Shown here: piece after piece, positions 1 through 64,000 of the stretch
How positions within the stretch are numbered: position 1 is the first letter of the stretch
How the letters are laid out: each line of letters begins with the position of its first letter
NCBI GenBank assembly: GCA_017556795.1
Contig: JAFYLZ010000005.1
Coordinates: forward strand, 1 to 64,000
Source of the DNA: Candidatus Saccharimonadota bacterium
GTDB taxonomy: Bacteria; Patescibacteriota; Saccharimonadia; Saccharimonadales; Saccharimonadaceae
Reading direction: 5' to 3'
Length of the DNA: 64,000 bases
Notes under the pieces: generated by a model
Told to the model about the DNA's origin: nothing
The model's database searches: none
What the model saw: only the letters and a program-made list of their open reading frames with translations
Program-made: the position numbers and the translations under genes

Positions 1-1329
1 CTTGGTATCATCGCTTGAAGTAATGGTGTAGCTTTCTAGATCTGTGCCGGTAACGGTAATAGTAGCAAAGGTTTCTGCAGCAACATCACTATCATAGTAG
101 AGATCAATTTGTGATGGTGAGATTGTAGCGGTGGAGATATCATTCAGCCAGTGCGCATAGTAGGTAACGTCGGATTCGGAAACCTGGGTACCAGCATCAA
201 CAAGGCTGCCGCCGTCGGCTGCGGTGTACCAGTTGTTAAATACGTGGTCGGTGTAGGTTGGGCCAGCTGGGATGCGATCGCCGAGCGTAGAATTAATCGG
301 AACTTCAACGACGGTTTCGTCGGTGGTGCTGTTATTGTGAATGAAGCGGGCATTGACCGAAACGCGTTCAAACTTCGCAACTACCTTGGTATCTTCGGTG
401 AGTTCGGTCGAGCCTGGAATTGGGTCGCCATCTTCGGTCTCCCAACCAACAAATTCAAAATTAGCCTTGGATGGAGTAGAGAGCGCGCTCACGGTGGCTC
501 CGTAAGCTATTGGAGTGACGCTCTCGTCCCCATCGATATCCATGGTGATCGCCAATTTATCCATGAATCTATAGTCAGTGGTCAGGACGAAATCCGAAGA
601 CTCGGTCAGCGCCTTTGCCGCGACCGGGATGAGGGATGAGATAACTAGAAGAGAAATAATAAGCTTGCGGCCGTTGTAGTTTTTCTTACGACCGTTGCTT
701 TCTTCGCTTGTGCGCCAGACGCAAACAATCAGGCCGATTGCGGAAATGATCAAAATAGCAATATGGACCGGTAGGTGATCTCCGGTTTTTGGGTTGTCGG
801 TTTCGCCTTCATCGGACGGGGTCGGCTCTGGGGTCGGTTCTGGGGTTGGCTCTGTAGTTTCTTCGTATGTGATTGTAAATCGAACTGATAAATGCTGGTC
901 TCTGTCATTTAAGCTAGCGACGCTAGCGATATATTCGGCTTCAACTACGAGGTCGAAGCTGGCGCCGCCGGCGATTTCCTCGCCAGCATGTTTGTCGTAA
1001 TCATAAGAGACGCTAGAGTTACTGTTGTCGTCCGAAATATTAATAATTCTATAGGTTTTATCATGCTGGTTTTTGACGGAAAGACTATAGGTGATGGTGT
1101 CACCAACATGATGAAACACGGTGTCGCTTTCGATAGTATCGGCGTCGTAATTAGTGACATCGCCGGTGACGTCCGTGTCGCGAGCAGAAACTTCGGCGCC
1201 AACAATTCTGAAAGCGTCGGTATCAGCCACCGCGTTGAAACTCAGGATCAATGCAGTGATGAATGTTGCGAAAAATAGCACCGCCAGGATGCTACTCTTC
1301 CCCACTTTTTCTCGCAGTTTTGAAATCAT
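1..1329 (-). CDS. Surface protein with internal NPKTG motif and InlB-type repeats (C-terminus off the window)
   Basis: The frame is open from the ATG at 1329 to base 1, giving 443 residues with the C-terminus missing. Order seen: signal peptide (residues 1-35); an Ig-like N-terminal domain (about 36-160) resembling that of the 1048-aa protein at 19190-22336; a Pro/Glu/Thr linker; NPKTGD at about 179; a membrane helix; basic GRKK; a second helix ending VAAKA; then at least two InlB/Listeria-Bacteroides (Flg_new, PF09479) repeats with the FxGW...YxAxW pattern. NPKTGD-helix-basic tail is a sortase-sorting layout, but here it is internal. A TATAAT and a GGAG ribosome site precede the ATG. Probably cell-surface displayed; ligand unknown. 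Confidence 0.8.
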   Translation of the reverse strand, partial: MISKLREKVGKSSILAVLFFATFITALILSFNAVADTDAFRIVGAEVSARDTDVTGDVTNYDADTIESDTVFHHVGDTITYSLSVKNQHDKTYRIINISDDNSNSSVSYDYDKHAGEEIAGGASFDLVVEAEYIASVASLNDRDQHLSVRFTITYEETTEPTPEPTPEPTPSDEGETDNPKTGDHLPVHIAILIISAIGLIVCVWRTSEESNGRKKNYNGRKLIISLLVISSLIPVAAKALTESSDFVLTTDYRFMDKLAITMDIDGDESVTPIAYGATVSALSTPSKANFEFVGWETEDGDPIPGSTELTEDTKVVAKFERVSVNARFIHNNSTTDETVVEVPINSTLGDRIPAGPTYTDHVFNNWYTAADGGSLVDAGTQVSESDVTYYAHWLNDISTATISPSQIDLYYDSDVAAETFATITVTGTDLESYTITSSDDTK

Positions 1330-1415
1330 GAGGTTTTTGTAACTCCAATACATAACCATTATATAATAGCCACGAGCAAAATGGAACAAAATATATCAGT
1401 TTTTACGTGTAATTT

Positions 1416-4429
<3,014 letters not shown>

Positions 4430-4449
<20 letters not shown>

Positions 4450-5308
4450 GCTCGAGCCTTTCAATACGTTTTTCAATTGGCGGGTGAGTGCTGAATAGGT
4501 TGCTTAAGAAACCTTTGCGAAGCGGGTTGTTAATGTAGAGCTGCGCAGCGGCCGAGTTTTGACTGCGCATTGGTTGCGAGTGTGATTGAAGTTTTTTGAG
4601 TGCGGCAATCATGCCTTCTGGATAGCGCGTAATGTTGACAGCCGAAGCATCAGCAAGATATTCGCGCTCGCGCGAGACAGCCATTTGCACGATGGCGGCA
4701 AAAACTGGCGTAAGAATCGCTACGACCAACATGATGATGAGGCCGACCGGGCTGCGTTCTTCTTCACGTTTGCGGTTGCCGTAGAAAATCAGACGCGAAG
4801 CGACGTCGGCAAACAAACCGACTACGCAGACTAAGCCAAACACGATAGTAGAAACACGAATGTCATAGTTTTTAACATGAGACATTTCGTGCGCCATCAC
4901 GGCAGTAAGTTCTTTGTCGTCCATAATGTCGAGCAAACCGGTCGTGGCGGCGACGATAGCGCTTTTTGGATCACGACCAGTAGCAAAAGCGTTCGGTGCT
5001 GGGTCGTTAACAATGTAAACTTTCGGCATTGGCAAACCGGTTGTGATGCTAAGGTTTTCAACTGCATTATATAGACGCGGGCAATCTTTTTTGGTAATTT
5101 CTTTAGCGCCCGTCATGGCGGTAGCTAGAGAACTTGACAAAAAATACTGCAAAACGGCGTAGCCGGTAGCGATCACTAGTGTCCAAAGCGAAATCGTCCA
5201 ATCGTTAAAATACCAAGCAAAAAGACAAGAAATCGCCGCGATAAAAACCACGAAACCGGCCATTAGAAAAACGGTTTTGCGTTTGTTTGCGGCGATTTGC
5301 TTGTACAT
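4430..5308 (-). CDS. htpX: Membrane zinc metalloprotease HtpX
   Basis: M48-family membrane protease that degrades misfolded membrane proteins. The 292 aa match the family. Seen: two N-terminal membrane helices (about 14-32 and 38-60); zinc motif HEMSH at 140-144; two further hydrophobic segments; downstream glutamate in SREREYLAD as the third zinc ligand; C-terminal FSTHPPIEKRI signature. It follows lemA by 8 nt. The lemA-htpX pair is conserved in many bacteria and is usually linked to envelope stress. Confidence 0.95.
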
Positions 5309-5316
5309 TGTTTTCC

Positions 5317-5886
5317 TTAGAATTTAACTTCTGGAGCTTTTTCAACGCGTTCGAATTCTTTTTCGTCGACGTTGTAGTATTCACGAATCTTGAAGCTGTG
5401 GAACAAGATGTTGAATGGGAAAACTTTGATTTTGGTGTTCAAATCTTTAGCACCGGCGTTGTAGAAGCGGCGGGAAGCGCTAACTTTGTCTTCGGTGTCG
5501 CTAATTTCGGACATCAATTTCTTGAAGTTGTCGTTTGCTTGAAGAGCTGGATAATTCTCTGCCACAGCCATGATGCGAGAAAGCGCACCAAGCATAGAGC
5601 GATCGGCATCGGCAACGCTTTGAACGGTGCGGGCGCCCATCATTTTGGCACGAGCATCAGCACAGTGTTCAAAGACTTCTTTTTCGTGCTTAGCGTAGCC
5701 TTTGACGGTTTCAACAAGATTTGGCAACATGTCGGCGCGACGTTTGAGCTGGATGGTAATGTCTGACCATGCTTCTTCGACGCGTTCGTTAAGTTTGACT
5801 AAACTATTGTACATTCCAGCAATGATGGCCCCGAACAAAACGATGATACCAACGATTACTAGGATAACAATCAACCATACTGGCAT
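5317..5886 (-). CDS. lemA: LemA family protein
   Basis: LemA proteins are membrane-anchored helical bundles of unclear biochemical role, commonly encoded beside HtpX. The 189-aa protein has one N-terminal membrane helix (residues 3-25), then the family pattern NSLVKLNERVEEAWSDI and ILKRRADMLPNLVETVK-like helices. First gene of the operon. Unlike many neighbours it has an ordinary leader: a TATAAT about 30 nt upstream and AAAAAGGAG before the ATG. Confidence 0.93.
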   Translation of the reverse strand: MPVWLIVILVIVGIIVLFGAIIAGMYNSLVKLNERVEEAWSDITIQLKRRADMLPNLVETVKGYAKHEKEVFEHCADARAKMMGARTVQSVADADRSMLGALSRIMAVAENYPALQANDNFKKLMSEISDTEDKVSASRRFYNAGAKDLNTKIKVFPFNILFHSFKIREYYNVDEKEFERVEKAPEVKF

Positions 5887-5956
5887 TTTAATTCTCCTTT
5901 TTACGCTTACTATTATACACCGTTTTTAGCATGAGTTCAACGTTTACGGCGGTGAG

Positions 5957-6532
5957 CTACTGCTCGATGCCTTCGCGTTTAAACACTTTGATAAAGGTGC
6001 CAAAGAAGCATTTTATGTCAAACCAAAAACTTAGTTTTTTAACATATTCGCCGTCTAGTTCGGCCTTTTTCTTTTCTGGTATTTCATCGCGGCCGTTAAT
6101 TTGTGCCCAGCCGCTCAGGCCTGGACGAACGTCGTTGGCGCCGGTTTGGTCACGCAGTTTGATTAATTCAGTTTGATTCCAAAGTGCTGGGCGCGGACCG
6201 ATAAAACTCATTTGGCCAATAAAAATGTTAAAGACTTGCGGTAGCTCATCCAAGCTGGTTTTTCGCAGAATGCGACCAATGCGAGTGATGTACTGTTCTG
6301 GGTTTTTGATCTTGTCGGTTGGTAAATCCGGTGTGTCAACTTTCATAGTGCGGAATTTCAGAATCTTAAACATTTTCTTGTTTTTGCCAAAACGTTTTTG
6401 GCGGAAAAAGACTGGGCCAGGATTGGTGATCAAAATCAAAAGCGAAATTAAAACAAATGGAATCAAAAGAACGATGATGGCGATAAACGAAATCACAATA
6501 TCGATGAGACGTTTGAAGAAATGTTTGTACAT
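5957..6532 (-). CDS. Polyprenyl-phosphate phosphoglycosyl transferase (PglC/WcaJ-type)
   Basis: Monotopic phosphoglycosyl transferase (bacterial sugar transferase, PF02397) that moves a sugar phosphate from a UDP-sugar to undecaprenyl phosphate, the first membrane step of surface glycan assembly. The 191 aa correspond to the catalytic core only. Seen: N-terminal re-entrant hydrophobic segment (12-35); KFRTM; the catalytic Asp-Glu in SLDELPQ; IGPRP; and the terminal RPGLSGWAQINGRD motif. Its start overlaps the stop of the PglF-like gene (TAATG), so the two are co-translated and probably act on the same nucleotide sugar. Confidence 0.93.
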   Translation of the reverse strand: MYKHFFKRLIDIVISFIAIIVLLIPFVLISLLILITNPGPVFFRQKRFGKNKKMFKILKFRTMKVDTPDLPTDKIKNPEQYITRIGRILRKTSLDELPQVFNIFIGQMSFIGPRPALWNQTELIKLRDQTGANDVRPGLSGWAQINGRDEIPEKKKAELDGEYVKKLSFWFDIKCFFGTFIKVFKREGIEQ

Positions 6533-8388
6533 TATGATACCTTGTAAGTTTTAACGATGGCCGCCGTGAGCTCTTTGATGTCGTCGCGGTTGCGTTGAGC
6601 AGAATCAATTAATTTGTCGAGATTCGCGAGGAAGTTTTTGTCGATGTCGAGCGGTTTGCCAATGTGAATTAATTTGTTTGGCGTTTCCTTCATGCCCTCT
6701 TCGTCCATCAACATTTCTTCAAATAACTTTTCACCAGGACGAAGGCCGGTAATTTTGATTTCGATATCCTTGCCTGGTTCGAGGCCTTTGTAGCGAATAA
6801 TTTTCTTGGCCAAATCGTAAATGCGGACCGGCTTGCCCATATCGAGCACGAAGATTTCGCCGCCGTCAGCATAGACGCTGGCCTGCAAAATCAAACCAAC
6901 AGCTTCCGGAATGGTCATAAAGTAGCGCATCACGTCCTTGTGCGTGACGGTGACTGGGCCGCCGTTGTCGATTTGCTTCATAAACAAAGGAATTACCGAG
7001 CCATTACTACCAAGCACGTTACCAAAGCGTACGGCAACGTAATCGGTCTTGGATTTTTTGTCGTAGGCCTGAATAATCATTTCGCAAATGCGCTTAGACG
7101 CACCCATGATGTTGGTTGGACGGACGGCTTTGTCGGTGCTAACGAGCACAAATTTTTTCACGCCGTATTTGTCGGCCAATTTAACCGTGTTGAGCGTACC
7201 GAGACAGTTGTTCTTGATCGATTCATTCGGACTGCGTTCCATTAATGGCACATGTTTGTGTGCTGCGGCATGATAAACCTGGTCTGGGTGGAATTCAGCA
7301 AATACTTTTTCGAGGCGAGCATAATCGCGCACGGAACCGATGATGGTTTCGAGATTGATTTCTGGATAATTACGATAAAGTTCTTGTTGAATCTCGTAGG
7401 CATTGTTTTCGTAAATGTCGAAAATAATCAAAAGTTTTGGATTGGCCTTGGCGATTTGGCGACAAAGTTCCGAACCGATTGAGCCACCGCCACCAGTCAC
7501 GAGAATGACTTTGCCGGTGAGGCTGTCGGTGATTTCGGTATCATTAACAGTAATTTGATCGCGACCAAGAAAGTCTTCGTAATTAATTGGGCGAATTTGC
7601 GAGAAGACGCTGTTCGCCTTTTGATCCATCGTAATATAAATCGCTGGCAAAATTTTGATTTCGCATTTGGTCTTTTGGCATTCGGTGACGATTTTGGCAA
7701 TCGTTTCCTTGCCGGCGGACGGAATAGCGATGATGATTTGATCAATTTTATATTTCAAAGCTGCAGCGTGAATTTCGCGACTGCTACCAACGATTGGGAT
7801 GCCACGAATGCGCGTGCGTTGTTTTTGTTTGTCGTCGTCGATAATACAGCAAACGTTTGTGTCGCGATATTGTTCGTTGCGTTCGATTTCATCGATCAAC
7901 ATGCGGGCAGCTTCGCCGCCACCAATAATCATGGTGTTCGTGGAGCGTTTCTTGTTTGGCAATGTGTGCGCAATGGCGCGGCCGATGCGATAAGAATAAC
8001 GAATGCCACAAGTAAAGACGATGAGCAAAACGACAAAGATGAACCAGAAGCTCGTCGGTACTGGTAAGCCGGAAATATATTTATAGGCAAAAATTGCCGC
8101 GTCGGCAAAAATACAAGCGATGATGACAGAAATTAATTCTGGAATTGACGCATAGCGCCAAACCGAAGTGTAGAGTCCGGCAATGGCAAAAACTGCAATA
8201 ACAATCAAACAATCGATTGGCAAATAATATATAACGGAATGAATAAATGATTCTGGAACTTGCTGAAAATCAAAACGCATCCAGAGTGCTAAATACGAAG
8301 CGAGCGCAACCGAAACAATATCGAAGAAAGCCAAAATCAAGATGCGTGGAACTTTTTTGTTGAAAACAATTTTCGCTTTATTTTTCAT
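6532..8388 (-). CDS. PglF/CapD-like UDP-sugar 4,6-dehydratase, membrane-bound
   Basis: Polysaccharide biosynthesis protein of the PglF/FlaA1/CapD class that converts UDP-GlcNAc to a 4-keto-6-deoxy sugar, for example on the way to bacillosamine-type sugars. The 618-aa protein has four N-terminal membrane helices, a CoA-binding-like Rossmann domain with GGGEAARM, and a second NAD-binding domain beginning TGGGGSIGSE near residue 300. An in-frame ATG at 8412 lies at the -10 region (TATGCTAAAAT) and is upstream of the predicted transcript start; the ATG at 8388, about 8 nt into the transcript, is preferred. Downstream is the PglC-like transferase. Exact sugar product is inferred. Confidence 0.9.
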   Translation of the reverse strand: MKNKAKIVFNKKVPRILILAFFDIVSVALASYLALWMRFDFQQVPESFIHSVIYYLPIDCLIVIAVFAIAGLYTSVWRYASIPELISVIIACIFADAAIFAYKYISGLPVPTSFWFIFVVLLIVFTCGIRYSYRIGRAIAHTLPNKKRSTNTMIIGGGEAARMLIDEIERNEQYRDTNVCCIIDDDKQKQRTRIRGIPIVGSSREIHAAALKYKIDQIIIAIPSAGKETIAKIVTECQKTKCEIKILPAIYITMDQKANSVFSQIRPINYEDFLGRDQITVNDTEITDSLTGKVILVTGGGGSIGSELCRQIAKANPKLLIIFDIYENNAYEIQQELYRNYPEINLETIIGSVRDYARLEKVFAEFHPDQVYHAAAHKHVPLMERSPNESIKNNCLGTLNTVKLADKYGVKKFVLVSTDKAVRPTNIMGASKRICEMIIQAYDKKSKTDYVAVRFGNVLGSNGSVIPLFMKQIDNGGPVTVTHKDVMRYFMTIPEAVGLILQASVYADGGEIFVLDMGKPVRIYDLAKKIIRYKGLEPGKDIEIKITGLRPGEKLFEEMLMDEEGMKETPNKLIHIGKPLDIDKNFLANLDKLIDSAQRNRDDIKELTAAIVKTYKVS

Positions 8389-8447
8389 ATTAATCTGCCC
8401 ATATTTTAGCATAACGCTTTAAAATCGACAAACTGCAGAAACCAAAA

Positions 8448-8479
8448 ATCCCGATTTAAAGGGGGGTTTAAATCGGGAT
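8448..8479 (-). terminator. Terminator of tRNA-Gly
   Basis: A perfect 13-bp stem (ATCCCGATTTAAA with its complement) with a six-C loop is followed on the minus strand by a T-run. It lies directly downstream of tRNA-Gly. Confidence 0.9.
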
Positions 8480-8482
8480 TAC

Positions 8483-8559
8483 TGGTGCGAATGAAGAGAC
8501 TCTAACTCTCGACCTCTTCCTTGGCAAGGAAGCGCTCTAAACAACTGAGCTACATTCGC
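8483..8559 (-). tRNA. tRNA-Gly (GCC)
   Basis: A full cloverleaf can be drawn: acceptor GCGAATG, anticodon stem CTTCC with loop TTGCCAA, T-arm, and encoded CCA. A TATAAT lies 10 nt upstream, so the primary transcript should carry only about 3-4 nt of 5' leader. Confidence 0.95.
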
Positions 8560-8672
8560 ATGTGTCCCTATTATAGCACACTTTTTTGATTTTTTGCAAG
8601 AATCCCGCCTCCAGACCTGGACAGATTAGCATAAGCGTGCTATAGTAATAATATAAATAACCAAAAACAAAC

Positions 8673-9638
8673 ATGGAAATAGCGCTACAAATACTCTTAC
8701 TCGTGGTTGGTTTTGTCCTCTTGATAAAGGGAGCCGATATTTTAGTGTCTGGCGCGTCGAGCGTAGCTGCGAATTTTAAAGTTTCCAAAATGTTAATTGG
8801 CCTTACGATTGTTGCCTTCGGTACGAGCGCACCAGAGCTGGCAGTTTCGATTTCTTCCCTGGCGGCTGGCTCAACCGACATGCTACTTGGCAATGTGATT
8901 GGTAGTAATATTATGAATATTCTGCTTTTGGTTGGAATTGGCGCAATGATTTGTCCAATCATTGTCAAAAGAAATACCGTAATGAAAGAGTTGCCGATTT
9001 TACTCTTGATTTCGACTGCGCTGGTAGTGCTATTTCTCGACGTCTCGCTCGCAAATGGCAGCAATAATGAAATTACACGTGCCGACGCAATCGTTTGTTT
9101 GTTGTTCTTCGCAATTTTTGTCTACTACTTGATTGCCATGGCGCGCAAAAAACGCACCGAAAAACAAGAAAAGCCGGAGCACAAACTTGGTAAATCTTTG
9201 CTTTTGACTTTGCTTGGTCTTGTCGGGATCGTTGGTGGTAGTCAAATGGTTGTGCACGGTGCCTCTTCGGTTGCTTCAGCGATCGGGATTTCGGATCGCA
9301 TGATTTCTTTGACTGTCATAGCGCTCGGCACGTCTCTGCCTGAGCTCGTAACCACTATCACCGCGGCCAAACGCAAAGAAACCGACCTAATCGTTGGCAA
9401 CATTATCGGTAGTAATATTTTCAATATCTGTGTCGTAATGGGAATCCCGGTGGCGCTGTTTGGTTCAATCTCGCCAAAGAGTTTTGAAATGATCGATCTA
9501 GTCGTGATGCTCGGCTCTGCGGCTCTGCTCTGGATTTTTGTCGAAAGAGACCGCAAAATTAGTCGGCTCGAAGGCGCAGTATTCTTGCTGATTTTTGCCG
9601 CTTACTATGGCAGCATAATTTACGGAGCGATCGTCTAA
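8673..9638 (+). CDS. Calcium/sodium antiporter (CaCA family, YrbG-like)
   Basis: Membrane antiporter exchanging Ca2+ for Na+ or H+. The 321-aa protein has about ten membrane helices as two homologous halves, each with the alpha-repeat signature: G-T-S-A-P-E-L near residue 50 with GNVIGSNIMN after it, and GTSLPELVTT with GNIIGSNIFN in the second half. The acidic residues in these repeats are the cation-binding ones. Its stop overlaps the start of the next transporter (TAATG). Family certain, ion specificity inferred. Confidence 0.92.
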   Translation: MEIALQILLLVVGFVLLIKGADILVSGASSVAANFKVSKMLIGLTIVAFGTSAPELAVSISSLAAGSTDMLLGNVIGSNIMNILLLVGIGAMICPIIVKRNTVMKELPILLLISTALVVLFLDVSLANGSNNEITRADAIVCLLFFAIFVYYLIAMARKKRTEKQEKPEHKLGKSLLLTLLGLVGIVGGSQMVVHGASSVASAIGISDRMISLTVIALGTSLPELVTTITAAKRKETDLIVGNIIGSNIFNICVVMGIPVALFGSISPKSFEMIDLVVMLGSAALLWIFVERDRKISRLEGAVFLLIFAAYYGSIIYGAIV

Positions 9639-10567
9639 TGTTTTGGTTGGTACTCATCGCAATTTATCTCGTGACCGACTCGGCGGCAATGTTTATCGAC
9701 AACTACGTGACCGACGTTTATTTTAAAGGTCGCCAATCCGTGGCACAAAAAGTTTTTACCGGCTGGAATTATACTCTATTCTCAGTTATTATGGCCGCAA
9801 TTGTTTGGCCGCAAATTATCGAGACGCCACCACTACTGCTCGCTTCAATTACGATTTCCGGTATTATCGCTGGCGTAAGTAGCATCGCCTATTACCGCGC
9901 TCTCGAGATTGAAGAGTCTACGAATATTGCAATTTTCTTCCAGGCGGCACCGATTCTTTATTTGGTGTTCGGCTGGTTCTTGTTGGGCGAAAAGTTCAAT
10001 CCTTTGCAACTGATCGCTTTCGCGATGATTCTAGCTGGCCCACTCTTAATCGTGGCCGCTTCTCGCAAAAATAGCCGCAAGGCTAAACTGCGCGCTATCT
10101 TCCTGGTGTTGATTTATGTCTTTATCTACACGATTGGTAACGTACTGTTTGTAAAAGTTAACTCTGGCGTAGAAATCGATTTCAGGGTCGCCATGACTTT
10201 CGTGTTCTTTGGCAAGGGCATCAGCAATCTGGCGCTTTGTTATGTTATTCGACCGAAATGGGTTAAGCGTTTCCGCCGCGTCGCCAGAGATAGTCGTGGC
10301 AAGATATATATTACGCTAAGTATTAATGGTGTTTTGTGTTTGATCAAGGACGCCGCTTACCGCTTGGCGCTTTTGACGGCGCCGGCAGTTGCGATTGCGG
10401 CCGCCGCCGGCGACTCGCTTGAGCCGATTGTAATTTTTATGATGGGTATCGTGCTGACTTTGATTAATCCAAAACTTGGTCGCGAAAAGCTCGACAAAAA
10501 AAGCGTCGCGGCGAGGCTTGTTGCGACTGCTCTAGTTGTAGTTGGAATTGCGGTTTTGCAAATATAA
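9638..10567 (+). CDS. EamA/DMT-family transporter
   Basis: Ten-helix drug/metabolite transporter superfamily protein (309 aa) with two EamA halves. The first half contains the usual YRALEIEESTNIAIFFQAAPILYLVFG-type stretch near residues 88-115; the second repeats it as YRLALLTAPAVAIAAAAGDSLEP. Likely exports or imports a small metabolite; the substrate cannot be told from sequence. Translationally coupled to the antiporter gene by a one-base overlap (TAATG). Confidence 0.85.
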   Translation: MFWLVLIAIYLVTDSAAMFIDNYVTDVYFKGRQSVAQKVFTGWNYTLFSVIMAAIVWPQIIETPPLLLASITISGIIAGVSSIAYYRALEIEESTNIAIFFQAAPILYLVFGWFLLGEKFNPLQLIAFAMILAGPLLIVAASRKNSRKAKLRAIFLVLIYVFIYTIGNVLFVKVNSGVEIDFRVAMTFVFFGKGISNLALCYVIRPKWVKRFRRVARDSRGKIYITLSINGVLCLIKDAAYRLALLTAPAVAIAAAAGDSLEPIVIFMMGIVLTLINPKLGREKLDKKSVAARLVATALVVVGIAVLQI

Positions 10568-10588
10568 TTGAATTTTTTGCAAAAAAAG

Positions 10589-10644
10589 TGGAGGCCCGTT
10601 TGCGAAGCTCCGGTGCCGAACATTTTTTGCAAAAAAATGGAGGC
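10589..10644. repeat. Duplicated tRNA-Cys 3' end with palindrome
   Basis: TGGAGGC occurs at 10589-10595 and again at 10638-10644, where it is the 3' end (GCCTCCA) of tRNA-Cys. Each copy is preceded by the palindrome TTTTTTGCAAAAAA. CGGTGCC (10611-10617) and GGCACCG (10642-10648) form an inverted repeat in which the second member is the tRNA acceptor strand. Confidence 0.7.
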
Positions 10645-10711
10645 ACCGACCGGAATTGAACCGGTGTACGCGGTTTTGCAGACCGCTGCGTAACCACTCC
10701 GCCACAGTGCC
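10638..10711 (-). tRNA. tRNA-Cys (GCA)
   Basis: Acceptor GGCACTG pairs with CGGTGCC; anticodon stem GCGGT with loop CTGCAAA gives GCA; discriminator U and encoded CCA. TAAAAT ends 8 nt before the 5' base, leaving a leader of about 1-2 nt. Confidence 0.95.
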
Positions 10712-10725
10712 GTGTTCTTATTTTA

Positions 10726-11694
10726 TCATAGATTCTTGATAATTGGCTCTTTAAGTTTAGATAGCTCGTCTGCCTTTTTGATAAGCGCAGCAACTTGAGC
10801 TTCTTTAATACGAGTTTCTTTGACCGAGTGCATTTTTTTAGATTCTAGAAGGTCATTATAATAACCGGTCTTTTCGGCAGCATCCCAGAACAAATCTTCC
10901 CCTTCTACGCCATCGCATTGCCAAGGTTTTTTGAACAAATTGTAGTGCACCAATTTAGCTTTTTTTAGATCGCCGTTTGGTTGTGCGTTCCAGGCATCGC
11001 TAAGGTGCAGAATTTTACCACGGCAAATCACGTTGAGATAATCTTGGTCCGGCGCTACGAGATTGGCGTCGAACGTATTAATCATATTAACCATTCTGGA
11101 AAGATAACGAATTTTGCGCATTTTCTTAAGATCAATCAGGAGCACGCCGGAGTTAACATATTCGTTGTACGGCACGCCGAGTGCGTTTTCGACATAGTGA
11201 CGAAATTCCGGCACGTTCTCCACTTTTTTATCAACGACCGCACCAACGATGTTGTCGCCAAGATCGATGTCGTACAAATTTGCGATGTCGTCGCAAAGAA
11301 TCGTGTCGCTATCAATATAGATTGCTTTGTTATACATCGGGTAAAGTCTAGCAATAAACGAACGATAATAATAAACCGCGGACGAGAAAAAGTCGCCGGC
11401 GCCGGTTTTCTTGGCGCAGTGATTAACAATCGTACGAAGATACAAACTGTGCGTGATTTTATGGAATTGGATTTCGCAGTTTTTGGTCACGAGGTTGCGA
11501 AGTCTAAAATAATTACGGAAGCTAAGCTTATCGTACAAAATCACCACGCGATAATGTTTCTTGGTGTTGGAATGCTTAATAAGCGACGCAATCGTACACG
11601 CGGCATATGGTGCGTAATCGTCGGAGATTGTCAAAAAAACTGGGATAACTCTATTTTTGTGAATCAGACTTTTTCCGGTATTGAAAATACTCAT
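10726..11694 (-). CDS. Glycosyltransferase family 8 protein
   Basis: Retaining GT8 (glycogenin/LgtC-like, GT-A fold) that transfers a sugar from a nucleotide sugar. The 322-aa protein shows the opening VFLTISDDYAPYAACTIASL, the DxD metal-binding motif in IDSDTILCDD (near residue 120) and the later DQDYLN and HYN motifs. AAGGAAG before the ATG supports the start at 11694, which gives a 44-nt overlap with the acyltransferase gene. Probably decorates a surface glycan or glycolipid; acceptor unknown. Confidence 0.9.
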   Translation of the reverse strand: MSIFNTGKSLIHKNRVIPVFLTISDDYAPYAACTIASLIKHSNTKKHYRVVILYDKLSFRNYFRLRNLVTKNCEIQFHKITHSLYLRTIVNHCAKKTGAGDFFSSAVYYYRSFIARLYPMYNKAIYIDSDTILCDDIANLYDIDLGDNIVGAVVDKKVENVPEFRHYVENALGVPYNEYVNSGVLLIDLKKMRKIRYLSRMVNMINTFDANLVAPDQDYLNVICRGKILHLSDAWNAQPNGDLKKAKLVHYNLFKKPWQCDGVEGEDLFWDAAEKTGYYNDLLESKKMHSVKETRIKEAQVAALIKKADELSKLKEPIIKNL

Positions 11695-12484
11695 AACTAT
11701 TCTTCCTTGAATATTTTACCATACTTTCATAAGCTTTTTCGGCAAGCTTGGCGCGGTTCTCGTCGTCCGAAAGTTTTGGATCTGGATAGAACGGGCCATC
11801 GACATAGACTGTCATATCTGGACGAGCCTGGCCTTTTTTCTTGGACTTATGATAAGTGGTAGTCATAGTGAAAATCGGAATGTTGTTGCGCACCGGATAG
11901 ACAAACGAGCGGTCGCCCTGCGGGAATTTGCGAATCTTGGTGGCGTATGGCCAAACGTGTGCTTCTGGATAAATCACTAAACAATTCTTTTGTTTTAAAC
12001 GATGGTCAATGGCGGCATGGAACTCGGCTTTTTGTTCCGGCGTGGAACCCAGTGGCATGATACCGAGATACGGTAAGAATTTGCCGATGCCCGGAATGTA
12101 TAAATTGGCCGGAATCGCAATCGTATAAATATGGCGGTCCGCCACAATGGCTGGCGAAAAGGCATCGTGAAATGGGTTGGTGTGGTTGGCGTAAATCACG
12201 TAGCCGGTTTTGCGAGCTTTTTTGAAGAGTTTGCGGTTCTCGACTTTCATATGCAGATAAAAACGTGCATAGAATCTAGCAAACAATTTAAACCCGCGAT
12301 ACAAAATCGCTGAGAAAAGTTTCACGAATGGATTTTTACGAATATATACATAGTCCGCCGGGAGCTCAACGCGGCCGGATTTTTCTTGTTCCTTGGTTTT
12401 GATTGGATCATCTTTTTCGGTTGAGTAATAAAAAATTCTTTCGGATTCTGGAAGGTCACCTTGAAACATTTTTGCTTTTGCCAT
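11651..12484 (-). CDS. PlsC-like 1-acylglycerol-3-phosphate acyltransferase family protein
   Basis: Acyltransferase-fold protein of 277 aa. The catalytic NHxxxxD box is present as NHTNPFHD near residue 100; the usual EGTR block appears as PEAHVW. One hydrophobic N-terminal segment suggests membrane association. Leaderless-type promoter: TAAGAT at 12491-12496, then 6 nt, then ATG. First gene of a pair with the GT8 enzyme. Could act in phospholipid or glycolipid acylation; the substrate is inferred from family only. Confidence 0.85.
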   Translation of the reverse strand: MAKAKMFQGDLPESERIFYYSTEKDDPIKTKEQEKSGRVELPADYVYIRKNPFVKLFSAILYRGFKLFARFYARFYLHMKVENRKLFKKARKTGYVIYANHTNPFHDAFSPAIVADRHIYTIAIPANLYIPGIGKFLPYLGIMPLGSTPEQKAEFHAAIDHRLKQKNCLVIYPEAHVWPYATKIRKFPQGDRSFVYPVRNNIPIFTMTTTYHKSKKKGQARPDMTVYVDGPFYPDPKLSDDENRAKLAEKAYESMVKYSRKNSYEYFQYRKKSDSQK

Positions 12485-12500
12485 ATTTCTATCTTATCAC
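12485..12500 (-). promoter_or_regulatory. Leaderless-type promoter of the acyltransferase gene
   Basis: Reading on the minus strand, TGATAAGAT (TAAGAT as -10) is followed by exactly 6 nt and then the ATG, so transcription should begin at the start codon. Confidence 0.6.
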
Positions 12501-12503
12501 GCT

Positions 12504-13736
12504 TTAGTTTAAAACGCCATGCGCGGCCGTGAAGGAATTTTCGTCGAGTTTTTTAAACGTGTAACCATGGTCTTTACCGTATTCGATAATTCGCTCAACC
12601 GCGTCAACCGAAAAACCTTTGATGTCATGCTGCAAAATTATCCAGTCTTTGTCTGGTGCTAAGCGGCTGGTCACGATATTGTAGACTTCGTCTGCGCTAG
12701 TGGCGCCGCCGGCGTCGCCCGAAGAAATGTTCCAGTCAAAATACGTGAAGCCTTTGTCTTTGACCTCGTCGACGAGCGTACTCATCAAGTGCGTGCCGCC
12801 GTCATATCTGCGACTAATGGTATTTGAGCTGCCGCCCGGGAAACGTAGCAAATGCGATTCCTGGCCAGTTACGTCTTTGACGCGCTGCTGAACCAAGTCT
12901 AGGTCAGCAAAGTACGTATCGGCGCTACGATAAATATCTGCATAGTCGTGCGAGAAAGAGTGCAAGCCGATGGCGTGGCCTTCGTCGTATTCGCGCCTCA
13001 GCACGTCGTTGTCGCCGCGGCCAGTCACAAAGAAAGTTGCCTTGACATTATGTTTTTCGAGAATGTCGAGCAATTCTTCCGTGTATGAACCAGGGCCGTC
13101 GTCAAAAGTTAGATAAATTACGCCAGTGTTAGTGGTGACATTGATGACGCGCTGCGCCGTGGTGGTGTTGCCGGATGAGTCGGTGGCCGTATATCTGATA
13201 ATGTATTCGCCGGCCGTAGTAGTGTCGTAATCGCCAGAAGTTTCTACGGCAATTTCACCGTCGCAATTATCCGTAGCGGTAGCAGCTGGCGCCGTAAAAT
13301 CGTGGTCGACCAAAACCGAATAAGTTTGGTCGCCATTCAAATTGATAACTGGTGCCGCCGTGTCGCTAATTTCGGCTGGCACAAAACGCGAAGCCTGGTG
13401 GCCGTCCGCATCGGCGACTTTAATAATGGCGCCACCAAGAGCTGGTTTGATTTCGGCCTGCTTGGTGATATCGCCGTCTTTATTATCAGTAACTTTAAAA
13501 TCAAAATTAAAAACTTTGCCGTTTGGGCACATCTTGACGTGCTTAACGGAGGTTTGGATTTGCGGAAGCTCCGCCGGGTCGACCGGAGCCGGTGAGGAAT
13601 CAATGTATGAGCGAATGAGAATAAGGCCAAAGCAAGTCGCGACCGCGAGTAAAATAATCGAGAATAAAATAAAGAGGGCGGCGCGCCCTTTCGAGTGCGT
13701 CCTGCGAACTGCTTTGTTTTGTTCCGCACTTTTCAT
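12504..13736 (-). CDS. Membrane-anchored polysaccharide deacetylase with Ig-like domains
   Basis: Carbohydrate esterase 4 (NodB homology) protein of 410 aa that likely deacetylates peptidoglycan or another GlcNAc polymer outside the membrane. Order: short basic cytoplasmic tail; membrane helix (about 18-42); two Ig/HYR-like domains (about 60-205; TDSSGNTTTAQRVI motif); NodB domain from about 207, with catalytic TFDDGPGSY, metal histidines in LHSFSHD, RFPGGSS and a late LQHD. AGAGAAG precedes the ATG. It lies 126 nt downstream of tRNA-Arg(UCU) with an imperfect tandem repeat between them and might be co-transcribed with it. Confidence 0.92.
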   Translation of the reverse strand: MKSAEQNKAVRRTHSKGRAALFILFSIILLAVATCFGLILIRSYIDSSPAPVDPAELPQIQTSVKHVKMCPNGKVFNFDFKVTDNKDGDITKQAEIKPALGGAIIKVADADGHQASRFVPAEISDTAAPVINLNGDQTYSVLVDHDFTAPAATATDNCDGEIAVETSGDYDTTTAGEYIIRYTATDSSGNTTTAQRVINVTTNTGVIYLTFDDGPGSYTEELLDILEKHNVKATFFVTGRGDNDVLRREYDEGHAIGLHSFSHDYADIYRSADTYFADLDLVQQRVKDVTGQESHLLRFPGGSSNTISRRYDGGTHLMSTLVDEVKDKGFTYFDWNISSGDAGGATSADEVYNIVTSRLAPDKDWIILQHDIKGFSVDAVERIIEYGKDHGYTFKKLDENSFTAAHGVLN

Positions 13737-13747
13737 AATACTTCTCT

Positions 13748-13835
13748 TGGTACGTCTTCCTTGCTCGCTAAGCTCGCAAGTTTGCCGTTCTCATGGTACG
13801 TCTTCCTCGCTCGCTAGGCTCGCGAGTTTGCCGTT
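13748..13835. repeat. Imperfect tandem repeat, about 43-46 bp unit, two copies
   Basis: Two copies begin TGGTACGTCTTCC at 13748 and 13794 and end TTTGCCGTTC. Each carries an inverted repeat, CTTGC/GCAAG in copy 1 and CTCGC/GCGAG in copy 2, so the paired bases changed together. TGGTA also matches the 3' end (TACCA) of the adjacent tRNA. Confidence 0.85.
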
Positions 13836-13864
13836 CCACGAACAAAACACTGTTTTGTTCGTGG
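13836..13864. repeat. Perfect 14-bp palindrome overlapping the tRNA CCA end
   Basis: CCACGAACAAAACA, one base, then its exact complement. Its right arm includes 13862-13864, the encoded CCA of tRNA-Arg(UCU). No T-run follows on the minus strand, so it is not a standard terminator. Confidence 0.85.
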
Positions 13865-13936
13865 TAGGGCAGGTTGGAATCGAACCAGCATTGTATCCTT
13901 AGAGGGGATATGTCCTATCCGTTGAACGACTGCCCC
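13862..13936 (-). tRNA. tRNA-Arg (TCT)
   Basis: Acceptor GGGGCAG pairs with CTGCCCT; anticodon stem TATCC with loop CCTCTAA gives UCU; encoded CCA. A TATAAT lies 13 nt upstream. The 3' CCA is part of a perfect palindrome. Confidence 0.93.
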
Positions 13937-13950
13937 GTACCATGGATATA

Positions 13951-15576
13951 TTATATCACGCGAGAAACTTCTTCCAAAGTGGTTTCGCCGCGTAGCGCAG
14001 CGATGACGCCCTTTTGTTCGAGCGTTAACATGCCGCCAGCACGAGCGGCTTTTTCGATTGCCGTAATATTGATATCTTTGATGTCGCCGCGAATAAAGGC
14101 TTGAATTTCTTCGGTAATAAATAGTTGTTCCATGATTGCCTTACGGCCATTGAAACCAAACGGAAATTCCTCGGTCTTGACCGGCTCGTAAAGCGTAATA
14201 TGATTCAGGTCGATTCCCCGCAATTTTTCAGCCGACACACCTTCGAGCACGGATTGAATATATTTGGCTTCGGCTGGCGTAGCTTCGCGAGCCTCTTTGT
14301 CGTCCGTCAATTTACGAACGAGGCGTTGAGCAATCACCAAGCGAATCGAGTTAGCAAAAATTGGGTTCGTACCAACCAAATCGATCATGCGTGCAAAAGC
14401 CGCAGCGGAAGAATTGGCGTGGAAGGAGCTAAGCACTAAGTGGCCGGTAATCGAAGCCTGAATAGCGGTCTTGGCGGTATCTGCATCACGAATCTCACCC
14501 ACCATCACGACATCTGGGTCGAGACGAAGCACCGAACGCAGGCCTTCGGCGAACGAGCCGCCGTCGTTGGTTTCGATTGGAATTTGCGAAATGCCAGTGA
14601 GGCCGTATTCGATTGGGTCCTCGAGCGTGATGATTTTGCGATCGGTCGTATTGAGGGCGTTGAGCATAGAATAAAGCGTGGTAGATTTACCAGAACCAGT
14701 TGGACCAACCATCAAAACGAGACCGCGTGGATGATAAATCACATCATTGATTTCTTTCATTTCGTCATCGTCAATGCCGAGATATTCGAGGTTAAGCAGA
14801 GATTCGTCAAAGTTAAACAAACGCAAGGTGGCGTCTTGGCCATAGAGCGTTGGGATAGACTCGACACGAATGTTCACTACATGCGAAGTACCGTCTTTGA
14901 AAATTTCCTTTTGCATGTGGCCAGACTGCGGTTTGTTGGCGGCGGTCGAGATGCTGGCGCGCGAGCCGAGCTCGCTCAAGATAATACGATAACGATCACG
15001 GTCGATAGTAGCGACCGGGTGGAGCATACCATCAACGCGCATACGAATACGAATTTCGGTGCGCATATTTTCGATATGGATATCCGAAGCGCCGAGTTTG
15101 TCGGCCTGGTCGATCAAGAAGTCAAAAATCTTTTCTGGCGAAACGTTGCTAAGAGTCTGGGAGACTTCGGCAATCGTTTCGGAATCGCCTTCGTCGGCGA
15201 TTTTAATATCATCATAAATAATTTCCTTTGGCGGATCGTAGCGCAGCATGAATACTTTGTAGGCGGACTGCGAAATCAGGAAGAAATCAACACGCTGGCC
15301 TTCGTCGTTATATTCTTTGCGCATGCGTTCGATGAGCTTGGCTGGCGTTTGGCTAGTCACCATAAACTGGAAACGGTCTTCACTAGATTCGGCTTTGTGT
15401 AAAGGAATAATGAAGTCGCGGTGCATTTGTTGCTTATCAAGCAAGCCGGAAACTAGCGGGATGGTTTCTTCGAAGTCACGAGTATCAAGATATGGCAAAA
15501 ACAGGATGCGCGCACGGTTCGCAGTGGCGCGTTCTTCGTTTTCACGACGCCTTATCTGAATGTCGTTCTCATCCAT
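13951..15576 (-). CDS. pilB: Type IV pilus assembly ATPase PilB (GspE family)
   Basis: Cytoplasmic hexameric ATPase that powers pilin polymerisation. The 541 aa contain an N-terminal MshEN/N1-like region, an N2 domain, Walker A GPTGSGKST near residue 290, the Asp box and Walker B (RLDPDVVMVGEIRD), and the His box. The C-terminal CxxC...CxxC zinc site found in most PilB/GspE proteins is absent. It stands alone, with no pilC or pilT beside it; a prepilin gene lies at 26887. The start is 7 nt downstream of TATAAT, so the mRNA should be nearly leaderless. Confidence 0.93.
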   Translation of the reverse strand: MDENDIQIRRRENEERATANRARILFLPYLDTRDFEETIPLVSGLLDKQQMHRDFIIPLHKAESSEDRFQFMVTSQTPAKLIERMRKEYNDEGQRVDFFLISQSAYKVFMLRYDPPKEIIYDDIKIADEGDSETIAEVSQTLSNVSPEKIFDFLIDQADKLGASDIHIENMRTEIRIRMRVDGMLHPVATIDRDRYRIILSELGSRASISTAANKPQSGHMQKEIFKDGTSHVVNIRVESIPTLYGQDATLRLFNFDESLLNLEYLGIDDDEMKEINDVIYHPRGLVLMVGPTGSGKSTTLYSMLNALNTTDRKIITLEDPIEYGLTGISQIPIETNDGGSFAEGLRSVLRLDPDVVMVGEIRDADTAKTAIQASITGHLVLSSFHANSSAAAFARMIDLVGTNPIFANSIRLVIAQRLVRKLTDDKEAREATPAEAKYIQSVLEGVSAEKLRGIDLNHITLYEPVKTEEFPFGFNGRKAIMEQLFITEEIQAFIRGDIKDINITAIEKAARAGGMLTLEQKGVIAALRGETTLEEVSRVI

Positions 15577-15634
15577 ACATATAATTATAGCATAAGCTTT
15601 TTTATTTTTTAATCTTTTATGCTATAATCCCGGT
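15577..15634. promoter_or_regulatory. Back-to-back promoters of pilB and the 34-aa gene
   Basis: TATGCTATAAT occurs on both strands, 12-bp inverted copies separated by an A/T-rich spacer. The minus copy ends 7 nt before the pilB ATG; the plus copy (TATAAT 15623-15628) ends 6 nt before the ATG at 15635. Confidence 0.75.
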
Positions 15635-15739
15635 ATGGCAAGAAAAGCAACTTCAAAACCTGTTGCAAAACAAAATCGCAACAATAATCACAAGCACAGC
15701 GACAAACGCAAACATTTGAATCTCAAAAACGGTCGCTAA
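15635..15739 (+). CDS. Small basic protein, 34 aa, unknown
   Basis: An ATG exactly 6 nt after TATGCTATAAT opens a 34-codon frame, MARKATSK...NLKNGR, closed by TAA and followed at once by a strong terminator. The product is rich in Lys, Arg, Asn and His with no hydrophobic stretch, so it is likely a nucleic-acid-binding or ribosome-associated peptide. Promoter, frame and terminator make up a complete transcription unit with almost no non-coding RNA. I do not recognise the family; an sRNA role is an alternative. Confidence 0.65.
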   Translation: MARKATSKPVAKQNRNNNHKHSDKRKHLNLKNGR

Positions 15740-15744
15740 AAATT

Positions 15745-15769
15745 AACCCCTCGCTGGGGTTGATTTTTT
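15745..15769 (+). terminator. Terminator of the 34-aa gene
   Basis: AACCCC-TCGCT-GGGGTT stem-loop followed by GATTTTTTG. Confidence 0.85.
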
Positions 15770-15790
15770 GTTTTGGGGCTAGAGCCCGCG

Positions 15791-15805
15791 TGCTATAATC
15801 GAACT
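15791..15805 (+). promoter_or_regulatory. Leaderless-type promoter of the pta-glmM-GNAT operon
   Basis: TGCTATAAT (TATAAT 15794-15799) is followed by 6 nt and the ATG at 15806. It excludes an upstream in-frame start at 15773. Confidence 0.7.
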
Positions 15806-16546
15806 ATGAAAATCGTCTTTCCCGAAATCAATAATACCACTATTACCGAAGCCGCTCGGCTCTGCCCGGAAATCGAGGCCGTGCCAGCTGCCAGCATGAC
15901 CGAAGCTTGCGAGATGCTCGAAAACAGCCAAGTGGACGGCATGATTGCCGGCATCGATACCACCACGCGTGACGTGCTTCTAGCTTGCAAAGATCGCCTT
16001 ACTCGTACTTCGAAATATTTTACGAGCTCATTCGTTCTCGAAAAAGACGGTCGCAATTTGATCGTAGCAGACGGCGGCGTTTGCAAACACCCGGATGCCG
16101 AAATGTTTTTTGAAATTATTATGCAAACTTACGAAACAGCGCGCAAAATTTTTCCTGAACCACGCATTGCTTTGCTTTCATTCTCGACGCTCGGCAGCGG
16201 TGGCAAAGACGCGACAATTGATGTAATTCATGAAGCGCTCGCCCGCGTACGCGCGGAGCGTCCAGAAATTATTATCGATGGCGAAATGCAACTCGATGCC
16301 GCAGTGAATCCAGAAGCCGCTACGAAAAAGGCGCCTGATTCCCCGGTGGCTGGCCGCGCCAATGTTTTGATTTGTCCGGATCTTAATTCTGGCAATATAT
16401 TATACAAGGGTCTCGAGCAGCTTGGCGGCTGGACGGTGGCTGGCCCAATTTTGCAAGGTTTTACTAAGCCGGTTGCGGATTTGTCACGCAACAGCGGTCT
16501 AGACGATATCGTTTTAACAATAAAAGTATTGGAGGAACTACAATGA
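15806..16546 (+). CDS. Phosphate acetyl/butyryl transferase family protein (Pta-like)
   Basis: PTA_PTB-fold enzyme interconverting acetyl-CoA and acetyl phosphate. At 246 aa it is shorter than standalone Pta (about 320-330), lacking part of the N-terminal region. Typical features: IAGIDTTTRDVL substrate loop, FSTLGSGGKD (family: FST-GSA), DGEMQLDAA and the NVLICPDLNSGN signature near residue 195, then GPILQG. Start chosen from the leaderless promoter. Ends in an ATGA overlap with glmM, so acetyl-CoA supply and amino-sugar synthesis may be coupled. Whether acetyl or another acyl group is used is open. Confidence 0.87.
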   Translation: MKIVFPEINNTTITEAARLCPEIEAVPAASMTEACEMLENSQVDGMIAGIDTTTRDVLLACKDRLTRTSKYFTSSFVLEKDGRNLIVADGGVCKHPDAEMFFEIIMQTYETARKIFPEPRIALLSFSTLGSGGKDATIDVIHEALARVRAERPEIIIDGEMQLDAAVNPEAATKKAPDSPVAGRANVLICPDLNSGNILYKGLEQLGGWTVAGPILQGFTKPVADLSRNSGLDDIVLTIKVLEELQ

Positions 16547-17862
16547 AATACTTTGGTACGGATGGTATCCGCAAGAAAGCCAATGAATTCACGCCGCACT
16601 TTATCAGGACGGTCGCAAAGGGCTTAGTAGATTACGCAGGAAATTCGAATATTAAAGTTTTGATTGGCGGCGATACGCGCGAATCAACCGAATGGATGAT
16701 CCGAGCTTTTGAAGAAGCTTTCGAAACGCTTGGCGTTGAATACGCATCAGTGGATGTTTTGCCGACTCCAGCAATCGGCTACGTTTTCTATTCTGCAGGT
16801 TTTGACTACGCGATCGACATTACCGCATCGCACAATCCTTACACGGACAACGGTATCAAGATTTTTGAACGCGGCGGCGAAACTTATCGCAAAATTTCCA
16901 ATGCCGGCGAAGCCGTGATTGAAGCTGCGATTGACGAGGATCAAGAATACGAAGTCGTAGCGGCTGAATTGCGCGAGAATTTGCACGACGAAGCGATCGA
17001 GCGTTACCTTGAGCATGTTTATAAATATGTTGGAGAGGTTGATTTTAAAGGCCTGCGCGTTGGCTTAGACTGTGCGAACGGCGCAATGAGCGTAATTAAT
17101 AAAACGGTTTTTGAAAAACTCGGCGCAGAAGTTTCATTAATCAACGTTGATGCGGAATTTGGCCAGGGTATTAATGCCGACTGTGGTAGTACGCATATTG
17201 AAGGTTTGGTGAAATTTGTCGTTGACAATCATTTAGATTTTGGCGCCGCATTCGATGGCGACGGCGATAGATGTTTGATGGTGGATGCTGATGGCGAAAT
17301 CGTCGACGGCGACCACATGACGGCAATTTTGGCCAAGCATCTTGGTTTGCCAGCGGCCGTCGTAACCGTTACTGCCAACCAAGGTTTACTCGAGTGGGGT
17401 AAAGAATCCGGCGTACATCTTGAGGTCGTGCCGGTAGGTGACCAACACGTTTCGGCCGGCATGCGCGAGAACAATATTGCGCTTGGTAGCGAGCAAAATG
17501 GCCACGTGACTTTGCCAGGTGAACCAACTGGTGATGGTATGTTAACTGCGCTTTCGATTGCTAAAGTCGTAGCCGAAACTGGCTCGAGCTTGCACGAACT
17601 AGCTAGCATCATTACCAAGATGCCACAGGTGGATTTGAACTTTGAAGCTGCTCCAGAAATGAAGGAGAAATTTAAGACCTCCGATGACGTGAAAAAAGTT
17701 TTGCTGGAATTCGAAGAAAAATTGCATGCAGTTAACGGTCGTTTGTTGGCTCGCCCAAGCGGTACCGAAAATCTGATTCGCTTAATGATGTGGGGCAACG
17801 ACGAAGCGGTGATCGCTGATTTAATTAAAGAGCTCGCTAACAAGCTAAAGGAGGTTCTATGA
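16543..17862 (+). CDS. glmM: Phosphoglucosamine mutase GlmM (phosphohexomutase family)
   Basis: Converts glucosamine-6-phosphate to glucosamine-1-phosphate for UDP-GlcNAc and peptidoglycan synthesis. The 439 aa match GlmM length. Seen: N-terminal YFGTDGIR, phosphoserine loop TASHNPYTDNGIK, metal loop DGDGDR near 242-247, sugar-binding GEPTGDG (family GE-SGH), and the C-terminal phosphate loop RPSGTENLIR. Overlaps pta and the GNAT gene by 4 nt (ATGA) on each side, so it is the middle gene of a tight three-gene operon. A PMM/PGM specificity cannot be fully excluded. Confidence 0.9.
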   Translation: MKYFGTDGIRKKANEFTPHFIRTVAKGLVDYAGNSNIKVLIGGDTRESTEWMIRAFEEAFETLGVEYASVDVLPTPAIGYVFYSAGFDYAIDITASHNPYTDNGIKIFERGGETYRKISNAGEAVIEAAIDEDQEYEVVAAELRENLHDEAIERYLEHVYKYVGEVDFKGLRVGLDCANGAMSVINKTVFEKLGAEVSLINVDAEFGQGINADCGSTHIEGLVKFVVDNHLDFGAAFDGDGDRCLMVDADGEIVDGDHMTAILAKHLGLPAAVVTVTANQGLLEWGKESGVHLEVVPVGDQHVSAGMRENNIALGSEQNGHVTLPGEPTGDGMLTALSIAKVVAETGSSLHELASIITKMPQVDLNFEAAPEMKEKFKTSDDVKKVLLEFEEKLHAVNGRLLARPSGTENLIRLMMWGNDEAVIADLIKELANKLKEVL

Positions 17863-18296
17863 TTGTAAAAAGAGTTACCGAATATTCGCCAGAACTCGCT
17901 CAGCGCGTGCGTGAACTCTTAATTCAGCTCTCGCGCAGCGGCAAAGACAAAGGCGAGATTTCCAAAGAATGGTTTGAAGACATTATTAATTCCCCGTGGC
18001 ACGAACTCTTGGTCGCCGAAGAGGATGGTCGTGTGATTGGTATGGCCGCACTTTCCGTAATGATGGGTCCGGGCATCAAAAAGAATGCTTACCTCGAAGA
18101 TTTCGTGGTAGATTCCGAATGTCGCACCGGCGGAGTCGGCTCAGCACTTTGGGACGAGATGCTCACATGGGGCCGCGAAAAAGGCTGCAAGCGTATGGAG
18201 TTTACTTGTGGCAATGGTCGCGAGGTCGCGCAGGCTTTTTACAAAAAGCACGGTGCCGAAGTCTACGATACGAATTTCTTTAGGATTGATTTATAA
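17859..18296 (+). CDS. GNAT-family N-acetyltransferase
   Basis: The 145-aa single GNAT domain uses acetyl-CoA. Visible: LLVAEEDGRVIGMAAL (beta strands 2-4), YLEDFVVDSECRTGGVGSALWDEM containing the R-x-G-G-x-G pyrophosphate-binding loop, and C-terminal AQAFYKKHGAEVYD. Third gene of the pta-glmM operon with an ATGA overlap. The context suggests an acetyl acceptor in the amino-sugar pathway, possibly glucosamine-1-phosphate, but the sequence alone does not show the substrate. Confidence 0.85.
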   Translation: MIVKRVTEYSPELAQRVRELLIQLSRSGKDKGEISKEWFEDIINSPWHELLVAEEDGRVIGMAALSVMMGPGIKKNAYLEDFVVDSECRTGGVGSALWDEMLTWGREKGCKRMEFTCGNGREVAQAFYKKHGAEVYDTNFFRIDL

Positions 18297-18300
18297 AAAC

Positions 18301-18333
18301 AAAAAACCGGCCTCGTAAATGGGCCGGTTTTTT
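18301..18333. terminator. Bidirectional terminator
   Basis: AAAAAACCGGCC and its complement form a 12-bp stem with A and T tails on either side, between convergent genes. Confidence 0.9.
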
Positions 18334-18339
18334 GAGGTT

Positions 18340-19119
18340 TTAGTAATCGGTGCCGGAGTAGTTGTAGATATCGGTCAAGATCGATTCTAGCTGATTGGTA
18401 GCATCGCTGAACCAGTTTTGCTCGTGTGCGTTGTTACCAGGAACCGTCAAATTATATTGTTCGCGCCAATCTTTGTCGAAGATCGAAACGTAGACTTCCT
18501 TGTCGCCATTAATCGTGCCGACATATTGACGATTTGAGGCGTCTGCCGGAATATATTCAAGGCCGTCGAAAATTTCAATCTCGGCAAGACCGAATTCATT
18601 GCCTTCTTTGGTTGCATAGCTTGGAACATCATCGCAGCTGCCACCCTCGAGACAGGTGTAGTACCAGATTGTGAGTCTGCGGGTGCCGCCGTAATCTTCT
18701 GAATATTTAAAATCTGTGACCTTGCCGCCCCAACCGTCAAGACGAATAAATACTTCTTCAAAGAGGAAGTACCAGGTAGCCTTGTCGGAATTTTCCGAGA
18801 AGGAGACTTTGCCATCATATTTTGGCAGTTCCTTTTTTGGTTCGGTCTTTGGCTCATCCTTTGGCTCTTCTTTTGGCTCGTCGTTGGTTGCGGTTTTACT
18901 AGAAGTAATAGTGCGACCAAGTAGGCTAATTGAGTTATCTACAAAGAATAGATAGCAAAGGCCTCCACAGCCAGCAATGGCAAAGATGGCCAAGATGATG
19001 GTTGCAACCTTCCATCCTGTGCCGCGTTTGACTTTTGCTTCACTCGCAGCTACCGGAGCGCTGACGGCTTGGATTTTGTCCTCGAGCGTTTCGGGTTTAG
19101 TTTCTGGTTTTTCGTTCAT
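18340..19119 (-). CDS. Single-pass membrane protein with exported domain, unknown
   Basis: The 259-aa protein has a cytoplasmic N-terminal tail (1-33), one membrane helix (about 36-60), a Lys/Glu/Asp/Pro repeat linker (DEPKEEPKDEPKTEPKKE), and a C-terminal domain (about 105-259) rich in aromatic and beta residues with a CLEGGSCDD pair of cysteines. No family recognised. It has a normal leader with AAGGAG before the ATG and is flanked by terminators on both sides, so it is monocistronic. Confidence 0.7.
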   Translation of the reverse strand: MNEKPETKPETLEDKIQAVSAPVAASEAKVKRGTGWKVATIILAIFAIAGCGGLCYLFFVDNSISLLGRTITSSKTATNDEPKEEPKDEPKTEPKKELPKYDGKVSFSENSDKATWYFLFEEVFIRLDGWGGKVTDFKYSEDYGGTRRLTIWYYTCLEGGSCDDVPSYATKEGNEFGLAEIEIFDGLEYIPADASNRQYVGTINGDKEVYVSIFDKDWREQYNLTVPGNNAHEQNWFSDATNQLESILTDIYNYSGTDY

Positions 19120-19160
19120 TTAAAAATACTCCTTATGGTTTTATTGTAGCATACTGACAA

Positions 19161-19189
19161 CAAAAACCCGCCAAACGGCGGGCTTTTTG
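19161..19189. terminator. Terminator downstream of the 1048-aa surface protein gene
   Basis: CCCGCC-AAAC-GGCGGG stem with flanking A and T tracts. Confidence 0.85.
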
Positions 19190-22100
19190 TTATTTACCTA
19201 GCGAATTTTTGAGGGTAGTATGTAAGTCTTTTACTCTGATCTTATCGCCCGGATAATAATCTGGGTTGTTACAAAATTGCTCACTACTAAGGCACCAGCC
19301 ATCGGAGCCCTCGTAAGGGGTCGGGAGTGCTGAGACGGTAAACTCAAAATAGCCATCAGCCGAAATCCCGGTTTGGGCCACTGGAGCTTCTAGCTCTTCG
19401 TCGCCGTAGCTACGAGTAACATATGTGAGAGTGAATGTCTCTTCATGTTCTGCAACGCAACGGGCGCTATAAGCAGACATCTTACCGTAACCGTAGCTAA
19501 TCTCTAATTCTCCTGGCAAGACTTGAAGGCCAAGACCGATTTCTGAATCTCCAACCGGGCCAGCATTACCGCCCCAAAGATAGTTCTTCTCCCCGTGATC
19601 GAGGTTATAGATTATATTAACCGGATATGAGCGCCAGCGGTTTGATCCGTCGATCGAAGCATCGTCACCACCACTACCACCAAGAGCAACGTCGAGCATC
19701 GAGAAATCTTCGCCTGTTTCGCTTCTTGGCAAACGCCAACCGGCAGGGCAAATGCTACCGCCAGCATACCCCGACGTATCATGTTTGCTATTGCCAGCCG
19801 TGACGGTATACCAGTTATAATTGCCACCATAACCGCTATAATCTTTCATTTTAAAGGAAATTCGATCCCAACAAGTGTAGCCGGCAGACGCTGGACAACC
19901 GGGCGTAGTAGATGCGGCATTGCCATGAAAATTGGTGTTGTATTCGTCTAAGAAATCTTGGGTCGGGTTATCAGTATTAGCTGCCGTAACGTTCGTGTTT
20001 GCATCGTTCAAATCAAGACGAAGGTCTTCGATCATCCACCAGTTATCATCGGCTAACTTTGCCACAGCATAGATTTGGTTGTCGCGCTCATCGCGTAATG
20101 CGATAACCGTGTTGGTGTCGGCCGATGCGTATGGTTCGGCGGTGCCGTCAAAAGTCTGCATCGTAACGTCTTCCTCAGCCTGTATCCATTGAGCATAAAG
20201 ATAGAAGTCATCCAAATCTGGAACTTCAATATTTTGGTTTGGCCCATACATCGTACCCGAACCGTCAGCTTCTGTATTCCAGCCAATATAGCTATATCCT
20301 TCACGCCTGTAGTCTGGGTCCATAAGGTCAATGATTTCGTTGTCAGGAGGGCAGACTACTTGGTCCCCCATTTCCGGGGCCGATTCGTCACCGTCGTTAG
20401 ATAAGTAATGAATGGTTGTGCAACCTTTTTCCCATAGTGCATAAATGGTGGTGTTTTTGTAGAGCGAAAACTCATCACCCGCATGGGCTGCATAATCGCG
20501 ATACGGAACGCCCCATTCGTCGGTATTATTTGGATTAACATCCTTAAAATCTTCGGTGGCCCACCCAATAAATGTGTGGTGTTCCCTAGTTGGCTCTTCG
20601 TCGCCAATAATATAGCCATCAGCCCATAAATCTGTAGTAGTTATTGTTTGAGGTTCCGGGACAGGACCTTCGCCGCCATTAGCATCATACGACAAGGTGA
20701 CGTCTCTGGTAGGATAAATCCTACAGCGGGCTGAGAGACCTTGGCTCTTGTCCGCATTGGTCTCGTCGATTTCCATGACGGCTTCGTTCCCGTCTGCTAT
20801 TCCAGGGAGAGCAAGAAGGGCGGTGGCAATGTCCCAATTAATATTGTTGTAGTTATATGTTACCTGACCCTGGTAATAACCCGCTCCGCCGCGATACGCG
20901 TAGTCTGTTCCAAGACTTTCAGACATGCCAGCGTAATAAAAACCTGCAAAGACGAAGTTGTTTGGGTAACTCGTCCAGTTTTTAATTTTTTCTAATGCAG
21001 TTTCTCCACCGATTGCCGTTCCGAGCCCTTCGAACTCATTAATTATTTCATCAATAAGGCCGTATTCATAAGTTGGCACATTCCAGCCCGTCGGACAGAT
21101 ATTGTGGTAAGAATTATCTCGGCCGTTATAGTAATTGCCATAGCCATAAATTGCTCCGTCGGAAGCTGGCTCGTCGTCACGATTTTCGGTATTTTCGTTG
21201 AAAGAGTTTTCTGTGACAGAGCGCATGTTTTCTATCGTCCAACAGTTGCCGTCGGCAAGTCTAGCTACAGCATAAGTTTGGTCGTCGCGCTCGTCGGTAA
21301 GGGCGGTAACTTCTCCGATGCTTAAGTTCCCGCAAGTAAATCCGGTCATAGTACCAGCTGATTCAATCCAGTTAGCATATAAACGAAGTTTGTCGCCCGA
21401 CATTTCGATGATTTGGTTTGGACCATAATTAGTGCCAGAACCATCGGCTCTAGTGTTCCAGCCGGCAAAGCCATACCCTAGACGGCTAAAATTCGATGCG
21501 GTTAAAACAATTTCGTCTCCAGGGTCAGCCTCTTGGTCTGCCATGGTACCAATGCCGTCGTCGCCGTTACCATAATAACAAACTCCGGAGCACTCACGAT
21601 AATAGAAAGTGGTGTCATTTTCCATATAAAAATCTTCGTCGACAGTAGAGGTAGCGCTAACAATACAGGAGATACTAAAGGTAGTAGCAGCAACAGCGAT
21701 CGCGATAACTGGCAAATTCGCTTTTTTGTGCTTTCTGACGTAAAAAAGCGAAACAATCACGACGCCGATGCTAGCTGCGAGCGCAATTGAGCCATAGGCT
21801 GCGGCACCAGGAGTCGCTTTGGCGCCAGTACTAGGAACAACTATGTCTTCGGTGATTTCTTCCGTTTCGCCATATTCGTTGGTTTTTTCGAGAGTAATCG
21901 TGATGGTAGTGCTAAAAATTTGTGAAATCTGGCTTGGGTCGTTGATTTCGTTTATGTAAGTCGCTTTTAAGGTGAGTTCGAAAATTTCGCCTGGGTCAAT
22001 AGTGGCATCGACGGAGCTTTCGTATTCGTATTCCAAGAGATCATTCTCGTCGCTCACCCCAACGCTAATTATTTTGCGAGGCTCGCTGTCGGTATTTTTG

Positions 22101-22336
22101 AAACCAAGATTAAAGGTGACGTATTCGCCTGCACTATGGAAAACGATGTTGTTGGTAATTTTTGAATCGCTTGCGCCAAGAATTTTGGCTTCGGTAGTCG
22201 ACGATCGATCCGTAATTTCGGCCGCAACAAGCTTAAATACATTGCCCTCCGCAAATACCGGGCCAGCCATAAAAAACGCTGCAAAAAATGCAAAAAACAT
22301 GCTCAAAACTACATATTTTATATTATTTCGCACCAT
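19190..22336 (-). CDS. Large surface protein with internal sorting-like motif, FISUMP and InlB-type repeats
   Basis: 1048 aa. Order: signal peptide (1-29, cleavage after VFA); Ig-like domain (30-165) homologous to that of the gene at 1-1329; VPSTGA (167-172); helix 180-200; RKHKK; second helix 207-228; InlB/Flg_new repeat (about 287-323); FISUMP domain (PF09603; CWTIENMRS) about 340-530; two more InlB repeats (about 555-730); second FISUMP domain (NWWMIEDLRL) about 745-975; and a beta tail. FISUMP proteins are exported structural or adhesive proteins in other phyla. A hairpin of two helices should place both large domains outside the cell. Normal leader with an AGAGG site. Confidence 0.85.
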   Translation of the reverse strand: MVRNNIKYVVLSMFFAFFAAFFMAGPVFAEGNVFKLVAAEITDRSSTTEAKILGASDSKITNNIVFHSAGEYVTFNLGFKNTDSEPRKIISVGVSDENDLLEYEYESSVDATIDPGEIFELTLKATYINEINDPSQISQIFSTTITITLEKTNEYGETEEITEDIVVPSTGAKATPGAAAYGSIALAASIGVVIVSLFYVRKHKKANLPVIAIAVAATTFSISCIVSATSTVDEDFYMENDTTFYYRECSGVCYYGNGDDGIGTMADQEADPGDEIVLTASNFSRLGYGFAGWNTRADGSGTNYGPNQIIEMSGDKLRLYANWIESAGTMTGFTCGNLSIGEVTALTDERDDQTYAVARLADGNCWTIENMRSVTENSFNENTENRDDEPASDGAIYGYGNYYNGRDNSYHNICPTGWNVPTYEYGLIDEIINEFEGLGTAIGGETALEKIKNWTSYPNNFVFAGFYYAGMSESLGTDYAYRGGAGYYQGQVTYNYNNINWDIATALLALPGIADGNEAVMEIDETNADKSQGLSARCRIYPTRDVTLSYDANGGEGPVPEPQTITTTDLWADGYIIGDEEPTREHHTFIGWATEDFKDVNPNNTDEWGVPYRDYAAHAGDEFSLYKNTTIYALWEKGCTTIHYLSNDGDESAPEMGDQVVCPPDNEIIDLMDPDYRREGYSYIGWNTEADGSGTMYGPNQNIEVPDLDDFYLYAQWIQAEEDVTMQTFDGTAEPYASADTNTVIALRDERDNQIYAVAKLADDNWWMIEDLRLDLNDANTNVTAANTDNPTQDFLDEYNTNFHGNAASTTPGCPASAGYTCWDRISFKMKDYSGYGGNYNWYTVTAGNSKHDTSGYAGGSICPAGWRLPRSETGEDFSMLDVALGGSGGDDASIDGSNRWRSYPVNIIYNLDHGEKNYLWGGNAGPVGDSEIGLGLQVLPGELEISYGYGKMSAYSARCVAEHEETFTLTYVTRSYGDEELEAPVAQTGISADGYFEFTVSALPTPYEGSDGWCLSSEQFCNNPDYYPGDKIRVKDLHTTLKNSLGK

Positions 22337-22442
22337 ACAATACCTCTTACGTTTACTTTTATTTTAACATGAATAGCCCAAAAACAATATGGCAATTTAA
22401 GCAAACACAAAAAAGGCCTCAAAGAGGACCTAATTTCTTTAG
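22337..22442. other. Intergenic, promoter of the surface protein and tRNA-Arg terminator
   Basis: Contains a TAAAAT -10 with a leader and AGAGG site serving the surface-protein gene, and the tRNA-Arg terminator. No open frame is convincing here. Confidence 0.6.
22411..22430 (-). terminator. Terminator of tRNA-Arg(UCG)
   Basis: On the minus strand GGTCCTC-TTT-GAGGCC is followed by TTTTTTG; the stem has one bulged base. Confidence 0.75.
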
Positions 22443-22519
22443 TGGTACACCCGGAGGGACTCGAACCCACGACCCTCTGTTCCGAAGACAGATGCTCTAA
22501 TCCACTGAGCTACGGGTGC
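22443..22519 (-). tRNA. tRNA-Arg (TCG)
   Basis: Acceptor GCACCCG pairs with CGGGTGT (one G-U); anticodon stem TCTGT with loop CTTCGGA gives UCG; encoded CCA. The promoter lies about 85 nt upstream because a duplication of the tRNA 5' end intervenes. Confidence 0.93.
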
Positions 22520-22596
22520 AAATGAGGAGAAAAACGTAAGCTTGCTTGCAGTTTTTCGACGAATGCTGCGCCCGAAGCCGCTAGGCTACGGGTGCA
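22509..22596. repeat. Duplicated 5' end of tRNA-Arg(UCG) with 64-bp insert
   Basis: GCTACGGGTGCA is present at 22509-22520 (the tRNA 5' end) and at 22585-22596. The spacer contains an inverted repeat GAAAAAC/GTTTTTC. The distal copy sits about 8 nt from a TATAAT, the spacing seen for other tRNA genes here. Confidence 0.75.
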
Positions 22597-22665
22597 TGCC
22601 ATTATTATACCAGATTGCGGCGTGGTGGGTTGAAACTCTAGTAAAGCTATGCTAATACTTGCCCG

Positions 22666-23787
22666 GTGAAAAAGTTTTTTCACCAATCATACGTTCTGGT
22701 GGCGATGTGTTTTGGCGTCGTTTCAGGCATGATTTTGATGCAGGTTTTGCATTGGAATTTTTTCGCTTCCCCGCTTTGGATTTTGTTTGCTCTTGCACTT
22801 TTGATTTATGCTTTTTGTTATCCAAATCATACTTTCATAATTTTGGCGTTTTTATCAGGGGTGATTATCGCCGCGAAAAAATATACCGACGAGACAAACA
22901 ATCTTACCTCGGCTGATTTCATTCTTGCTTTTCGCGATCATTACAAAACGCAGATCGATTTAAACATTGGTTCGCCCGAATCCAAACTTGGTATTGCGTA
23001 TCTTCTTGGCATCAAGGACGGCCTACCGGGGACGCTCAGCCAAAATTTGCGCGCCATCGGGTTGGCGCATATCGTAGTGGCGTCTGGCACACATTTGTCC
23101 ATTCTAATTGATGTCGCACGGAAAGTCTTTGGCCGGATTTCGCGACGTGCTGGACTAATTGCGACGCTTATTTTGATAGTTTTGTTTATGTCGTTAATTG
23201 GTTTTACACCGTCCATTTTACGAGCCGGGATCGTGGCGATACTTTCTTTGATTGCCTGGTATGTGGGGCGAAAGTTTGAGCCTTGGCGGATTATTTTGCT
23301 TGCCACCACAATCACGCTTTTAATTAGCCCGGGCTTTCTAGGAAACCTTGGCTGGCAAATGTCGTTTGCTTCTTTTGCGGGAGTGATGGTGCTCGCGCCA
23401 AAAATCCAGCGATTTTGTTACGGTAAAACAAAGCCGCCTTTTGTTGGTTCGGTCATTATTACGACCGTTGCGGCAACGCTCGCCACCCTGCCAATTACGC
23501 TCTATCATTTTGGTTCGCTTTCACTGCTGGCTGTTGCAGCAAACTTATTAATTCTGCCAACCTTGCCCATTGCGATGGGGCTAACGTTTGGCGCTGGTCT
23601 ACCGCTCGCTGGGCCGATTTTTGCTTTCCTCGCCAAAGGTTTGTTGCATCTTCATATTCTGATTGTAGAATTTTTCGCCAAGCAAACTTATTTCACGGTG
23701 CAAATCTCGGCGCACAATGCGTGGGTGTTTTTGCTCTATGTTCCGATCTTGGTGACCCTAATTATTGGGTGGCGCAAAAAAGCGTAG
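22666..23787 (+). CDS. comEC: ComEC/Rec2-like DNA-uptake channel, competence domain only
   Basis: ComEC forms the inner-membrane channel for single-stranded DNA during natural transformation. The 373 aa hold many membrane helices and the Competence-domain motifs: HIVVASGTHLSILI (family: H-LAVSGLH-G) and TPSILRAGIVA (family: PS--RA). The N-terminal DUF4131 part is reduced and the C-terminal metallo-beta-lactamase-like nuclease domain is missing. GTG start at 22666; a TATGCTAATAC motif lies just upstream. Located away from pilB and the prepilin gene. Confidence 0.88.
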   Translation: MKKFFHQSYVLVAMCFGVVSGMILMQVLHWNFFASPLWILFALALLIYAFCYPNHTFIILAFLSGVIIAAKKYTDETNNLTSADFILAFRDHYKTQIDLNIGSPESKLGIAYLLGIKDGLPGTLSQNLRAIGLAHIVVASGTHLSILIDVARKVFGRISRRAGLIATLILIVLFMSLIGFTPSILRAGIVAILSLIAWYVGRKFEPWRIILLATTITLLISPGFLGNLGWQMSFASFAGVMVLAPKIQRFCYGKTKPPFVGSVIITTVAATLATLPITLYHFGSLSLLAVAANLLILPTLPIAMGLTFGAGLPLAGPIFAFLAKGLLHLHILIVEFFAKQTYFTVQISAHNAWVFLLYVPILVTLIIGWRKKA

Positions 23788-23793
23788 ACGTTA

Positions 23794-23805
23794 TATAATT
23801 AAGGT
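23794..23805 (+). promoter_or_regulatory. Leaderless-type promoter of the 132-aa membrane protein
   Basis: TATAAT 23794-23799, 6 nt, ATG at 23806. Confidence 0.7.
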
Positions 23806-24204
23806 ATGATTATTAAAAATTTCTTTTCAACATATTACGCCTTTGGTTCAGCGAGCGCCTCTGGTGTAGTTCTAGTTTTTTGCTTATATATGCTTAGAAC
23901 GAGTGCTAATGGCAGTTCCATTGCGGTCGCTCTTTTTCTGGCCTTGTTGGCACTGGCCTACACTATTCCGGCTGGACTGCTTCTAGCCAAACAGAACATT
24001 CCGGAAAACAAGTTACTCTTGCGTTTAGCAACCTCGGCTGCGTTTGGCGCACTGGCAGGATGGTTTATGATAACTATGTTCCTAGAAGTACTCAGTAACG
24101 GCAAGCGAAGCGCAAGCAACATCGGCATTTATCTGATTTGTTCGGTGATTGCGCATTTAGCCATGTACATAACAGTCAAGCTAAAAAGGAAAGGTAAAAA
24201 ATGA
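23806..24204 (+). CDS. Small four-helix membrane protein, unknown
   Basis: The 132 aa contain four hydrophobic segments (about 12-30, 38-58, 72-95, 105-122) and a basic C-terminal tail KLKRKGKK. No motif or family recognised. Leaderless-type start; overlaps the following 105-aa gene by 4 nt (ATGA), so the two probably form one membrane unit. Confidence 0.6.
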   Translation: MIIKNFFSTYYAFGSASASGVVLVFCLYMLRTSANGSSIAVALFLALLALAYTIPAGLLLAKQNIPENKLLLRLATSAAFGALAGWFMITMFLEVLSNGKRSASNIGIYLICSVIAHLAMYITVKLKRKGKK

Positions 24205-24518
24205 ATTTGAACAAGGTTAATCAAAAAATTTTCATCGGCTCGGCGATTTTCTCTGGTGCAGTAATTCTTTTGCATCTCATTATGTTTAGCGGCAAAACTA
24301 TTACAATTGACGCTTCAACCGGCACGCTTGGCAGCCCAGTTGGCATCGGTGTTCTCTTGGGGCTTGCGCTTTGTTTGCTCGGGATGGAATACGGCTTACT
24401 TAAACTGTCCGAATCTAAAATTGCTGCGGCCCGCATATTCGCAATTTTCATGCTCGTGATGGGTGTATTGCCAGTATTTATATTTGGCGCCGGATTTTTA
24501 TTATTCTTCTTTAAATAA
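24201..24518 (+). CDS. Small three-helix membrane protein, unknown
   Basis: 105 aa with hydrophobic segments at about 11-29, 48-65 and 77-104. The first loop carries KTITIDASTGTLGSP. Starts inside the stop of the preceding membrane gene. Not recognised; probably a partner of its neighbour. Confidence 0.6.
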   Translation: MNLNKVNQKIFIGSAIFSGAVILLHLIMFSGKTITIDASTGTLGSPVGIGVLLGLALCLLGMEYGLLKLSESKIAAARIFAIFMLVMGVLPVFIFGAGFLLFFFK

Positions 24519-24603
24519 TCACCCAGTCAGCGAGGTAGACTTTTTGATGAAAAAATGTTAAAATAAAACGAAGTTAATCTATTAAATTTTTTGGAGAAAT
24601 AAT

Positions 24604-25305
24604 ATGTCAGGACACAGTAAATGGGCTACCACCAAACGCCAAAAAGCGGTTGTTGACGCCAAGCGTGGCGCTTTGTTCACAAAAATTGGCAACCAAATCG
24701 CAATTGCGGCGCGTTCCGGTACCGATCCAAACATGAACCCTTCCCTTGCGATGGTGCTCGAAAAAGCTCGTCTTGCCAACATGCCAAAAGCCAACATCGA
24801 ACGCGCAATCGCTCGCGTGGCCGATAAATCCGCTGCGGCTCTTATCGAAGAGACTTACGAGGCTTACGGTCCAGGCGGCGTTGGTATTGTGATCGAAGTT
24901 GCTACCGACAACAAAAACCGCACCATGCCAGAAGTACGCCACACGCTCGACAAAAACGGTGGCCGCATGGCCGATCCGGGCTCGGTGATGTTTCAATTTA
25001 CCAGAAAAGGCGTCATTATGATTTCGGACAAAGGCGAAGATGCCTTGATGGCCGCGCTTGAAGCCGGCGCCGAAGACGCTTCTGAAGAAGAAGATGGCAT
25101 CGAAATCTATACTGCCGCTTCTGATTTGATGAAAGTACGCGGTGACTTGATCGCTGCTGGCCTCAATGTCACTTCTGCCGAATTGCAATATGTGCCAAAC
25201 AACCTCGTTCCGGTTTCTGGCGAAGATGCCGAAAAACTCGAGAAATTGCTCGACGCCGTCGACGATTTGGACGACGTGGTCGCAGTTCATACGAACGCTG
25301 AGTAA
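24604..25305 (+). CDS. yebC: YebC/PmpR/TACO1-family protein
   Basis: YebC proteins bind DNA as transcription regulators or, as shown for some members, relieve ribosome stalling. The 233 aa open with the family hallmark SGHSKWATTKRQKAVVDAKR and continue with LEKARLANMPKANIERAI and the PGGVGIVIEVATDNKNRT block. Normal leader: TAAAAT at about 24557 and TTGGAG before the ATG. Followed by a terminator shared with no other gene. Confidence 0.95.
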   Translation: MSGHSKWATTKRQKAVVDAKRGALFTKIGNQIAIAARSGTDPNMNPSLAMVLEKARLANMPKANIERAIARVADKSAAALIEETYEAYGPGGVGIVIEVATDNKNRTMPEVRHTLDKNGGRMADPGSVMFQFTRKGVIMISDKGEDALMAALEAGAEDASEEEDGIEIYTAASDLMKVRGDLIAAGLNVTSAELQYVPNNLVPVSGEDAEKLEKLLDAVDDLDDVVAVHTNAE

Positions 25306-25308
25306 TCT

Positions 25309-25340
25309 AAATACCGGTCTGGTCTTTCCAGCCGGTATTT
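25309..25340 (+). terminator. Terminator of yebC
   Basis: AAATACCGG...CCGGTATTT stem with an inner CTGG/CCAG pair and a T-run, just before the tRNA-Ser promoter. Confidence 0.9.
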
Positions 25341-25341
25341 T

Positions 25342-25360
25342 TTATGCTATAATAATATGT
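25342..25360 (+). promoter_or_regulatory. Promoter placing tRNA-Ser transcription start at its 5' end
   Basis: TTATGCTATAAT with TATAAT at 25348-25353, then 7 nt, then the first base of the tRNA. Transcription should start at, or one base before, the mature 5' end. Confidence 0.75.
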
Positions 25361-25447
25361 GGAAGGGTGGCCGAGTGGTTGATGGCACTGGTCTTGAAAA
25401 CCAGCAAGTTAATAGCTTCGCAGGTTCGAATCCTGTCCCTTCCGCCA
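25361..25447 (+). tRNA. tRNA-Ser (TGA)
   Basis: Acceptor GGAAGGG/CCCTTCC, anticodon stem CTGGT with loop CTTGAAA giving UGA, long variable arm typical of Ser, discriminator G, encoded CCA. Confidence 0.95.
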
Positions 25448-25448
25448 T

Positions 25449-25477
25449 AAAAAATGCCCTAGCGGGCTATTTTTTAT
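25449..25477. terminator. Bidirectional terminator, tRNA-Ser / DUF6512 gene
   Basis: AAAATGCCC-TAGC-GGGCTATTTTTT between convergent units. Confidence 0.8.
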
Positions 25478-26012
25478 TATTTGATGGGTTATCGACATGA
25501 GCCTTGAAGCCATATTTTTTAGAAATCGGATCCTTAAACAGGGCCACTTTTAGAGGCATCAATGTCAGCGTAGCGTAGCAGCCAAAAACAACGAACACGC
25601 CGGCGCACGCCAGATATTCGAAGATAAACGGCACTGCGCTAATATCAATAATCAACTTGAATAAGTATTGGCTCAAAAAGATTACTAGGTAAAAACTCAA
25701 AATATCAACAAACAAAACTGGCTTTTTGGTGAAGGATTTATACCCGTAAAAGACGCTCGGCATCACGATGATAACAGATATCAGCGACACAAATTTGGCC
25801 AGGAAATAATTCGGATTTTGGCCATAAACAAATCCATCGTAGAGTCCACACAACAAAATCGGGGTAAGCGCAATTTTAATATGCTCCCAAGTGCTTTCGT
25901 TGACCGCGGTGAACAGACCAATGAATTTATTGTGCCCAGTTAAATCGTAAAGAAAGTGCGCCAAAGTACCCACGAGCGAAATAACAATGGTGCTGACAAT
26001 AACTTCTAGCAT
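25467..26012 (-). CDS. DUF6512-family membrane protein
   Basis: The 181-aa protein has five or six membrane helices. The conserved block LVGTLAHFLYDLTGHN...NESTWEHIK near the N-terminus is characteristic of DUF6512, a Firmicutes/CPR membrane family without known function. The start at 26012 is fixed by the leaderless promoter; an upstream in-frame ATG at 26036 overlaps the -10. It ends at the terminator shared with tRNA-Ser. Confidence 0.75.
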   Translation of the reverse strand: MLEVIVSTIVISLVGTLAHFLYDLTGHNKFIGLFTAVNESTWEHIKIALTPILLCGLYDGFVYGQNPNYFLAKFVSLISVIIVMPSVFYGYKSFTKKPVLFVDILSFYLVIFLSQYLFKLIIDISAVPFIFEYLACAGVFVVFGCYATLTLMPLKVALFKDPISKKYGFKAHVDNPSNNKK

Positions 26013-26030
26013 ATCCTGATTATAGCATAA
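26013..26030 (-). promoter_or_regulatory. Leaderless-type promoter of the DUF6512 gene
   Basis: TATGCTATAAT with TATAAT at 26019-26024, 6 nt, ATG at 26012 (minus strand). Confidence 0.7.
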
Positions 26031-26132
26031 GAACAACTCTTCCCTGATTTGCTCTATTTTGCTATATGTGTTATAATAGAAAAATCCCTTTTTTGAGACA
26101 GGGAAGATTTTTAAGAGAGGAGGTATCCGCTA

Positions 26133-26573
26133 ATGAATAAAAAGGATGCCGTTAGAACAAAGAGTTTTGAAAATTTGCCAGAGGAAAGGAGGACTCAGGT
26201 AAAGTTTGTGGCCGACAATTACGGCCGTGTCAAAAAGTATTTGGATCTTTGCGACAAAGGACAGTGGGACAACACGCGCGAAAGCTTAGAGAAATGGCTT
26301 GCAGCCGCTGGTATCCCGACTGATGAAAAACGCCTCAAAGGACTCGTGCAACAGTGTGACGAATTTTCGTCAAAGGCTAAAAAAACTGCCGTCGTTCGTC
26401 ACTGCCCCAAGCGACGCCATAGCATTAGCTCGGAAGTCGAAGAAGATGATAGCGATGAGTTTGGCGACGCCTTAAACTTTGCACTCGAAAATGGACTGTC
26501 CAGTAGGCAGGCCGAGACTTACGCTAAGGCACGTACAGACGATCGTGTTCTCGAGCTCCTTAGGGGAAATTAA
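26133..26573 (+). CDS. Soluble hypothetical protein, 146 aa
   Basis: No family recognised. The protein is hydrophilic and mostly helical, with a central Lys/Arg/His patch (KRRHSIS), an acidic stretch (EVEEDDSDEF) and a C-terminal helix-turn-helix-like region (LENGLSSRQAETYAKAR). It has an ordinary leader: TATAAT near 26071, a small CCC/GGG hairpin, then AGAGGAGG 12 nt before the ATG, one of the strongest ribosome sites in the window. Own terminator follows. Could be a regulator; not shown. Confidence 0.65.
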   Translation: MNKKDAVRTKSFENLPEERRTQVKFVADNYGRVKKYLDLCDKGQWDNTRESLEKWLAAAGIPTDEKRLKGLVQQCDEFSSKAKKTAVVRHCPKRRHSISSEVEEDDSDEFGDALNFALENGLSSRQAETYAKARTDDRVLELLRGN

Positions 26574-26600
26574 ATAACCTGTTCTTAAAAATCAGACCTT

Positions 26601-26626
26601 GGCGGCTCTTGCTGAGCCGCCTTTTT
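26601..26626 (+). terminator. Terminator of the 146-aa gene
   Basis: GGCGGCTC-TTGCT-GAGCCGCC followed by TTTTTC. Confidence 0.92.
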
Positions 26627-26632
26627 CATTAT

Positions 26633-26774
26633 TGGTAGTCCGGCGCTCTAATATCTTGCCTTTGGCAAGATATATCGCTAGCCGTCCTTCCACAAAATCA
26701 CGATAGGCTACGCCTATCTTTTTGTTGCGAAGCAACAAAAAAAGAAGCGAAGCTTCTTGTGATTTCGTGGTAGT
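26633..26774. repeat. Multi-hairpin palindromic element at the 3' end of tRNA-Met/Ile(CAT)
   Basis: TGGTAGT at 26633-26639 repeats the tRNA 3' end (26768-26774; ACTACCA on the minus strand). Between them: hairpin ATATCTTGCC/GGCAAGATAT (26651-26673); then an outer stem CCACAAAATCAC (26690-26701) with GTGATTTCGTGG (26759-26770, one mismatch) enclosing three perfect hairpins at 26702-26718, 26719-26741 and 26742-26758. The outer stem includes the encoded CCA. Confidence 0.85.
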
Positions 26775-26844
26775 ACCGACTGGGATCGAACCAGTGACCT
26801 TGGGCTTATGAGTCCCACGCTCTAACCATCTGAGCTACGGTACC
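26768..26844 (-). tRNA. tRNA-Met or tRNA-Ile2 (CAT)
   Basis: Acceptor GGTACCG pairs with CGGTACT; anticodon loop CTCATAA gives CAU; encoded CCA. The anticodon stem has an A-G mismatch at its loop end. It is not an initiator tRNA by its acceptor pair. Elongator Met or lysidine-modified Ile cannot be separated by eye. TATAAT lies 10 nt upstream. Confidence 0.85.
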
Positions 26845-26870
26845 ACGTTTTTTCATTATAGCACATTTCC

Positions 26871-26886
26871 GTGATATAATAAAGGC
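26871..26886 (+). promoter_or_regulatory. Leaderless-type promoter of the prepilin gene
   Basis: TATAAT 26875-26880, 6 nt, ATG at 26887. Confidence 0.7.
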
Positions 26887-27276
26887 ATGAAAAGAAAAAG
26901 CGGTTTTACTCTCTTAGAAATTATCATCGTGGCGGTCTTTGCGACTTTGCTACTTATTCTCTTCTTCATCCAAAAGTCCAATGTTGACGCCATGCATCGC
27001 GACGAACAGCGCAAGGAAGCAATCAACGCAATGTACTACGCTATCGAGGAAGCTTTCTACCCGGCACATGGTTATTATCCAGATTCCATTTCCGAATCCA
27101 ACATCAAGGTGATTGATCCTGCTCTTTGGACCGACCCATTTGGCTACAACCTTGGCATGGAGGGCACTTCTTATTTCTACGAACCGGCTAACTGTACTGA
27201 AGGCAAATGCAAAGAATACGTCTTGCGCGCTGAGCTCGAAAAAGAAGACATGTATATCAAGCGCAACCGCAATTAA
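26887..27276 (+). CDS. Type IV prepilin-like protein
   Basis: The 129 aa begin MKRKSGFTLLEIIIV, the class III signal peptide cleaved by prepilin peptidase before the Phe, with Glu5 of the mature protein present, followed by the hydrophobic assembly helix. The remainder resembles a major-pilin-like GspG fold; YYPDS and DPFGYNLG recall the calcium-loop region, and C162-like cysteines appear as CTEGKC. Probably extruded by the PilB encoded at 13951. The leaderless-type start is secure. Overlaps tail-to-tail with the PH-domain gene by 4 nt. Confidence 0.88.
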   Translation: MKRKSGFTLLEIIIVAVFATLLLILFFIQKSNVDAMHRDEQRKEAINAMYYAIEEAFYPAHGYYPDSISESNIKVIDPALWTDPFGYNLGMEGTSYFYEPANCTEGKCKEYVLRAELEKEDMYIKRNRN

Positions 27277-27863
27277 GCTTCTTCTTTATCTTCGTCTTTT
27301 TTGGTGTTTTTGTTAGAACGAATTAATTTTGTAATGCTGTTGAGTTCGTCGCCGCCGATGACTTCGACGTATTGCAAAGTGTAGGTAGTTTCGTCACCCA
27401 CAGTGGAGAGACGCAAGGTGCCAATCTTAAATAATTTCTGAATAATGCTGGTTTGGCGGAAGCTGGCGTCCTCGATCGAGGAAAGGTCAATCACGTTTTT
27501 CGAAGTCACCACTGGCGAAACCATAATAAATTGGATGGCGCGGCGGTTAGTAATAAAGAGTTTGTTGCAAGAGAAAACCTTGGTGGCAATTAAGCCGGCA
27601 ATGAATGCAAAAGCGATAATCGTAATCACGAGGAAAGCTAGGAAGTTGTTGCCCATAGTGTTGATTTCTGGCTGGGTCATAAACAAGAACATGAATAGTG
27701 CAGTAATTAGTACGGCGACGCCAGCAACACAGCCCCAGATTAAGAGATAGCAGATTTTAGCGCGCGAAAAAGCGAATTCAACATATTCCCCGTCTTCGAG
27801 TTTGAGGGCTGGGAAATCTTTTTTGCTGCGCTCGTGGCGAATATTGGCTAAACTCTCGTCCAT
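27273..27863 (-). CDS. Membrane protein with bacterial PH (bPH2/DUF304-like) domain
   Basis: The 196-aa protein has an acidic/basic N-terminal stretch, two membrane helices (about 38-63 and 76-98), then a beta-rich domain with the bPH2-type pattern (NKLFITNRRAIQFI ... KNVIDLSSIEDASF ... IGTLRLST). C-terminus is highly charged. Such proteins are common small-genome membrane proteins of unknown role. Normal leader with AAAGGAG before the ATG. Confidence 0.75.
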   Translation of the reverse strand: MDESLANIRHERSKKDFPALKLEDGEYVEFAFSRAKICYLLIWGCVAGVAVLITALFMFLFMTQPEINTMGNNFLAFLVITIIAFAFIAGLIATKVFSCNKLFITNRRAIQFIMVSPVVTSKNVIDLSSIEDASFRQTSIIQKLFKIGTLRLSTVGDETTYTLQYVEVIGGDELNSITKLIRSNKNTKKDEDKEEA

Positions 27864-27882
27864 ACCTTACTCCTTTGTCTAA

Positions 27883-28926
27883 TTATAGCATATTTGGGCT
27901 ATTTTTTAAATGCTCTTTCCCTTTTTCGGTCACCATGCGACCACGCGGTGTGCGGGTGAGTAAACCAAGTTTTAAGAGATACGGCTCGTAATAATCTTCG
28001 ATCGTAGTGGCTTCGTCGCCGGTAAGGGCGGCAATTGTGTTGAGACCAACTGGGCGTTCGCCGTAATTGTCGAGCATGAGTTGCATCATATTGCGATCGG
28101 CTGGATCAAGTCCGAGCTCGTCGATTTCCATTAATTTAAGAGATTCGGTAGCGATTTTGGTATCGATAATGCCATCGCCATTCACATCGGCGTAGTCGCG
28201 AACACGTTTGAAAATGCGGTTAGCGATACGTGGCGTCAGGCGCGAGCGAGTCGCAAGCAGCTTGGTGGCGTCTTGATCGATTTTGGTATTCAAAATCTTG
28301 GCTGTGCGCTGAATAATCTTCTCGATTTCTGGCTCTTTGTAATATTCAAGGCGATGAATAATGCCGAAACGATCGCGGAGCGGACCAGCGAGTGAGCCAG
28401 TGCGAGTGGTGGCGCCAATCACGGTAAAATGTGGCAAATCTAGGCGCACCGAACGAGCGGCTGGACCTTTGCCAATTACGATATCGAGCTTATAATCCTC
28501 CATCGCAGAATACAAAACCTCTTCCACGGCACGGCGAAGGCGGTGAATTTCATCAATAAATAATACGTCGCCATCTTTGAGATTGGTGAGAATCGAGGCC
28601 AAATCGCCGGCTCGTTCAATGGCTGGACCAGAGGTCACGCGGAGTCCGGCGCCGAGTTCATGCGCGATCACATTAGCCATGGTAGTCTTGCCAAGTCCCG
28701 GCGGGCCATATAATAATATATGGTCGAGAGTTCCGCCGTCATCACGTTTTTTAACGGCGTCGATTGCGAGTTTCAGATTGTTTTTGAGTCTTTCCTGCCC
28801 GATGTACTCTTGAAAATTGGTTGGACGGAGGCTAATTTCGATTTTTGCCTCCTCGGAATCAGAATTAGAGATAGTTGGCTCAACTATACGGTCTTTTAAG
28901 AAGTCATCCTGTCTCTCTATTGCCAT
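27883..28926 (-). CDS. ruvB: Holliday junction branch-migration helicase RuvB
   Basis: AAA+ motor driving branch migration with RuvA. The 347 aa match. Seen: [13 protein letters not shown], Walker [10 protein letters not shown] near residue 70-78, Walker B LFIDEIHR, sensor 1 GATTRTG with arginine finger RDRFG, and the C-terminal winged helix with TPRGR. Leaderless-type start; divergent from dnaK. ruvA is not in this window; ruvC is at 54111. Confidence 0.97.
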
Positions 28927-28943
28927 AGTGTTATTATAGCATC
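28927..28943 (-). promoter_or_regulatory. Leaderless-type promoter of ruvB
   Basis: TGCTATAAT with TATAAT at 28933-28938, 6 nt, ATG at 28926 (minus strand). Confidence 0.7.
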
Positions 28944-28951
28944 TATCGCTT

Positions 28952-29032
28952 AAACTATTAAATGGTTTTTCCCGGACCGTAAGCTTGGGCGAGCGCCCTT
29001 GAGCGTGTCCGGGGAAAACCGTTTAATAGTTT
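28952..29032. repeat. Long stem-loop element between ruvB and dnaK
   Basis: Arms 28952-28977 and 29007-29032 pair over 26 positions with only two G-T pairs and no other mismatch. The loop carries a GGGC/GCCC mini-hairpin. No T-run, no open frame. Confidence 0.85.
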
Positions 29033-29047
29033 TGGCGTTTTCTATTA

Positions 29048-29074
29048 TTAGCACTATTGACAAATGAGTGCCAA
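29048..29074 (+). promoter_or_regulatory. Second CIRCE-like operator overlapping the dnaK -35
   Basis: TTAGCACTA-N9-GAGTGCCAA matches the CIRCE consensus with two changed bases and the exact N9 spacing. It covers the TTGACA -35 at 29057-29062, so HrcA bound here would block RNA polymerase. Confidence 0.8.
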
Positions 29075-29085
29075 TTGACTACAAT
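29057..29085 (+). promoter_or_regulatory. dnaK promoter
   Basis: TTGACA at 29057-29062, 17-bp spacer, TACAAT at 29080-29085; the best full -35/-10 promoter in the window. Confidence 0.9.
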
Positions 29086-29094
29086 AGAGACAAG

Positions 29095-29121
29095 TTAGCA
29101 CTCACTAACATAGAGTGCTAA
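29095..29121 (+). promoter_or_regulatory. CIRCE operator (HrcA binding site)
   Basis: Perfect TTAGCACTC-N9-GAGTGCTAA immediately downstream of the -10, in the 5' untranslated region of dnaK. Predicts heat-shock control by HrcA, whose gene is not in the window. Confidence 0.95.
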
Positions 29122-29139
29122 ACGAAAGGAGTAAAAAAT

Positions 29140-31029
<1,890 letters not shown>

Positions 31030-31041
31030 TCGAGCTAACAA

Positions 31042-31071
31042 AATAACCCCCTGCAAAGGGGGTTATTTTTT
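31042..31071. terminator. Terminator between dnaK and uvrD
   Basis: AATAACCCCC-TGCAAA-GGGGGTTATTTTTT; usable from both sides. Confidence 0.92.
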
Positions 31072-33052
31072 ATTCGTAAACCGGCAAGTCGTCGTCCGGG
31101 AATTCGTCGTAATAATCCTTGAACCCGTCATTGTCGTCGTCGTAGGCGTCGTTATATTGATTCGAGCCGTACGGGTTGTAGCCGAGCTCGAGTAAGAAGC
31201 GCGATGGCATACTGTACGAGCGACCACCAAACGAAAAACGTGAAGCGGCATAGGTAAGGAAGAGTTTTTTCATGGCGCGTGTCATGCCGACGTAGGCCAA
31301 GCGACGCTCTTCTTCGAGCGAAGCTTCGTCCTCGGCGCGCGCGCTTGGGAACAAACCATCCTCCATGCCGACCAAGAACACTACTGGAAATTCCAGACCC
31401 TTGGCCGCATGCATTGTCATCAAAGTCACGGAATTATTCGAAACACTTTCATCTGCAGACGACATCAAAGAAGCATCGGCGAGAAAATCTTCCAAAGTTT
31501 CGTACTGCATCGCATTGCCGGTAAGCACGTCCAAGTTTTCGATGCGCTCTTCCCCTTGCGGAGTGCCGTCGCGGAGCAATGAGTCAAAATCAAAATACGC
31601 AATCACTTTTTTGACGATTTCGGCTGGCGACAAATCTGGCGAAGTTGTCTTAATGAAATTAGTAAGCCTCGTGAAAGAATTTTTAGCTTTACCGCTCAAG
31701 ACTTCTGGCAAATCTGCATTCTTTAGCGGTTCGGCGTCCTCCATGGCAGACATGGCATTAATGACTTTGCCAAGCGACGCGTCGCCGATGCCGGACAAAA
31801 CATTTTTGACAATGCGTTCCAAGCTGACTTGGTCGCGTTCGTTCACAAAAACTTTCAAAATCGCGAGCACGTCTTTAACTTCTTTGCGGTCATAGAAGCG
31901 CACGCCGCCGATAATTTTGTACGGAATGTGATAATTAATAAACGCGCGCTCAAAAGTATACGACTGCGCGTTGGTGCGATACAAAACTGCGAAGTCCGAA
32001 AAATTTGGAAACTGGCGGTGAAGCTCGTAGATTTTGCGCGCTACAAAGTTGGCTTCTTCGGTTTCGTCGCGGAGTGATTCAATGTCGACCGGGTCGCCGT
32101 TCTCGGCTTCGGTGAACAAAGTTTTGTCGGTACGAGTTTTGTTCTCGTTAATAATTTTTTGCGAAGCGGCCAAAATGTTGCCGGTGGAACGATAGTTTTG
32201 TTCGAGTTTGATTACTTTTGCGCCCGGGAAGTCGCGTTCGAAATGCAGAATGTTCGTAAAGTCGGCGCCGCGCCAAGAATAAATCGACTGCCAGTCGTCG
32301 CCCACCACGCAAAGATTGCGCTCTGGGCCCACCAACATTTTAATCAAATGATATTGCACCATGTTGGTATCCTGATACTCGTCGATCAAAATGTGCGCAA
32401 ACTTTTGCTGCCATTTTTTGCGAATGTCCGGATTGTTTTCGAAGAGTTCCAAAGCTTTCAAAAGTAGATCGTCAAAATCGAGTGCATTGGCATTCTTTTT
32501 GTCGAGCTCGTAGCGTTTAAAAATTTTGGCGATGTGTTTTTGATTTGGATAGAGTGCGGAAGCCTCGTATTCGTCCGGCGTCAAACCTTCGTTCTTGGAC
32601 TTGCTGATAATCGACTGAATTGACTTTGGTTTTAAGGATTTTTCGTCCGACAAACGCAGGTTCTTGATTGTGCGTTTAATTAATGAAATTTGGTCGTCCG
32701 TATCATAAATCACAAAGTTGCGATCGAGTTTCAAGGCCTCGGCTTCGATGCGGAGAATTTTTACACAAATACCATGGAAGGTGCCCATGTACGGCATAAA
32801 GCTGCGCGGTGGCAAATCACCGCGACCATCCGTGAGGCGCCACAAACGCTCGCGCATCTCGCGCGCGGCTTTGTTGGTAAACGTAACGGCCAGAATCGAT
32901 GATGGCTGCACGCCATGCGCAATCAAATTAGCGATGCGATGAGTGAGAGTTTTGGTTTTGCCAGAACCAGCGCCGGCCAAAATCAGAAGTGGTCCTTCTA
33001 GGGTTTCGACCGCTTCTTTTTGTGCTGGGTTGAGGCCTTGCAGAATATCCAT
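31070..33052 (-). CDS. UvrD/PcrA-type superfamily 1A DNA helicase
   Basis: 3'-5' helicase for repair and replication-fork maintenance. The 660 aa contain LNPAQKEAVE (Q motif), Walker A GAGSGKT near 27-34, VTFTNKAAREMRERL (Ia), DEYQDTN (II), GDDWQSIYSWRGA (III), LEQNYRST (IV), TMHAAKGLEFPVVFLVGMEDG (V) and EERRLAYVGMTRA (VI). C-terminus is shorter and lacks the usual PcrA tail. Its ATG overlaps the stop of the upstream small membrane-protein gene (TAATG). Confidence 0.95.
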   Translation of the reverse strand: MDILQGLNPAQKEAVETLEGPLLILAGAGSGKTKTLTHRIANLIAHGVQPSSILAVTFTNKAAREMRERLWRLTDGRGDLPPRSFMPYMGTFHGICVKILRIEAEALKLDRNFVIYDTDDQISLIKRTIKNLRLSDEKSLKPKSIQSIISKSKNEGLTPDEYEASALYPNQKHIAKIFKRYELDKKNANALDFDDLLLKALELFENNPDIRKKWQQKFAHILIDEYQDTNMVQYHLIKMLVGPERNLCVVGDDWQSIYSWRGADFTNILHFERDFPGAKVIKLEQNYRSTGNILAASQKIINENKTRTDKTLFTEAENGDPVDIESLRDETEEANFVARKIYELHRQFPNFSDFAVLYRTNAQSYTFERAFINYHIPYKIIGGVRFYDRKEVKDVLAILKVFVNERDQVSLERIVKNVLSGIGDASLGKVINAMSAMEDAEPLKNADLPEVLSGKAKNSFTRLTNFIKTTSPDLSPAEIVKKVIAYFDFDSLLRDGTPQGEERIENLDVLTGNAMQYETLEDFLADASLMSSADESVSNNSVTLMTMHAAKGLEFPVVFLVGMEDGLFPSARAEDEASLEEERRLAYVGMTRAMKKLFLTYAASRFSFGGRSYSMPSRFLLELGYNPYGSNQYNDAYDDDNDGFKDYYDEFPDDDLPVYE

Positions 33053-33531
33053 TATTCCGCAGCCGGCTCTTCTTCTGAGTTATTTTCTGCTTCGCTTGCG
33101 CGCAGGGTGTCAAACCATTCTTTGTAAGATGAGGCGGTTTCGCCGTGGCCGTAGTGCTCTTCCGAAATGCGATGAATGAGATATTTGTCGTTCAGTTCGT
33201 ATTCATTGTTTTCTGGATCTTCGCTCTTGATGTATTCTAGTGCAGCCTTGGCGGTGTCGGCGTCGGCGTATTCACCGTAGACTTCCCACTTGGTGATTTC
33301 GTCGTTGCTATTGTAATAGAGAACAGTGTGGGTTTTAATAGCGCCATTGATGCCACTATCTTGAGTCAAAACATATTTCGTGCCGTCGTCTTTGAAGAAA
33401 TCGTCGTTAATTTCTCTGCCGCGAGTCAAAAGCAGCACTGCCACGACGATGCCAGCAACTACCACGAGGGCAGCGATAACCCAAGCGATAATTAATTTAC
33501 TACGCTTTTTCTCTTTAGTTTTCTCTGCCAT
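33052..33531 (-). CDS. Single-pass membrane protein, 159 aa, unknown
   Basis: A short Lys-rich cytoplasmic tail, one membrane helix (about 13-35), then an exported hydrophilic domain with a mixed alpha/beta look and acidic C-terminus (EEEPAAE). No family recognised. Leader with AAAGGAG. Overlaps uvrD by one base, so it may simply provide the promoter for uvrD. Confidence 0.65.
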   Translation of the reverse strand: MAEKTKEKKRSKLIIAWVIAALVVVAGIVVAVLLLTRGREINDDFFKDDGTKYVLTQDSGINGAIKTHTVLYYNSNDEITKWEVYGEYADADTAKAALEYIKSEDPENNEYELNDKYLIHRISEEHYGHGETASSYKEWFDTLRASEAENNSEEEPAAE

Positions 33532-33563
33532 AATAACTCCTTTACTATAAAAATTATATCATA

Positions 33564-34241
33564 TTAAAGTTTGTTGATAGCCTTTGCGATGTACAAAATT
33601 GCGGGGATTTTTTCTTCGAGTCCTTTGATTTTGCTAATGAGTGCCAGCTTGGAGGTAAACATCAAACGCATAATTTTGATTTCGTCGGCACCGATGTTGC
33701 CCTGCGGGTTTTCGGCCAGCCCAGACTCGATGCTGTCCCAAACGTAGCGTTTGTCCGGCGATAGTTTTTCGCCGCTGGTGTCACGATACAAATTAATCTC
33801 TTCCCCACAGGCTCGCACCAAAGCAAACAAAAACCACGTCTCGACGATTGCCGGATTCATCAAGTCGTTCAGTGCCGTCAAAGCCTGGTCTAGAACTGGG
33901 AAAAAATCTGGGCTATCGGAATTTTCGGAAGCCTTGCTAGTTTTCTTCAGAATCAGCGTTGCGAGTTCCATGCGGTTAAAATCCGTCACCAAATTATGGT
34001 GATACTTCAGCATCTTGGCACTGGTAATAATGCCGAGTTCGCCACGGCCCTTATGGATGTTAAGGTCGATGAGGCAGAACATTTCAATGTTGCCGGCGAG
34101 TTTAGATTTTTCCTTGCGCACGCCCTTGGCGATGGCGGAAAGTTTTCCCTGCTCGGTAAGCAAATTCAAAATGCGGTCCGCTTCGCCGTAGTTGGTGCGG
34201 CGAAGAACGTAAGCGCGGGTTCGAAGATCCTGGTTAGACAT
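33564..34241 (-). CDS. recO: Recombination mediator RecO
   Basis: RecO anneals SSB-coated DNA and loads RecA with RecR. The 225 aa begin DLRTRAYVLRRTNYGEADRIL, the typical RecO OB-fold opening, followed by GVRKEKSKLAGNIEMF and a helical C-terminal domain; the C-terminal zinc cysteines seen in some RecO are missing. Start 34241 is preferred over 34289 because GGAGG lies 12 nt upstream of it. Last gene of the histidine kinase-response regulator-recO operon with an 8-nt overlap. Confidence 0.9.
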   Translation of the reverse strand: MSNQDLRTRAYVLRRTNYGEADRILNLLTEQGKLSAIAKGVRKEKSKLAGNIEMFCLIDLNIHKGRGELGIITSAKMLKYHHNLVTDFNRMELATLILKKTSKASENSDSPDFFPVLDQALTALNDLMNPAIVETWFLFALVRACGEEINLYRDTSGEKLSPDKRYVWDSIESGLAENPQGNIGADEIKIMRLMFTSKLALISKIKGLEEKIPAILYIAKAINKL

Positions 34242-34566
34242 ATTTTTTAACATCCTCCGGCAGCATCGTGTCTTTACTAATAATTCCAACTACGCCATAG
34301 CTAGATAAATCCTGTCCGGAAAAATCGAGCGACGAAATAATCACGATTGGAATTTTAGCCGTATCGTCGTAGGACGCAAGCTCATTCAAAAACGTAAAGC
34401 CGTCTGGTCCATCAAGCAAAATATCGAGAAAAATTAAATCTGGTTTTTCGTCGTCGATCGCGTTCATCGCCTCGATAGCGTTAGAAAAAATGCGGGTAGG
34501 CTGTCCCTTGCAATATCTGGCGATACATTCGGCCATCACTTCATCGTCGTCAATAATAAAAATCAT
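34234..34566 (-). CDS. Stand-alone response regulator receiver domain
   Basis: The 110 aa are only a CheY-like receiver: acidic pocket D6-D7-D8, phospho-acceptor D48 (FLDILLDGPDG), Ser78/79 in IPIVIISS, and Lys98 in IISKD. There is no output domain. Start overlaps the kinase stop (TAATG) and its end overlaps recO. It should receive phosphate from the upstream kinase; the target is unknown, possibly protein-protein. Confidence 0.93.
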   Translation of the reverse strand: MIFIIDDDEVMAECIARYCKGQPTRIFSNAIEAMNAIDDEKPDLIFLDILLDGPDGFTFLNELASYDDTAKIPIVIISSLDFSGQDLSSYGVVGIISKDTMLPEDVKKYV

Positions 34567-35246
34567 TAGAATAACCTCGCCTGTTTGGAGACCGGCAAAT
34601 CAACAAAGAAACTTGTGCCATCGCGGTGGCGGATGGCGCCAACATTGGCGTTCATGTAGCGCGAGAATTTCGAAGCGATATAGAGACCCAGACCGGAGCT
34701 GCCAGGGCGCATCGCGATGGAGGTTGGTTTTTCGACCCAGCCGCGACGCATTTCGCGCCAAACATCCATCGGCAAAGCTGGGCCAAAATCGCGAATATTG
34801 ATGCGAATTTTGCCGGCTTTTTCGTTGATTGTTAGTTCAGAACGAGTGTCTTTGCCAGAATAATGCATGGCGTTTAGTAAGAAGTTATAGACCACGCTAT
34901 ATAGCAAGTCACGATTGGCTGTGACGAGACGAGCATGGTTGTGGTAATGTACGCGGAGATCGCGCTGGTGGTAGCGGAAGAGATAATTGAGCTCACGCGT
35001 GACATCGTCGCAGACTGCGCGCACCGAAACTGGTTCCATCACAAACAAGCCGTCTTCGAGTCTGGCAATTTTCGATAAGTCATTAACTTGGCGAATGGCG
35101 CGCTCAGAAACGCTGACCATTTCGGAACGAATGTGTTCGTTAGTAGAATCTTCAAATTCGAAAGATAGAGCGAGCTGGCGCAAAACCGCAAGCGGGGCTT
35201 TGAGCTCGTGGGCAACCAAGAGTATGTTCTCTACCTCCTTTTCCAT
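34566..35246 (-). CDS. Soluble minimal histidine kinase
   Basis: 226 aa made of little more than a DHp helix pair and an HATPase domain. The phospho-His is H13 in LVAHELKAPLA; N box FLLNAMHYS; G1 box DFGPALP; G2 box GSSGLGLYIASKF. No membrane helix and no PAS, HAMP or other sensor domain. The leaderless promoter fixes the start at 35246; a longer in-frame reading to 35423 overlaps the neighbouring nuclease gene and has no promoter. Forms a pair with the adjacent receiver. Confidence 0.9.
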   Translation of the reverse strand: MEKEVENILLVAHELKAPLAVLRQLALSFEFEDSTNEHIRSEMVSVSERAIRQVNDLSKIARLEDGLFVMEPVSVRAVCDDVTRELNYLFRYHQRDLRVHYHNHARLVTANRDLLYSVVYNFLLNAMHYSGKDTRSELTINEKAGKIRINIRDFGPALPMDVWREMRRGWVEKPTSIAMRPGSSGLGLYIASKFSRYMNANVGAIRHRDGTSFFVDLPVSKQARLF

Positions 35247-35262
35247 GCCCTCATTATAGCAC
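35247..35262 (-). promoter_or_regulatory. Leaderless-type promoter of the kinase-regulator-recO operon
   Basis: TGCTATAAT with TATAAT at 35253-35258, 6 nt, ATG at 35246 (minus strand). It decides the kinase start. Confidence 0.75.
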
Positions 35263-35269
35263 GGTTTGT

Positions 35270-35998
35270 TTAGAGGCCAAGCACAGGCTCGTTGGGACAC
35301 TGCGCCAAAATTTTCTCGATCATTTCGCGCTCGGCGGCGGTCACCCAAAGCTGATATTTGGCTTTTACCGAAACTTGCCGCGCCACGTACTGGCAGCGGA
35401 ATTTTTTGTTTTTTGGTAGCCAAGTGGCGGCGTCACCATCTTTTTTGGCTTGGTTGGCGCTCGCATCGACGGCAATTAAATTAAGTGGGTCCGTAGCCAA
35501 AGCGTAGCGGGTCTCGTCGTCCATGTGGTCGAGGTCGGCACCTTTTTGCCAAGCGTCGGACAGGGCCACGACGTGATCAATCTGAATGCCGGAGCTAATC
35601 TCGGATTTTTCATTAAAAACTAAGTGCTGGCCAGTGTACGGCTCGTCATATTCGCCAGATAAAACCGTGCAGTTATCGTCGCCGAGCACGGCATTGTCAC
35701 CAAAGTCACGTTTGATAATGCGCTGACGCAAATTGCAGCCATCCACGGTTGGCCAGGTACTATAAAAACGCTCGCGCGAGTAGTTGGTTTTTGGCGAGCG
35801 ACCCTTGGTCTCTAGCTCAGCCAAAACTTCGAGCGCCGTGCGCTGGCCGGGTTCAATTGGCGTGTCGGAACTAGCCTCCGTATCGAAGCTTATAGCTTCT
35901 TCGTAGCTTTCTGGATTAAGGACGAGCCAACCACCGATGCTGGCGACAGCAACTAAGACAATTATTAGACGGCGGAACTGGTGTCCTAATCTAAACAT
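35270..35998 (-). CDS. Exported HNH-type nuclease (DUF1524 / GmrSD C-terminal family)
   Basis: The 242-aa protein has a basic N-terminus and one hydrophobic segment (about 10-27), signal peptide or anchor, then a DUF1524 nuclease domain: IQIDHVVALSDAW with the catalytic His, and DPLNLIAVDASANQAKKDGDAATWLP with the Asn/Asp metal site. Four cysteines may form disulfides, consistent with export. Leaderless-type promoter (TAAAAT). Likely degrades external DNA for nucleotide scavenging or uptake; biochemical target inferred. Confidence 0.88.
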   Translation of the reverse strand: MFRLGHQFRRLIIVLVAVASIGGWLVLNPESYEEAISFDTEASSDTPIEPGQRTALEVLAELETKGRSPKTNYSRERFYSTWPTVDGCNLRQRIIKRDFGDNAVLGDDNCTVLSGEYDEPYTGQHLVFNEKSEISSGIQIDHVVALSDAWQKGADLDHMDDETRYALATDPLNLIAVDASANQAKKDGDAATWLPKNKKFRCQYVARQVSVKAKYQLWVTAAEREMIEKILAQCPNEPVLGL

Positions 35999-36014
35999 GG
36001 GACTATTTTAGCAC
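35999..36014 (-). promoter_or_regulatory. Leaderless-type promoter of the DUF1524 nuclease
   Basis: TGCTAAAAT with TAAAAT at 36005-36010, 6 nt, ATG at 35998 (minus strand). Confidence 0.65.
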
Positions 36015-36020
36015 AAAATT

Positions 36021-36782
36021 TTATTCGTTAAAGGTGACGCTGTTGAGAACGTCGTTGAAGTCGTCGACGAAGAGATCGGAGTCGGTTCTAAGGATGGCGG
36101 TTTTGTCACGAATCTTAAAGAGAACGACGTGACCGCTGAGTTCGGTGCCAGGAATAATGCCGTAATAATGCGTTGCGTTGACATCATTAATCGTGATTTC
36201 TTCGGCGCTAAGCTTAGAATCTTTGGCCGAGACGGCTTTTTGATAATCAGCTTTGACAGCCTCGGTGCTGCGGTTGACGATTTGGACGCGAAGCGCGTTG
36301 GTCGTGGTGGCAGAATCTGGGTTGGATGAAACTTCGTTTGGATTGAGGAAGGCTTTGAAGTCGCCACCTTTGGACGCATCGGAATCGATGTAGACGCTCC
36401 AGGTGCGAGGATACTTAAAGCCGAGTGAACCATAATCTTCTGGGCCGACGAATTCTTTGTATGGATCTTTTTCACGTTCGGCGAATTCTTTTTCGAGGGC
36501 CTCAGCCTGTTCGTCTTTGGCCTTTGCTACAGCGACGGAAATTTTTTCGTCGAGATCGGTCTTGGCCTCGTTGTATTTAGCAAAGAATAGAATGAACGCA
36601 ACGAGCGCAGCAATAAAAGCGACCGATAATAGAACAATAACAATGATAAAAATCTTTTTGCTGTCAGTTTTGGTTTTTGCTACTTGAGCTTGAACTGGAA
36701 CCCTACCCGGCTGCACAGGATTAATCTGTGCCGGTGGAGTTGGCGGCAAATTAGACATTGGTTGCTGCGAATAATTATCCAT
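36021..36782 (-). CDS. Single-pass membrane protein with exported domain, unknown
   Basis: 253 aa: a Pro/Gln-rich cytoplasmic tail (1-38), membrane helix (about 43-67), a charged coiled-coil-like stretch (70-105), and an exported domain (about 110-253) starting FKYPRTWSVYI, resembling PsbP-like or DUF1795-like folds that bind small ligands or lipoproteins. Start 36782 follows from the leaderless promoter. Function unknown. Confidence 0.65.
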   Translation of the reverse strand: MDNYSQQPMSNLPPTPPAQINPVQPGRVPVQAQVAKTKTDSKKIFIIVIVLLSVAFIAALVAFILFFAKYNEAKTDLDEKISVAVAKAKDEQAEALEKEFAEREKDPYKEFVGPEDYGSLGFKYPRTWSVYIDSDASKGGDFKAFLNPNEVSSNPDSATTTNALRVQIVNRSTEAVKADYQKAVSAKDSKLSAEEITINDVNATHYYGIIPGTELSGHVVLFKIRDKTAILRTDSDLFVDDFNDVLNSVTFNE

Positions 36783-36798
36783 AAGCATATTATAACAC
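36783..36798 (-). promoter_or_regulatory. Leaderless-type promoter of the 253-aa membrane protein
   Basis: TATAAT at 36789-36794, 6 nt, ATG at 36782 (minus strand). Confidence 0.7.
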
Positions 36799-36995
36799 TA
36801 TTTAGTGAAATCTTCGGATAAAACTTCGATTTCGTTTTTGAGGTTTTTGAGGTCTTCGCGAATTTCTTTGGCGAGGCCGATTGCCTCTTTGTATTTCTTG
36901 GTGGATTCGTCTAGAGTGAATTCATCCGAATAAAACCAGCCGGTTTTTTCATCGAGGTCTTTGATTTTTTGATTAATGGTTTTTGGTGCGGTCAT
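36798..36995 (-). CDS. xseB: Exodeoxyribonuclease VII small subunit
   Basis: 65 aa, the usual size for XseB, forming a helical hairpin (TINQKIKDLDEKTGWF ... LDESTKKYKEAIGLAKEI). Binds XseA in the exonuclease VII complex that degrades single-stranded DNA to oligonucleotides. Start 36995 is supported by AAGGAGATCC directly upstream and overlaps the xseA end. Confidence 0.88.
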   Translation of the reverse strand: MTAPKTINQKIKDLDEKTGWFYSDEFTLDESTKKYKEAIGLAKEIREDLKNLKNEIEVLSEDFTK

Positions 36996-38121
36996 GGATC
37001 TCCTTAATTTCTGCATTAATTATTTTGTCATGTGTTGTAATTTCTACAACACTACCAGGGGAAATTTTACCAGAAAGAATGGCATAGCCGTTTTCCAGGA
37101 TTTTTTCTGGATTCAGGCCTTCCAAAATTTTAACGCGCTGAAGCAGGGTATTATAAATGAAGTTGATTTTTTCCTTGATAAATTTGGCGAGGTGTTCGAA
37201 CTGCTCATCGACGCGTTTTAGCTCGAAATCGGCGCGGTTAATAATCGTGCGCGCGATCGAGGAAATGTTCGATTCGATGCCCCATTCGATATCGCGTTTG
37301 TCTTTACTGATAAGCTCCGCAGCGTTGGACGGGGTCGAAGCCTGGAGGTCCGCCGCCATGTCGGTGAGTGACTGGTCAATTTCGTGACCGATGCCGGTGA
37401 CGATCGGGATTTTGCTGGCCGCCACGGCGCGTACCAGACCCTCATCATTAAAACAGGCGAGATCGTCGGCCGAACCGCCGCCGCGTATAATCACGATAGT
37501 CTGGACGTCGGTGTGCTCGTTGAAATATTTAATCGCTTTGATGATTTGTTCCGGCGCGCCAATTCCCTGCACCTGCGTGTGTGCGACTTTGATATTGATG
37601 CCGCCCCAGCGCGCATTCAAAATCTTGATAAAGTCGGCGTAGCCGGCGGCTTTAGTGCTCGAAATCACGCCAAGGCGACTGATATCTTCTGGGATTGGAC
37701 GCTTGCGCGATTCATCAAACAAACCCTCCTCGGCCAATTTGCGCTTGAGCATTTCGAAAGCTTTTTTGATGCTGCCTTCGCCGATTGGTTGCACGGTTTG
37801 CACGGTGAACGAGAATTTGCCCCATTTGGTGATTTTTGGCACGCCGCGCACGACGATTTTCATACCGTCTTCGAGCGGTACGCGCAGCTGGAATTTAGAC
37901 ATAAAACACGGGACAGAAGTCTCTTCGTCTTTGAGATCGAAAAAGACCCATTTGTCTTGGTTGATTTTGAAGCTCGACACTTCACCAACCAAAAGCACGC
38001 TGCTATAAGAATATTCCAAAGTCTGATTGATGGCGGCAACGAGTTCGGAGGGGCGAAAAGCCGGCGCTTCGCCCGGAATCGGCAGCTCGGCGAGCGGAGT
38101 TTTACTGTTTGTCGGCAGCAT
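36973..38121 (-). CDS. xseA: Exodeoxyribonuclease VII large subunit
   Basis: Catalytic subunit of exonuclease VII. The 382 aa show the N-terminal OB fold (VLLVGEVSSFKINQDKWVFFDLKDEE), the catalytic domain (LGVISSTKAAGYADFI, VQGIGAPEQIIKAI, VIIRGGGSADDL, TGIGHEIDQSLTD) and a helical C-terminus with ENGYAIL. Start 38121 follows GGAGAG; it overlaps the flippase-like gene by 20 nt. Confidence 0.94.
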   Translation of the reverse strand: MLPTNSKTPLAELPIPGEAPAFRPSELVAAINQTLEYSYSSVLLVGEVSSFKINQDKWVFFDLKDEETSVPCFMSKFQLRVPLEDGMKIVVRGVPKITKWGKFSFTVQTVQPIGEGSIKKAFEMLKRKLAEEGLFDESRKRPIPEDISRLGVISSTKAAGYADFIKILNARWGGINIKVAHTQVQGIGAPEQIIKAIKYFNEHTDVQTIVIIRGGGSADDLACFNDEGLVRAVAASKIPIVTGIGHEIDQSLTDMAADLQASTPSNAAELISKDKRDIEWGIESNISSIARTIINRADFELKRVDEQFEHLAKFIKEKINFIYNTLLQRVKILEGLNPEKILENGYAILSGKISPGSVVEITTHDKIINAEIKEIHDRTKNH

Positions 38122-39148
38122 TTTTCTCTCCGCGAATCGCTTGATAATATGGCCAGGAGCCGGTAGCAATCGTAAATAACAAAGTAATCACGCGGGTCAT
38201 CACGGTGACGATGGTGGCGGTAGAGAAGTCGACGCCGAGTGCAATCATCACGCCGGCCATACCGAGCTCGTAGAGGCCGTATGGCACGATACCGTCGAAG
38301 ACCGAACCGATGGCTTCGCCTACCATAATGCATGGCAAAATCCACGGGCGCCCGAGCGAAAGCGCTACGATCCAATAAGTGCCAACCTCGCAGAGGCTAT
38401 AAATAATACCCCATAAAATTGGCCCCTTGAGGTGGCGTTTATCACGGCGCGCAATCATCAAACTCTCATGAATGTCGAGGAAATAGTGGTTGATTTTGTC
38501 GTACTTAACGACGTTTTTCTTTTTGCCAAAAGTTAGAATTTTAATACAGGCGTTGCCGAGTTTTGTGATGGTGCGTGAGAAGAATTCGAGACGTTTTTTG
38601 CCGCTCGCGACAAAAATCACGAAGGTGAGCGCCAACGCGACGCCGACGTTCATCAGCAAAGAAACTGGCAAAACCCAGAGCGCATCGTCTGGGACTTTGT
38701 GCAAGAGCAGAAGCAAAACAATGGCCGCAAGCGCCTGCACATAGTTAATGACAGTCGTTACGGCGTAGCGAAAAATGTAAAGGAAGCTCGCCTGTCCGGC
38801 TGAGACGCCCATGTCGCGCAAACGGAAAGTAAGAAAGGTGAGACCGCCAACGCCACCAGCTGGCACAGCGTGATTAACGAAGTTGAGCTCGGTGGAAATC
38901 CTGAGGCGTTCCTTTTTGGAAATCTTTTTTACGTCTTTGCGGCGGCGCAGGTATGAGAAGAATATCTCACCACACGCATAATACATAAATAGCTGTTCTG
39001 GAACGAGTAATAATAGAACTACTATGTTAGTTTCGCTAAGGTGTTTGGTGGCCTCGACGATGTCTGGCCAGTTTTGATAAACCACGTAGCCGACCAAGAC
39101 TGCCGTGAGGAGCGTCAAAATAGTACGAAAAGAAATCTTGATGGTCAT
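38102..39148 (-). CDS. Lysylphosphatidylglycerol synthase TM-region / flippase-like (UPF0104) protein
   Basis: 348 aa with about eight membrane helices. The block ELNFVNHAVPAGGVGGLTFLTFRLR is the family hallmark (family: N---PG--GG). These proteins are MprF flippase-domain relatives, including AglD-like glycan factors. Starts with a leaderless-type promoter and is divergent from the methylase gene. Likely moves a lipid or lipid-linked sugar; cargo unknown. Confidence 0.85.
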   Translation of the reverse strand: MTIKISFRTILTLLTAVLVGYVVYQNWPDIVEATKHLSETNIVVLLLLVPEQLFMYYACGEIFFSYLRRRKDVKKISKKERLRISTELNFVNHAVPAGGVGGLTFLTFRLRDMGVSAGQASFLYIFRYAVTTVINYVQALAAIVLLLLLHKVPDDALWVLPVSLLMNVGVALALTFVIFVASGKKRLEFFSRTITKLGNACIKILTFGKKKNVVKYDKINHYFLDIHESLMIARRDKRHLKGPILWGIIYSLCEVGTYWIVALSLGRPWILPCIMVGEAIGSVFDGIVPYGLYELGMAGVMIALGVDFSTATIVTVMTRVITLLFTIATGSWPYYQAIRGEKNAADKQ

Positions 39149-39184
39149 GAGAAAATTATAGCATATTCATGATATAATTTCCCT
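39149..39184. promoter_or_regulatory. Divergent leaderless-type promoters, 36 bp between start codons
   Basis: Minus: TGCTATAAT (hexamer 39155-39160), 6 nt, ATG 39148. Plus: TATAAT 39173-39178, 6 nt, ATG 39185. The two -10 hexamers are 12 bp apart, so polymerases cannot occupy both at once. Confidence 0.75.
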
Positions 39185-40369
39185 ATGAGATATTTGGCAG
39201 TTCTCGGTAGACAACCTGAAATTTCCCTCGCCGAACTTTCGGCGTTATTTTCTCGCGTGAGCCAAATTTCGGGTGAACTCGCGACTTTTTCCGCCGACAA
39301 AGAACCGTCCATTAACCGCTTGGGCGGCTGCCTAAAAATCGCTGTCGAAATCAGCGGTTCCCCGCTCGATTATTTGACCACTCTTCCTGAGGGCAAAATC
39401 ACGGTCGGCGTATCGGATTATTCCGCTCACAGCTCGGCTCGCAAGGCACAAGGCGAAGCGTTGAAACTAAAGAAGATTTTGGCTCGCCATGGCCGTAGCG
39501 TGCGCGTGGTTGAAAACAAGTCTGCCGTTTTGTCGACGGCTACTTCCCTGCATAACGGACTTGGTGGATTTAAGACGAACAAAGTTGAGTTGATTTTGGT
39601 AAATGAAAAGTGGTGGCGCGTGATTGGCGTGCAGGACATCGATGCCTACGCTCGCCGTGACCAAGCCCGCCCAGCGCGTGATGCCAAGGTTGGTATGCTG
39701 CCACCAAAACTAGCGCAAATTTTGATTAATCTTTGCGGCCATTTGCCGGCTGGTTCCCGTTTACTTGATCCGTTCTGTGGGACTGGCGTGGTATTGCAAG
39801 AGGCCTTGTTAATGGGATATTCTGCCTATGGCACCGATCTTGAGCCGAGGATGGTGGAGTATACGGAAAAGAATTTGAAGTGGCTCACGGAACCTGAAAC
39901 AGATTCCGCTCGGGCCGCGTCTGGCCGGCCCGTCGCCACGGGCGGCCAGCGCTCGTCCTCGCCTTGCCAGGCTCCGGATTCCCTCGCGGGATCGTTCCAG
40001 GTTGCCGTGGGCGATGCAACTTCGTTTACCTGGGAGCAGCCAATCGACGCCGTGGCGTGTGAAAGCTATCTCGGTAGGCCGATGTCTTTGCCGCCGGCAG
40101 AGATTAAGCTCAAGACCGAAGAGCAGGAATGCTCCTCTATAATTCTCGGATTTTTGAAGAATTTGGCACCCCAAATCAAGTCCAATACGCCAGTCGTGGT
40201 GGCGATGCCAGCGTGGCTTCGTCCGGACGGTAGCTATCACCGAATGAATCTTGTTGACGAAATCACCAATATGGGGTATAATGTTATGAATAAAACGCGC
40301 GAGGGGCTTATTTATCATCGCGATAAGCAAGTCGTGGCGCGAGATATAATAATATTAAGGAAGAAATAA
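39185..40369 (+). CDS. TRM11/THUMP-like RNA methyltransferase family protein with in-frame palindromic insert
   Basis: 394-aa protein: N-terminal THUMP-like region (1-150) and a Rossmann methyltransferase domain with SAM motif LLDPFCGTGVVLQEAL near 200 and acidic GTDLEPRMVEYT. The catalytic DPPY-type motif IV is represented by CESYLGRP. Residues about 237-274 come from a GC-rich palindromic insertion (39889-40005) in frame between motif II and the next strand. Probably N2-methylguanosine formation in tRNA, by family only. Upstream of rpmA. Confidence 0.82.
   Translation: MRYLAVLGRQPEISLAELSALFSRVSQISGELATFSADKEPSINRLGGCLKIAVEISGSPLDYLTTLPEGKITVGVSDYSAHSSARKAQGEALKLKKILARHGRSVRVVENKSAVLSTATSLHNGLGGFKTNKVELILVNEKWWRVIGVQDIDAYARRDQARPARDAKVGMLPPKLAQILINLCGHLPAGSRLLDPFCGTGVVLQEALLMGYSAYGTDLEPRMVEYTEKNLKWLTEPETDSARAASGRPVATGGQRSSSPCQAPDSLAGSFQVAVGDATSFTWEQPIDAVACESYLGRPMSLPPAEIKLKTEEQECSSIILGFLKNLAPQIKSNTPVVVAMPAWLRPDGSYHRMNLVDEITNMGYNVMNKTREGLIYHRDKQVVARDIIILRKK
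39889..40005. repeat. In-frame GC-rich palindromic element within the methylase gene
   Basis: Outer arms GGAACCTGAAAC (39889-) and its near complement ending GTTCCAGGTTGCC (-40005); central near-perfect hairpin 39921-39949 (CTGGCC and GGCCCGT facing ACGGGC and GGCCAG). Base composition is far more GC-rich than the gene around it, and the frame stays open. Confidence 0.75.
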
Positions 40370-40642
40370 ATGTCACACGTAAAAGCTGGCGGTACCGCCA
40401 AGAACGTCCATAACAATGCTGGCCAGCGCCTCGGCGTCAAACGCTTTGGTGGCCAGAAAGTCAAGAACGGTGAAGTCATCGTTCGCCAAACCGGCTCAAC
40501 AAAGATTGCAGGCCCAGGTACTTACATGTCCCGCAATTTCACCATCCACGCTGCCAAAGATGGCGTAGTGGTCTTTGTCAAAACCAAGAAAACTCACTTC
40601 TCCGGCAAATCTTTGCCACGCGTCCGCGTAGAAGTTCGCTAA
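40370..40642 (+). CDS. rpmA: 50S ribosomal protein bL27
   Basis: bL27 lines the peptidyl transferase region of the large subunit. 90 aa with SHVKAGGTAKNVHNNAGQRLGVKRFGGQ at the start and RQTGSTKIAGPGTYMSRNFTIHA, the family signature. No rplU (bL21) next to it, unlike most bacteria. AAGGAAG ribosome site; placed right after the methylase stop. Confidence 0.97.
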   Translation: MSHVKAGGTAKNVHNNAGQRLGVKRFGGQKVKNGEVIVRQTGSTKIAGPGTYMSRNFTIHAAKDGVVVFVKTKKTHFSGKSLPRVRVEVR

Positions 40643-40654
40643 TCTAAAGTCATT

Positions 40655-40684
40655 AAAAAGGCGCCCGTGAGGGCGTCTTTTTTT
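40655..40684 (+). terminator. Terminator of rpmA
   Basis: CGCCC-GTGA-GGGCG stem with outer A/T pairs and a TTTTTTT tail. Confidence 0.88.
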
Positions 40685-40697
40685 GTTGGTTAGTTGG

Positions 40698-42551
40698 TTA
40701 TATTTGTGGCCAATTAGGCTGGTTATTGACGAAGTCAGCGTTTGTGCCGTTAGCGTTTAGATTCATGAAGTCGGCGTGATCGACTACGCTGCTAACATCC
40801 CAGCCCGGGTCGTAGTCTGGTTTCACTAGGTCAACCGCCCATTCGGTCGCATTGTATCCTGCATTATAAAACATATAAGACATGTCCGTCACCTTGCTAG
40901 TGTCCCAACGAAAAACAAGCTGAAAGGATCCGGCAGAATAACCGGCGTGGTCAAACATGTGAGACATATTTATTACCTTACTGGTGTCCCAGCCAGAAAG
41001 ACCGACATTAAAACCACTGGTTTGACTATATAAGAAATGATCGAACATGTGGGACATGTTGGTTACGTTGCTGGTATTGAAATTTCTAAAGCTCACAGTT
41101 GCTCCCCTCGTCGTACTATACCTAGCGTGGTCAAACATATAAGACATGTCAGTTGCGCTGTCCGTTTTTAACCAGCTTAGATCTGCGGTCCAAGAGGAAG
41201 CGTTTGAATTATAGTCTGCATAAGCAAACATGCCAGACATGTTTTGAACCTTACTGGTATTCCAGTTGGACAATTTAGAACTTTCTCTACGATCCCAAAA
41301 ACCGACATTGCTATTATATCCGGTATAGGCAAACATGTAAGACATGTCTGTTACGTTGTCAACATTCCAGCCTTTGAAAATGTTTGCAAATTGGATGGCG
41401 CCGCCGCCACCCAATATTGGGTCAGAAGTTACGCTATAGGTAGCATGATCGAACATATGGGACATATTGGTCACATTGCCAGTATCCCATTCGTCGATAC
41501 CACTTATGTTCCATGTATATACGGCGCTATATCCAGCATATTCAAACATATGAGACATATTTTTTACGTTGCTGGTATTCCAATTGGTATTTTCAAGATG
41601 AAGTTCGAAATTGTTACCAAGTTCTCTTATGTGTGAAAACATGTAGGACATGTCGACGACGTTGTCGGTTTTGAGATTGCTTGCCCCCGAAATGCCAGAT
41701 ATTGGCAAATAGCTAAACCATGCGCAGGTACTAGTCGGTCTGGCGTCCGCAAAAGAAGAATCAATGACGACGGATCCAATAGAGCGAGAGCTTCTATACC
41801 AGCCCATCCTCGTTTCATCCGTACATTGTGCGTCTAGTGGAACTTTGTAAGAGTCAGGATGGCGTTCGCGGTCGTAGAAAAAGGTTAAACTGCCGTTTTT
41901 GAGCGTCGCCTTTGCCGTTAATGGCGGAATTTTGGCGATCGCAGTATACGAAGCACTGGTAGTATATTCGCCAGCCTCTAAGGTTGGTTCAATCTTGATG
42001 CCGTAGTAGAAGTCTATATCGTCATCTGCAGTAGCGGAATTGTTTTCATAGACTGCCTGGTCATTAGTAGTTGGAATAATAGCGAAATGGCTATTTGGAT
42101 TTGGAGAAGTAGTATTATATTCATCATCAAAATTGCCTTGCCCGGCTATAGCAAAGCCCCAAGTATTGCTTGTTAGTACTGCCGGTTCAGCAATAGTACC
42201 AGATACTGGAGAAATGACACTTGTGCTAGTTGGATCATTATTAAGATAAATAGATTGGTGTTCTTCTGAGTCTGTAGAAAGGTATAGTTCATAGCCATAT
42301 GGAGCACTAGAAGATACTTGAACAGTATCTTTAGCTATTTTATAGTCGCCTTCATCAAACAATACTAGGTTAGCAGATACTGGATCTGAGATAGTAATGG
42401 AAATACCTTCTTCTGGAACGTCGCCTTCGGCATGAGTGGATTCTGAGACTACTGGAAACATGATCGCTGCAGCAAAAAGCATGATAAACAAGGCTGGGAG
42501 TACAACCAAAATATTACGATAATTGTCCCTGATTATTATATGACCTTTCAT
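40698..42551 (-). CDS. DUF285/BspA-like surface protein 1
   Basis: 617 aa. Signal peptide ending STHAE; a shared N-terminal domain (about 38-225; GYELYLSTDSEEHQSIYLNND); then nine DUF285 repeats recognisable by M-S-x-M-F-x-x-A-G-Y blocks spaced at irregular 25-50 residues; and the closing HADFMNLN...NNQPNWPQI. DUF285 (PF03382) repeats form leucine-rich-like solenoids used in adhesion by mycoplasmas and gut bacteria. No LPXTG or C-terminal helix. TATGCTATAAT ends 8 nt before the ATG. Signal peptide type A, shared with the gene at 51942. Confidence 0.9.
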   Translation of the reverse strand: MKGHIIIRDNYRNILVVLPALFIMLFAAAIMFPVVSESTHAEGDVPEEGISITISDPVSANLVLFDEGDYKIAKDTVQVSSSAPYGYELYLSTDSEEHQSIYLNNDPTSTSVISPVSGTIAEPAVLTSNTWGFAIAGQGNFDDEYNTTSPNPNSHFAIIPTTNDQAVYENNSATADDDIDFYYGIKIEPTLEAGEYTTSASYTAIAKIPPLTAKATLKNGSLTFFYDRERHPDSYKVPLDAQCTDETRMGWYRSSRSIGSVVIDSSFADARPTSTCAWFSYLPISGISGASNLKTDNVVDMSYMFSHIRELGNNFELHLENTNWNTSNVKNMSHMFEYAGYSAVYTWNISGIDEWDTGNVTNMSHMFDHATYSVTSDPILGGGGAIQFANIFKGWNVDNVTDMSYMFAYTGYNSNVGFWDRRESSKLSNWNTSKVQNMSGMFAYADYNSNASSWTADLSWLKTDSATDMSYMFDHARYSTTRGATVSFRNFNTSNVTNMSHMFDHFLYSQTSGFNVGLSGWDTSKVINMSHMFDHAGYSAGSFQLVFRWDTSKVTDMSYMFYNAGYNATEWAVDLVKPDYDPGWDVSSVVDHADFMNLNANGTNADFVNNQPNWPQI

Positions 42552-42609
42552 CTTATTTAATTATAGCATAAGCAGAATGGTAAAAGTATGATTTTTAAAG
42601 CCAGCGAGT

Positions 42610-44235
42610 TTAGTTTCGCCAACGCGGCTGGTTGTTGACGGCTGGAGTATTCGTTTCGTAACGGTTTAAGTTTATAAAGTTCTCGTGATTAGTAACCCTC
42701 GGTACGTTCCAGTTATTGAAGCTTCCCACATCCCACTGATAAGCCGAATAACCAGCGTTCGCAAATGCGTAGGACATATCCGTAACCCTAACCGTTTCCC
42801 AGTTTTGAATATTCTTAATAGTGAAGCGACTAGCATTATATCCGGTATTTTCAAACATATGAGACATGTTTAATGGGCGAGCGTACCGGAAAAGATCCAA
42901 TATGTATTCACCGCGAGCGTCGTGGCCAAAATCGGCAAACATATAAGACATATCCGCATCGTAGAACCCCCCATAATACCATGTAGAGCCAGCATTGAAT
43001 GGCCAGAACTGAGACGTCGATGCTTTATAAGCAGCGTGGTCAAACATATGAGACAAATTAAGCGTCTCGCCCGCCGTAGGAGGGAACATCGTTATTTCTG
43101 AGTCTTTCGCATCAAATGACCCGTTGTAGCCAGCGTAATAAAACATATAAGATGCGTTCGTTGTACGAATATCCAATTCTCCGTATAGTCTAAAAGTGTC
43201 AGTCACGTCATATCCGGCATGGTCGAACATGTACGATACGTCAATCGGAACACCACCTTTAGATACAATATTGTCTAGGCTTGCACTGCGGAGCTTTTTT
43301 AGGTTACGGAACCACTTGCTCAAACTGGTTGGCCGGGAATCTCTGAACGAAAGATCGAACCTCGCAGTGAATATTGAGTCACTCTGCGCGACCCATGGGA
43401 AAGTTTCTTCCTCTATGCCGTTAAGCGGTATATTATCGTAGACGTTGGTGATGGTTGCTTCTGTGCCATTCTCCACAAAGCGCCATACGCCGTTTTCGCG
43501 TGTGTAATATCCGTTTTTATATGTATCGCCAACTTCATATACAGTGCGGTTGTAGAAGAATTTAATATCGCCGTCGTCCGTAAGAACACCTTTGGCTGTA
43601 AGCGGTGCGGCGGCCGGGACGGCAGTGTAGGTGATATTAGTTTCGTAGCTTCCAGGCTCTAGCGTGCCGCCCAGCTTAAATCCGTAATAAATTTCTACAT
43701 CGTCGTTCGATGCGGCGGAAGTATAGTCGCGGATGATAGTGTTTTCGGTAGGCAGTTTGGCAAATTTCGAGCTTGTACTTGGGGTCTCCTCGCTATATTC
43801 TTCGTCAAATCCGCCAACACCCGGAACAGCAAAGCCCCACTGATAATTGCCGAGTGCTATTGGGCTTTCAAAAGTGCCGGAGGCGCCATCAATTTTGCTA
43901 TCGCTCGAAGCATCACCATTTAAATATAATGTTTGGTGCTCTTCACTATCCGTCGAAATCCAAAGAGTATAACCATACGGAACGTCAGTACCAACCCTGA
44001 CAGTGTCTTTTACTATTCCAAAATAGCCTTCTTCCCTGGACACCAGCCTGGTGGTTATTTCAGGGGAAATTACGACGGTAATCCCGTCTCCGGACCTATT
44101 GATTTCGGCATGGGTAGATTCCGGAACGACCGGAAGCATGATTGCTGCAGCAAGAAACATAAAAGCTAAAGCTGGTAATGCAAAAATAATATTATTCTTT
44201 AAACCTTTAGACAGGCAAAAATTTTGTTTTGACAT
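42610..44235 (-). CDS. DUF285/BspA-like surface protein 2
   Basis: 541 aa, smallest of the set: signal peptide type B (MSKQNFCLSKGL, cleaved near STHAE), shared N-terminal domain, and six MF-type repeats that are more diverged than in its neighbours. Ends HENFINLN...NNQPRWRN. Leader of about 25 nt with AAAAGGG before the ATG. Its N-terminal 30 residues are nearly identical to the gene at 44293, while its repeats are not. Confidence 0.88.
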   Translation of the reverse strand: MSKQNFCLSKGLKNNIIFALPALAFMFLAAAIMLPVVPESTHAEINRSGDGITVVISPEITTRLVSREEGYFGIVKDTVRVGTDVPYGYTLWISTDSEEHQTLYLNGDASSDSKIDGASGTFESPIALGNYQWGFAVPGVGGFDEEYSEETPSTSSKFAKLPTENTIIRDYTSAASNDDVEIYYGFKLGGTLEPGSYETNITYTAVPAAAPLTAKGVLTDDGDIKFFYNRTVYEVGDTYKNGYYTRENGVWRFVENGTEATITNVYDNIPLNGIEEETFPWVAQSDSIFTARFDLSFRDSRPTSLSKWFRNLKKLRSASLDNIVSKGGVPIDVSYMFDHAGYDVTDTFRLYGELDIRTTNASYMFYYAGYNGSFDAKDSEITMFPPTAGETLNLSHMFDHAAYKASTSQFWPFNAGSTWYYGGFYDADMSYMFADFGHDARGEYILDLFRYARPLNMSHMFENTGYNASRFTIKNIQNWETVRVTDMSYAFANAGYSAYQWDVGSFNNWNVPRVTNHENFINLNRYETNTPAVNNQPRWRN

Positions 44236-44292
44236 ACATATGACCCTTTTATGCTTCGATTATAGCATAAACGGAATAATTATGTGCAAAAA

Positions 44293-46290
44293 TTAGTTAG
44301 ATTGCCACGGGAGCTTGTTTGGATCGATGGTGGATTGGTTCCAATCGACGAAATTGGTGTGGTTTGTAACGTTGTCTACGTTCCATTCATGAATGTCCCC
44401 GATATTCCAATATGTAGCGCTGTGGCCGGCGTATTGGAACATGGTACGCATGTTTGTCACGTTGCTAGTGTCCCAGCTGCTCAAATCGCCGAGATCCCAG
44501 GTGTCTGCGGAGTAGCCAGCACGGAGGAACATATACTGCATATTGGTTACGTTGTTGGTTTTCCAGCCGCTAAGGTCACCAATGCTCCAAGTAGTGGCAG
44601 AGTAGCCAGCGCGATCAAACATCTGCTCCATGTCGGTCGCACTACCAGTATTCCATGTGCTAAGATTAAGCTCAAAGACATCTGCGCCATAGCCAGCATA
44701 GTTAAGAAAACCAACAAAATTAGTTACGCTGCCAACATTCCAACTGTCAATGTTAAGCTCAAAAGTCTCAGCAGAATAACCAAAATAATAAAACATAGCC
44801 TTCATACTCGTCGCGTTACTAGTGTCCCAACCGCTAAGATCCACTCTAAGCGTTTTGGCCGAATAACCAGATTTATTAAAGACATAACTCATGTTCGTTA
44901 CTTTACCAGTATTCCAGTGGCTAATATCGCCAACGCTCCATGTCGTAGAGGCATATCCAGCGTTACTAAATGCCCCCATCAGATTTGTTACACTACTAGT
45001 ATCCCAACCAACAAGATCGCCGACGCTCCACTCGTCAACACTATAACCGGCCCAAGCGAACAAATAACCCATATCTTCTATATGGCTAGTGTCCCAACCG
45101 CTAATATCCCCAATACTCCAAGTAGTGGCGTAATACCCCGCCTTATAAAACATAGCGTGTGCGTTTGTTAGACTGCTGGTGTTCCAGCTACCGATGCCGC
45201 TAATTTCCCAAGCAGTGGCATTATAGCCAGCAGAATAAAACATGGATGACATGTTTGTTGTATTGCTAATATCCCAGCTACCAAGATCAACGGCAAAAGT
45301 CGAAGCATCGTTTCCCGCGTAGGCAAACATGGCACGCATATTAACAACTTGGCTAGTGTTTAGGTTCTGAGGGTTGGTTATCGTGGTAAGCTTTTTTAAA
45401 TTTCTGAACAAATGGCCACAGTCAGTCATTCTGGCGTTAGCGAATGACTTGTCGAAATTCGCGGTAAAGACCGAGTCGCTTTGTTCAGCCCATGGGAAGA
45501 TGTCTTCTTCGGTGCCGTTCAGCGGTATATTGTCGTAGAAGTTAGTGATCGTAGTCTCCCCAACATTGTCTGTATAGGTTTCTCCAACCGTATAAGTATT
45601 GCGATTATATAAGAAGTTGAGGTTGCCGTTGTCGCCTAGAACTGCCTTGGCTGCGAGTGGTTGGTCTGCTGGTATGGCAGTGTAAGTAATACTCGTTTCA
45701 TATTCACCAAGTTCCAATGTGCCACTTAGCTTGAAGCCATAATAAATATCCGTGATGTTGTCTGAAACGGCTTCAGTATAATCACGAATGATTTTGTTTT
45801 CTAGCGGAAGGATAGCAAATTTCGAGTCTTCGCTTGGGTTAGTAGTGCTGTACGTATCGTCAAAATGAGAAATACCTGGGACGGCAAAGCCCCATTCGTA
45901 GTCACCCAGGACTTCTGGATTTTCATAAGTACCAGTAGCACCATCAATCTTACTTTCACTTGTTGTATCGCCATTTAAATATAGTGTTTGATGATCTGCA
46001 CCGTCTGTAGCAATGGAAAGGGTATAGCCATTTTCTGAGCTAGTACTTACCTTAATAGAATCTTTGAATATTTTGTAGTAACCTTCATCTTTAGACAGAA
46101 GATTAACTGAAATATCTGATGATGCAACAACGGAAATACCTTCTTCTGGTTCATCGCCTTCGGCATGGGTGTTGACCGGAACGACTGGAAAAACAATTGC
46201 TGCAGCAAAAAGTATAAAAGCCAAAGCTGGTAATGCAAAAATAATATTACTTTTCAAACCTTTAGACAGGCAAAAATTTTGTTTTGACAT
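44293..46290 (-). CDS. DUF285/BspA-like surface protein 3
   Basis: 665 aa: type B signal peptide, shared N-terminal domain (GYTLSIATDGADHQTLYLNGD), about eleven DUF285 repeats with WDTSNVTNM blocks and AGYSA-type linkers, and the terminal HTNFVDWN...LPWQSN. The N-terminal domain is close to that of the gene at 51942 but carries a different signal peptide and promoter, indicating module exchange. Secreted or surface-attached by an unknown route. Confidence 0.9.
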   Translation of the reverse strand: MSKQNFCLSKGLKSNIIFALPALAFILFAAAIVFPVVPVNTHAEGDEPEEGISVVASSDISVNLLSKDEGYYKIFKDSIKVSTSSENGYTLSIATDGADHQTLYLNGDTTSESKIDGATGTYENPEVLGDYEWGFAVPGISHFDDTYSTTNPSEDSKFAILPLENKIIRDYTEAVSDNITDIYYGFKLSGTLELGEYETSITYTAIPADQPLAAKAVLGDNGNLNFLYNRNTYTVGETYTDNVGETTITNFYDNIPLNGTEEDIFPWAEQSDSVFTANFDKSFANARMTDCGHLFRNLKKLTTITNPQNLNTSQVVNMRAMFAYAGNDASTFAVDLGSWDISNTTNMSSMFYSAGYNATAWEISGIGSWNTSSLTNAHAMFYKAGYYATTWSIGDISGWDTSHIEDMGYLFAWAGYSVDEWSVGDLVGWDTSSVTNLMGAFSNAGYASTTWSVGDISHWNTGKVTNMSYVFNKSGYSAKTLRVDLSGWDTSNATSMKAMFYYFGYSAETFELNIDSWNVGSVTNFVGFLNYAGYGADVFELNLSTWNTGSATDMEQMFDRAGYSATTWSIGDLSGWKTNNVTNMQYMFLRAGYSADTWDLGDLSSWDTSNVTNMRTMFQYAGHSATYWNIGDIHEWNVDNVTNHTNFVDWNQSTIDPNKLPWQSN

Positions 46291-46344
46291 ACATATGGCC
46301 CTTTTATGCTTCGATTATAGCATAAGTGGAATATATAATGCAAT

Positions 46345-47997
46345 CTATTCTTCAGAATATACGGCTACGCCGCTGAACAGGTTTGAGATTCCGCTAATCG
46401 TGAAAGTCTTGTTGGTGGCTGCGCCGCCCATGTTGCCTGGTTGGTCCATGCCGCCCGGCATACCGCTCGCGCCGTCTGGCATTTCTGGTGGTTGCTCGCC
46501 GCCCATCTGGCCCGGCTCGCCGTCTGGCATTTCTGGAGGCGTTTCGCCTGGCTCACCGCCTGGTTGGCCCATGCCGCCCATATTGCCGGTGCTAGCGTAG
46601 CCCATCAATTCGTCGTTTTTGGTAAGAGTATATTCACCATCAACGAGCGCGCTCGAGCTATAGACCAAATTCGTATACGCGCGGTTGGTTTCGTGGACGA
46701 AAATTTCTTGGCCATCGCTATTGGTAAATCTAATTACATCATTAATATCAACGGCTTCGCTGAATGAGAGCGCAAGGAAATTTTGTTTAGATTCGCTGCT
46801 GATGGCGTCGAACATATTGCCGGTAGCGATAATTGTGCCACCATTTATATATGTACCTTTTTCGGAATCGAGGCCGGCGTCGGCGCCCGGTTTGGCGAGG
46901 GCGGTAATTTTGCCACCATCAATCGTGAGGGTGCCGTTACTATCAATAGCGTCACCTTCGTCCGCTTCGAGCGAAACAATTGCTCTCAAACTTTTGACAT
47001 TAATATATAGTGCATTGTGCGCACCAGAAACTGTGGATTTGGTCGTAGTATTAAGGCAGTCGTCCTCGGCATTGATTATATAATCGCCAGTGCCGCCGGT
47101 AAACGAAAGGTTACCTTTAGTCTCGATACCCTCTTTGTTTTTGCTAACTACATTCAAAATACCCGTGCCTTCAAAATACAAATCGATGTCGGAAGAGATG
47201 GCGCCGGCGCCTTTGTAGAAATAATATGGGTCGCCGTCGGCGAGATCTTCGCTATCGGCTGCGACTTTAGCAAAGAGAATATTTTCGATTTCTTCCGCCG
47301 TGTAAACACCGTAATAATTAGAATATTCTTGATACCAAGTGCTGGCATCGCCAGAATATTTGTCGGCATAGTTGGCGAGAGAATCCTTGTCAACAAGGCT
47401 AACTTTTTTGAACTTGCCACCTTCTAGATAATTTTCAGTTCCCTCGGCTGTCTTGATCGTGACTTTGTGCTCGTCGTAAGTAATGTCTTTGTTGTAGACG
47501 TAAAGCGCTGGGATTTTTTTGGAGTCAGTGTCGAGTTTAACGCCGTTCAAAATAATATTAACGTCGCCATTGAGATTGTTGGTGTTGACTGCGATCATGC
47601 CGCCAGTAATTTCGCCGGTAAATTCAAAATCGCCGGACGCGTTAATATTAAATACCTGTGCAGACAGAGCTTTGACTTTGGCGTCGTTGCCGTCCTCAAT
47701 AAAATCATCAAGGTCGTAAGTTTTATACATACCAACACCGTCAAACAAAAATTCAGTTACATAAACTGCTGGCAAAGAATTATTATTATAGTCTAATCTG
47801 AAACTATCGTAATCGTCCGACGTGTAGGTCTTTAGACTACTGGTGTCGCCGAGATTAATGCTAATCTTGTCAGCGTCGTCGCTTCCGCCACGGGCAAAAA
47901 TAATAGTTAAAACTACGGCAACAATAATCGCCGTTAACGCTCCGATTATAGAGCTAATAATAATGATTTTTTTCTTATTATCCACTTTCTCTTCCAT
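46345..47997 (-). CDS. Membrane-anchored Cthe_2159-like carbohydrate-binding protein
   Basis: 550 aa: Lys-rich tail; membrane helix (about 11-33); a beta-helix domain of the Cthe_2159/DUF4353 type (carbohydrate-binding domain-containing, PF14262) with IDLYFEGTGILNVVSKNKEGIETKG and DDCLNTT; and a C-terminal Met/Gly/Pro-rich linker (MGGMGQPGGEPGE...) before a small end domain. The family founder binds acidic polysaccharides. Start 47997 comes from the leaderless promoter. Only non-DUF285 surface gene inside the island. Confidence 0.85.
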   Translation of the reverse strand: MEEKVDNKKKIIIISSIIGALTAIIVAVVLTIIFARGGSDDADKISINLGDTSSLKTYTSDDYDSFRLDYNNNSLPAVYVTEFLFDGVGMYKTYDLDDFIEDGNDAKVKALSAQVFNINASGDFEFTGEITGGMIAVNTNNLNGDVNIILNGVKLDTDSKKIPALYVYNKDITYDEHKVTIKTAEGTENYLEGGKFKKVSLVDKDSLANYADKYSGDASTWYQEYSNYYGVYTAEEIENILFAKVAADSEDLADGDPYYFYKGAGAISSDIDLYFEGTGILNVVSKNKEGIETKGNLSFTGGTGDYIINAEDDCLNTTTKSTVSGAHNALYINVKSLRAIVSLEADEGDAIDSNGTLTIDGGKITALAKPGADAGLDSEKGTYINGGTIIATGNMFDAISSESKQNFLALSFSEAVDINDVIRFTNSDGQEIFVHETNRAYTNLVYSSSALVDGEYTLTKNDELMGYASTGNMGGMGQPGGEPGETPPEMPDGEPGQMGGEQPPEMPDGASGMPGGMDQPGNMGGAATNKTFTISGISNLFSGVAVYSEE

Positions 47998-48013
47998 GTT
48001 TTGATTATAGCAT
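47998..48013 (-). promoter_or_regulatory. Leaderless-type promoter of the Cthe_2159-like gene
   Basis: TATGCTATAAT with TATAAT at 48004-48009, 6 nt, ATG at 47997 (minus strand); excludes the upstream in-frame ATG at 48036. Confidence 0.7.
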
Positions 48014-48026
48014 AAGAAGAATGGGG

Positions 48027-50537
48027 TTAGTTCCAAACTGGCTCGGTGATCGTGTTGGTGTTATGAAGGTTCGTATTGATGAAGTTTGTGTGAGTAACAC
48101 CGGCTTTCGTAGTCCAGCCGGAGATGTCGCCGATGTTCCAGGTAGTATCAGCAGAGTAACCAGCATTTTGGAACATATAATTCATATTGGAGACGAGGCT
48201 AACTGTCCAGTTATCAAGATCGCCAATATCCCAGGTTGTCGCAGCGGAATAGCCGGCACCTGCGAACATATAGGACATGTTAGTCACTTTGACTGTGCTC
48301 CAACCACTAAGATCACCGATGTTCCAGGTAGTGGCGGTGTGACCGGCGTCTTGGAACATGTAAGACATGTTGGTAACAAGTCCAACCGACCATCGATCGA
48401 TATCTCCAATGTCCCAACTTGGGGCAGTGTAGCCGGCACCGTAGAACATATAGGACATGTTCTTCGCTTTAGCAACATTCCAACCCGTACGATTGGCATC
48501 TACATAACCAAGATTACCGATATTCCATGTGGTATCGGCGGAGTGACCGGCGCCATAGAACATGTAGGACATGTCTGTTACCGACCCTACGTTCCATTCG
48601 CCAAGATCGCCTATATCGAAAACATGTTCTGCACTATATCCGGCCCGGTAGAACATATACCCCATATCGGTGACCGAAGAATTGATGGTCCAACCTTGAT
48701 GATTAGCGTCGACGTAGCTCAGTTTGCCAATGTTCCAGGTTTTGGCGGTATATCCGGCGTCGTTAAACATAGCTCTTACATCTTTATTTTTGGATACATC
48801 CCAGCTACCAATGTTGCCAATATCAAAAGTTTCGGCATCGTGTGCAGCGCAGTAGAACATGTGATACATTTTCGTAACGCTACTAGTATCCCAGCCCTTG
48901 TGATTGGCATCAACATAGCCAAGGCTGCCGACATCCCATTCCTTAGCACTGTATCCGGCACGGTCGAAAACGGTCTCCATATTGGTGACTTTACTCGTGT
49001 TTAAGTCGCCAAGGTTTTCAATGATAAACTTATCAGAGTTAAATCCAGCATACGCGAACATACTGTTCATATTAGTCAGTTTTTCGGTATTCCAGCTGCC
49101 AATACGGCCAACGTTCCATTCGCTGGTATTAGCCCCAGAATATTTGAACATGTTCGTCATATTCGTAACCTTGGCGGGTTTCCAGCCGGGATGGCCCACC
49201 GGGTCGTCGCTATCTTCGCCAAGATTTCCGACTCGCCACAAGGAAGAATAGCGGCCGGCTTCTTGGAACATGTTGCCCATAGCGGTAACCTCACCGACAT
49301 CCCATTTACCAATGTCTCCCACATCCCAGACGGGGCTATTCGTGCCAGCCAGATAGAACATTTCAGACATCTTGGTTACTTTACTTGTATCCCAACCGCT
49401 AAGGTCACCAAAGTTGACCTGTATTTTAGGTGATGAGGTTGATTTTTTGCCAACCTGATAGAACATATCGGCCATATTCTTGACCGAACCAGTCTGTAGG
49501 TTATCCAAATTTAAGTTCATAGTCGAATTATTGGCTAGATCAGTCCCGGCGGCATAGAACATCCTCTCCATACTAATTGCTTCACTGGTGTTGAAATTCT
49601 CAATATGGACAATCTCTTGCAGCCTTCCAATATAATAGAACCAGTTACTAACGTTAATCGGCTTAAAATCAACGAATGCTGCGTCGAAGTCTACATAATA
49701 AATGTCGCCTCTGGACACCCACCCAAGAGTACTGGGATCATTGCGCGAACCATCAGCATTACCCGTTGGTACACTCCAGACCGTAGAGATTGTTGTGGTT
49801 CCTTTGTAGTTAGTGTAAGAATCGCCAACTTCATACGTGTTCGAATCGTAAACAAAAGTTAGCGTATTGTTGTTGCCGAGGATTGCTTTAGCGGCGCGTG
49901 GGACAGCGGCCGGAAGAGCGGTATAGGTGACTTCGGTTTCATAATCACCAGCGATTAAGCCGCTGTCAGACCTTACGCCGAAGTAGACATCGGTGGTATC
50001 GCCCACGGTGGAGCCGTCATATTCGTGAATGAGTTGATCGTCGCCGACCAGTGGTACGCCAGCAAACTTGCTGCTGGTGCTTGGACTAGTGGTACTATAA
50101 GTGTTGTCAAAATTATCAAGACCGGCAATTGCGTAGCCCCAGGTGTTCAAAGCCAAGGTGGCTGGAGCATCGTAGGTGCCAGTGGTGGATTCAATTCTGT
50201 TAGACACATTACTCGAATCGCCATCAAGATACAACACTTGATGTGCCGCAGAATCGGTGGCAATGAAGAGCTGATAGCCGCTGGCCGTACCAGTGTCAAC
50301 GGCCACGGTGTGTTTGGCGATCTTCATGCTGTTTGTAAGCGGAGTCAAATTGATTTCGATTGGCGCGTCGACAGAAATGTCGATACTGTTATTCAGTTGT
50401 TCACCGGTAGCTCTGGTATTGCCGATCGTAATCGGGAAAAGCACCAAGGCAACAAAAAGCCCTAGCGCTGCACTGGCGAGCGCAAACAAAATGTTTTGTG
50501 TGGATCTTCTCCCCAAACAAAATTTTTGTTTTGGCAT
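48027..50537 (-). CDS. DUF285/BspA-like surface protein 4
   Basis: 836 aa, the largest of the set, with about fifteen DUF285 repeats. Signal peptide type C (MPKQKFCLGRRS...). N-terminal domain GYQLFIATDSAAHQVLYLDGD. Repeats alternate two lengths because of a GYVDANHKGW-type insert that recurs four times. Ends HTNFINTN...ITEPVWN. Has a long leader (about 80 nt) after TATGCTAAGAT. Repeat DNA contains perfect palindromes such as AACATGT-AAG-ACATGTT. Confidence 0.9.
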   Translation of the reverse strand: MPKQKFCLGRRSTQNILFALASAALGLFVALVLFPITIGNTRATGEQLNNSIDISVDAPIEINLTPLTNSMKIAKHTVAVDTGTASGYQLFIATDSAAHQVLYLDGDSSNVSNRIESTTGTYDAPATLALNTWGYAIAGLDNFDNTYSTTSPSTSSKFAGVPLVGDDQLIHEYDGSTVGDTTDVYFGVRSDSGLIAGDYETEVTYTALPAAVPRAAKAILGNNNTLTFVYDSNTYEVGDSYTNYKGTTTISTVWSVPTGNADGSRNDPSTLGWVSRGDIYYVDFDAAFVDFKPINVSNWFYYIGRLQEIVHIENFNTSEAISMERMFYAAGTDLANNSTMNLNLDNLQTGSVKNMADMFYQVGKKSTSSPKIQVNFGDLSGWDTSKVTKMSEMFYLAGTNSPVWDVGDIGKWDVGEVTAMGNMFQEAGRYSSLWRVGNLGEDSDDPVGHPGWKPAKVTNMTNMFKYSGANTSEWNVGRIGSWNTEKLTNMNSMFAYAGFNSDKFIIENLGDLNTSKVTNMETVFDRAGYSAKEWDVGSLGYVDANHKGWDTSSVTKMYHMFYCAAHDAETFDIGNIGSWDVSKNKDVRAMFNDAGYTAKTWNIGKLSYVDANHQGWTINSSVTDMGYMFYRAGYSAEHVFDIGDLGEWNVGSVTDMSYMFYGAGHSADTTWNIGNLGYVDANRTGWNVAKAKNMSYMFYGAGYTAPSWDIGDIDRWSVGLVTNMSYMFQDAGHTATTWNIGDLSGWSTVKVTNMSYMFAGAGYSAATTWDIGDLDNWTVSLVSNMNYMFQNAGYSADTTWNIGDISGWTTKAGVTHTNFINTNLHNTNTITEPVWN

Positions 50538-50670
50538 TTTGTATGACCTTTTATTTTATTTTTGTTTCACCTCAGTCAATTAAATAACCTACACTCCTGT
50601 TATTATCTTAGCATAAGCGCATCAAAAAGTGAAGAAAAATATCAGAGAAATTCCAGGGGAATTTTAACGA

Positions 50671-51906
50671 CTATTTAACGACGGCAAATTTATTTTTGCC
50701 TTTTTTGATAATAGCAATTTGATCGAGGGTAATTTCGTCTTGAACTTTGATACCGTTAACAGAGATGGCGCCTTGAGCGATAAATTCGCGAGCTTTTTTC
50801 TTAGAATCGGCAAGGCCGGTTGTAGCTAAAGCGTCGACCAAGTTGGTGCCGCGCTCTACGATTGGCAAATATTCGGCAAATTCGGCGATTTCGTCGGCCG
50901 AGAATTCGGCAAAATTGGTGTCGCGGTTAAATAATAATTCGGTTAGATTGATGACGGCAGCGGCTTTTTCTTTACCGTGGACAACCTCAGTAGCGCCTTT
51001 GGCGAGAGCTTTTTGAGCCAAGCGGAGTGCTGGATTTTCGCGATGTTTAGCCAAGATTTCTTCGATTTCTTCACGAGAAAGAATGGTGTAGATTTTGATT
51101 AATGATTCGACGGATTCATCCGGCTGATTGAGCCAGAACTGGTAAAAATCAAACACGGAAGTATAGTTGCCAGAGCCGTTGTCTTTGGCGGCGAGCCAAA
51201 TGGCGTTGCCTTCGGACTTGCCGAACTTGCGGCCGGTTACTGGGTCGATGACGAGCGGCGTAGACCAGACGTCAGCGTCCGCGTCTTCGAGGCGCTTAAT
51301 TAGATGGATACCAGAAGTACAGTTGCCGTATTGGTCGGCGCCGCAAAGCTGCAAAGACACGCCGTGTTCACGATAAAGATGCAAGAAATCGTAGCCCTGA
51401 ATAAGTGTGTAAGAAAATTCAGCATAAGAAATGCCGGAGCCGCCTTCGCCGATACGGTTTTGGACGAATTGACGATCAAGTAGCTGAGTCATCGAAAATG
51501 CCTTGCCGACTTCGCGCAGGAAGTTAAGATAATTCATGTCTTTGAACCAATCATAGTTGTCAAGAATCGTGGCATTGCTTGAACCAGCAATACGCTCGAC
51601 CTGCTCTTTGATGCAGGCTTTGTTGTGCTCGACTTCGTCTAGAGTTTTGAGCTCGCGCTCGCCGTTCTCTTTTGGATCACCAATCTGGCCAGTGGCGCCA
51701 CCCACTAAGAAATATGGCTCATAGCCGTGACGGATAAAGCAGGCGCACATCATCAATGCGGCTAAGTTGCCGATAGTGAGCGAGTCGGCAGACGGATCGG
51801 CACCCCAATAGAATTTCTTGGATGCGCGCGTGTCGAGCTCGGCAGGATTATCGATAGTAGATTGGGCTTTGAAGCCACGATAAATTAATTCTTCAGATAG
51901 GTTCAT
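50671..51906 (-). CDS. tyrS: Tyrosyl-tRNA synthetase
   Basis: Class I synthetase charging tRNA-Tyr. The 411 aa are full length: FYWGADPSADSLTIGNL (HIGH-equivalent; first His replaced by Thr, last by Asn), QLCGADQYGN, the KMSKS-equivalent KFGKSEG, and a C-terminal S4 RNA-binding domain (AREFIAQGAISVNG). Leaderless-type promoter. It is a housekeeping gene embedded between surface-protein genes. Confidence 0.96.
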   Translation of the reverse strand: MNLSEELIYRGFKAQSTIDNPAELDTRASKKFYWGADPSADSLTIGNLAALMMCACFIRHGYEPYFLVGGATGQIGDPKENGERELKTLDEVEHNKACIKEQVERIAGSSNATILDNYDWFKDMNYLNFLREVGKAFSMTQLLDRQFVQNRIGEGGSGISYAEFSYTLIQGYDFLHLYREHGVSLQLCGADQYGNCTSGIHLIKRLEDADADVWSTPLVIDPVTGRKFGKSEGNAIWLAAKDNGSGNYTSVFDFYQFWLNQPDESVESLIKIYTILSREEIEEILAKHRENPALRLAQKALAKGATEVVHGKEKAAAVINLTELLFNRDTNFAEFSADEIAEFAEYLPIVERGTNLVDALATTGLADSKKKAREFIAQGAISVNGIKVQDEITLDQIAIIKKGKNKFAVVK

Positions 51907-51922
51907 GAGTTAATTATAGCAC
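51907..51922 (-). promoter_or_regulatory. Leaderless-type promoter of tyrS
   Basis: TGCTATAAT with TATAAT at 51913-51918, 6 nt, ATG at 51906 (minus strand). Confidence 0.7.
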
Positions 51923-51941
51923 GTTATGGAGCTAGATGCTG

Positions 51942-53801
51942 TCACCATGGAAGTTTAGTTTTATCGACGATATTGGATTGGGATTCGTCGACAAAATTAT
52001 CATGAAAATACCTCGAAACACTACTTACGTTCCAGTCATGAATATCGCCAATATCCCAGGCGGCAGCATTGTAGCCAGCACCATAAAACATATAGGACAT
52101 CCTCGTTACGTTACCAGTATCCCAGCTACTAAGATCACCGACGGACCAAGTGTCAGCGGTGTAGCCAGCACATTCAAACATTCTAAACATATCCGTTACG
52201 TTCCTAGTATCCCATCCTATATGGTCTTCATCTACGTAGCCCAAATTACCAATAGACCAGTTGGAAGCGGCACTATAGCCGGCATAGTAGAACATAGCGT
52301 ACATGCTCGTCACGTTGCAAGTGTCCCAGCCGCTAAGGTCACCAATGGACCAAGTAGAGGCGTTCTCGCCAGCACCAGCAAGCATAGCTATCATACTCGT
52401 CACGCTACCGACGTCCCAGTCACTAAGGTTCAAGACGAACGTGGGCGCGCTGCGACCAGCTGAGCTGAACATATAAGACATATCTTCGACATTGCTAACA
52501 TCCCAGTCACCAATATCACCGATACCCCACGTAGTAGCACTGTAACCGGCACCGGCAAACATCCCGGACATTGTTGTCATATTGCTAGTATTCCAGCCGC
52601 CAAGATCCAAAATAAAGGTAGTTGCCTTGTAGCCGGCAGAGTTAAACATTTCAGCTACGTTCGTTACGTTGCCGGTGTTCCATGTGCTAAGATCCCCGAT
52701 ATCCCACGTAGTGGCACTGAAGCCTGCCCTGAAAAACATATAAGACATGTCAGCCACATTGCTGGTGTTCCAGCTGCTAAGGTTGTCGATAGACCAGATA
52801 GTAGTAGCGTTCTCGCCGGCATAATAAAACATGGTAGACATATCAACTACATTATCAGTATTCAAATTATCGACGTTAGTGACGAACGACAGTTCGGTGA
52901 GCCCAAGGAACCAACATGCCGTATCTGTCGGCTCAAAGTTATAGAATGACTTGTCGAAGTTTGCCGAATATATAGCATTCGACCATATCCATGCCGGGCA
53001 AGAACCGAAGTCCTCCATGACGTCATACCAGGTGTCCGCTGGGATATCATCATAAACCTCAACAATTTCAGTTTCGCCAATATTATCTATATATGTTTCT
53101 CCTGGTGTATAAGCCTTGCGGTTATACAAAAAGTTAAGGTTGCCGTTGTCTCCAAGAACAGCCTTAACTGTTGGCGGTTGGTCTGCCGAGATAGCAGTAT
53201 AAGTGATAACCGTTTCATATTCGCCTAGCTCTAAAGCGCCACTGAGTTTGAAGCCATAGTAAATGTCCGTAACATTATCTGTAACAGCTTCAGTATAATC
53301 ACAAATGATCTTATTCTCTAATGGAATAATGGCGAATTTGGATTCCTCGCTTGGCTCTGTAGCGCTATATATGTCGTCAAAATAACTAATACCGGGAACA
53401 GCAAAGCCCCATTCGTAATCACCTAGAGCTTCCGGCTGTTCATAAGTGCCAATAGCACCATAGATTCCGTTTTCGCTTGATGTATCGCCATTTAAATATA
53501 ATGTTTGATGATCTGCACTGTCTGTAGCAATGGATAGGGTATAACCATTTTCTGAACTAGTGCTTACCGTAATAGTATCTTTGAATATTTTGTAGTAACC
53601 TTCATCTTTAGACAGAAGATTAATTGAAATATCTGACGAAGCGATGACAGAAATGCCATCTTCTGACTCATCGCCTTCGGCGTGGGTGGATTCTGGAACT
53701 ACCGGAAACATAACTAAGTAAGCAAAAAGCATAATAAATAAGGCTGGAAATATAACCAAAATATTATGATAATTGTTCTTGATTTTTATATGAACCATCA
53801 T
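51942..53801 (-). CDS. DUF285/BspA-like surface protein 5
   Basis: 619 aa: type A signal peptide (like the gene at 40698), N-terminal domain close to that of 44293, about nine DUF285 repeats, and the terminus HDNFVDESQ...KTKLPW. TATGCTATAAT ends 8 nt before the first of two adjacent ATGs. The combination of type A signal with a type B-like domain makes it a chimera within the family. Confidence 0.9.
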   Translation of the reverse strand: MMVHIKIKNNYHNILVIFPALFIMLFAYLVMFPVVPESTHAEGDESEDGISVIASSDISINLLSKDEGYYKIFKDTITVSTSSENGYTLSIATDSADHQTLYLNGDTSSENGIYGAIGTYEQPEALGDYEWGFAVPGISYFDDIYSATEPSEESKFAIIPLENKIICDYTEAVTDNVTDIYYGFKLSGALELGEYETVITYTAISADQPPTVKAVLGDNGNLNFLYNRKAYTPGETYIDNIGETEIVEVYDDIPADTWYDVMEDFGSCPAWIWSNAIYSANFDKSFYNFEPTDTACWFLGLTELSFVTNVDNLNTDNVVDMSTMFYYAGENATTIWSIDNLSSWNTSNVADMSYMFFRAGFSATTWDIGDLSTWNTGNVTNVAEMFNSAGYKATTFILDLGGWNTSNMTTMSGMFAGAGYSATTWGIGDIGDWDVSNVEDMSYMFSSAGRSAPTFVLNLSDWDVGSVTSMIAMLAGAGENASTWSIGDLSGWDTCNVTSMYAMFYYAGYSAASNWSIGNLGYVDEDHIGWDTRNVTDMFRMFECAGYTADTWSVGDLSSWDTGNVTRMSYMFYGAGYNAAAWDIGDIHDWNVSSVSRYFHDNFVDESQSNIVDKTKLPW

Positions 53802-53855
53802 CTCATTTAATTATAGCATAAGCCGAATAGAAAAAAGCATAATTTTTTTATACAA

Positions 53856-53879
53856 AAAAGTGCCTCGGTGAGGCACTTT
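53856..53879 (-). terminator. Terminator downstream of the DUF285 remnant
   Basis: AAAGTGCCTC-ACC-GAGGCACTTT on the minus strand followed by TTTG. It ends transcription entering from 54000 and isolates the type A promoter at 53815. Confidence 0.85.
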
Positions 53880-53907
53880 GGCAATCATTGGGATATCGAC
53901 GGGATAA

Positions 53908-54000
53908 TCAAAAACCAGAAAGGGTGAGCTTGGCGCTAGAAAACGAAAACAAAACGTTTAGACTCAAATTTTTTCTCAAACGAAATATTTGTTTTGGCAT
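53908..54000 (-). pseudogene. Remnant of a DUF285-family gene (signal-peptide start only)
   Basis: ATG at 54000 opens 30 codons, MPKQIFRLRKNLSLNVLFSF..., closely parallel to the type C start of the gene at 48027 (MPKQKFCLGRRSTQNILFAL), then stops at 53908. The upstream DNA also matches that gene's leader (AGGTCATAC and AAAATGCC). A TTGACG-type -35 lies near 54085. Best read as the 5' stub of a deleted sixth gene, or a short peptide/sRNA made from it. Confidence 0.65.
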
Positions 54001-54110
54001 TTTCGACACCCTTTGGTTTTGATATTTGTTTTTGAGTTACGTATGACCTAACTCTTTTTCAAAATTAACATAAAAATTTTAGCGCGTCAACAATTTTTAT
54101 GAAAACATTT
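54001..54110. other. Intergenic between the DUF285 remnant and ruvC
   Basis: A/T-rich leader of the remnant, with a GAGTTA/TAACTC hairpin at 54033-54053. No other coding signal. Confidence 0.5.
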
Positions 54111-54572
54111 TTAGAATTTGTGCATCAAAGAATGCGTAATGGCGGCAGCCAAAGCGTCGGCAGCGTCGTCTGGCTTCGGGCGGTTTTCGAGACCGAGATG
54201 AATTTTGACCATCTCCTGAATTTGGCCTTTTTTGGCGGAGCCGTAGCCGGTGAGAGTCTTTTTGATTTCGTTTGGCGTATACTCAAAAACCGGCACTTGT
54301 TTTTTGGCTGCAACCAAAAGCACGATGCCGCGAGCTTCAGCAACCGAAATGCCGGTAGTAATATTTTTGGTGAAAAATAATTTTTCTACTGACACCACGT
54401 CCGGTTTGGCTGAGTCAAAAATTTCCATCAAGCCGTCGTAGAGTTCTGCGAGGCGGCCCGGCACTGGGGTACGAACCGGCGTAGTAATTACGCCGCAGTC
54501 TAATAGTTTGGTGCCGTCGATCAAGCCGAAGCCACAAATACCGATGCCCGGATCGATGCCTAAGATTTTCAT
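54111..54572 (-). CDS. ruvC: Holliday junction resolvase RuvC
   Basis: Endonuclease that cuts Holliday junctions with RuvAB. 153 aa; catalytic Asp in GIDPGIGICGFGLI (D7), Glu in VSVEKLFF, and the two Asp of KPDDAADALA near residue 140. ATGA overlap with radA, so co-translated. Confidence 0.96.
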   Translation of the reverse strand: MKILGIDPGIGICGFGLIDGTKLLDCGVITTPVRTPVPGRLAELYDGLMEIFDSAKPDVVSVEKLFFTKNITTGISVAEARGIVLLVAAKKQVPVFEYTPNEIKKTLTGYGSAKKGQIQEMVKIHLGLENRPKPDDAADALAAAITHSLMHKF

Positions 54573-55915
54573 TTGACGTATTTGATTAAAGTTTCGCGAA
54601 GGTCGGTAACTGTCGTGACGAATTTATCCTTAATCGTAGCTGGCGCGATGGCATGTTTAAAACCAAGCTTCTTGGCTTCGGCAATGCGCTGGTCAGCACG
54701 AGCGGCGGAACGAATCTCGCCACCAAGGCCAACTTCGCCAAACACCACATAATCATCGGCGAGTTTGCGCTTAGCAACGGCCGAAGCAATCGCGAGACAA
54801 ACCGCGAGGTCGGCAGCGGAATCATTCAATTTCATACCACCAACAACGTTGATAAAAATATCTTTGTCGTTTAGCTTTAATTTTGTACGACGTTCAATGA
54901 CGGCAATTAATAGATTTAAGCGATTAATATCAAAACCAGAAGCAGTGCGTTTTGGATAGCCAAAGTTCGTGGTCGTGGCGAGAGCTTGAATCTCGACCAA
55001 AATCGGGCGATTCCCCTCCACGGTGGCGAGAATGATCGAGCCATCCGTGTTTTGGCGCTCGGCTAGGAGCGCGGCGGAAGGGTTTTGAACTTCTTTCAAA
55101 CCTTCCTGATTCATTTCAAAAATTGCAACTTCGTTGGTGGAACCAAAACGATTTTTGATAGCGCGAACGGTTTTGAATCCACCATAGCGATCGCCTTCAA
55201 AATACAAAACCACATCCACCAAATGTTCCAAAACTTTTGGACCGGCCAAAGTTCCCTCTTTGGTGACGTGGCCCACAATCACAACTGCGGTATCAGTAGA
55301 CTTGGCGGCGCGAATAATCAAATTACCGCAGTTGGTCACCTGCGAAACGGTGCCCGGCGCCGAAGAAATTTCGTCGAGAGCTAGAGTCTGAATCGAGTCC
55401 ACAATCACAAAATCAAATTCGCCGGATTCGATGGTTTTGGCAATGTCGTTGCCGGAAGTGCTGGAAGCAAAATTTAAATTATCCGACGAAGCGCCAAGCC
55501 GCACCGCGCGGAGTTTGACCTGCCCGGCCGATTCCTCGCCAGAGACGTAAAGCACTTTTTTGGTCTTCGCAATTTCGCTACAAATTTGCATAAGCAAAGT
55601 TGACTTGCCGATGCCAGGCTGGCCGGCCAAAAGGTTAACCGAGCCGAGCAAAATTCCGCCACCAAGCACCAAGTCCAAATCAGAAAAACCGGTCTTGAGG
55701 CGCTCTTTGGCGTCGGACGGTTTAATCGTCTTGATATTTTCGTACTGCAATTTTTTGCCCGAAAGTTGGCCTTTGGCGATGGCGGTCTTTTTGGCAGATT
55801 CATCTTCGACGACTTGTTCAACTAAAGAATTCCAAGATTTGCAATTTGAGCATTGGCCGACCCATTTTGCATAGGCGGCGCCACATTGCTGACAAACGAA
55901 ATTCGTTTTCCTCAT
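54569..55915 (-). CDS. radA: DNA repair protein RadA
   Basis: RadA (Sms) is a RecA-like hexameric helicase extending D-loops in recombination and transformation. 448 aa: N-terminal C4 zinc finger (CQQCGAAYAKWVGQCSNC), Walker A GQPGIGKST near 92, RadA-specific KNRFGSTNEVAIF, and a C-terminal Lon-like domain (GEVGLGGEIRSA). A CAAAAT -10-like hexamer ends 6 nt before the ATG. Confidence 0.96.
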   Translation of the reverse strand: MRKTNFVCQQCGAAYAKWVGQCSNCKSWNSLVEQVVEDESAKKTAIAKGQLSGKKLQYENIKTIKPSDAKERLKTGFSDLDLVLGGGILLGSVNLLAGQPGIGKSTLLMQICSEIAKTKKVLYVSGEESAGQVKLRAVRLGASSDNLNFASSTSGNDIAKTIESGEFDFVIVDSIQTLALDEISSAPGTVSQVTNCGNLIIRAAKSTDTAVVIVGHVTKEGTLAGPKVLEHLVDVVLYFEGDRYGGFKTVRAIKNRFGSTNEVAIFEMNQEGLKEVQNPSAALLAERQNTDGSIILATVEGNRPILVEIQALATTTNFGYPKRTASGFDINRLNLLIAVIERRTKLKLNDKDIFINVVGGMKLNDSAADLAVCLAIASAVAKRKLADDYVVFGEVGLGGEIRSAARADQRIAEAKKLGFKHAIAPATIKDKFVTTVTDLRETLIKYVK

Positions 55916-55944
55916 GAATCTATTTTGATATAGAGAATAAAAAA

Positions 55945-55968
55945 ATGCAACCCCGAGCAGAGTTGCAT
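55945..55968 (-). terminator. Terminator of the 118-aa gene
   Basis: ATGCAAC...GTTGCAT stem with TTTTTTT on the minus strand. Confidence 0.85.
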
Positions 55969-55980
55969 TGATTTATAAAA

Positions 55981-56337
55981 TTATTGGCGGTTGTAGACGG
56001 TGTCCGAACCGAAGCTATCGGTGACGATGAGCTTGTCGCCTTCGATGCGGTAGTTAAGAGTCATGTCGACATCCGAACCCTCGTATCTAATAGTGACTGA
56101 ATCGCCGTTGTCTTTGTAAGTGAATTTCTGTGAATATTCGCCGACGCTATATTCGCCATCGTCGTCGTCGATGAAGTTGTAGCCCCATGTGCCGTATTCG
56201 TAGAGCCACTTACCAATTAATTTGCTGCGGTTGGCGTTGATGATTAAAACGACCGCAACGATGATGCCAACTACGGCCACTGCGGCAGCGGCAATAATGG
56301 CATAAATTTTTCCATTAGATTTTTGAGCTTTTTCCAC
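55981..56337 (-). CDS. Single-pass membrane protein with lipocalin-like/DUF5640-type domain
   Basis: 118 aa: short charged tail, membrane helix (about 11-33), then a small beta domain starting IGKWLYEYGTWGYNF and ending DKLIVTDSFGSDTVY, the pattern of DUF5640-like or lipocalin-like exported domains. GTG start at 56337 is preceded by AAGGAGAGAAT; the nearby ATG is out of frame. Function unknown. Confidence 0.65.
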   Translation of the reverse strand: MEKAQKSNGKIYAIIAAAAVAVVGIIVAVVLIINANRSKLIGKWLYEYGTWGYNFIDDDDGEYSVGEYSQKFTYKDNGDSVTIRYEGSDVDMTLNYRIEGDKLIVTDSFGSDTVYNRQ

Positions 56338-56376
56338 ATTCTCTCCTTGTTACTTATTTTAATTATAACGCTTTTG

Positions 56377-56709
56377 CTATTTTTTAGGAGCAGTAATGTT
56401 GGCGGCGCGGCCGTAATCCGGCAAAATAATTTGAACTTTTTCACCGTGATGATTGTAGAGCGGAATATTTAGTTCGCTCGCGAGCGCGTTCACGACTGCC
56501 GCGCCAATACGCAGGCCAGTAAACGAACCCGGTCCGGACATAAAAGTAATTTCTTCGATATCGTTCCAGGTTTTGCCGTTTTCGGCGAGCTTATCACGAA
56601 TAAATGCGTGGAGCTGCTCGGCCAAATTGCGGCCGGATTCCCATTCGTAGGTTTGGTCGTCCAACTTCAAAATCGTGGTTGGCGTAGACGTGTCTAAATA
56701 CATTTTCAT
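56377..56709 (-). CDS. tsaB: TsaB-like protein, half length
   Basis: TsaB partners TsaD and TsaE in making t6A37 on tRNA. The hallmark SGPGSFTGLRIG is present near residue 59, and LAEQLHAFI before it, but the protein is 110 aa against about 220-230, so it holds only the first ASKHA subdomain, which includes the TsaD-binding surface. ATGA overlap with tsaE supports the assignment. No second half is seen downstream. Confidence 0.82.
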   Translation of the reverse strand: MKMYLDTSTPTTILKLDDQTYEWESGRNLAEQLHAFIRDKLAENGKTWNDIEEITFMSGPGSFTGLRIGAAVVNALASELNIPLYNHHGEKVQIILPDYGRAANITAPKK

Positions 56710-57107
56710 AGTTCAATCTCCCGACTACCGTCGTCCTCATATTTTAAGGTAATTTTGATGCGGTCGTCTGGCAAAATATTTTCGACTGAATCGGCCCACT
56801 CCACGACCACAATAGCTTGAGGGTCATTGATCGATTCTTCCAAGTCGCCAGCCATCAAACCAGGATCTTGCAAACGATAAAAATCATAGTGAATAAGAAT
56901 GCCACCATCAAAGGCATATTCTTTGGAAATCGTAAAGCTTGGGCTTGTAATCGGCTCTTTAACACCAAGACCTTTAGCTAGCCCGCGCACAAAAGTCGTC
57001 TTGCCGGCACCAACGTCGCCGACGAGTTCAATAATTTTTGGCGGTTTTAAGTCTTTTGCGAACTGCTCGCCAAACGCCATCATTTCTGTTTCAGAGGCAA
57101 TTTTCAT
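56706..57107 (-). CDS. tsaE: tRNA threonylcarbamoyladenosine ATPase TsaE
   Basis: P-loop ATPase of t6A synthesis. 133 aa: Walker A GDVGAGKTTF, switch TSPSFTISKEY, HYDFYRLQD, and VVEWADSVENILP, all family hallmarks. The leaderless promoter fixes the start at 57107; the longer reading to 57167 runs through the divergent gene's promoter. Confidence 0.95.
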   Translation of the reverse strand: MKIASETEMMAFGEQFAKDLKPPKIIELVGDVGAGKTTFVRGLAKGLGVKEPITSPSFTISKEYAFDGGILIHYDFYRLQDPGLMAGDLEESINDPQAIVVVEWADSVENILPDDRIKITLKYEDDGSREIEL

Positions 57108-57121
57108 GATAAAATTATAGC
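57108..57121. promoter_or_regulatory. Interdigitated divergent promoters of tsaE and the Mur ligase gene
   Basis: Only 14 bp, GATAAAATTATAGC, separate the two start codons. Plus strand: TAAAAT 57110-57115 then 6 nt to ATG 57122. Minus strand: TATAAT 57114-57119 then 6 nt to ATG 57107. The hexamers overlap by 2 bp. Confidence 0.75.
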
Positions 57122-58336
57122 ATGAAAATCTATATCTCTGGTATTTCCGGTAAGGGCATGGGGCCACTAGCTTTGATGGCTAGCGATGCCGGTTTTGAAG
57201 TAATTGGTTCTGATTTGGTCGCTGATGGCGACATTATGCCAGAACTTTTGAAGCGTGGGATTGAAGTCCATATTGGCGAACAAAACGGCGAATTTTTAAG
57301 GAGTCTCGATGGCGTTGATTGGTTCGTGCATACTTCGGCCTTGAAACCAGACAATCCAGAGCTGCTTGCTGCGCGCGAGCTTGGCATTCGCATTTCCAAA
57401 CGCGACGAACTGATTGCTTTTTTGGTTGATAAGCTCAATCTAAAAATGGTTGCGGTGGCCGGTACGCACGGCAAGACCACAACGACAGCAATTTTGATTT
57501 ATGCATTTGGCCGTCTCGGCGTGCCAGCTTCACACATCGTTGGCTCAACCCTCAGTTTTGCACCAGCCGGCAAATATACTCCGGGCGATGAATTCTTTAT
57601 TTACGAAGCCGATGAGTTTGATCGCAACTTCCTAAATTTCCATCCGTACATTTCCCTAATTCCGTCCGAAACTTACGACCATGCCGACATTTATCCAACG
57701 CGCGAAGATTATCACAATGCTTTCGAACAATTTAGGTCGCAAAGCCAAACCGTCGTGGAGGGCGGTGACGTGGATCCACGCATTACGCTCGTGGGCGAGT
57801 CGCGCCGTTTTGATGCGACCTTGGCGCTGCGCGCCATCATGCGCCTACATCCAGAGTTCGACGAAGAACGCGTGATTCGTATTATTAATGATTTCCCGGG
57901 TGTAGCTCGCCGCTTCGAAAAGATTGCTACGAACGTTTATTCGGATTATGCGCACCATCCGGAAGAAGTTGAAACGGTAATCAGTATTGCTAATGAAGAA
58001 GCTGAGCGCCTCGGCCTCAAAGGCGTGGTTGTGGCCTATCAACCTTTGCAAAACATGCGCCAACACGAAGTGCGTCATCAATATAAAAAGACTTTTCTTG
58101 GTGCCGCTAAATTGTTCTGGCTGCCAACTTTCCTCACGCGTGAAAAACCTGGTTTTGAAATTTTAACACCAGAAGATTTGATTGCCGAGATTGAAAATCC
58201 AGAAATTGCCGAACCGGCCGATCTTAATAATGTACTTGCCGAAAAACTTTTAGCCTACAAAAAAGACGGCTATTTGATTTTGATGATTCTAACTGGCGAA
58301 ACCGACGAGTGGGCTCGCCAAAATCTTAAAGACTAG
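57122..58336 (+). CDS. murC: Mur ligase family protein (MurC/Mpl-like)
   Basis: UDP-N-acetylmuramate:amino acid (or peptide) ligase in peptidoglycan precursor synthesis. 404 aa, shorter than MurC (about 450-490): Rossmann start YISGISGKGMGPLA, ATP loop VAGTHGKTTTTAIL near 115, EADEFDRNFL, GVARRFE, and SDYAHHPEEVETVI. The last motif fits both MurC and Mpl; MurC is more likely for an organism building its own wall. murB begins at 63560. Confidence 0.88.
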   Translation: MKIYISGISGKGMGPLALMASDAGFEVIGSDLVADGDIMPELLKRGIEVHIGEQNGEFLRSLDGVDWFVHTSALKPDNPELLAARELGIRISKRDELIAFLVDKLNLKMVAVAGTHGKTTTTAILIYAFGRLGVPASHIVGSTLSFAPAGKYTPGDEFFIYEADEFDRNFLNFHPYISLIPSETYDHADIYPTREDYHNAFEQFRSQSQTVVEGGDVDPRITLVGESRRFDATLALRAIMRLHPEFDEERVIRIINDFPGVARRFEKIATNVYSDYAHHPEEVETVISIANEEAERLGLKGVVVAYQPLQNMRQHEVRHQYKKTFLGAAKLFWLPTFLTREKPGFEILTPEDLIAEIENPEIAEPADLNNVLAEKLLAYKKDGYLILMILTGETDEWARQNLKD

Positions 58337-58662
58337 AGTCCAAAAATTTCGTCTGACAAAGCGCGCGCGTCGAACGGTGATTCGACTGCTTCGATGCCGC
58401 TAACTTCTTTGTTGAGATTTTCGATATATTCGCGAATGGCCGCAGCATCAATAGAACCGTTTTCCGAAAAAGTATATTCGGATTCCTTTTCCTTTTCTTT
58501 TTCTTCGATTTCTTCCTTGTCTGGCAAAAAGCCTGGGCGTGAACGATCGATGTAAATGTCGCCAGAGTTGTGATAAATTGCCAAACTAATGCAGGTCGTA
58601 ACGGTAGCGATAAGCACCGCCGAAGCTCCTAGCAAAACTAAATTCTTTCCACCTCTTGTCAT
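58333..58662 (-). CDS. Small membrane-anchored protein, 109 aa, unknown
   Basis: N-terminal membrane helix (about 9-29), a Lys/Glu run (KEEIEEKEKEKESE) and a soluble acidic C-terminus. Overlaps the Mur ligase gene tail-to-tail by 4 nt and the upstream 169-aa gene by 4 nt (ATGA). No family recognised. Confidence 0.6.
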   Translation of the reverse strand: MTRGGKNLVLLGASAVLIATVTTCISLAIYHNSGDIYIDRSRPGFLPDKEEIEEKEKEKESEYTFSENGSIDAAAIREYIENLNKEVSGIEAVESPFDARALSDEIFGL

Positions 58663-59168
58663 AGTGTCTCCAACATTTTAATTACAGCTGACTGATGTTT
58701 TTTGATGAGATTGCTGAGCATCAACGTATCTTGACGAACTTTTTCGCGGTCGCTGCGCAAGGTTTGAAGTTTGTCATAAAAAGCGTCTGGATTTTCTGAA
58801 CAGTTGAAGGCGACCAAAGATTCGAGATTTTTTTGATAGACAATAAAGTCGTCCGAGAAATTCTGTTTGGTTTCTTTGAATGCGGATTGAATGTCGACAA
58901 ACTCAGAATTGGCGATGCTGTTTTTGGCCAAGCGGCTACTGAGCGGAATCATATATTTACTAAGAATCGTTTCGTAGGTATAGCCGAGTTTGACGCGAGT
59001 CTTGGAATCGGTTTTTTGCAAAGCCTGAAGAATTTGATGAATCGTGTCACATTCGCCGGCGATCACCTGTTTTTGTTCATCAGAAAGCGCAAAAGTATTA
59101 TTGATGAGCGGAGCGGCGAGAGCTACGGCGCCAAGCAGAACTGATGCAAAAATGATTGCTTTCTTCAT
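58659..59168 (-). CDS. Exported helical protein, 169 aa, unknown
   Basis: Signal peptide (1-27, cleavage after TFA), then an all-helical, charged protein with three long amphipathic helices and two cysteines (C39 and a later C in AFNCSEN). Followed in the same operon by a small membrane-anchored protein; together they may form an envelope complex. TATAAT ends 7 nt before the ATG. Confidence 0.6.
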   Translation of the reverse strand: MKKAIIFASVLLGAVALAAPLINNTFALSDEQKQVIAGECDTIHQILQALQKTDSKTRVKLGYTYETILSKYMIPLSSRLAKNSIANSEFVDIQSAFKETKQNFSDDFIVYQKNLESLVAFNCSENPDAFYDKLQTLRSDREKVRQDTLMLSNLIKKHQSAVIKMLETL

Positions 59169-59186
59169 AAATATTATTATAGCAAA

Positions 59187-60965
59187 TTAGTCGCGTTTTA
59201 GCATGACGGTAAATGCGTCGGATGGAATGTCGATTTTGCCGAAGCGCTTCATGCGGGCTTTACCGCGTTTCTGTTTTTCGAGAAGTTTAGCTTTGCGGTC
59301 GCGGTCACCGGTGTGAATCTTGACCGTCACGTCCTTACGGTAAGCACCGATTGTTTCGCGAGCAAGAATGCGTGCGCCCACGGCAGCCTGCAAGGCAACT
59401 TCAAAGTTTTGGCGCGGAATGACTTCTTTTAGTTTTTTCGTAATTTCGCGGCCGATGCGGTCGGCTTCAGATTTGTGGCACATGATCGAAAGTGCATCCA
59501 TGCGGGTGCCGGCTACCAAAAAGTCTAGGCGGACCAAATCTTCGGCCTTGTAGCCGCTGAGTTCGTAGTTAAAGCTGGCGTAGCCAGAAGTGGCAGATTT
59601 GAGCTGGTCGTAAAAATCGGTGAGGAGGTTTGCCATCGGCGCTCCAAAATCAATCACGGCGCGGTCTTCGATGTAACTAAGGTTGGTTTGGTGACCACGT
59701 TTTTCGTTAATCAGGCCGAGCACATTGCCGATCATGCTGGATGGCAAAATGATTTCGCCCTTCACCCACGGCTCGCGGATTTCTTTGACTTCGGAAATGT
59801 CCGGCAAGTCCGCGGCAGATTTAATATCCATTTCGTCGCCGTTATTTAAAATGACTTGGTAGTTAGTCGATGGGTTAGTGACGATGAGGTCGAGTTTGAA
59901 TTCGCGTTCGAGACGCTCCTTGATGATGTCCATGTGGAGCAAGCCAAGAAAACCAATGCGAAGACCAAAGCCGAGGATTGGTGAATTTTCCGGCTCAAAT
60001 CTCAGCGCCGAGTCAGACAAGCTAAGCTTTTCGATGGCTTCTTTCAGATCTTTGTACTGGTCGTTTGAAACTGGGAAAAAGCCGGCGTAGACGAATGGCA
60101 AAACGTTGCGGTAGCCTGGCAGTGGCGCGACGGCCGGAGTTCTGGTGAGGGTGACCGTGTCACCAACTTTTGCCTCACGCGTGGTTTTGAGGTTGGTTAC
60201 AATGTAGCCGATTTCACCGCTCGAGAGTTCGTCGCGCGGGGACATTTTTGGCGTCAAGGCGCCAACCTCAAGCGCGAGACCATTGGTATGGTTGGCCATC
60301 ATGTGAATTTCGGAATTTTTTGGAATCGTGCCATCAAAGACTCGCACGTAGAGCACAACGCCGCGATAGTCATCAAAGTAGCTGTCAAAAATCAGGGCGC
60401 GCGTTTCGGTCTTGTCGGTACTTTTTGGCGCCGGCGCTTTTTCGATAATTTCGTCGAGAACTTTTTCAACATTGAGGCCAGTCTTGGCAGAAACGCCGAT
60501 GATGTCTTCTTTTTTGCAGCCGAGCAAATTAATAATTTCGGCAGAGACTTTTTCGACATCCGCAGCTGGCAAATCGATTTTATTAATCACTGGGATAATT
60601 TCGAGATTCTGCTCGATCGCGAGATAGACGTTGGCGAGCGTCTGAGCCTGAATACCTTGGGTGGCATCAACCACCAAAACGGCAGCCTCAACAGCTTGCA
60701 GCGAACGAGACACTTCGTAAGAAAAATCCACGTGACCCGGAGTATCAATCAGGTTAAGCATGTAGCCCTTCCAGTTCATTGTAACCGGCGCGAGCTTGAT
60801 CGTGATGCCTTTTTCGCGTTCCAAATCCATACTATCAAGAAGCTGCGCTTTCATTTCGCGCTTCTCAACCGTGCCAGTAATTTCCATCATGCGGTCGGCC
60901 AAAGTTGACTTGCCATGATCGATGTGGGCAATAATACAGAAATTGCGGATTTTCTCTGGATTCAT
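59187..60965 (-). CDS. lepA: Elongation factor 4 (LepA)
   Basis: Ribosome-associated GTPase. 592 aa, full length: NFCIIAHIDHGKSTLADR, RGITIK-equivalent EKGITIKLAPV, DTPGHVDF, NKIDLP, and the LepA-specific C-terminal domain (GDRDRKAKLLEKQKRGKARMK). TATAAT ends 7 nt before the ATG. Confidence 0.98.
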   Translation of the reverse strand: MNPEKIRNFCIIAHIDHGKSTLADRMMEITGTVEKREMKAQLLDSMDLEREKGITIKLAPVTMNWKGYMLNLIDTPGHVDFSYEVSRSLQAVEAAVLVVDATQGIQAQTLANVYLAIEQNLEIIPVINKIDLPAADVEKVSAEIINLLGCKKEDIIGVSAKTGLNVEKVLDEIIEKAPAPKSTDKTETRALIFDSYFDDYRGVVLYVRVFDGTIPKNSEIHMMANHTNGLALEVGALTPKMSPRDELSSGEIGYIVTNLKTTREAKVGDTVTLTRTPAVAPLPGYRNVLPFVYAGFFPVSNDQYKDLKEAIEKLSLSDSALRFEPENSPILGFGLRIGFLGLLHMDIIKERLEREFKLDLIVTNPSTNYQVILNNGDEMDIKSAADLPDISEVKEIREPWVKGEIILPSSMIGNVLGLINEKRGHQTNLSYIEDRAVIDFGAPMANLLTDFYDQLKSATSGYASFNYELSGYKAEDLVRLDFLVAGTRMDALSIMCHKSEADRIGREITKKLKEVIPRQNFEVALQAAVGARILARETIGAYRKDVTVKIHTGDRDRKAKLLEKQKRGKARMKRFGKIDIPSDAFTVMLKRD

Positions 60966-61030
60966 GGAATAAATTATAACATTTTTTGCACGGTTTTTCC
61001 ACAGCGGAATCTGGCCAAAAACCGAAATCT

Positions 61031-61046
61031 CTGTTATAATTAGCTT
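61031..61046 (+). promoter_or_regulatory. Leaderless-type promoter of the PRC-barrel gene
   Basis: TATAAT 61035-61040, 6 nt, ATG at 61047. Confidence 0.7.
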
Positions 61047-61655
61047 ATGTTATTAAATGGCAACAAACTTCGGGATGTTCCAATTCTCAGCATTCAAGCT
61101 GGCGGCATGATTGCGCGTACCAGCGATCCAATTATTGATCCAGACGAACTCAAAGTGGTTGGCTTTAAAATTGTTGGGCCACTCGCCAAAAGCGGCTCCA
61201 ATATTCTTGACGTTCAAAGCATTCGTGAATTCTCGAACTATGGCATGGTGATTGACTCGGCCGACGAGCTAGTTTCCGGCGACGACGTCGTCAGGATTAA
61301 ACGCGTACTCGATCTTGGCTTTAATTTGATTGGTCTAAAAGTTGAAAGCCGCAAGGGCTCCAAGCTTGGCAAAGTTTCTAGCTTTAACTGTACCGAAGAT
61401 GATTTTATGATTCAGCAATTAATCGTGCAGCGCCCAGCCATCAAGGCTTTGATGGATCCGGAACTTTTGATCCCGCGCGCCGAAATTGTCGAAGTGAACG
61501 ACTATAAAGTAATCGTGCGCGACGAGGAAAAGAAAATCAAAGAGCGCGCCGAAAAAGAAGATTTTATTCCAAACTTTGTGAATCCGTTCCGTAAAAATCC
61601 GAAACCAGATTACGCACCGTCTCAAACGGAAACCCCTGACGAACTAGATAGTTAA
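61047..61655 (+). CDS. PRC-barrel domain protein
   Basis: 202 aa with two PRC-barrel-like halves (about 1-80 and 85-160; GLKVESRKGSKLGKVSSF is typical) and a charged tail rich in Lys, Pro and Asp. PRC barrels bind RNA or protein partners (RimM, photosynthetic H subunit). Probably cytoplasmic. Its last 92 bp overlap the recX end on the other strand. Confidence 0.8.
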   Translation: MLLNGNKLRDVPILSIQAGGMIARTSDPIIDPDELKVVGFKIVGPLAKSGSNILDVQSIREFSNYGMVIDSADELVSGDDVVRIKRVLDLGFNLIGLKVESRKGSKLGKVSSFNCTEDDFMIQQLIVQRPAIKALMDPELLIPRAEIVEVNDYKVIVRDEEKKIKERAEKEDFIPNFVNPFRKNPKPDYAPSQTETPDELDS

Positions 61656-62331
61656 TCATTTTGTCCTTGTCATAACGATTTGATTTTTTGGCGATGATTT
61701 TTTTGATTTCTTCGTCGTCATTTCTGATGTCTAGAACCTGCTCGGCGATTTCTTTATCGACGCCCTTTTTGGCGAGTTCTAGTTGCAGGCGTTTTTTGCT
61801 AATACCTTTTTTAACAAAGCGGTTCTCAACAAAATATTTGGCAAAGCGCTCGTCGTCTAGGTAGCCCTTTTCGATAAGGCGGTCGATAATTTGCTCGGTA
61901 AACTGCGCGCGGTCCACGGTTGGTTTTTTGAGAATAGTTTTCTTGGTTTCTGGATCTTTAGACTTAACTGGCTGGATGGATTTTTTGAATAAGTAGTCTC
62001 TCGTTTCACGAACCGAGCGCGGACGCACCAACACCCATTCCAATGTTCGCTGATAAAGTTTGCCGAATTCGGAAGCGTTTTTAAACCTTTCCAAATCGGC
62101 TTCCGTAATGGCTTGGCCTTTTTTGATTTTAAAATCTACAAGCTGCGCGATATCGAGCGAAAAAGAATATTTATTATTCACAAAAACATTGACGCGATTT
62201 TCGTTTTTGACGGCTTGCTTAATGTCAGTGACGACAAGCGCAGCAGAGCCAACGGGGTTCTGAGTTGAACCCTCGTCAGTCATATCGTTGTCGGTTTTTG
62301 CAACGTCGTCGTTTAGGCTGTAGATTTTCAT
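61564..62331 (-). CDS. recX: RecA regulator RecX
   Basis: 255 aa. N-terminal extension of about 90 residues, then the RecX three-helix repeats (RSVRETRDYLFKK; QIIDRLIEKGYLDDERFAKYFVENR; KGISKKRLQLELAKKGVDKEIAEQVL). RecX binds the RecA filament and limits its activity. Starts inside the recA stop (TAATG). Its final 30 residues are encoded opposite the PRC-barrel gene. Confidence 0.93.
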   Translation of the reverse strand: MKIYSLNDDVAKTDNDMTDEGSTQNPVGSAALVVTDIKQAVKNENRVNVFVNNKYSFSLDIAQLVDFKIKKGQAITEADLERFKNASEFGKLYQRTLEWVLVRPRSVRETRDYLFKKSIQPVKSKDPETKKTILKKPTVDRAQFTEQIIDRLIEKGYLDDERFAKYFVENRFVKKGISKKRLQLELAKKGVDKEIAEQVLDIRNDDEEIKKIIAKKSNRYDKDKMINYLVRQGFPFETVRNLVSDFYGTDSQSLE

Positions 62332-63353
62332 TAGTCTTTTTCGACAGTAGCGGCTTCGCGGACTTTGGCTTCGATTTCGGACATCAACTTTGGATTTTCT
62401 TTGAAGAGTTTCTTGACGGCTTCGCGGCCTTGGCCGAGAGTTTCGCCGTTGTACTTGATGAAGGCACCCGCTTTTTCGACGATGCCGTATTGGACGGCGA
62501 GGTCAAGCACGTCACCAGTCTTGGAGATACCTTCGTTGTACATCACGTCAAATTCGGCCGTGCGGAATGGCGCAGCGATCTTGTTTTTAACAATCTTAAC
62601 CTTAGTGCGGTTACCAGCAATATTGTCACCATCTTTGATTTGACCGATGCGGCGAATATCGATACGGACCGAAGCGTAGAACTTAAGAGCGTTGCCGCCG
62701 GTCGTGGTTTCTGGGTTACCAAACATCACGCCGATCTTCATGCGGATTTGGTTAATGAAAATCACGGTAGCTTTGGATTTGCTAATGATGCCGGTGAGTT
62801 TACGCATAGCCTGGGACATCAAGCGGGCCTGAAGACCCATTTGGGCTTCGCCCATGTCGCCATCGATTTCGGCCTGCGGCACGAGGGCGGCGACCGAGTC
62901 AACCACGATTAAATCAACTGCGTTAGAGCGAACCAAAGTTTCACAAATTTCGAGAGCCTGCTCACCGTTGTCCGGCTGAGAAATCAACAAATTAGCAGTG
63001 TCGACGCCGATGCGTTTGGCATAGGCTGGATCAAGGGCGTGCTCAGCATCGATGAACGCAGCTTGGCCGCCTTGTTTTTGGATTTCAGCAATGGCATGAA
63101 GCGCCAAAGTGGTTTTACCAGAAGATTCCGGACCGTAGATTTCGATGATGCGGCCCTTCGGGTAACCGCCGCCGAGAGCGAGATCTAGCGACAAGGAACC
63201 AGACGGAAGTAATTCAACGTCCATTTTTGGCGTCTCACCGAGTTTCATGATCGAACCGTCACCAAATTGTTTTGTAATTTGAGCAATCGCGAGTTTTAAA
63301 GCGTCGCTTTTGCCATCAGATTTTTCTGCCACCACTTCAGATTTTTTTGCCAT
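62331..63353 (-). CDS. recA: Recombinase RecA
   Basis: Strand-exchange protein and SOS co-protease. 340 aa: [22 protein letters not shown]-type start, Walker [10 protein letters not shown] near 74, [18 protein letters not shown], loop L1/L2 region [14 protein letters not shown]. Normal leader with AAAAAAGG before the ATG. The promoter TATGCTATAAT (63381-63391) abuts a long palindrome. Confidence 0.98.
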
Positions 63354-63387
63354 AGTATTACCTTTTTTAGAGTTAATATCATTATAG

Positions 63388-63480
63388 CATAAGTTTCACG
63401 AATCTTGGCGATGGTACCATATGCCGTTTATCAGTACTTACGCGCATTCATGTGGGCTCGCAGCGATTCGCGAACTTATG
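63388..63480. repeat. Long palindromic element upstream of recA
   Basis: Left arm CATAAGTTTCACGAATC (63388-63404) pairs with right arm GATTCGCGAACTTATG (63465-63480) with one or two disruptions. The loop contains ATGGTACCAT within a GGC/GCC-flanked hairpin (63407-63425). The element covers the region where the recA -35 would lie. Confidence 0.75.
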
Positions 63481-63547
63481 CGCCGCGAGTATTAGCATAG
63501 TTTATTTTTCATTGCAACCCATAACGCACAAAACTGGGGAAAAATGG

Positions 63548-63559
63548 TATAATTAACCT
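63548..63559 (+). promoter_or_regulatory. Leaderless-type promoter of murB
   Basis: TATAAT 63548-63553, 6 nt, ATG at 63560. Confidence 0.7.
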
Positions 63560-64000
63560 ATGAAAATTTTGGAAAATATCCCGATTGCTAGTTTGACAAC
63601 CATGCGCCTGGGCGGGCCGGCGCGCTTTGTGATTGAAATCGAAAAGCCGGAAGACGTGCCAGAAGCGTATAATTTTGCGCGCGAACATGAGCTGCCAGTC
63701 TTTGTGCTGGGCGGCGGCGCGAACACGCTCGGCCACGACGAAGGTTTTGACGGTGTTTTGGTTATGAACAAGCTCGTCGGTATTAATATTGATATGCATG
63801 GCGACTCTGCAACCGTTCACGCGATGGGCGGCGAAGTCTGGGATGATCTCGTGGCGAAAACTTGCGAAGCCGGGCTGACTGGCATCGAAGCGCTAAGCAA
63901 AATTCCAGGCACCGTTGGCGCGGCACCGGTACAGAATATCGGCGCTTACGGCCAGGATATTTCCCAAGTACTAGTGAGCGTCGAGGTTTTTGACACGGCC
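63560..64000 (+). CDS. murB: UDP-N-acetylenolpyruvoylglucosamine reductase MurB (3' end off the window)
   Basis: Reduces UDP-GlcNAc-enolpyruvate to UDP-MurNAc with NADPH and FAD. 147 codons are visible: LTTMRLGGPARFVIEIE, FAD loop VLGGGANTLGHDEGFDGVLV, and GIEALSKIPGTVGAAPVQNIGAYGQD, the strongest MurB signature. Leaderless-type promoter. Frame stays open to base 64000. Confidence 0.95.
   Translation, partial: MKILENIPIASLTTMRLGGPARFVIEIEKPEDVPEAYNFAREHELPVFVLGGGANTLGHDEGFDGVLVMNKLVGINIDMHGDSATVHAMGGEVWDDLVAKTCEAGLTGIEALSKIPGTVGAAPVQNIGAYGQDISQVLVSVEVFDTA

Follow-up and report, generated by a model that had tools for sequence, protein, structure and literature searches.

A two-module palindrome directly behind the CCA end of tRNA genes: a candidate small mobile element in a genus of Saccharimonadaceae

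No landing places of bacterial mobile DNA are better known than transfer RNA genes, and the mobile elements known to us that visit them bring an integrase. The window, that is, the whole stretch of 64,000 nucleotides analyzed here, belongs to contig C5 (JAFYLZ010000005.1) of a 674-kb genome (labelled G000), and it raises the question of what a folded structure of 135 bases is doing directly 3' of the CCA of a tRNA-Met(cat) gene on the minus strand. We favor, with modest confidence, the answer that this structure, which consists of two modules (D1 and D2), is a small palindromic insertion element, non-autonomous and about 125-150 bp long, whose place is immediately 3' of the ACCA at tRNA ends. 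Its features are the following.

26768 to 26844, minus strand: tRNA-Met(cat), the proposed target, with its CCA at 26770-26768 (ARAGORN, Rfam).
26690 to 26770, minus strand: D1 including its closing bases, a 12-bp outer stem round three hairpins (sequence and folding).
26770-26759 and 26701-26690, minus strand: the outer stem, CCACGAAATCAC against GTGATTTTGTGG, 12 pairs, one of them G-T.
26742 to 26758, minus strand: hairpin 1, 7 bp, loop TTC, followed by a T-run; resembles an intrinsic terminator on the tRNA strand (folding, pattern scan).
26719 to 26741, minus strand: hairpin 2, 10 bp, in which the T-run of hairpin 1 pairs with the A-run preceding hairpin 3 (folding).
26702 to 26718, plus strand: hairpin 3, 7 bp, with a T-run behind it on the plus strand; terminator-like for the opposite strand (folding, pattern scan).
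26633 to 26691, minus strand: D2, 59 bases, an imperfect palindrome GGAA..AGCGATA-hairpin-TTAGAGC..TACCA (covariance models R1 and R2, 18-sequence alignment).
26673 to 26679, minus strand: AGCGATA, conserved internal-loop motif, 5' side (alignment).
26645 to 26651, minus strand: TTAGAGC, conserved internal-loop motif, 3' side (alignment).
26652 to 26672, minus strand: the variable hairpin of D2, 9-10 bp (folding, alignment).
26633 to 26639, minus strand: terminal ACTACCA, of which (T)ACCA is the element's own end (comparison of copies).

The two modules are interlocked: the 5' arm of the D1 outer stem begins with the tRNA-Met CCA itself, and the GG at 26691-26690 is at once the last GG of D1 and the first GG of D2. 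An earlier sequence-only reading had described a 12-bp outer stem that uses the tRNA CCA and encloses hairpins of 7, 10 and 7 bp with no bases between them, and coordinates and folding agree with this description; the link to the CCA is general, holding in all 20 complete copies that we compared (see below). The GCGAAGC core to which that reading drew attention is present in two hairpins on the plus strand but is not a conserved feature, because the loops differ among copies. A 10-bp hairpin and an ACTACCA, which it had set apart, both exist, but as parts of module D2 (26691-26633), and the full seven-base match of ACTACCA to the host tRNA end is not general among copies. Folding is far better than that of shuffled sequence both as minus-strand RNA (-85.3 kcal/mol, z -9.6, none of 200 shuffles as good) and as DNA (z -9.0). 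The initial observation on D1-D2 was right and lies beyond chance. An Rfam search returned tRNA only above the gathering score and otherwise weak chance matches.

Relatives of the element were found by several routes. Within G000, BLAST revealed a second copy, which follows tRNA-Val(tac); a third, behind tRNA-Ile(gat), emerged when the regions 3' of its 44 tRNAs were all inspected. A family-wide BLAST search with the complete element as query yielded no convincing places other than the two in G000. Because sequence identity is too low for BLAST, covariance models were used. At E 0.1 the first D2 model, built from the three G000 copies, matched 13 genomes out of 174 from the same genus; in nine of the 13, E was below 1e-5. 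The second, built from 18 sequences, matched at least 8 of 295 family genomes, all of the same genus, a lower bound given that 18 of at least 186 first-look candidates per listed genome were scored; it added G104 and G286. Relatives of D2 are thus present in at least 11 same-genus genomes (nine at E<1e-5 plus the two from the second model). The sequence-only reading had staked itself on conserved or covarying copies elsewhere, and covariance search of related genomes gave many.

All 24 convincing sense-strand matches to D2 (18 at E 1e-4 or better with the first model and six new ones from the second) lie downstream of a tRNA, on the same strand and within about 0.4 kb. Their hosts are tRNAs for Met, Val, Ile, Lys, Glu, Ala, Pro, Leu and Arg, and sequence comparison shows the element dispersed over many tRNAs. 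Twenty copies are complete. Eighteen stand directly behind a tRNA called by ARAGORN, and the other two behind a tRNA cut by the contig edge (G380) and behind an 18-base copy of a tRNA-Glu end (G204). This set leaves out the second tandem D2s (G380, G225, G323), G292 (L137), the G204 unit behind Arg (L141), G311 (L142), antisense matches and the weak matches in G237, G345 and G310. Genomes in which complete copies were found have one to five, every one behind a tRNA gene.

An exact-motif search of GTDB contigs returned 48 stretches, all of which we judged to be chance: none has the D1-D2 fold and none has a genuine tRNA, one odd call with a four-base anticodon aside. Viral contigs gave no match to two patterns, both strict. 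A literature search, with most subscription papers outside its reach, found no paper on the element, and the accessible parts of PMC13059738 and PMC3942034 contain nothing bearing on it.

What the copies have in common is a fold more than a sequence. In 19 of the 20 complete D1s the predicted structure is a four-way junction with exactly three hairpins inside a 10-13 bp stem starting at the CCA; the odd one out, the G249 copy behind Ile-tat, has a rod as its minimum free energy structure and was counted as a miss. Among 178 element-free tRNA flanks from the same genus, three show the same three-hairpin fold (a second tRNA lies in at least one of these three), as do 5 of 890 shuffles. Mean identity of D1 between genomes is 59-60%, compared with 47% for shuffled sequence. 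For D2, the 18-sequence alignment has 41 cells changed on both sides of a pair and one changed on one side, with a covariation score of 0.328 (0.114 for shuffles, at most 0.096 for slid partners). Within D2, TACCA is invariant throughout, as are parts of GGAA, AGCGATA and TTAGAGC; AGCGATA and TTAGAGC are opposed in an internal loop between the covarying helices. Comparison of these sequences shows that arms are replaced without loss of the four-way-junction fold.

The edges of the element are equally regular. The homologous block among copies begins right after the CCA and stops at TACCA, with ACCA before the element and TACCA at its end in 20 of 20 copies (30 of the 44 tRNAs in G000 have ACCA). 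ACCA is repeated because the element follows one ACCA and supplies another within its terminal TACCA. D2 is closed in 20/20 copies by pairing of its first GG with its own terminal CC. In 17 of the 20, this GG also pairs with the CC of the tRNA CCA, which closes D1; in the other three that second pairing is shifted by one base. Since this GG pairs with either CC, one TGG can, by prediction, hold the tRNA end or the element's right end.

Bearing on movement, G201 has five copies behind five tRNAs. Four of these are 73-85% alike, whereas their 130-nt flanks (before the tRNA and after the element) are 46-56% alike, which is background level; the fifth, behind tRNA-Met, is 56-64% like the others. 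In three of the five (Met, Ala and Val) the element is followed by a terminator-like hairpin, recognized by eye, that looks as though it had been displaced downstream. Empty sites exist for sister classes of unit with the same architecture behind tRNA-Met: in relatives lacking the unit, the flanks align to the first bases after the CCA (L195 against L197 and L169, L202 against L201, L167 against L165). For D1-D2, neither flank comparison nor the gene behind a G201 copy, which was found in 1 of 170 genomes (G201 itself), gave a clean empty site. At Ile(tat), G000 is without D1-D2 but a gene lies between, and at Glu(ctc) G000 and G286 have different units before an apparently orthologous gene. 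We saw no larger, autonomous version of D1-D2 with an internal gene. It also speaks against an insertion element that insertion at tRNA ends only needs more than a four-base target.

Among known systems, the closest likenesses are to REP sequences and to IS200/IS605 elements, and D1-D2 is most likely a REP-like or IS200/605-like non-autonomous element specialized on tRNA ends. As far as the accessible part of PMC8266576 describes REP/BIME sequences and TnpA-REP, the two share short imperfect palindromes with a conserved mismatch, an extragenic position and tandem or mosaic arrays; D2 is 53-63 nt long and is preceded on the plus strand by GTAG (9/20) or GTAA (11/20). Judged by the same part of that source, D1-D2 differs from REP/BIME in lying solely behind tRNA genes, in the at most five complete copies seen per genome and in its extra module D1, and from a REPtron in that G000 has no Y1 transposase (TnpA-REP). 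It is not a REP member, because two defining features, many intergenic copies and TnpA-REP in the genome, are lacking, yet it may work like one. IS608 and its relatives, according to the portions available of PMC5934647 and PMC8266576, have hairpin ends, insert 3' of a tetranucleotide that is retained in the left flank and recognize their cleavage sites through base pairing with guide sequences located 5' of the hairpins. By the first of these (in part), the ACCA before all 20 copies may correspond to the fixed tetranucleotide 3' of which IS200/IS605 elements insert without further target duplication, although no clean empty site was found for this class, and the shared GG takes the place of a guide 5' of a hairpin foot by predicted pairing. 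Unlike the IS200/IS605 elements treated there, D1-D2 has neither tnpA nor tnpB, one GG apparently serves both ends, and the target is a tRNA end, whereas that of IS608 is TTAC anywhere (PMC5934647, same portion). By analogy, the guide logic would be like that of IS608 with the enzyme missing. The element would then fold as single-stranded or cruciform DNA, and the shared TGG would be a guide choosing both target and right end, as in IS200/IS605 and REP.

The sequence-only reading had allowed for a stable RNA, which the pairing disfavors. D1 has G-U in 10 of 694 pairs on the tRNA strand and, read on the opposite strand, in 4 of 689, compared with 66/879 in 101 ordinary tRNA terminators from the same flank set (p 4e-9 against D1) and 102/1052 in the 44 tRNAs. 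These terminators replaced a control drawn from the whole window (16.8% G-U), which was dropped because its hairpins had not been checked for lying inside genes. The rarity of G-U on both strands favors pairing as DNA, because an RNA under selection should permit G-U on its own strand; arms copied from each other during replication could likewise avoid G-U.

A terminator role would account for part of D1. A G+C-rich hairpin followed by a T-run, the usual pattern of an intrinsic terminator, is found on both strands (26758-26742 minus, 26702-26718 plus), and only in the inner hairpins; to this extent the earlier statement that the structure is not a terminator does not hold. Among the 19 junction-forming copies, the end of hairpin 1 has at least five T in the surrounding 11 bases in all 19, and the start of hairpin 3 at least five A in 18. 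Hairpin 1 with its T-run and hairpin 3 with its A-run are a predicted two-way intrinsic terminator, which accounts for the inner hairpins in a simple way. The whole of D1-D2 could then be a bidirectional intrinsic terminator or 3'-end module, kept for RNA reasons and spread by gene conversion, in which transcription of the tRNA would stop at hairpin 1 and convergent transcription at hairpin 3, and the outer stem would keep the CCA covered as the tRNA matures. We consider this unlikely. The terminator-like sites on both strands and the T-rich and A-rich edges fit it, but the far arm of the outer stem and D2 would fall beyond the termination point, G-U is equally rare on the opposite strand, and D2 and its repeats are left unexplained. 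The G204 copy lies 8 bases before tRNA-Arg(cct) with a weak T-run (TTTTA) and still folds; because it keeps the junction despite that T-run, the D1 fold is more than a terminator. If D1-D2 is an insertion element, its inner hairpins would be a two-way terminator replacing the one pushed away by insertion.

The 3' ends of tRNA genes are classical att sites of integrative elements, and the E. coli tyrT repeats also contain tRNA-end copies (a literature search on the latter gave nothing of use). D1-D2 is similar to both in having direct copies of a tRNA 3' end downstream of the tRNA. It might therefore be a scar or minimal island of tyrosine-recombinase integration, perhaps by a housekeeping Xer-like enzyme, with the tRNA-end repeats as att sites. 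Other units in the genus do end in exact 11-22 nt copies of the host tRNA end, and a protein with the Phage_integrase domain was found in 24 of 24 genomes surveyed (12 bearing D1-D2, one of them, G311, by a weak match only, and 12 non-bearing), each with one strong match to an Xer-like tyrosine recombinase. Still, this origin seems to us quite improbable. D1-D2 is far smaller than tRNA-end integrative elements, has no integrase and repeats little beyond ACCA in most copies; the identity block of an integrase island, which runs from inside the tRNA to its 3' end and recurs at the element's far end, is absent from most D1-D2 copies and present in other unit classes. Scars are not expected to conserve folding, 8 of the 12 bearing genomes have the one Xer-like protein only, and extra integrases are no commoner in bearers (4/12 versus 7/12).

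The enzyme survey also bears on how an insertion element would move. In G000 one Xer-like tyrosine recombinase is the sole protein with the integrase domain, and neither a Y1 transposase (PF01797) nor a reverse transcriptase (RVT_1) was found there. PF01797 matched in 2 of the 24 genomes, the one match over the cut-off being a remnant in G249 with a 75-aa ORF, and no bearing genome examined has an intact Y1 TnpA gene. RVT_1 occurs in 6/12 bearing and 8/12 non-bearing genomes. As candidate mobilizers, tyrosine integrase, Y1 transposase and RVT_1 show no association with D1-D2 in the 12 versus 12 comparison, and D2 is absent from 30 loci around such genes. The enzyme would act from elsewhere; an Xer-like enzyme, a lost Y1 enzyme or another enzyme is possible.

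Lastly, palindromes at tRNA ends might be made and renewed by template switching at replication hairpins, with no mobile element involved. This would suit the near-perfect arms that turn over whole (the G347 and G249 Ile copies are 98% alike in D2 and 61% in D1), the near absence of G-U and the tandem repeats. It explains neither the conserved D2 motif, nor the presence of one element behind different tRNAs, nor the edges at CCA and TACCA, and we regard it as very improbable.

Copies of tRNA ends are not confined to D1-D2. In 12 of 70 tRNA-Met flanks, 7 or more bases of the 3' end of the tRNA itself recur within 300 bases, compared with 1.3 expected from shuffles, 1 found on the reverse strand and 3 in 68 upstream flanks; of these 12 copies, 11 end at about 51-65, 94-95 or 135 bases and the twelfth (L199) at 20. 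In G000, 9 of 44 tRNA flanks have a direct 7-mer copy of the tRNA end (0.83 expected; upstream control 5/44), and inverted copies are not enriched (1/44, 1.43 expected). In other genera, copies of at least 7 nt are present in 17 of 48 flanks, but we give these no weight as evidence, because many of them are ends of the following tRNA or of the alanine hairpin described below. By eye, several classes follow the plan CCA - D1 - TGG - D2 - ACCA with different D2 cores. D1-D2 is one member of a wider habit of the genus.

These units are varied. One of 51-59 bases consists of a T-run/A-run hairpin followed by a GCGGAACTTCGTAAAC or GGAGCGTCCCAAGGGGCAAAC core, with ends that match the host tRNA; it is found behind tRNA-Met at L163, L173, L193, L194, L195 and L205 and in the Cys and Thr(cgt) flanks of G000, with empty sites in relatives of L195. 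At L321, L316, L271, L291 and L267 (tRNA-Ile) and at L164 and L167 (tRNA-Met), there are units that repeat 12-22 nt of the host tRNA exactly (T-arm side plus 3' end), with a hairpin put into the T-loop; L321 has two such units in tandem. On contig C4 of G000 (L092), tRNA-Thr(ggt) is followed by a T-run and a 5'-truncated tRNA-Thr-like copy ending in the same GCGGCTCCA. The Glu-Arg-Arg tRNA cluster of G204 (L141/L156) has units ending in long copies of the own tRNA 3' end behind Glu and Arg(cct), and D1-D2 lies between Glu and Arg(cct). Behind tRNA-Pro(ggg) of G292 (L137), palindromes bounded alternately by CCA and TGG extend over about 400 bases, and among them is a minimal D2 of 23 bases, TGGAAAGCGCGAAGCGCTTACCA.

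A different unit, a 36-37 nt hairpin ending in ACCA with the acceptor stem of tRNA-Ala (GGGGU..ACUCC), occurs near tRNA-Ala/Ile in several genera (L278:1590-1626, L311:658-694, L282:1672-1708, L296:915-950, L332:283-318 and others). Across 19 distinct sequences, with three parts of real tRNAs excluded, 97.4% of cells have the named pairs formed, and 17 changes affect both sides; since the search pattern already required G3-U70, the conservation of that pair is no independent test. Rfam made no call on these units at the loci checked. G3-U70 has an identity role in tRNA-Ala, and the hairpin looks like a candidate natural gene for an alanine minihelix.

Beyond the insertion element that we favor, we tentatively raise a more far-reaching proposal, itself rather unlikely in full: that D1-D2 represents a new class of DNA-folded mobile element, whose internal TGG pairs with the universal ACCA and joins target and right end on one guide, which brings a two-way terminator, moves with no dedicated transposase and forms layered arrays across the genus. 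An element of 135 bp that arrives exactly at the CCA, pairs with the CCA and brings a terminator, with no enzyme shown, would represent in minimal form the use of a universal tRNA-gene feature for targeting. It would allow testing whether folded DNA alone marks tRNA ends for a borrowed enzyme, and it would account for the clutter of hairpins behind tRNA genes in small-genome bacteria.
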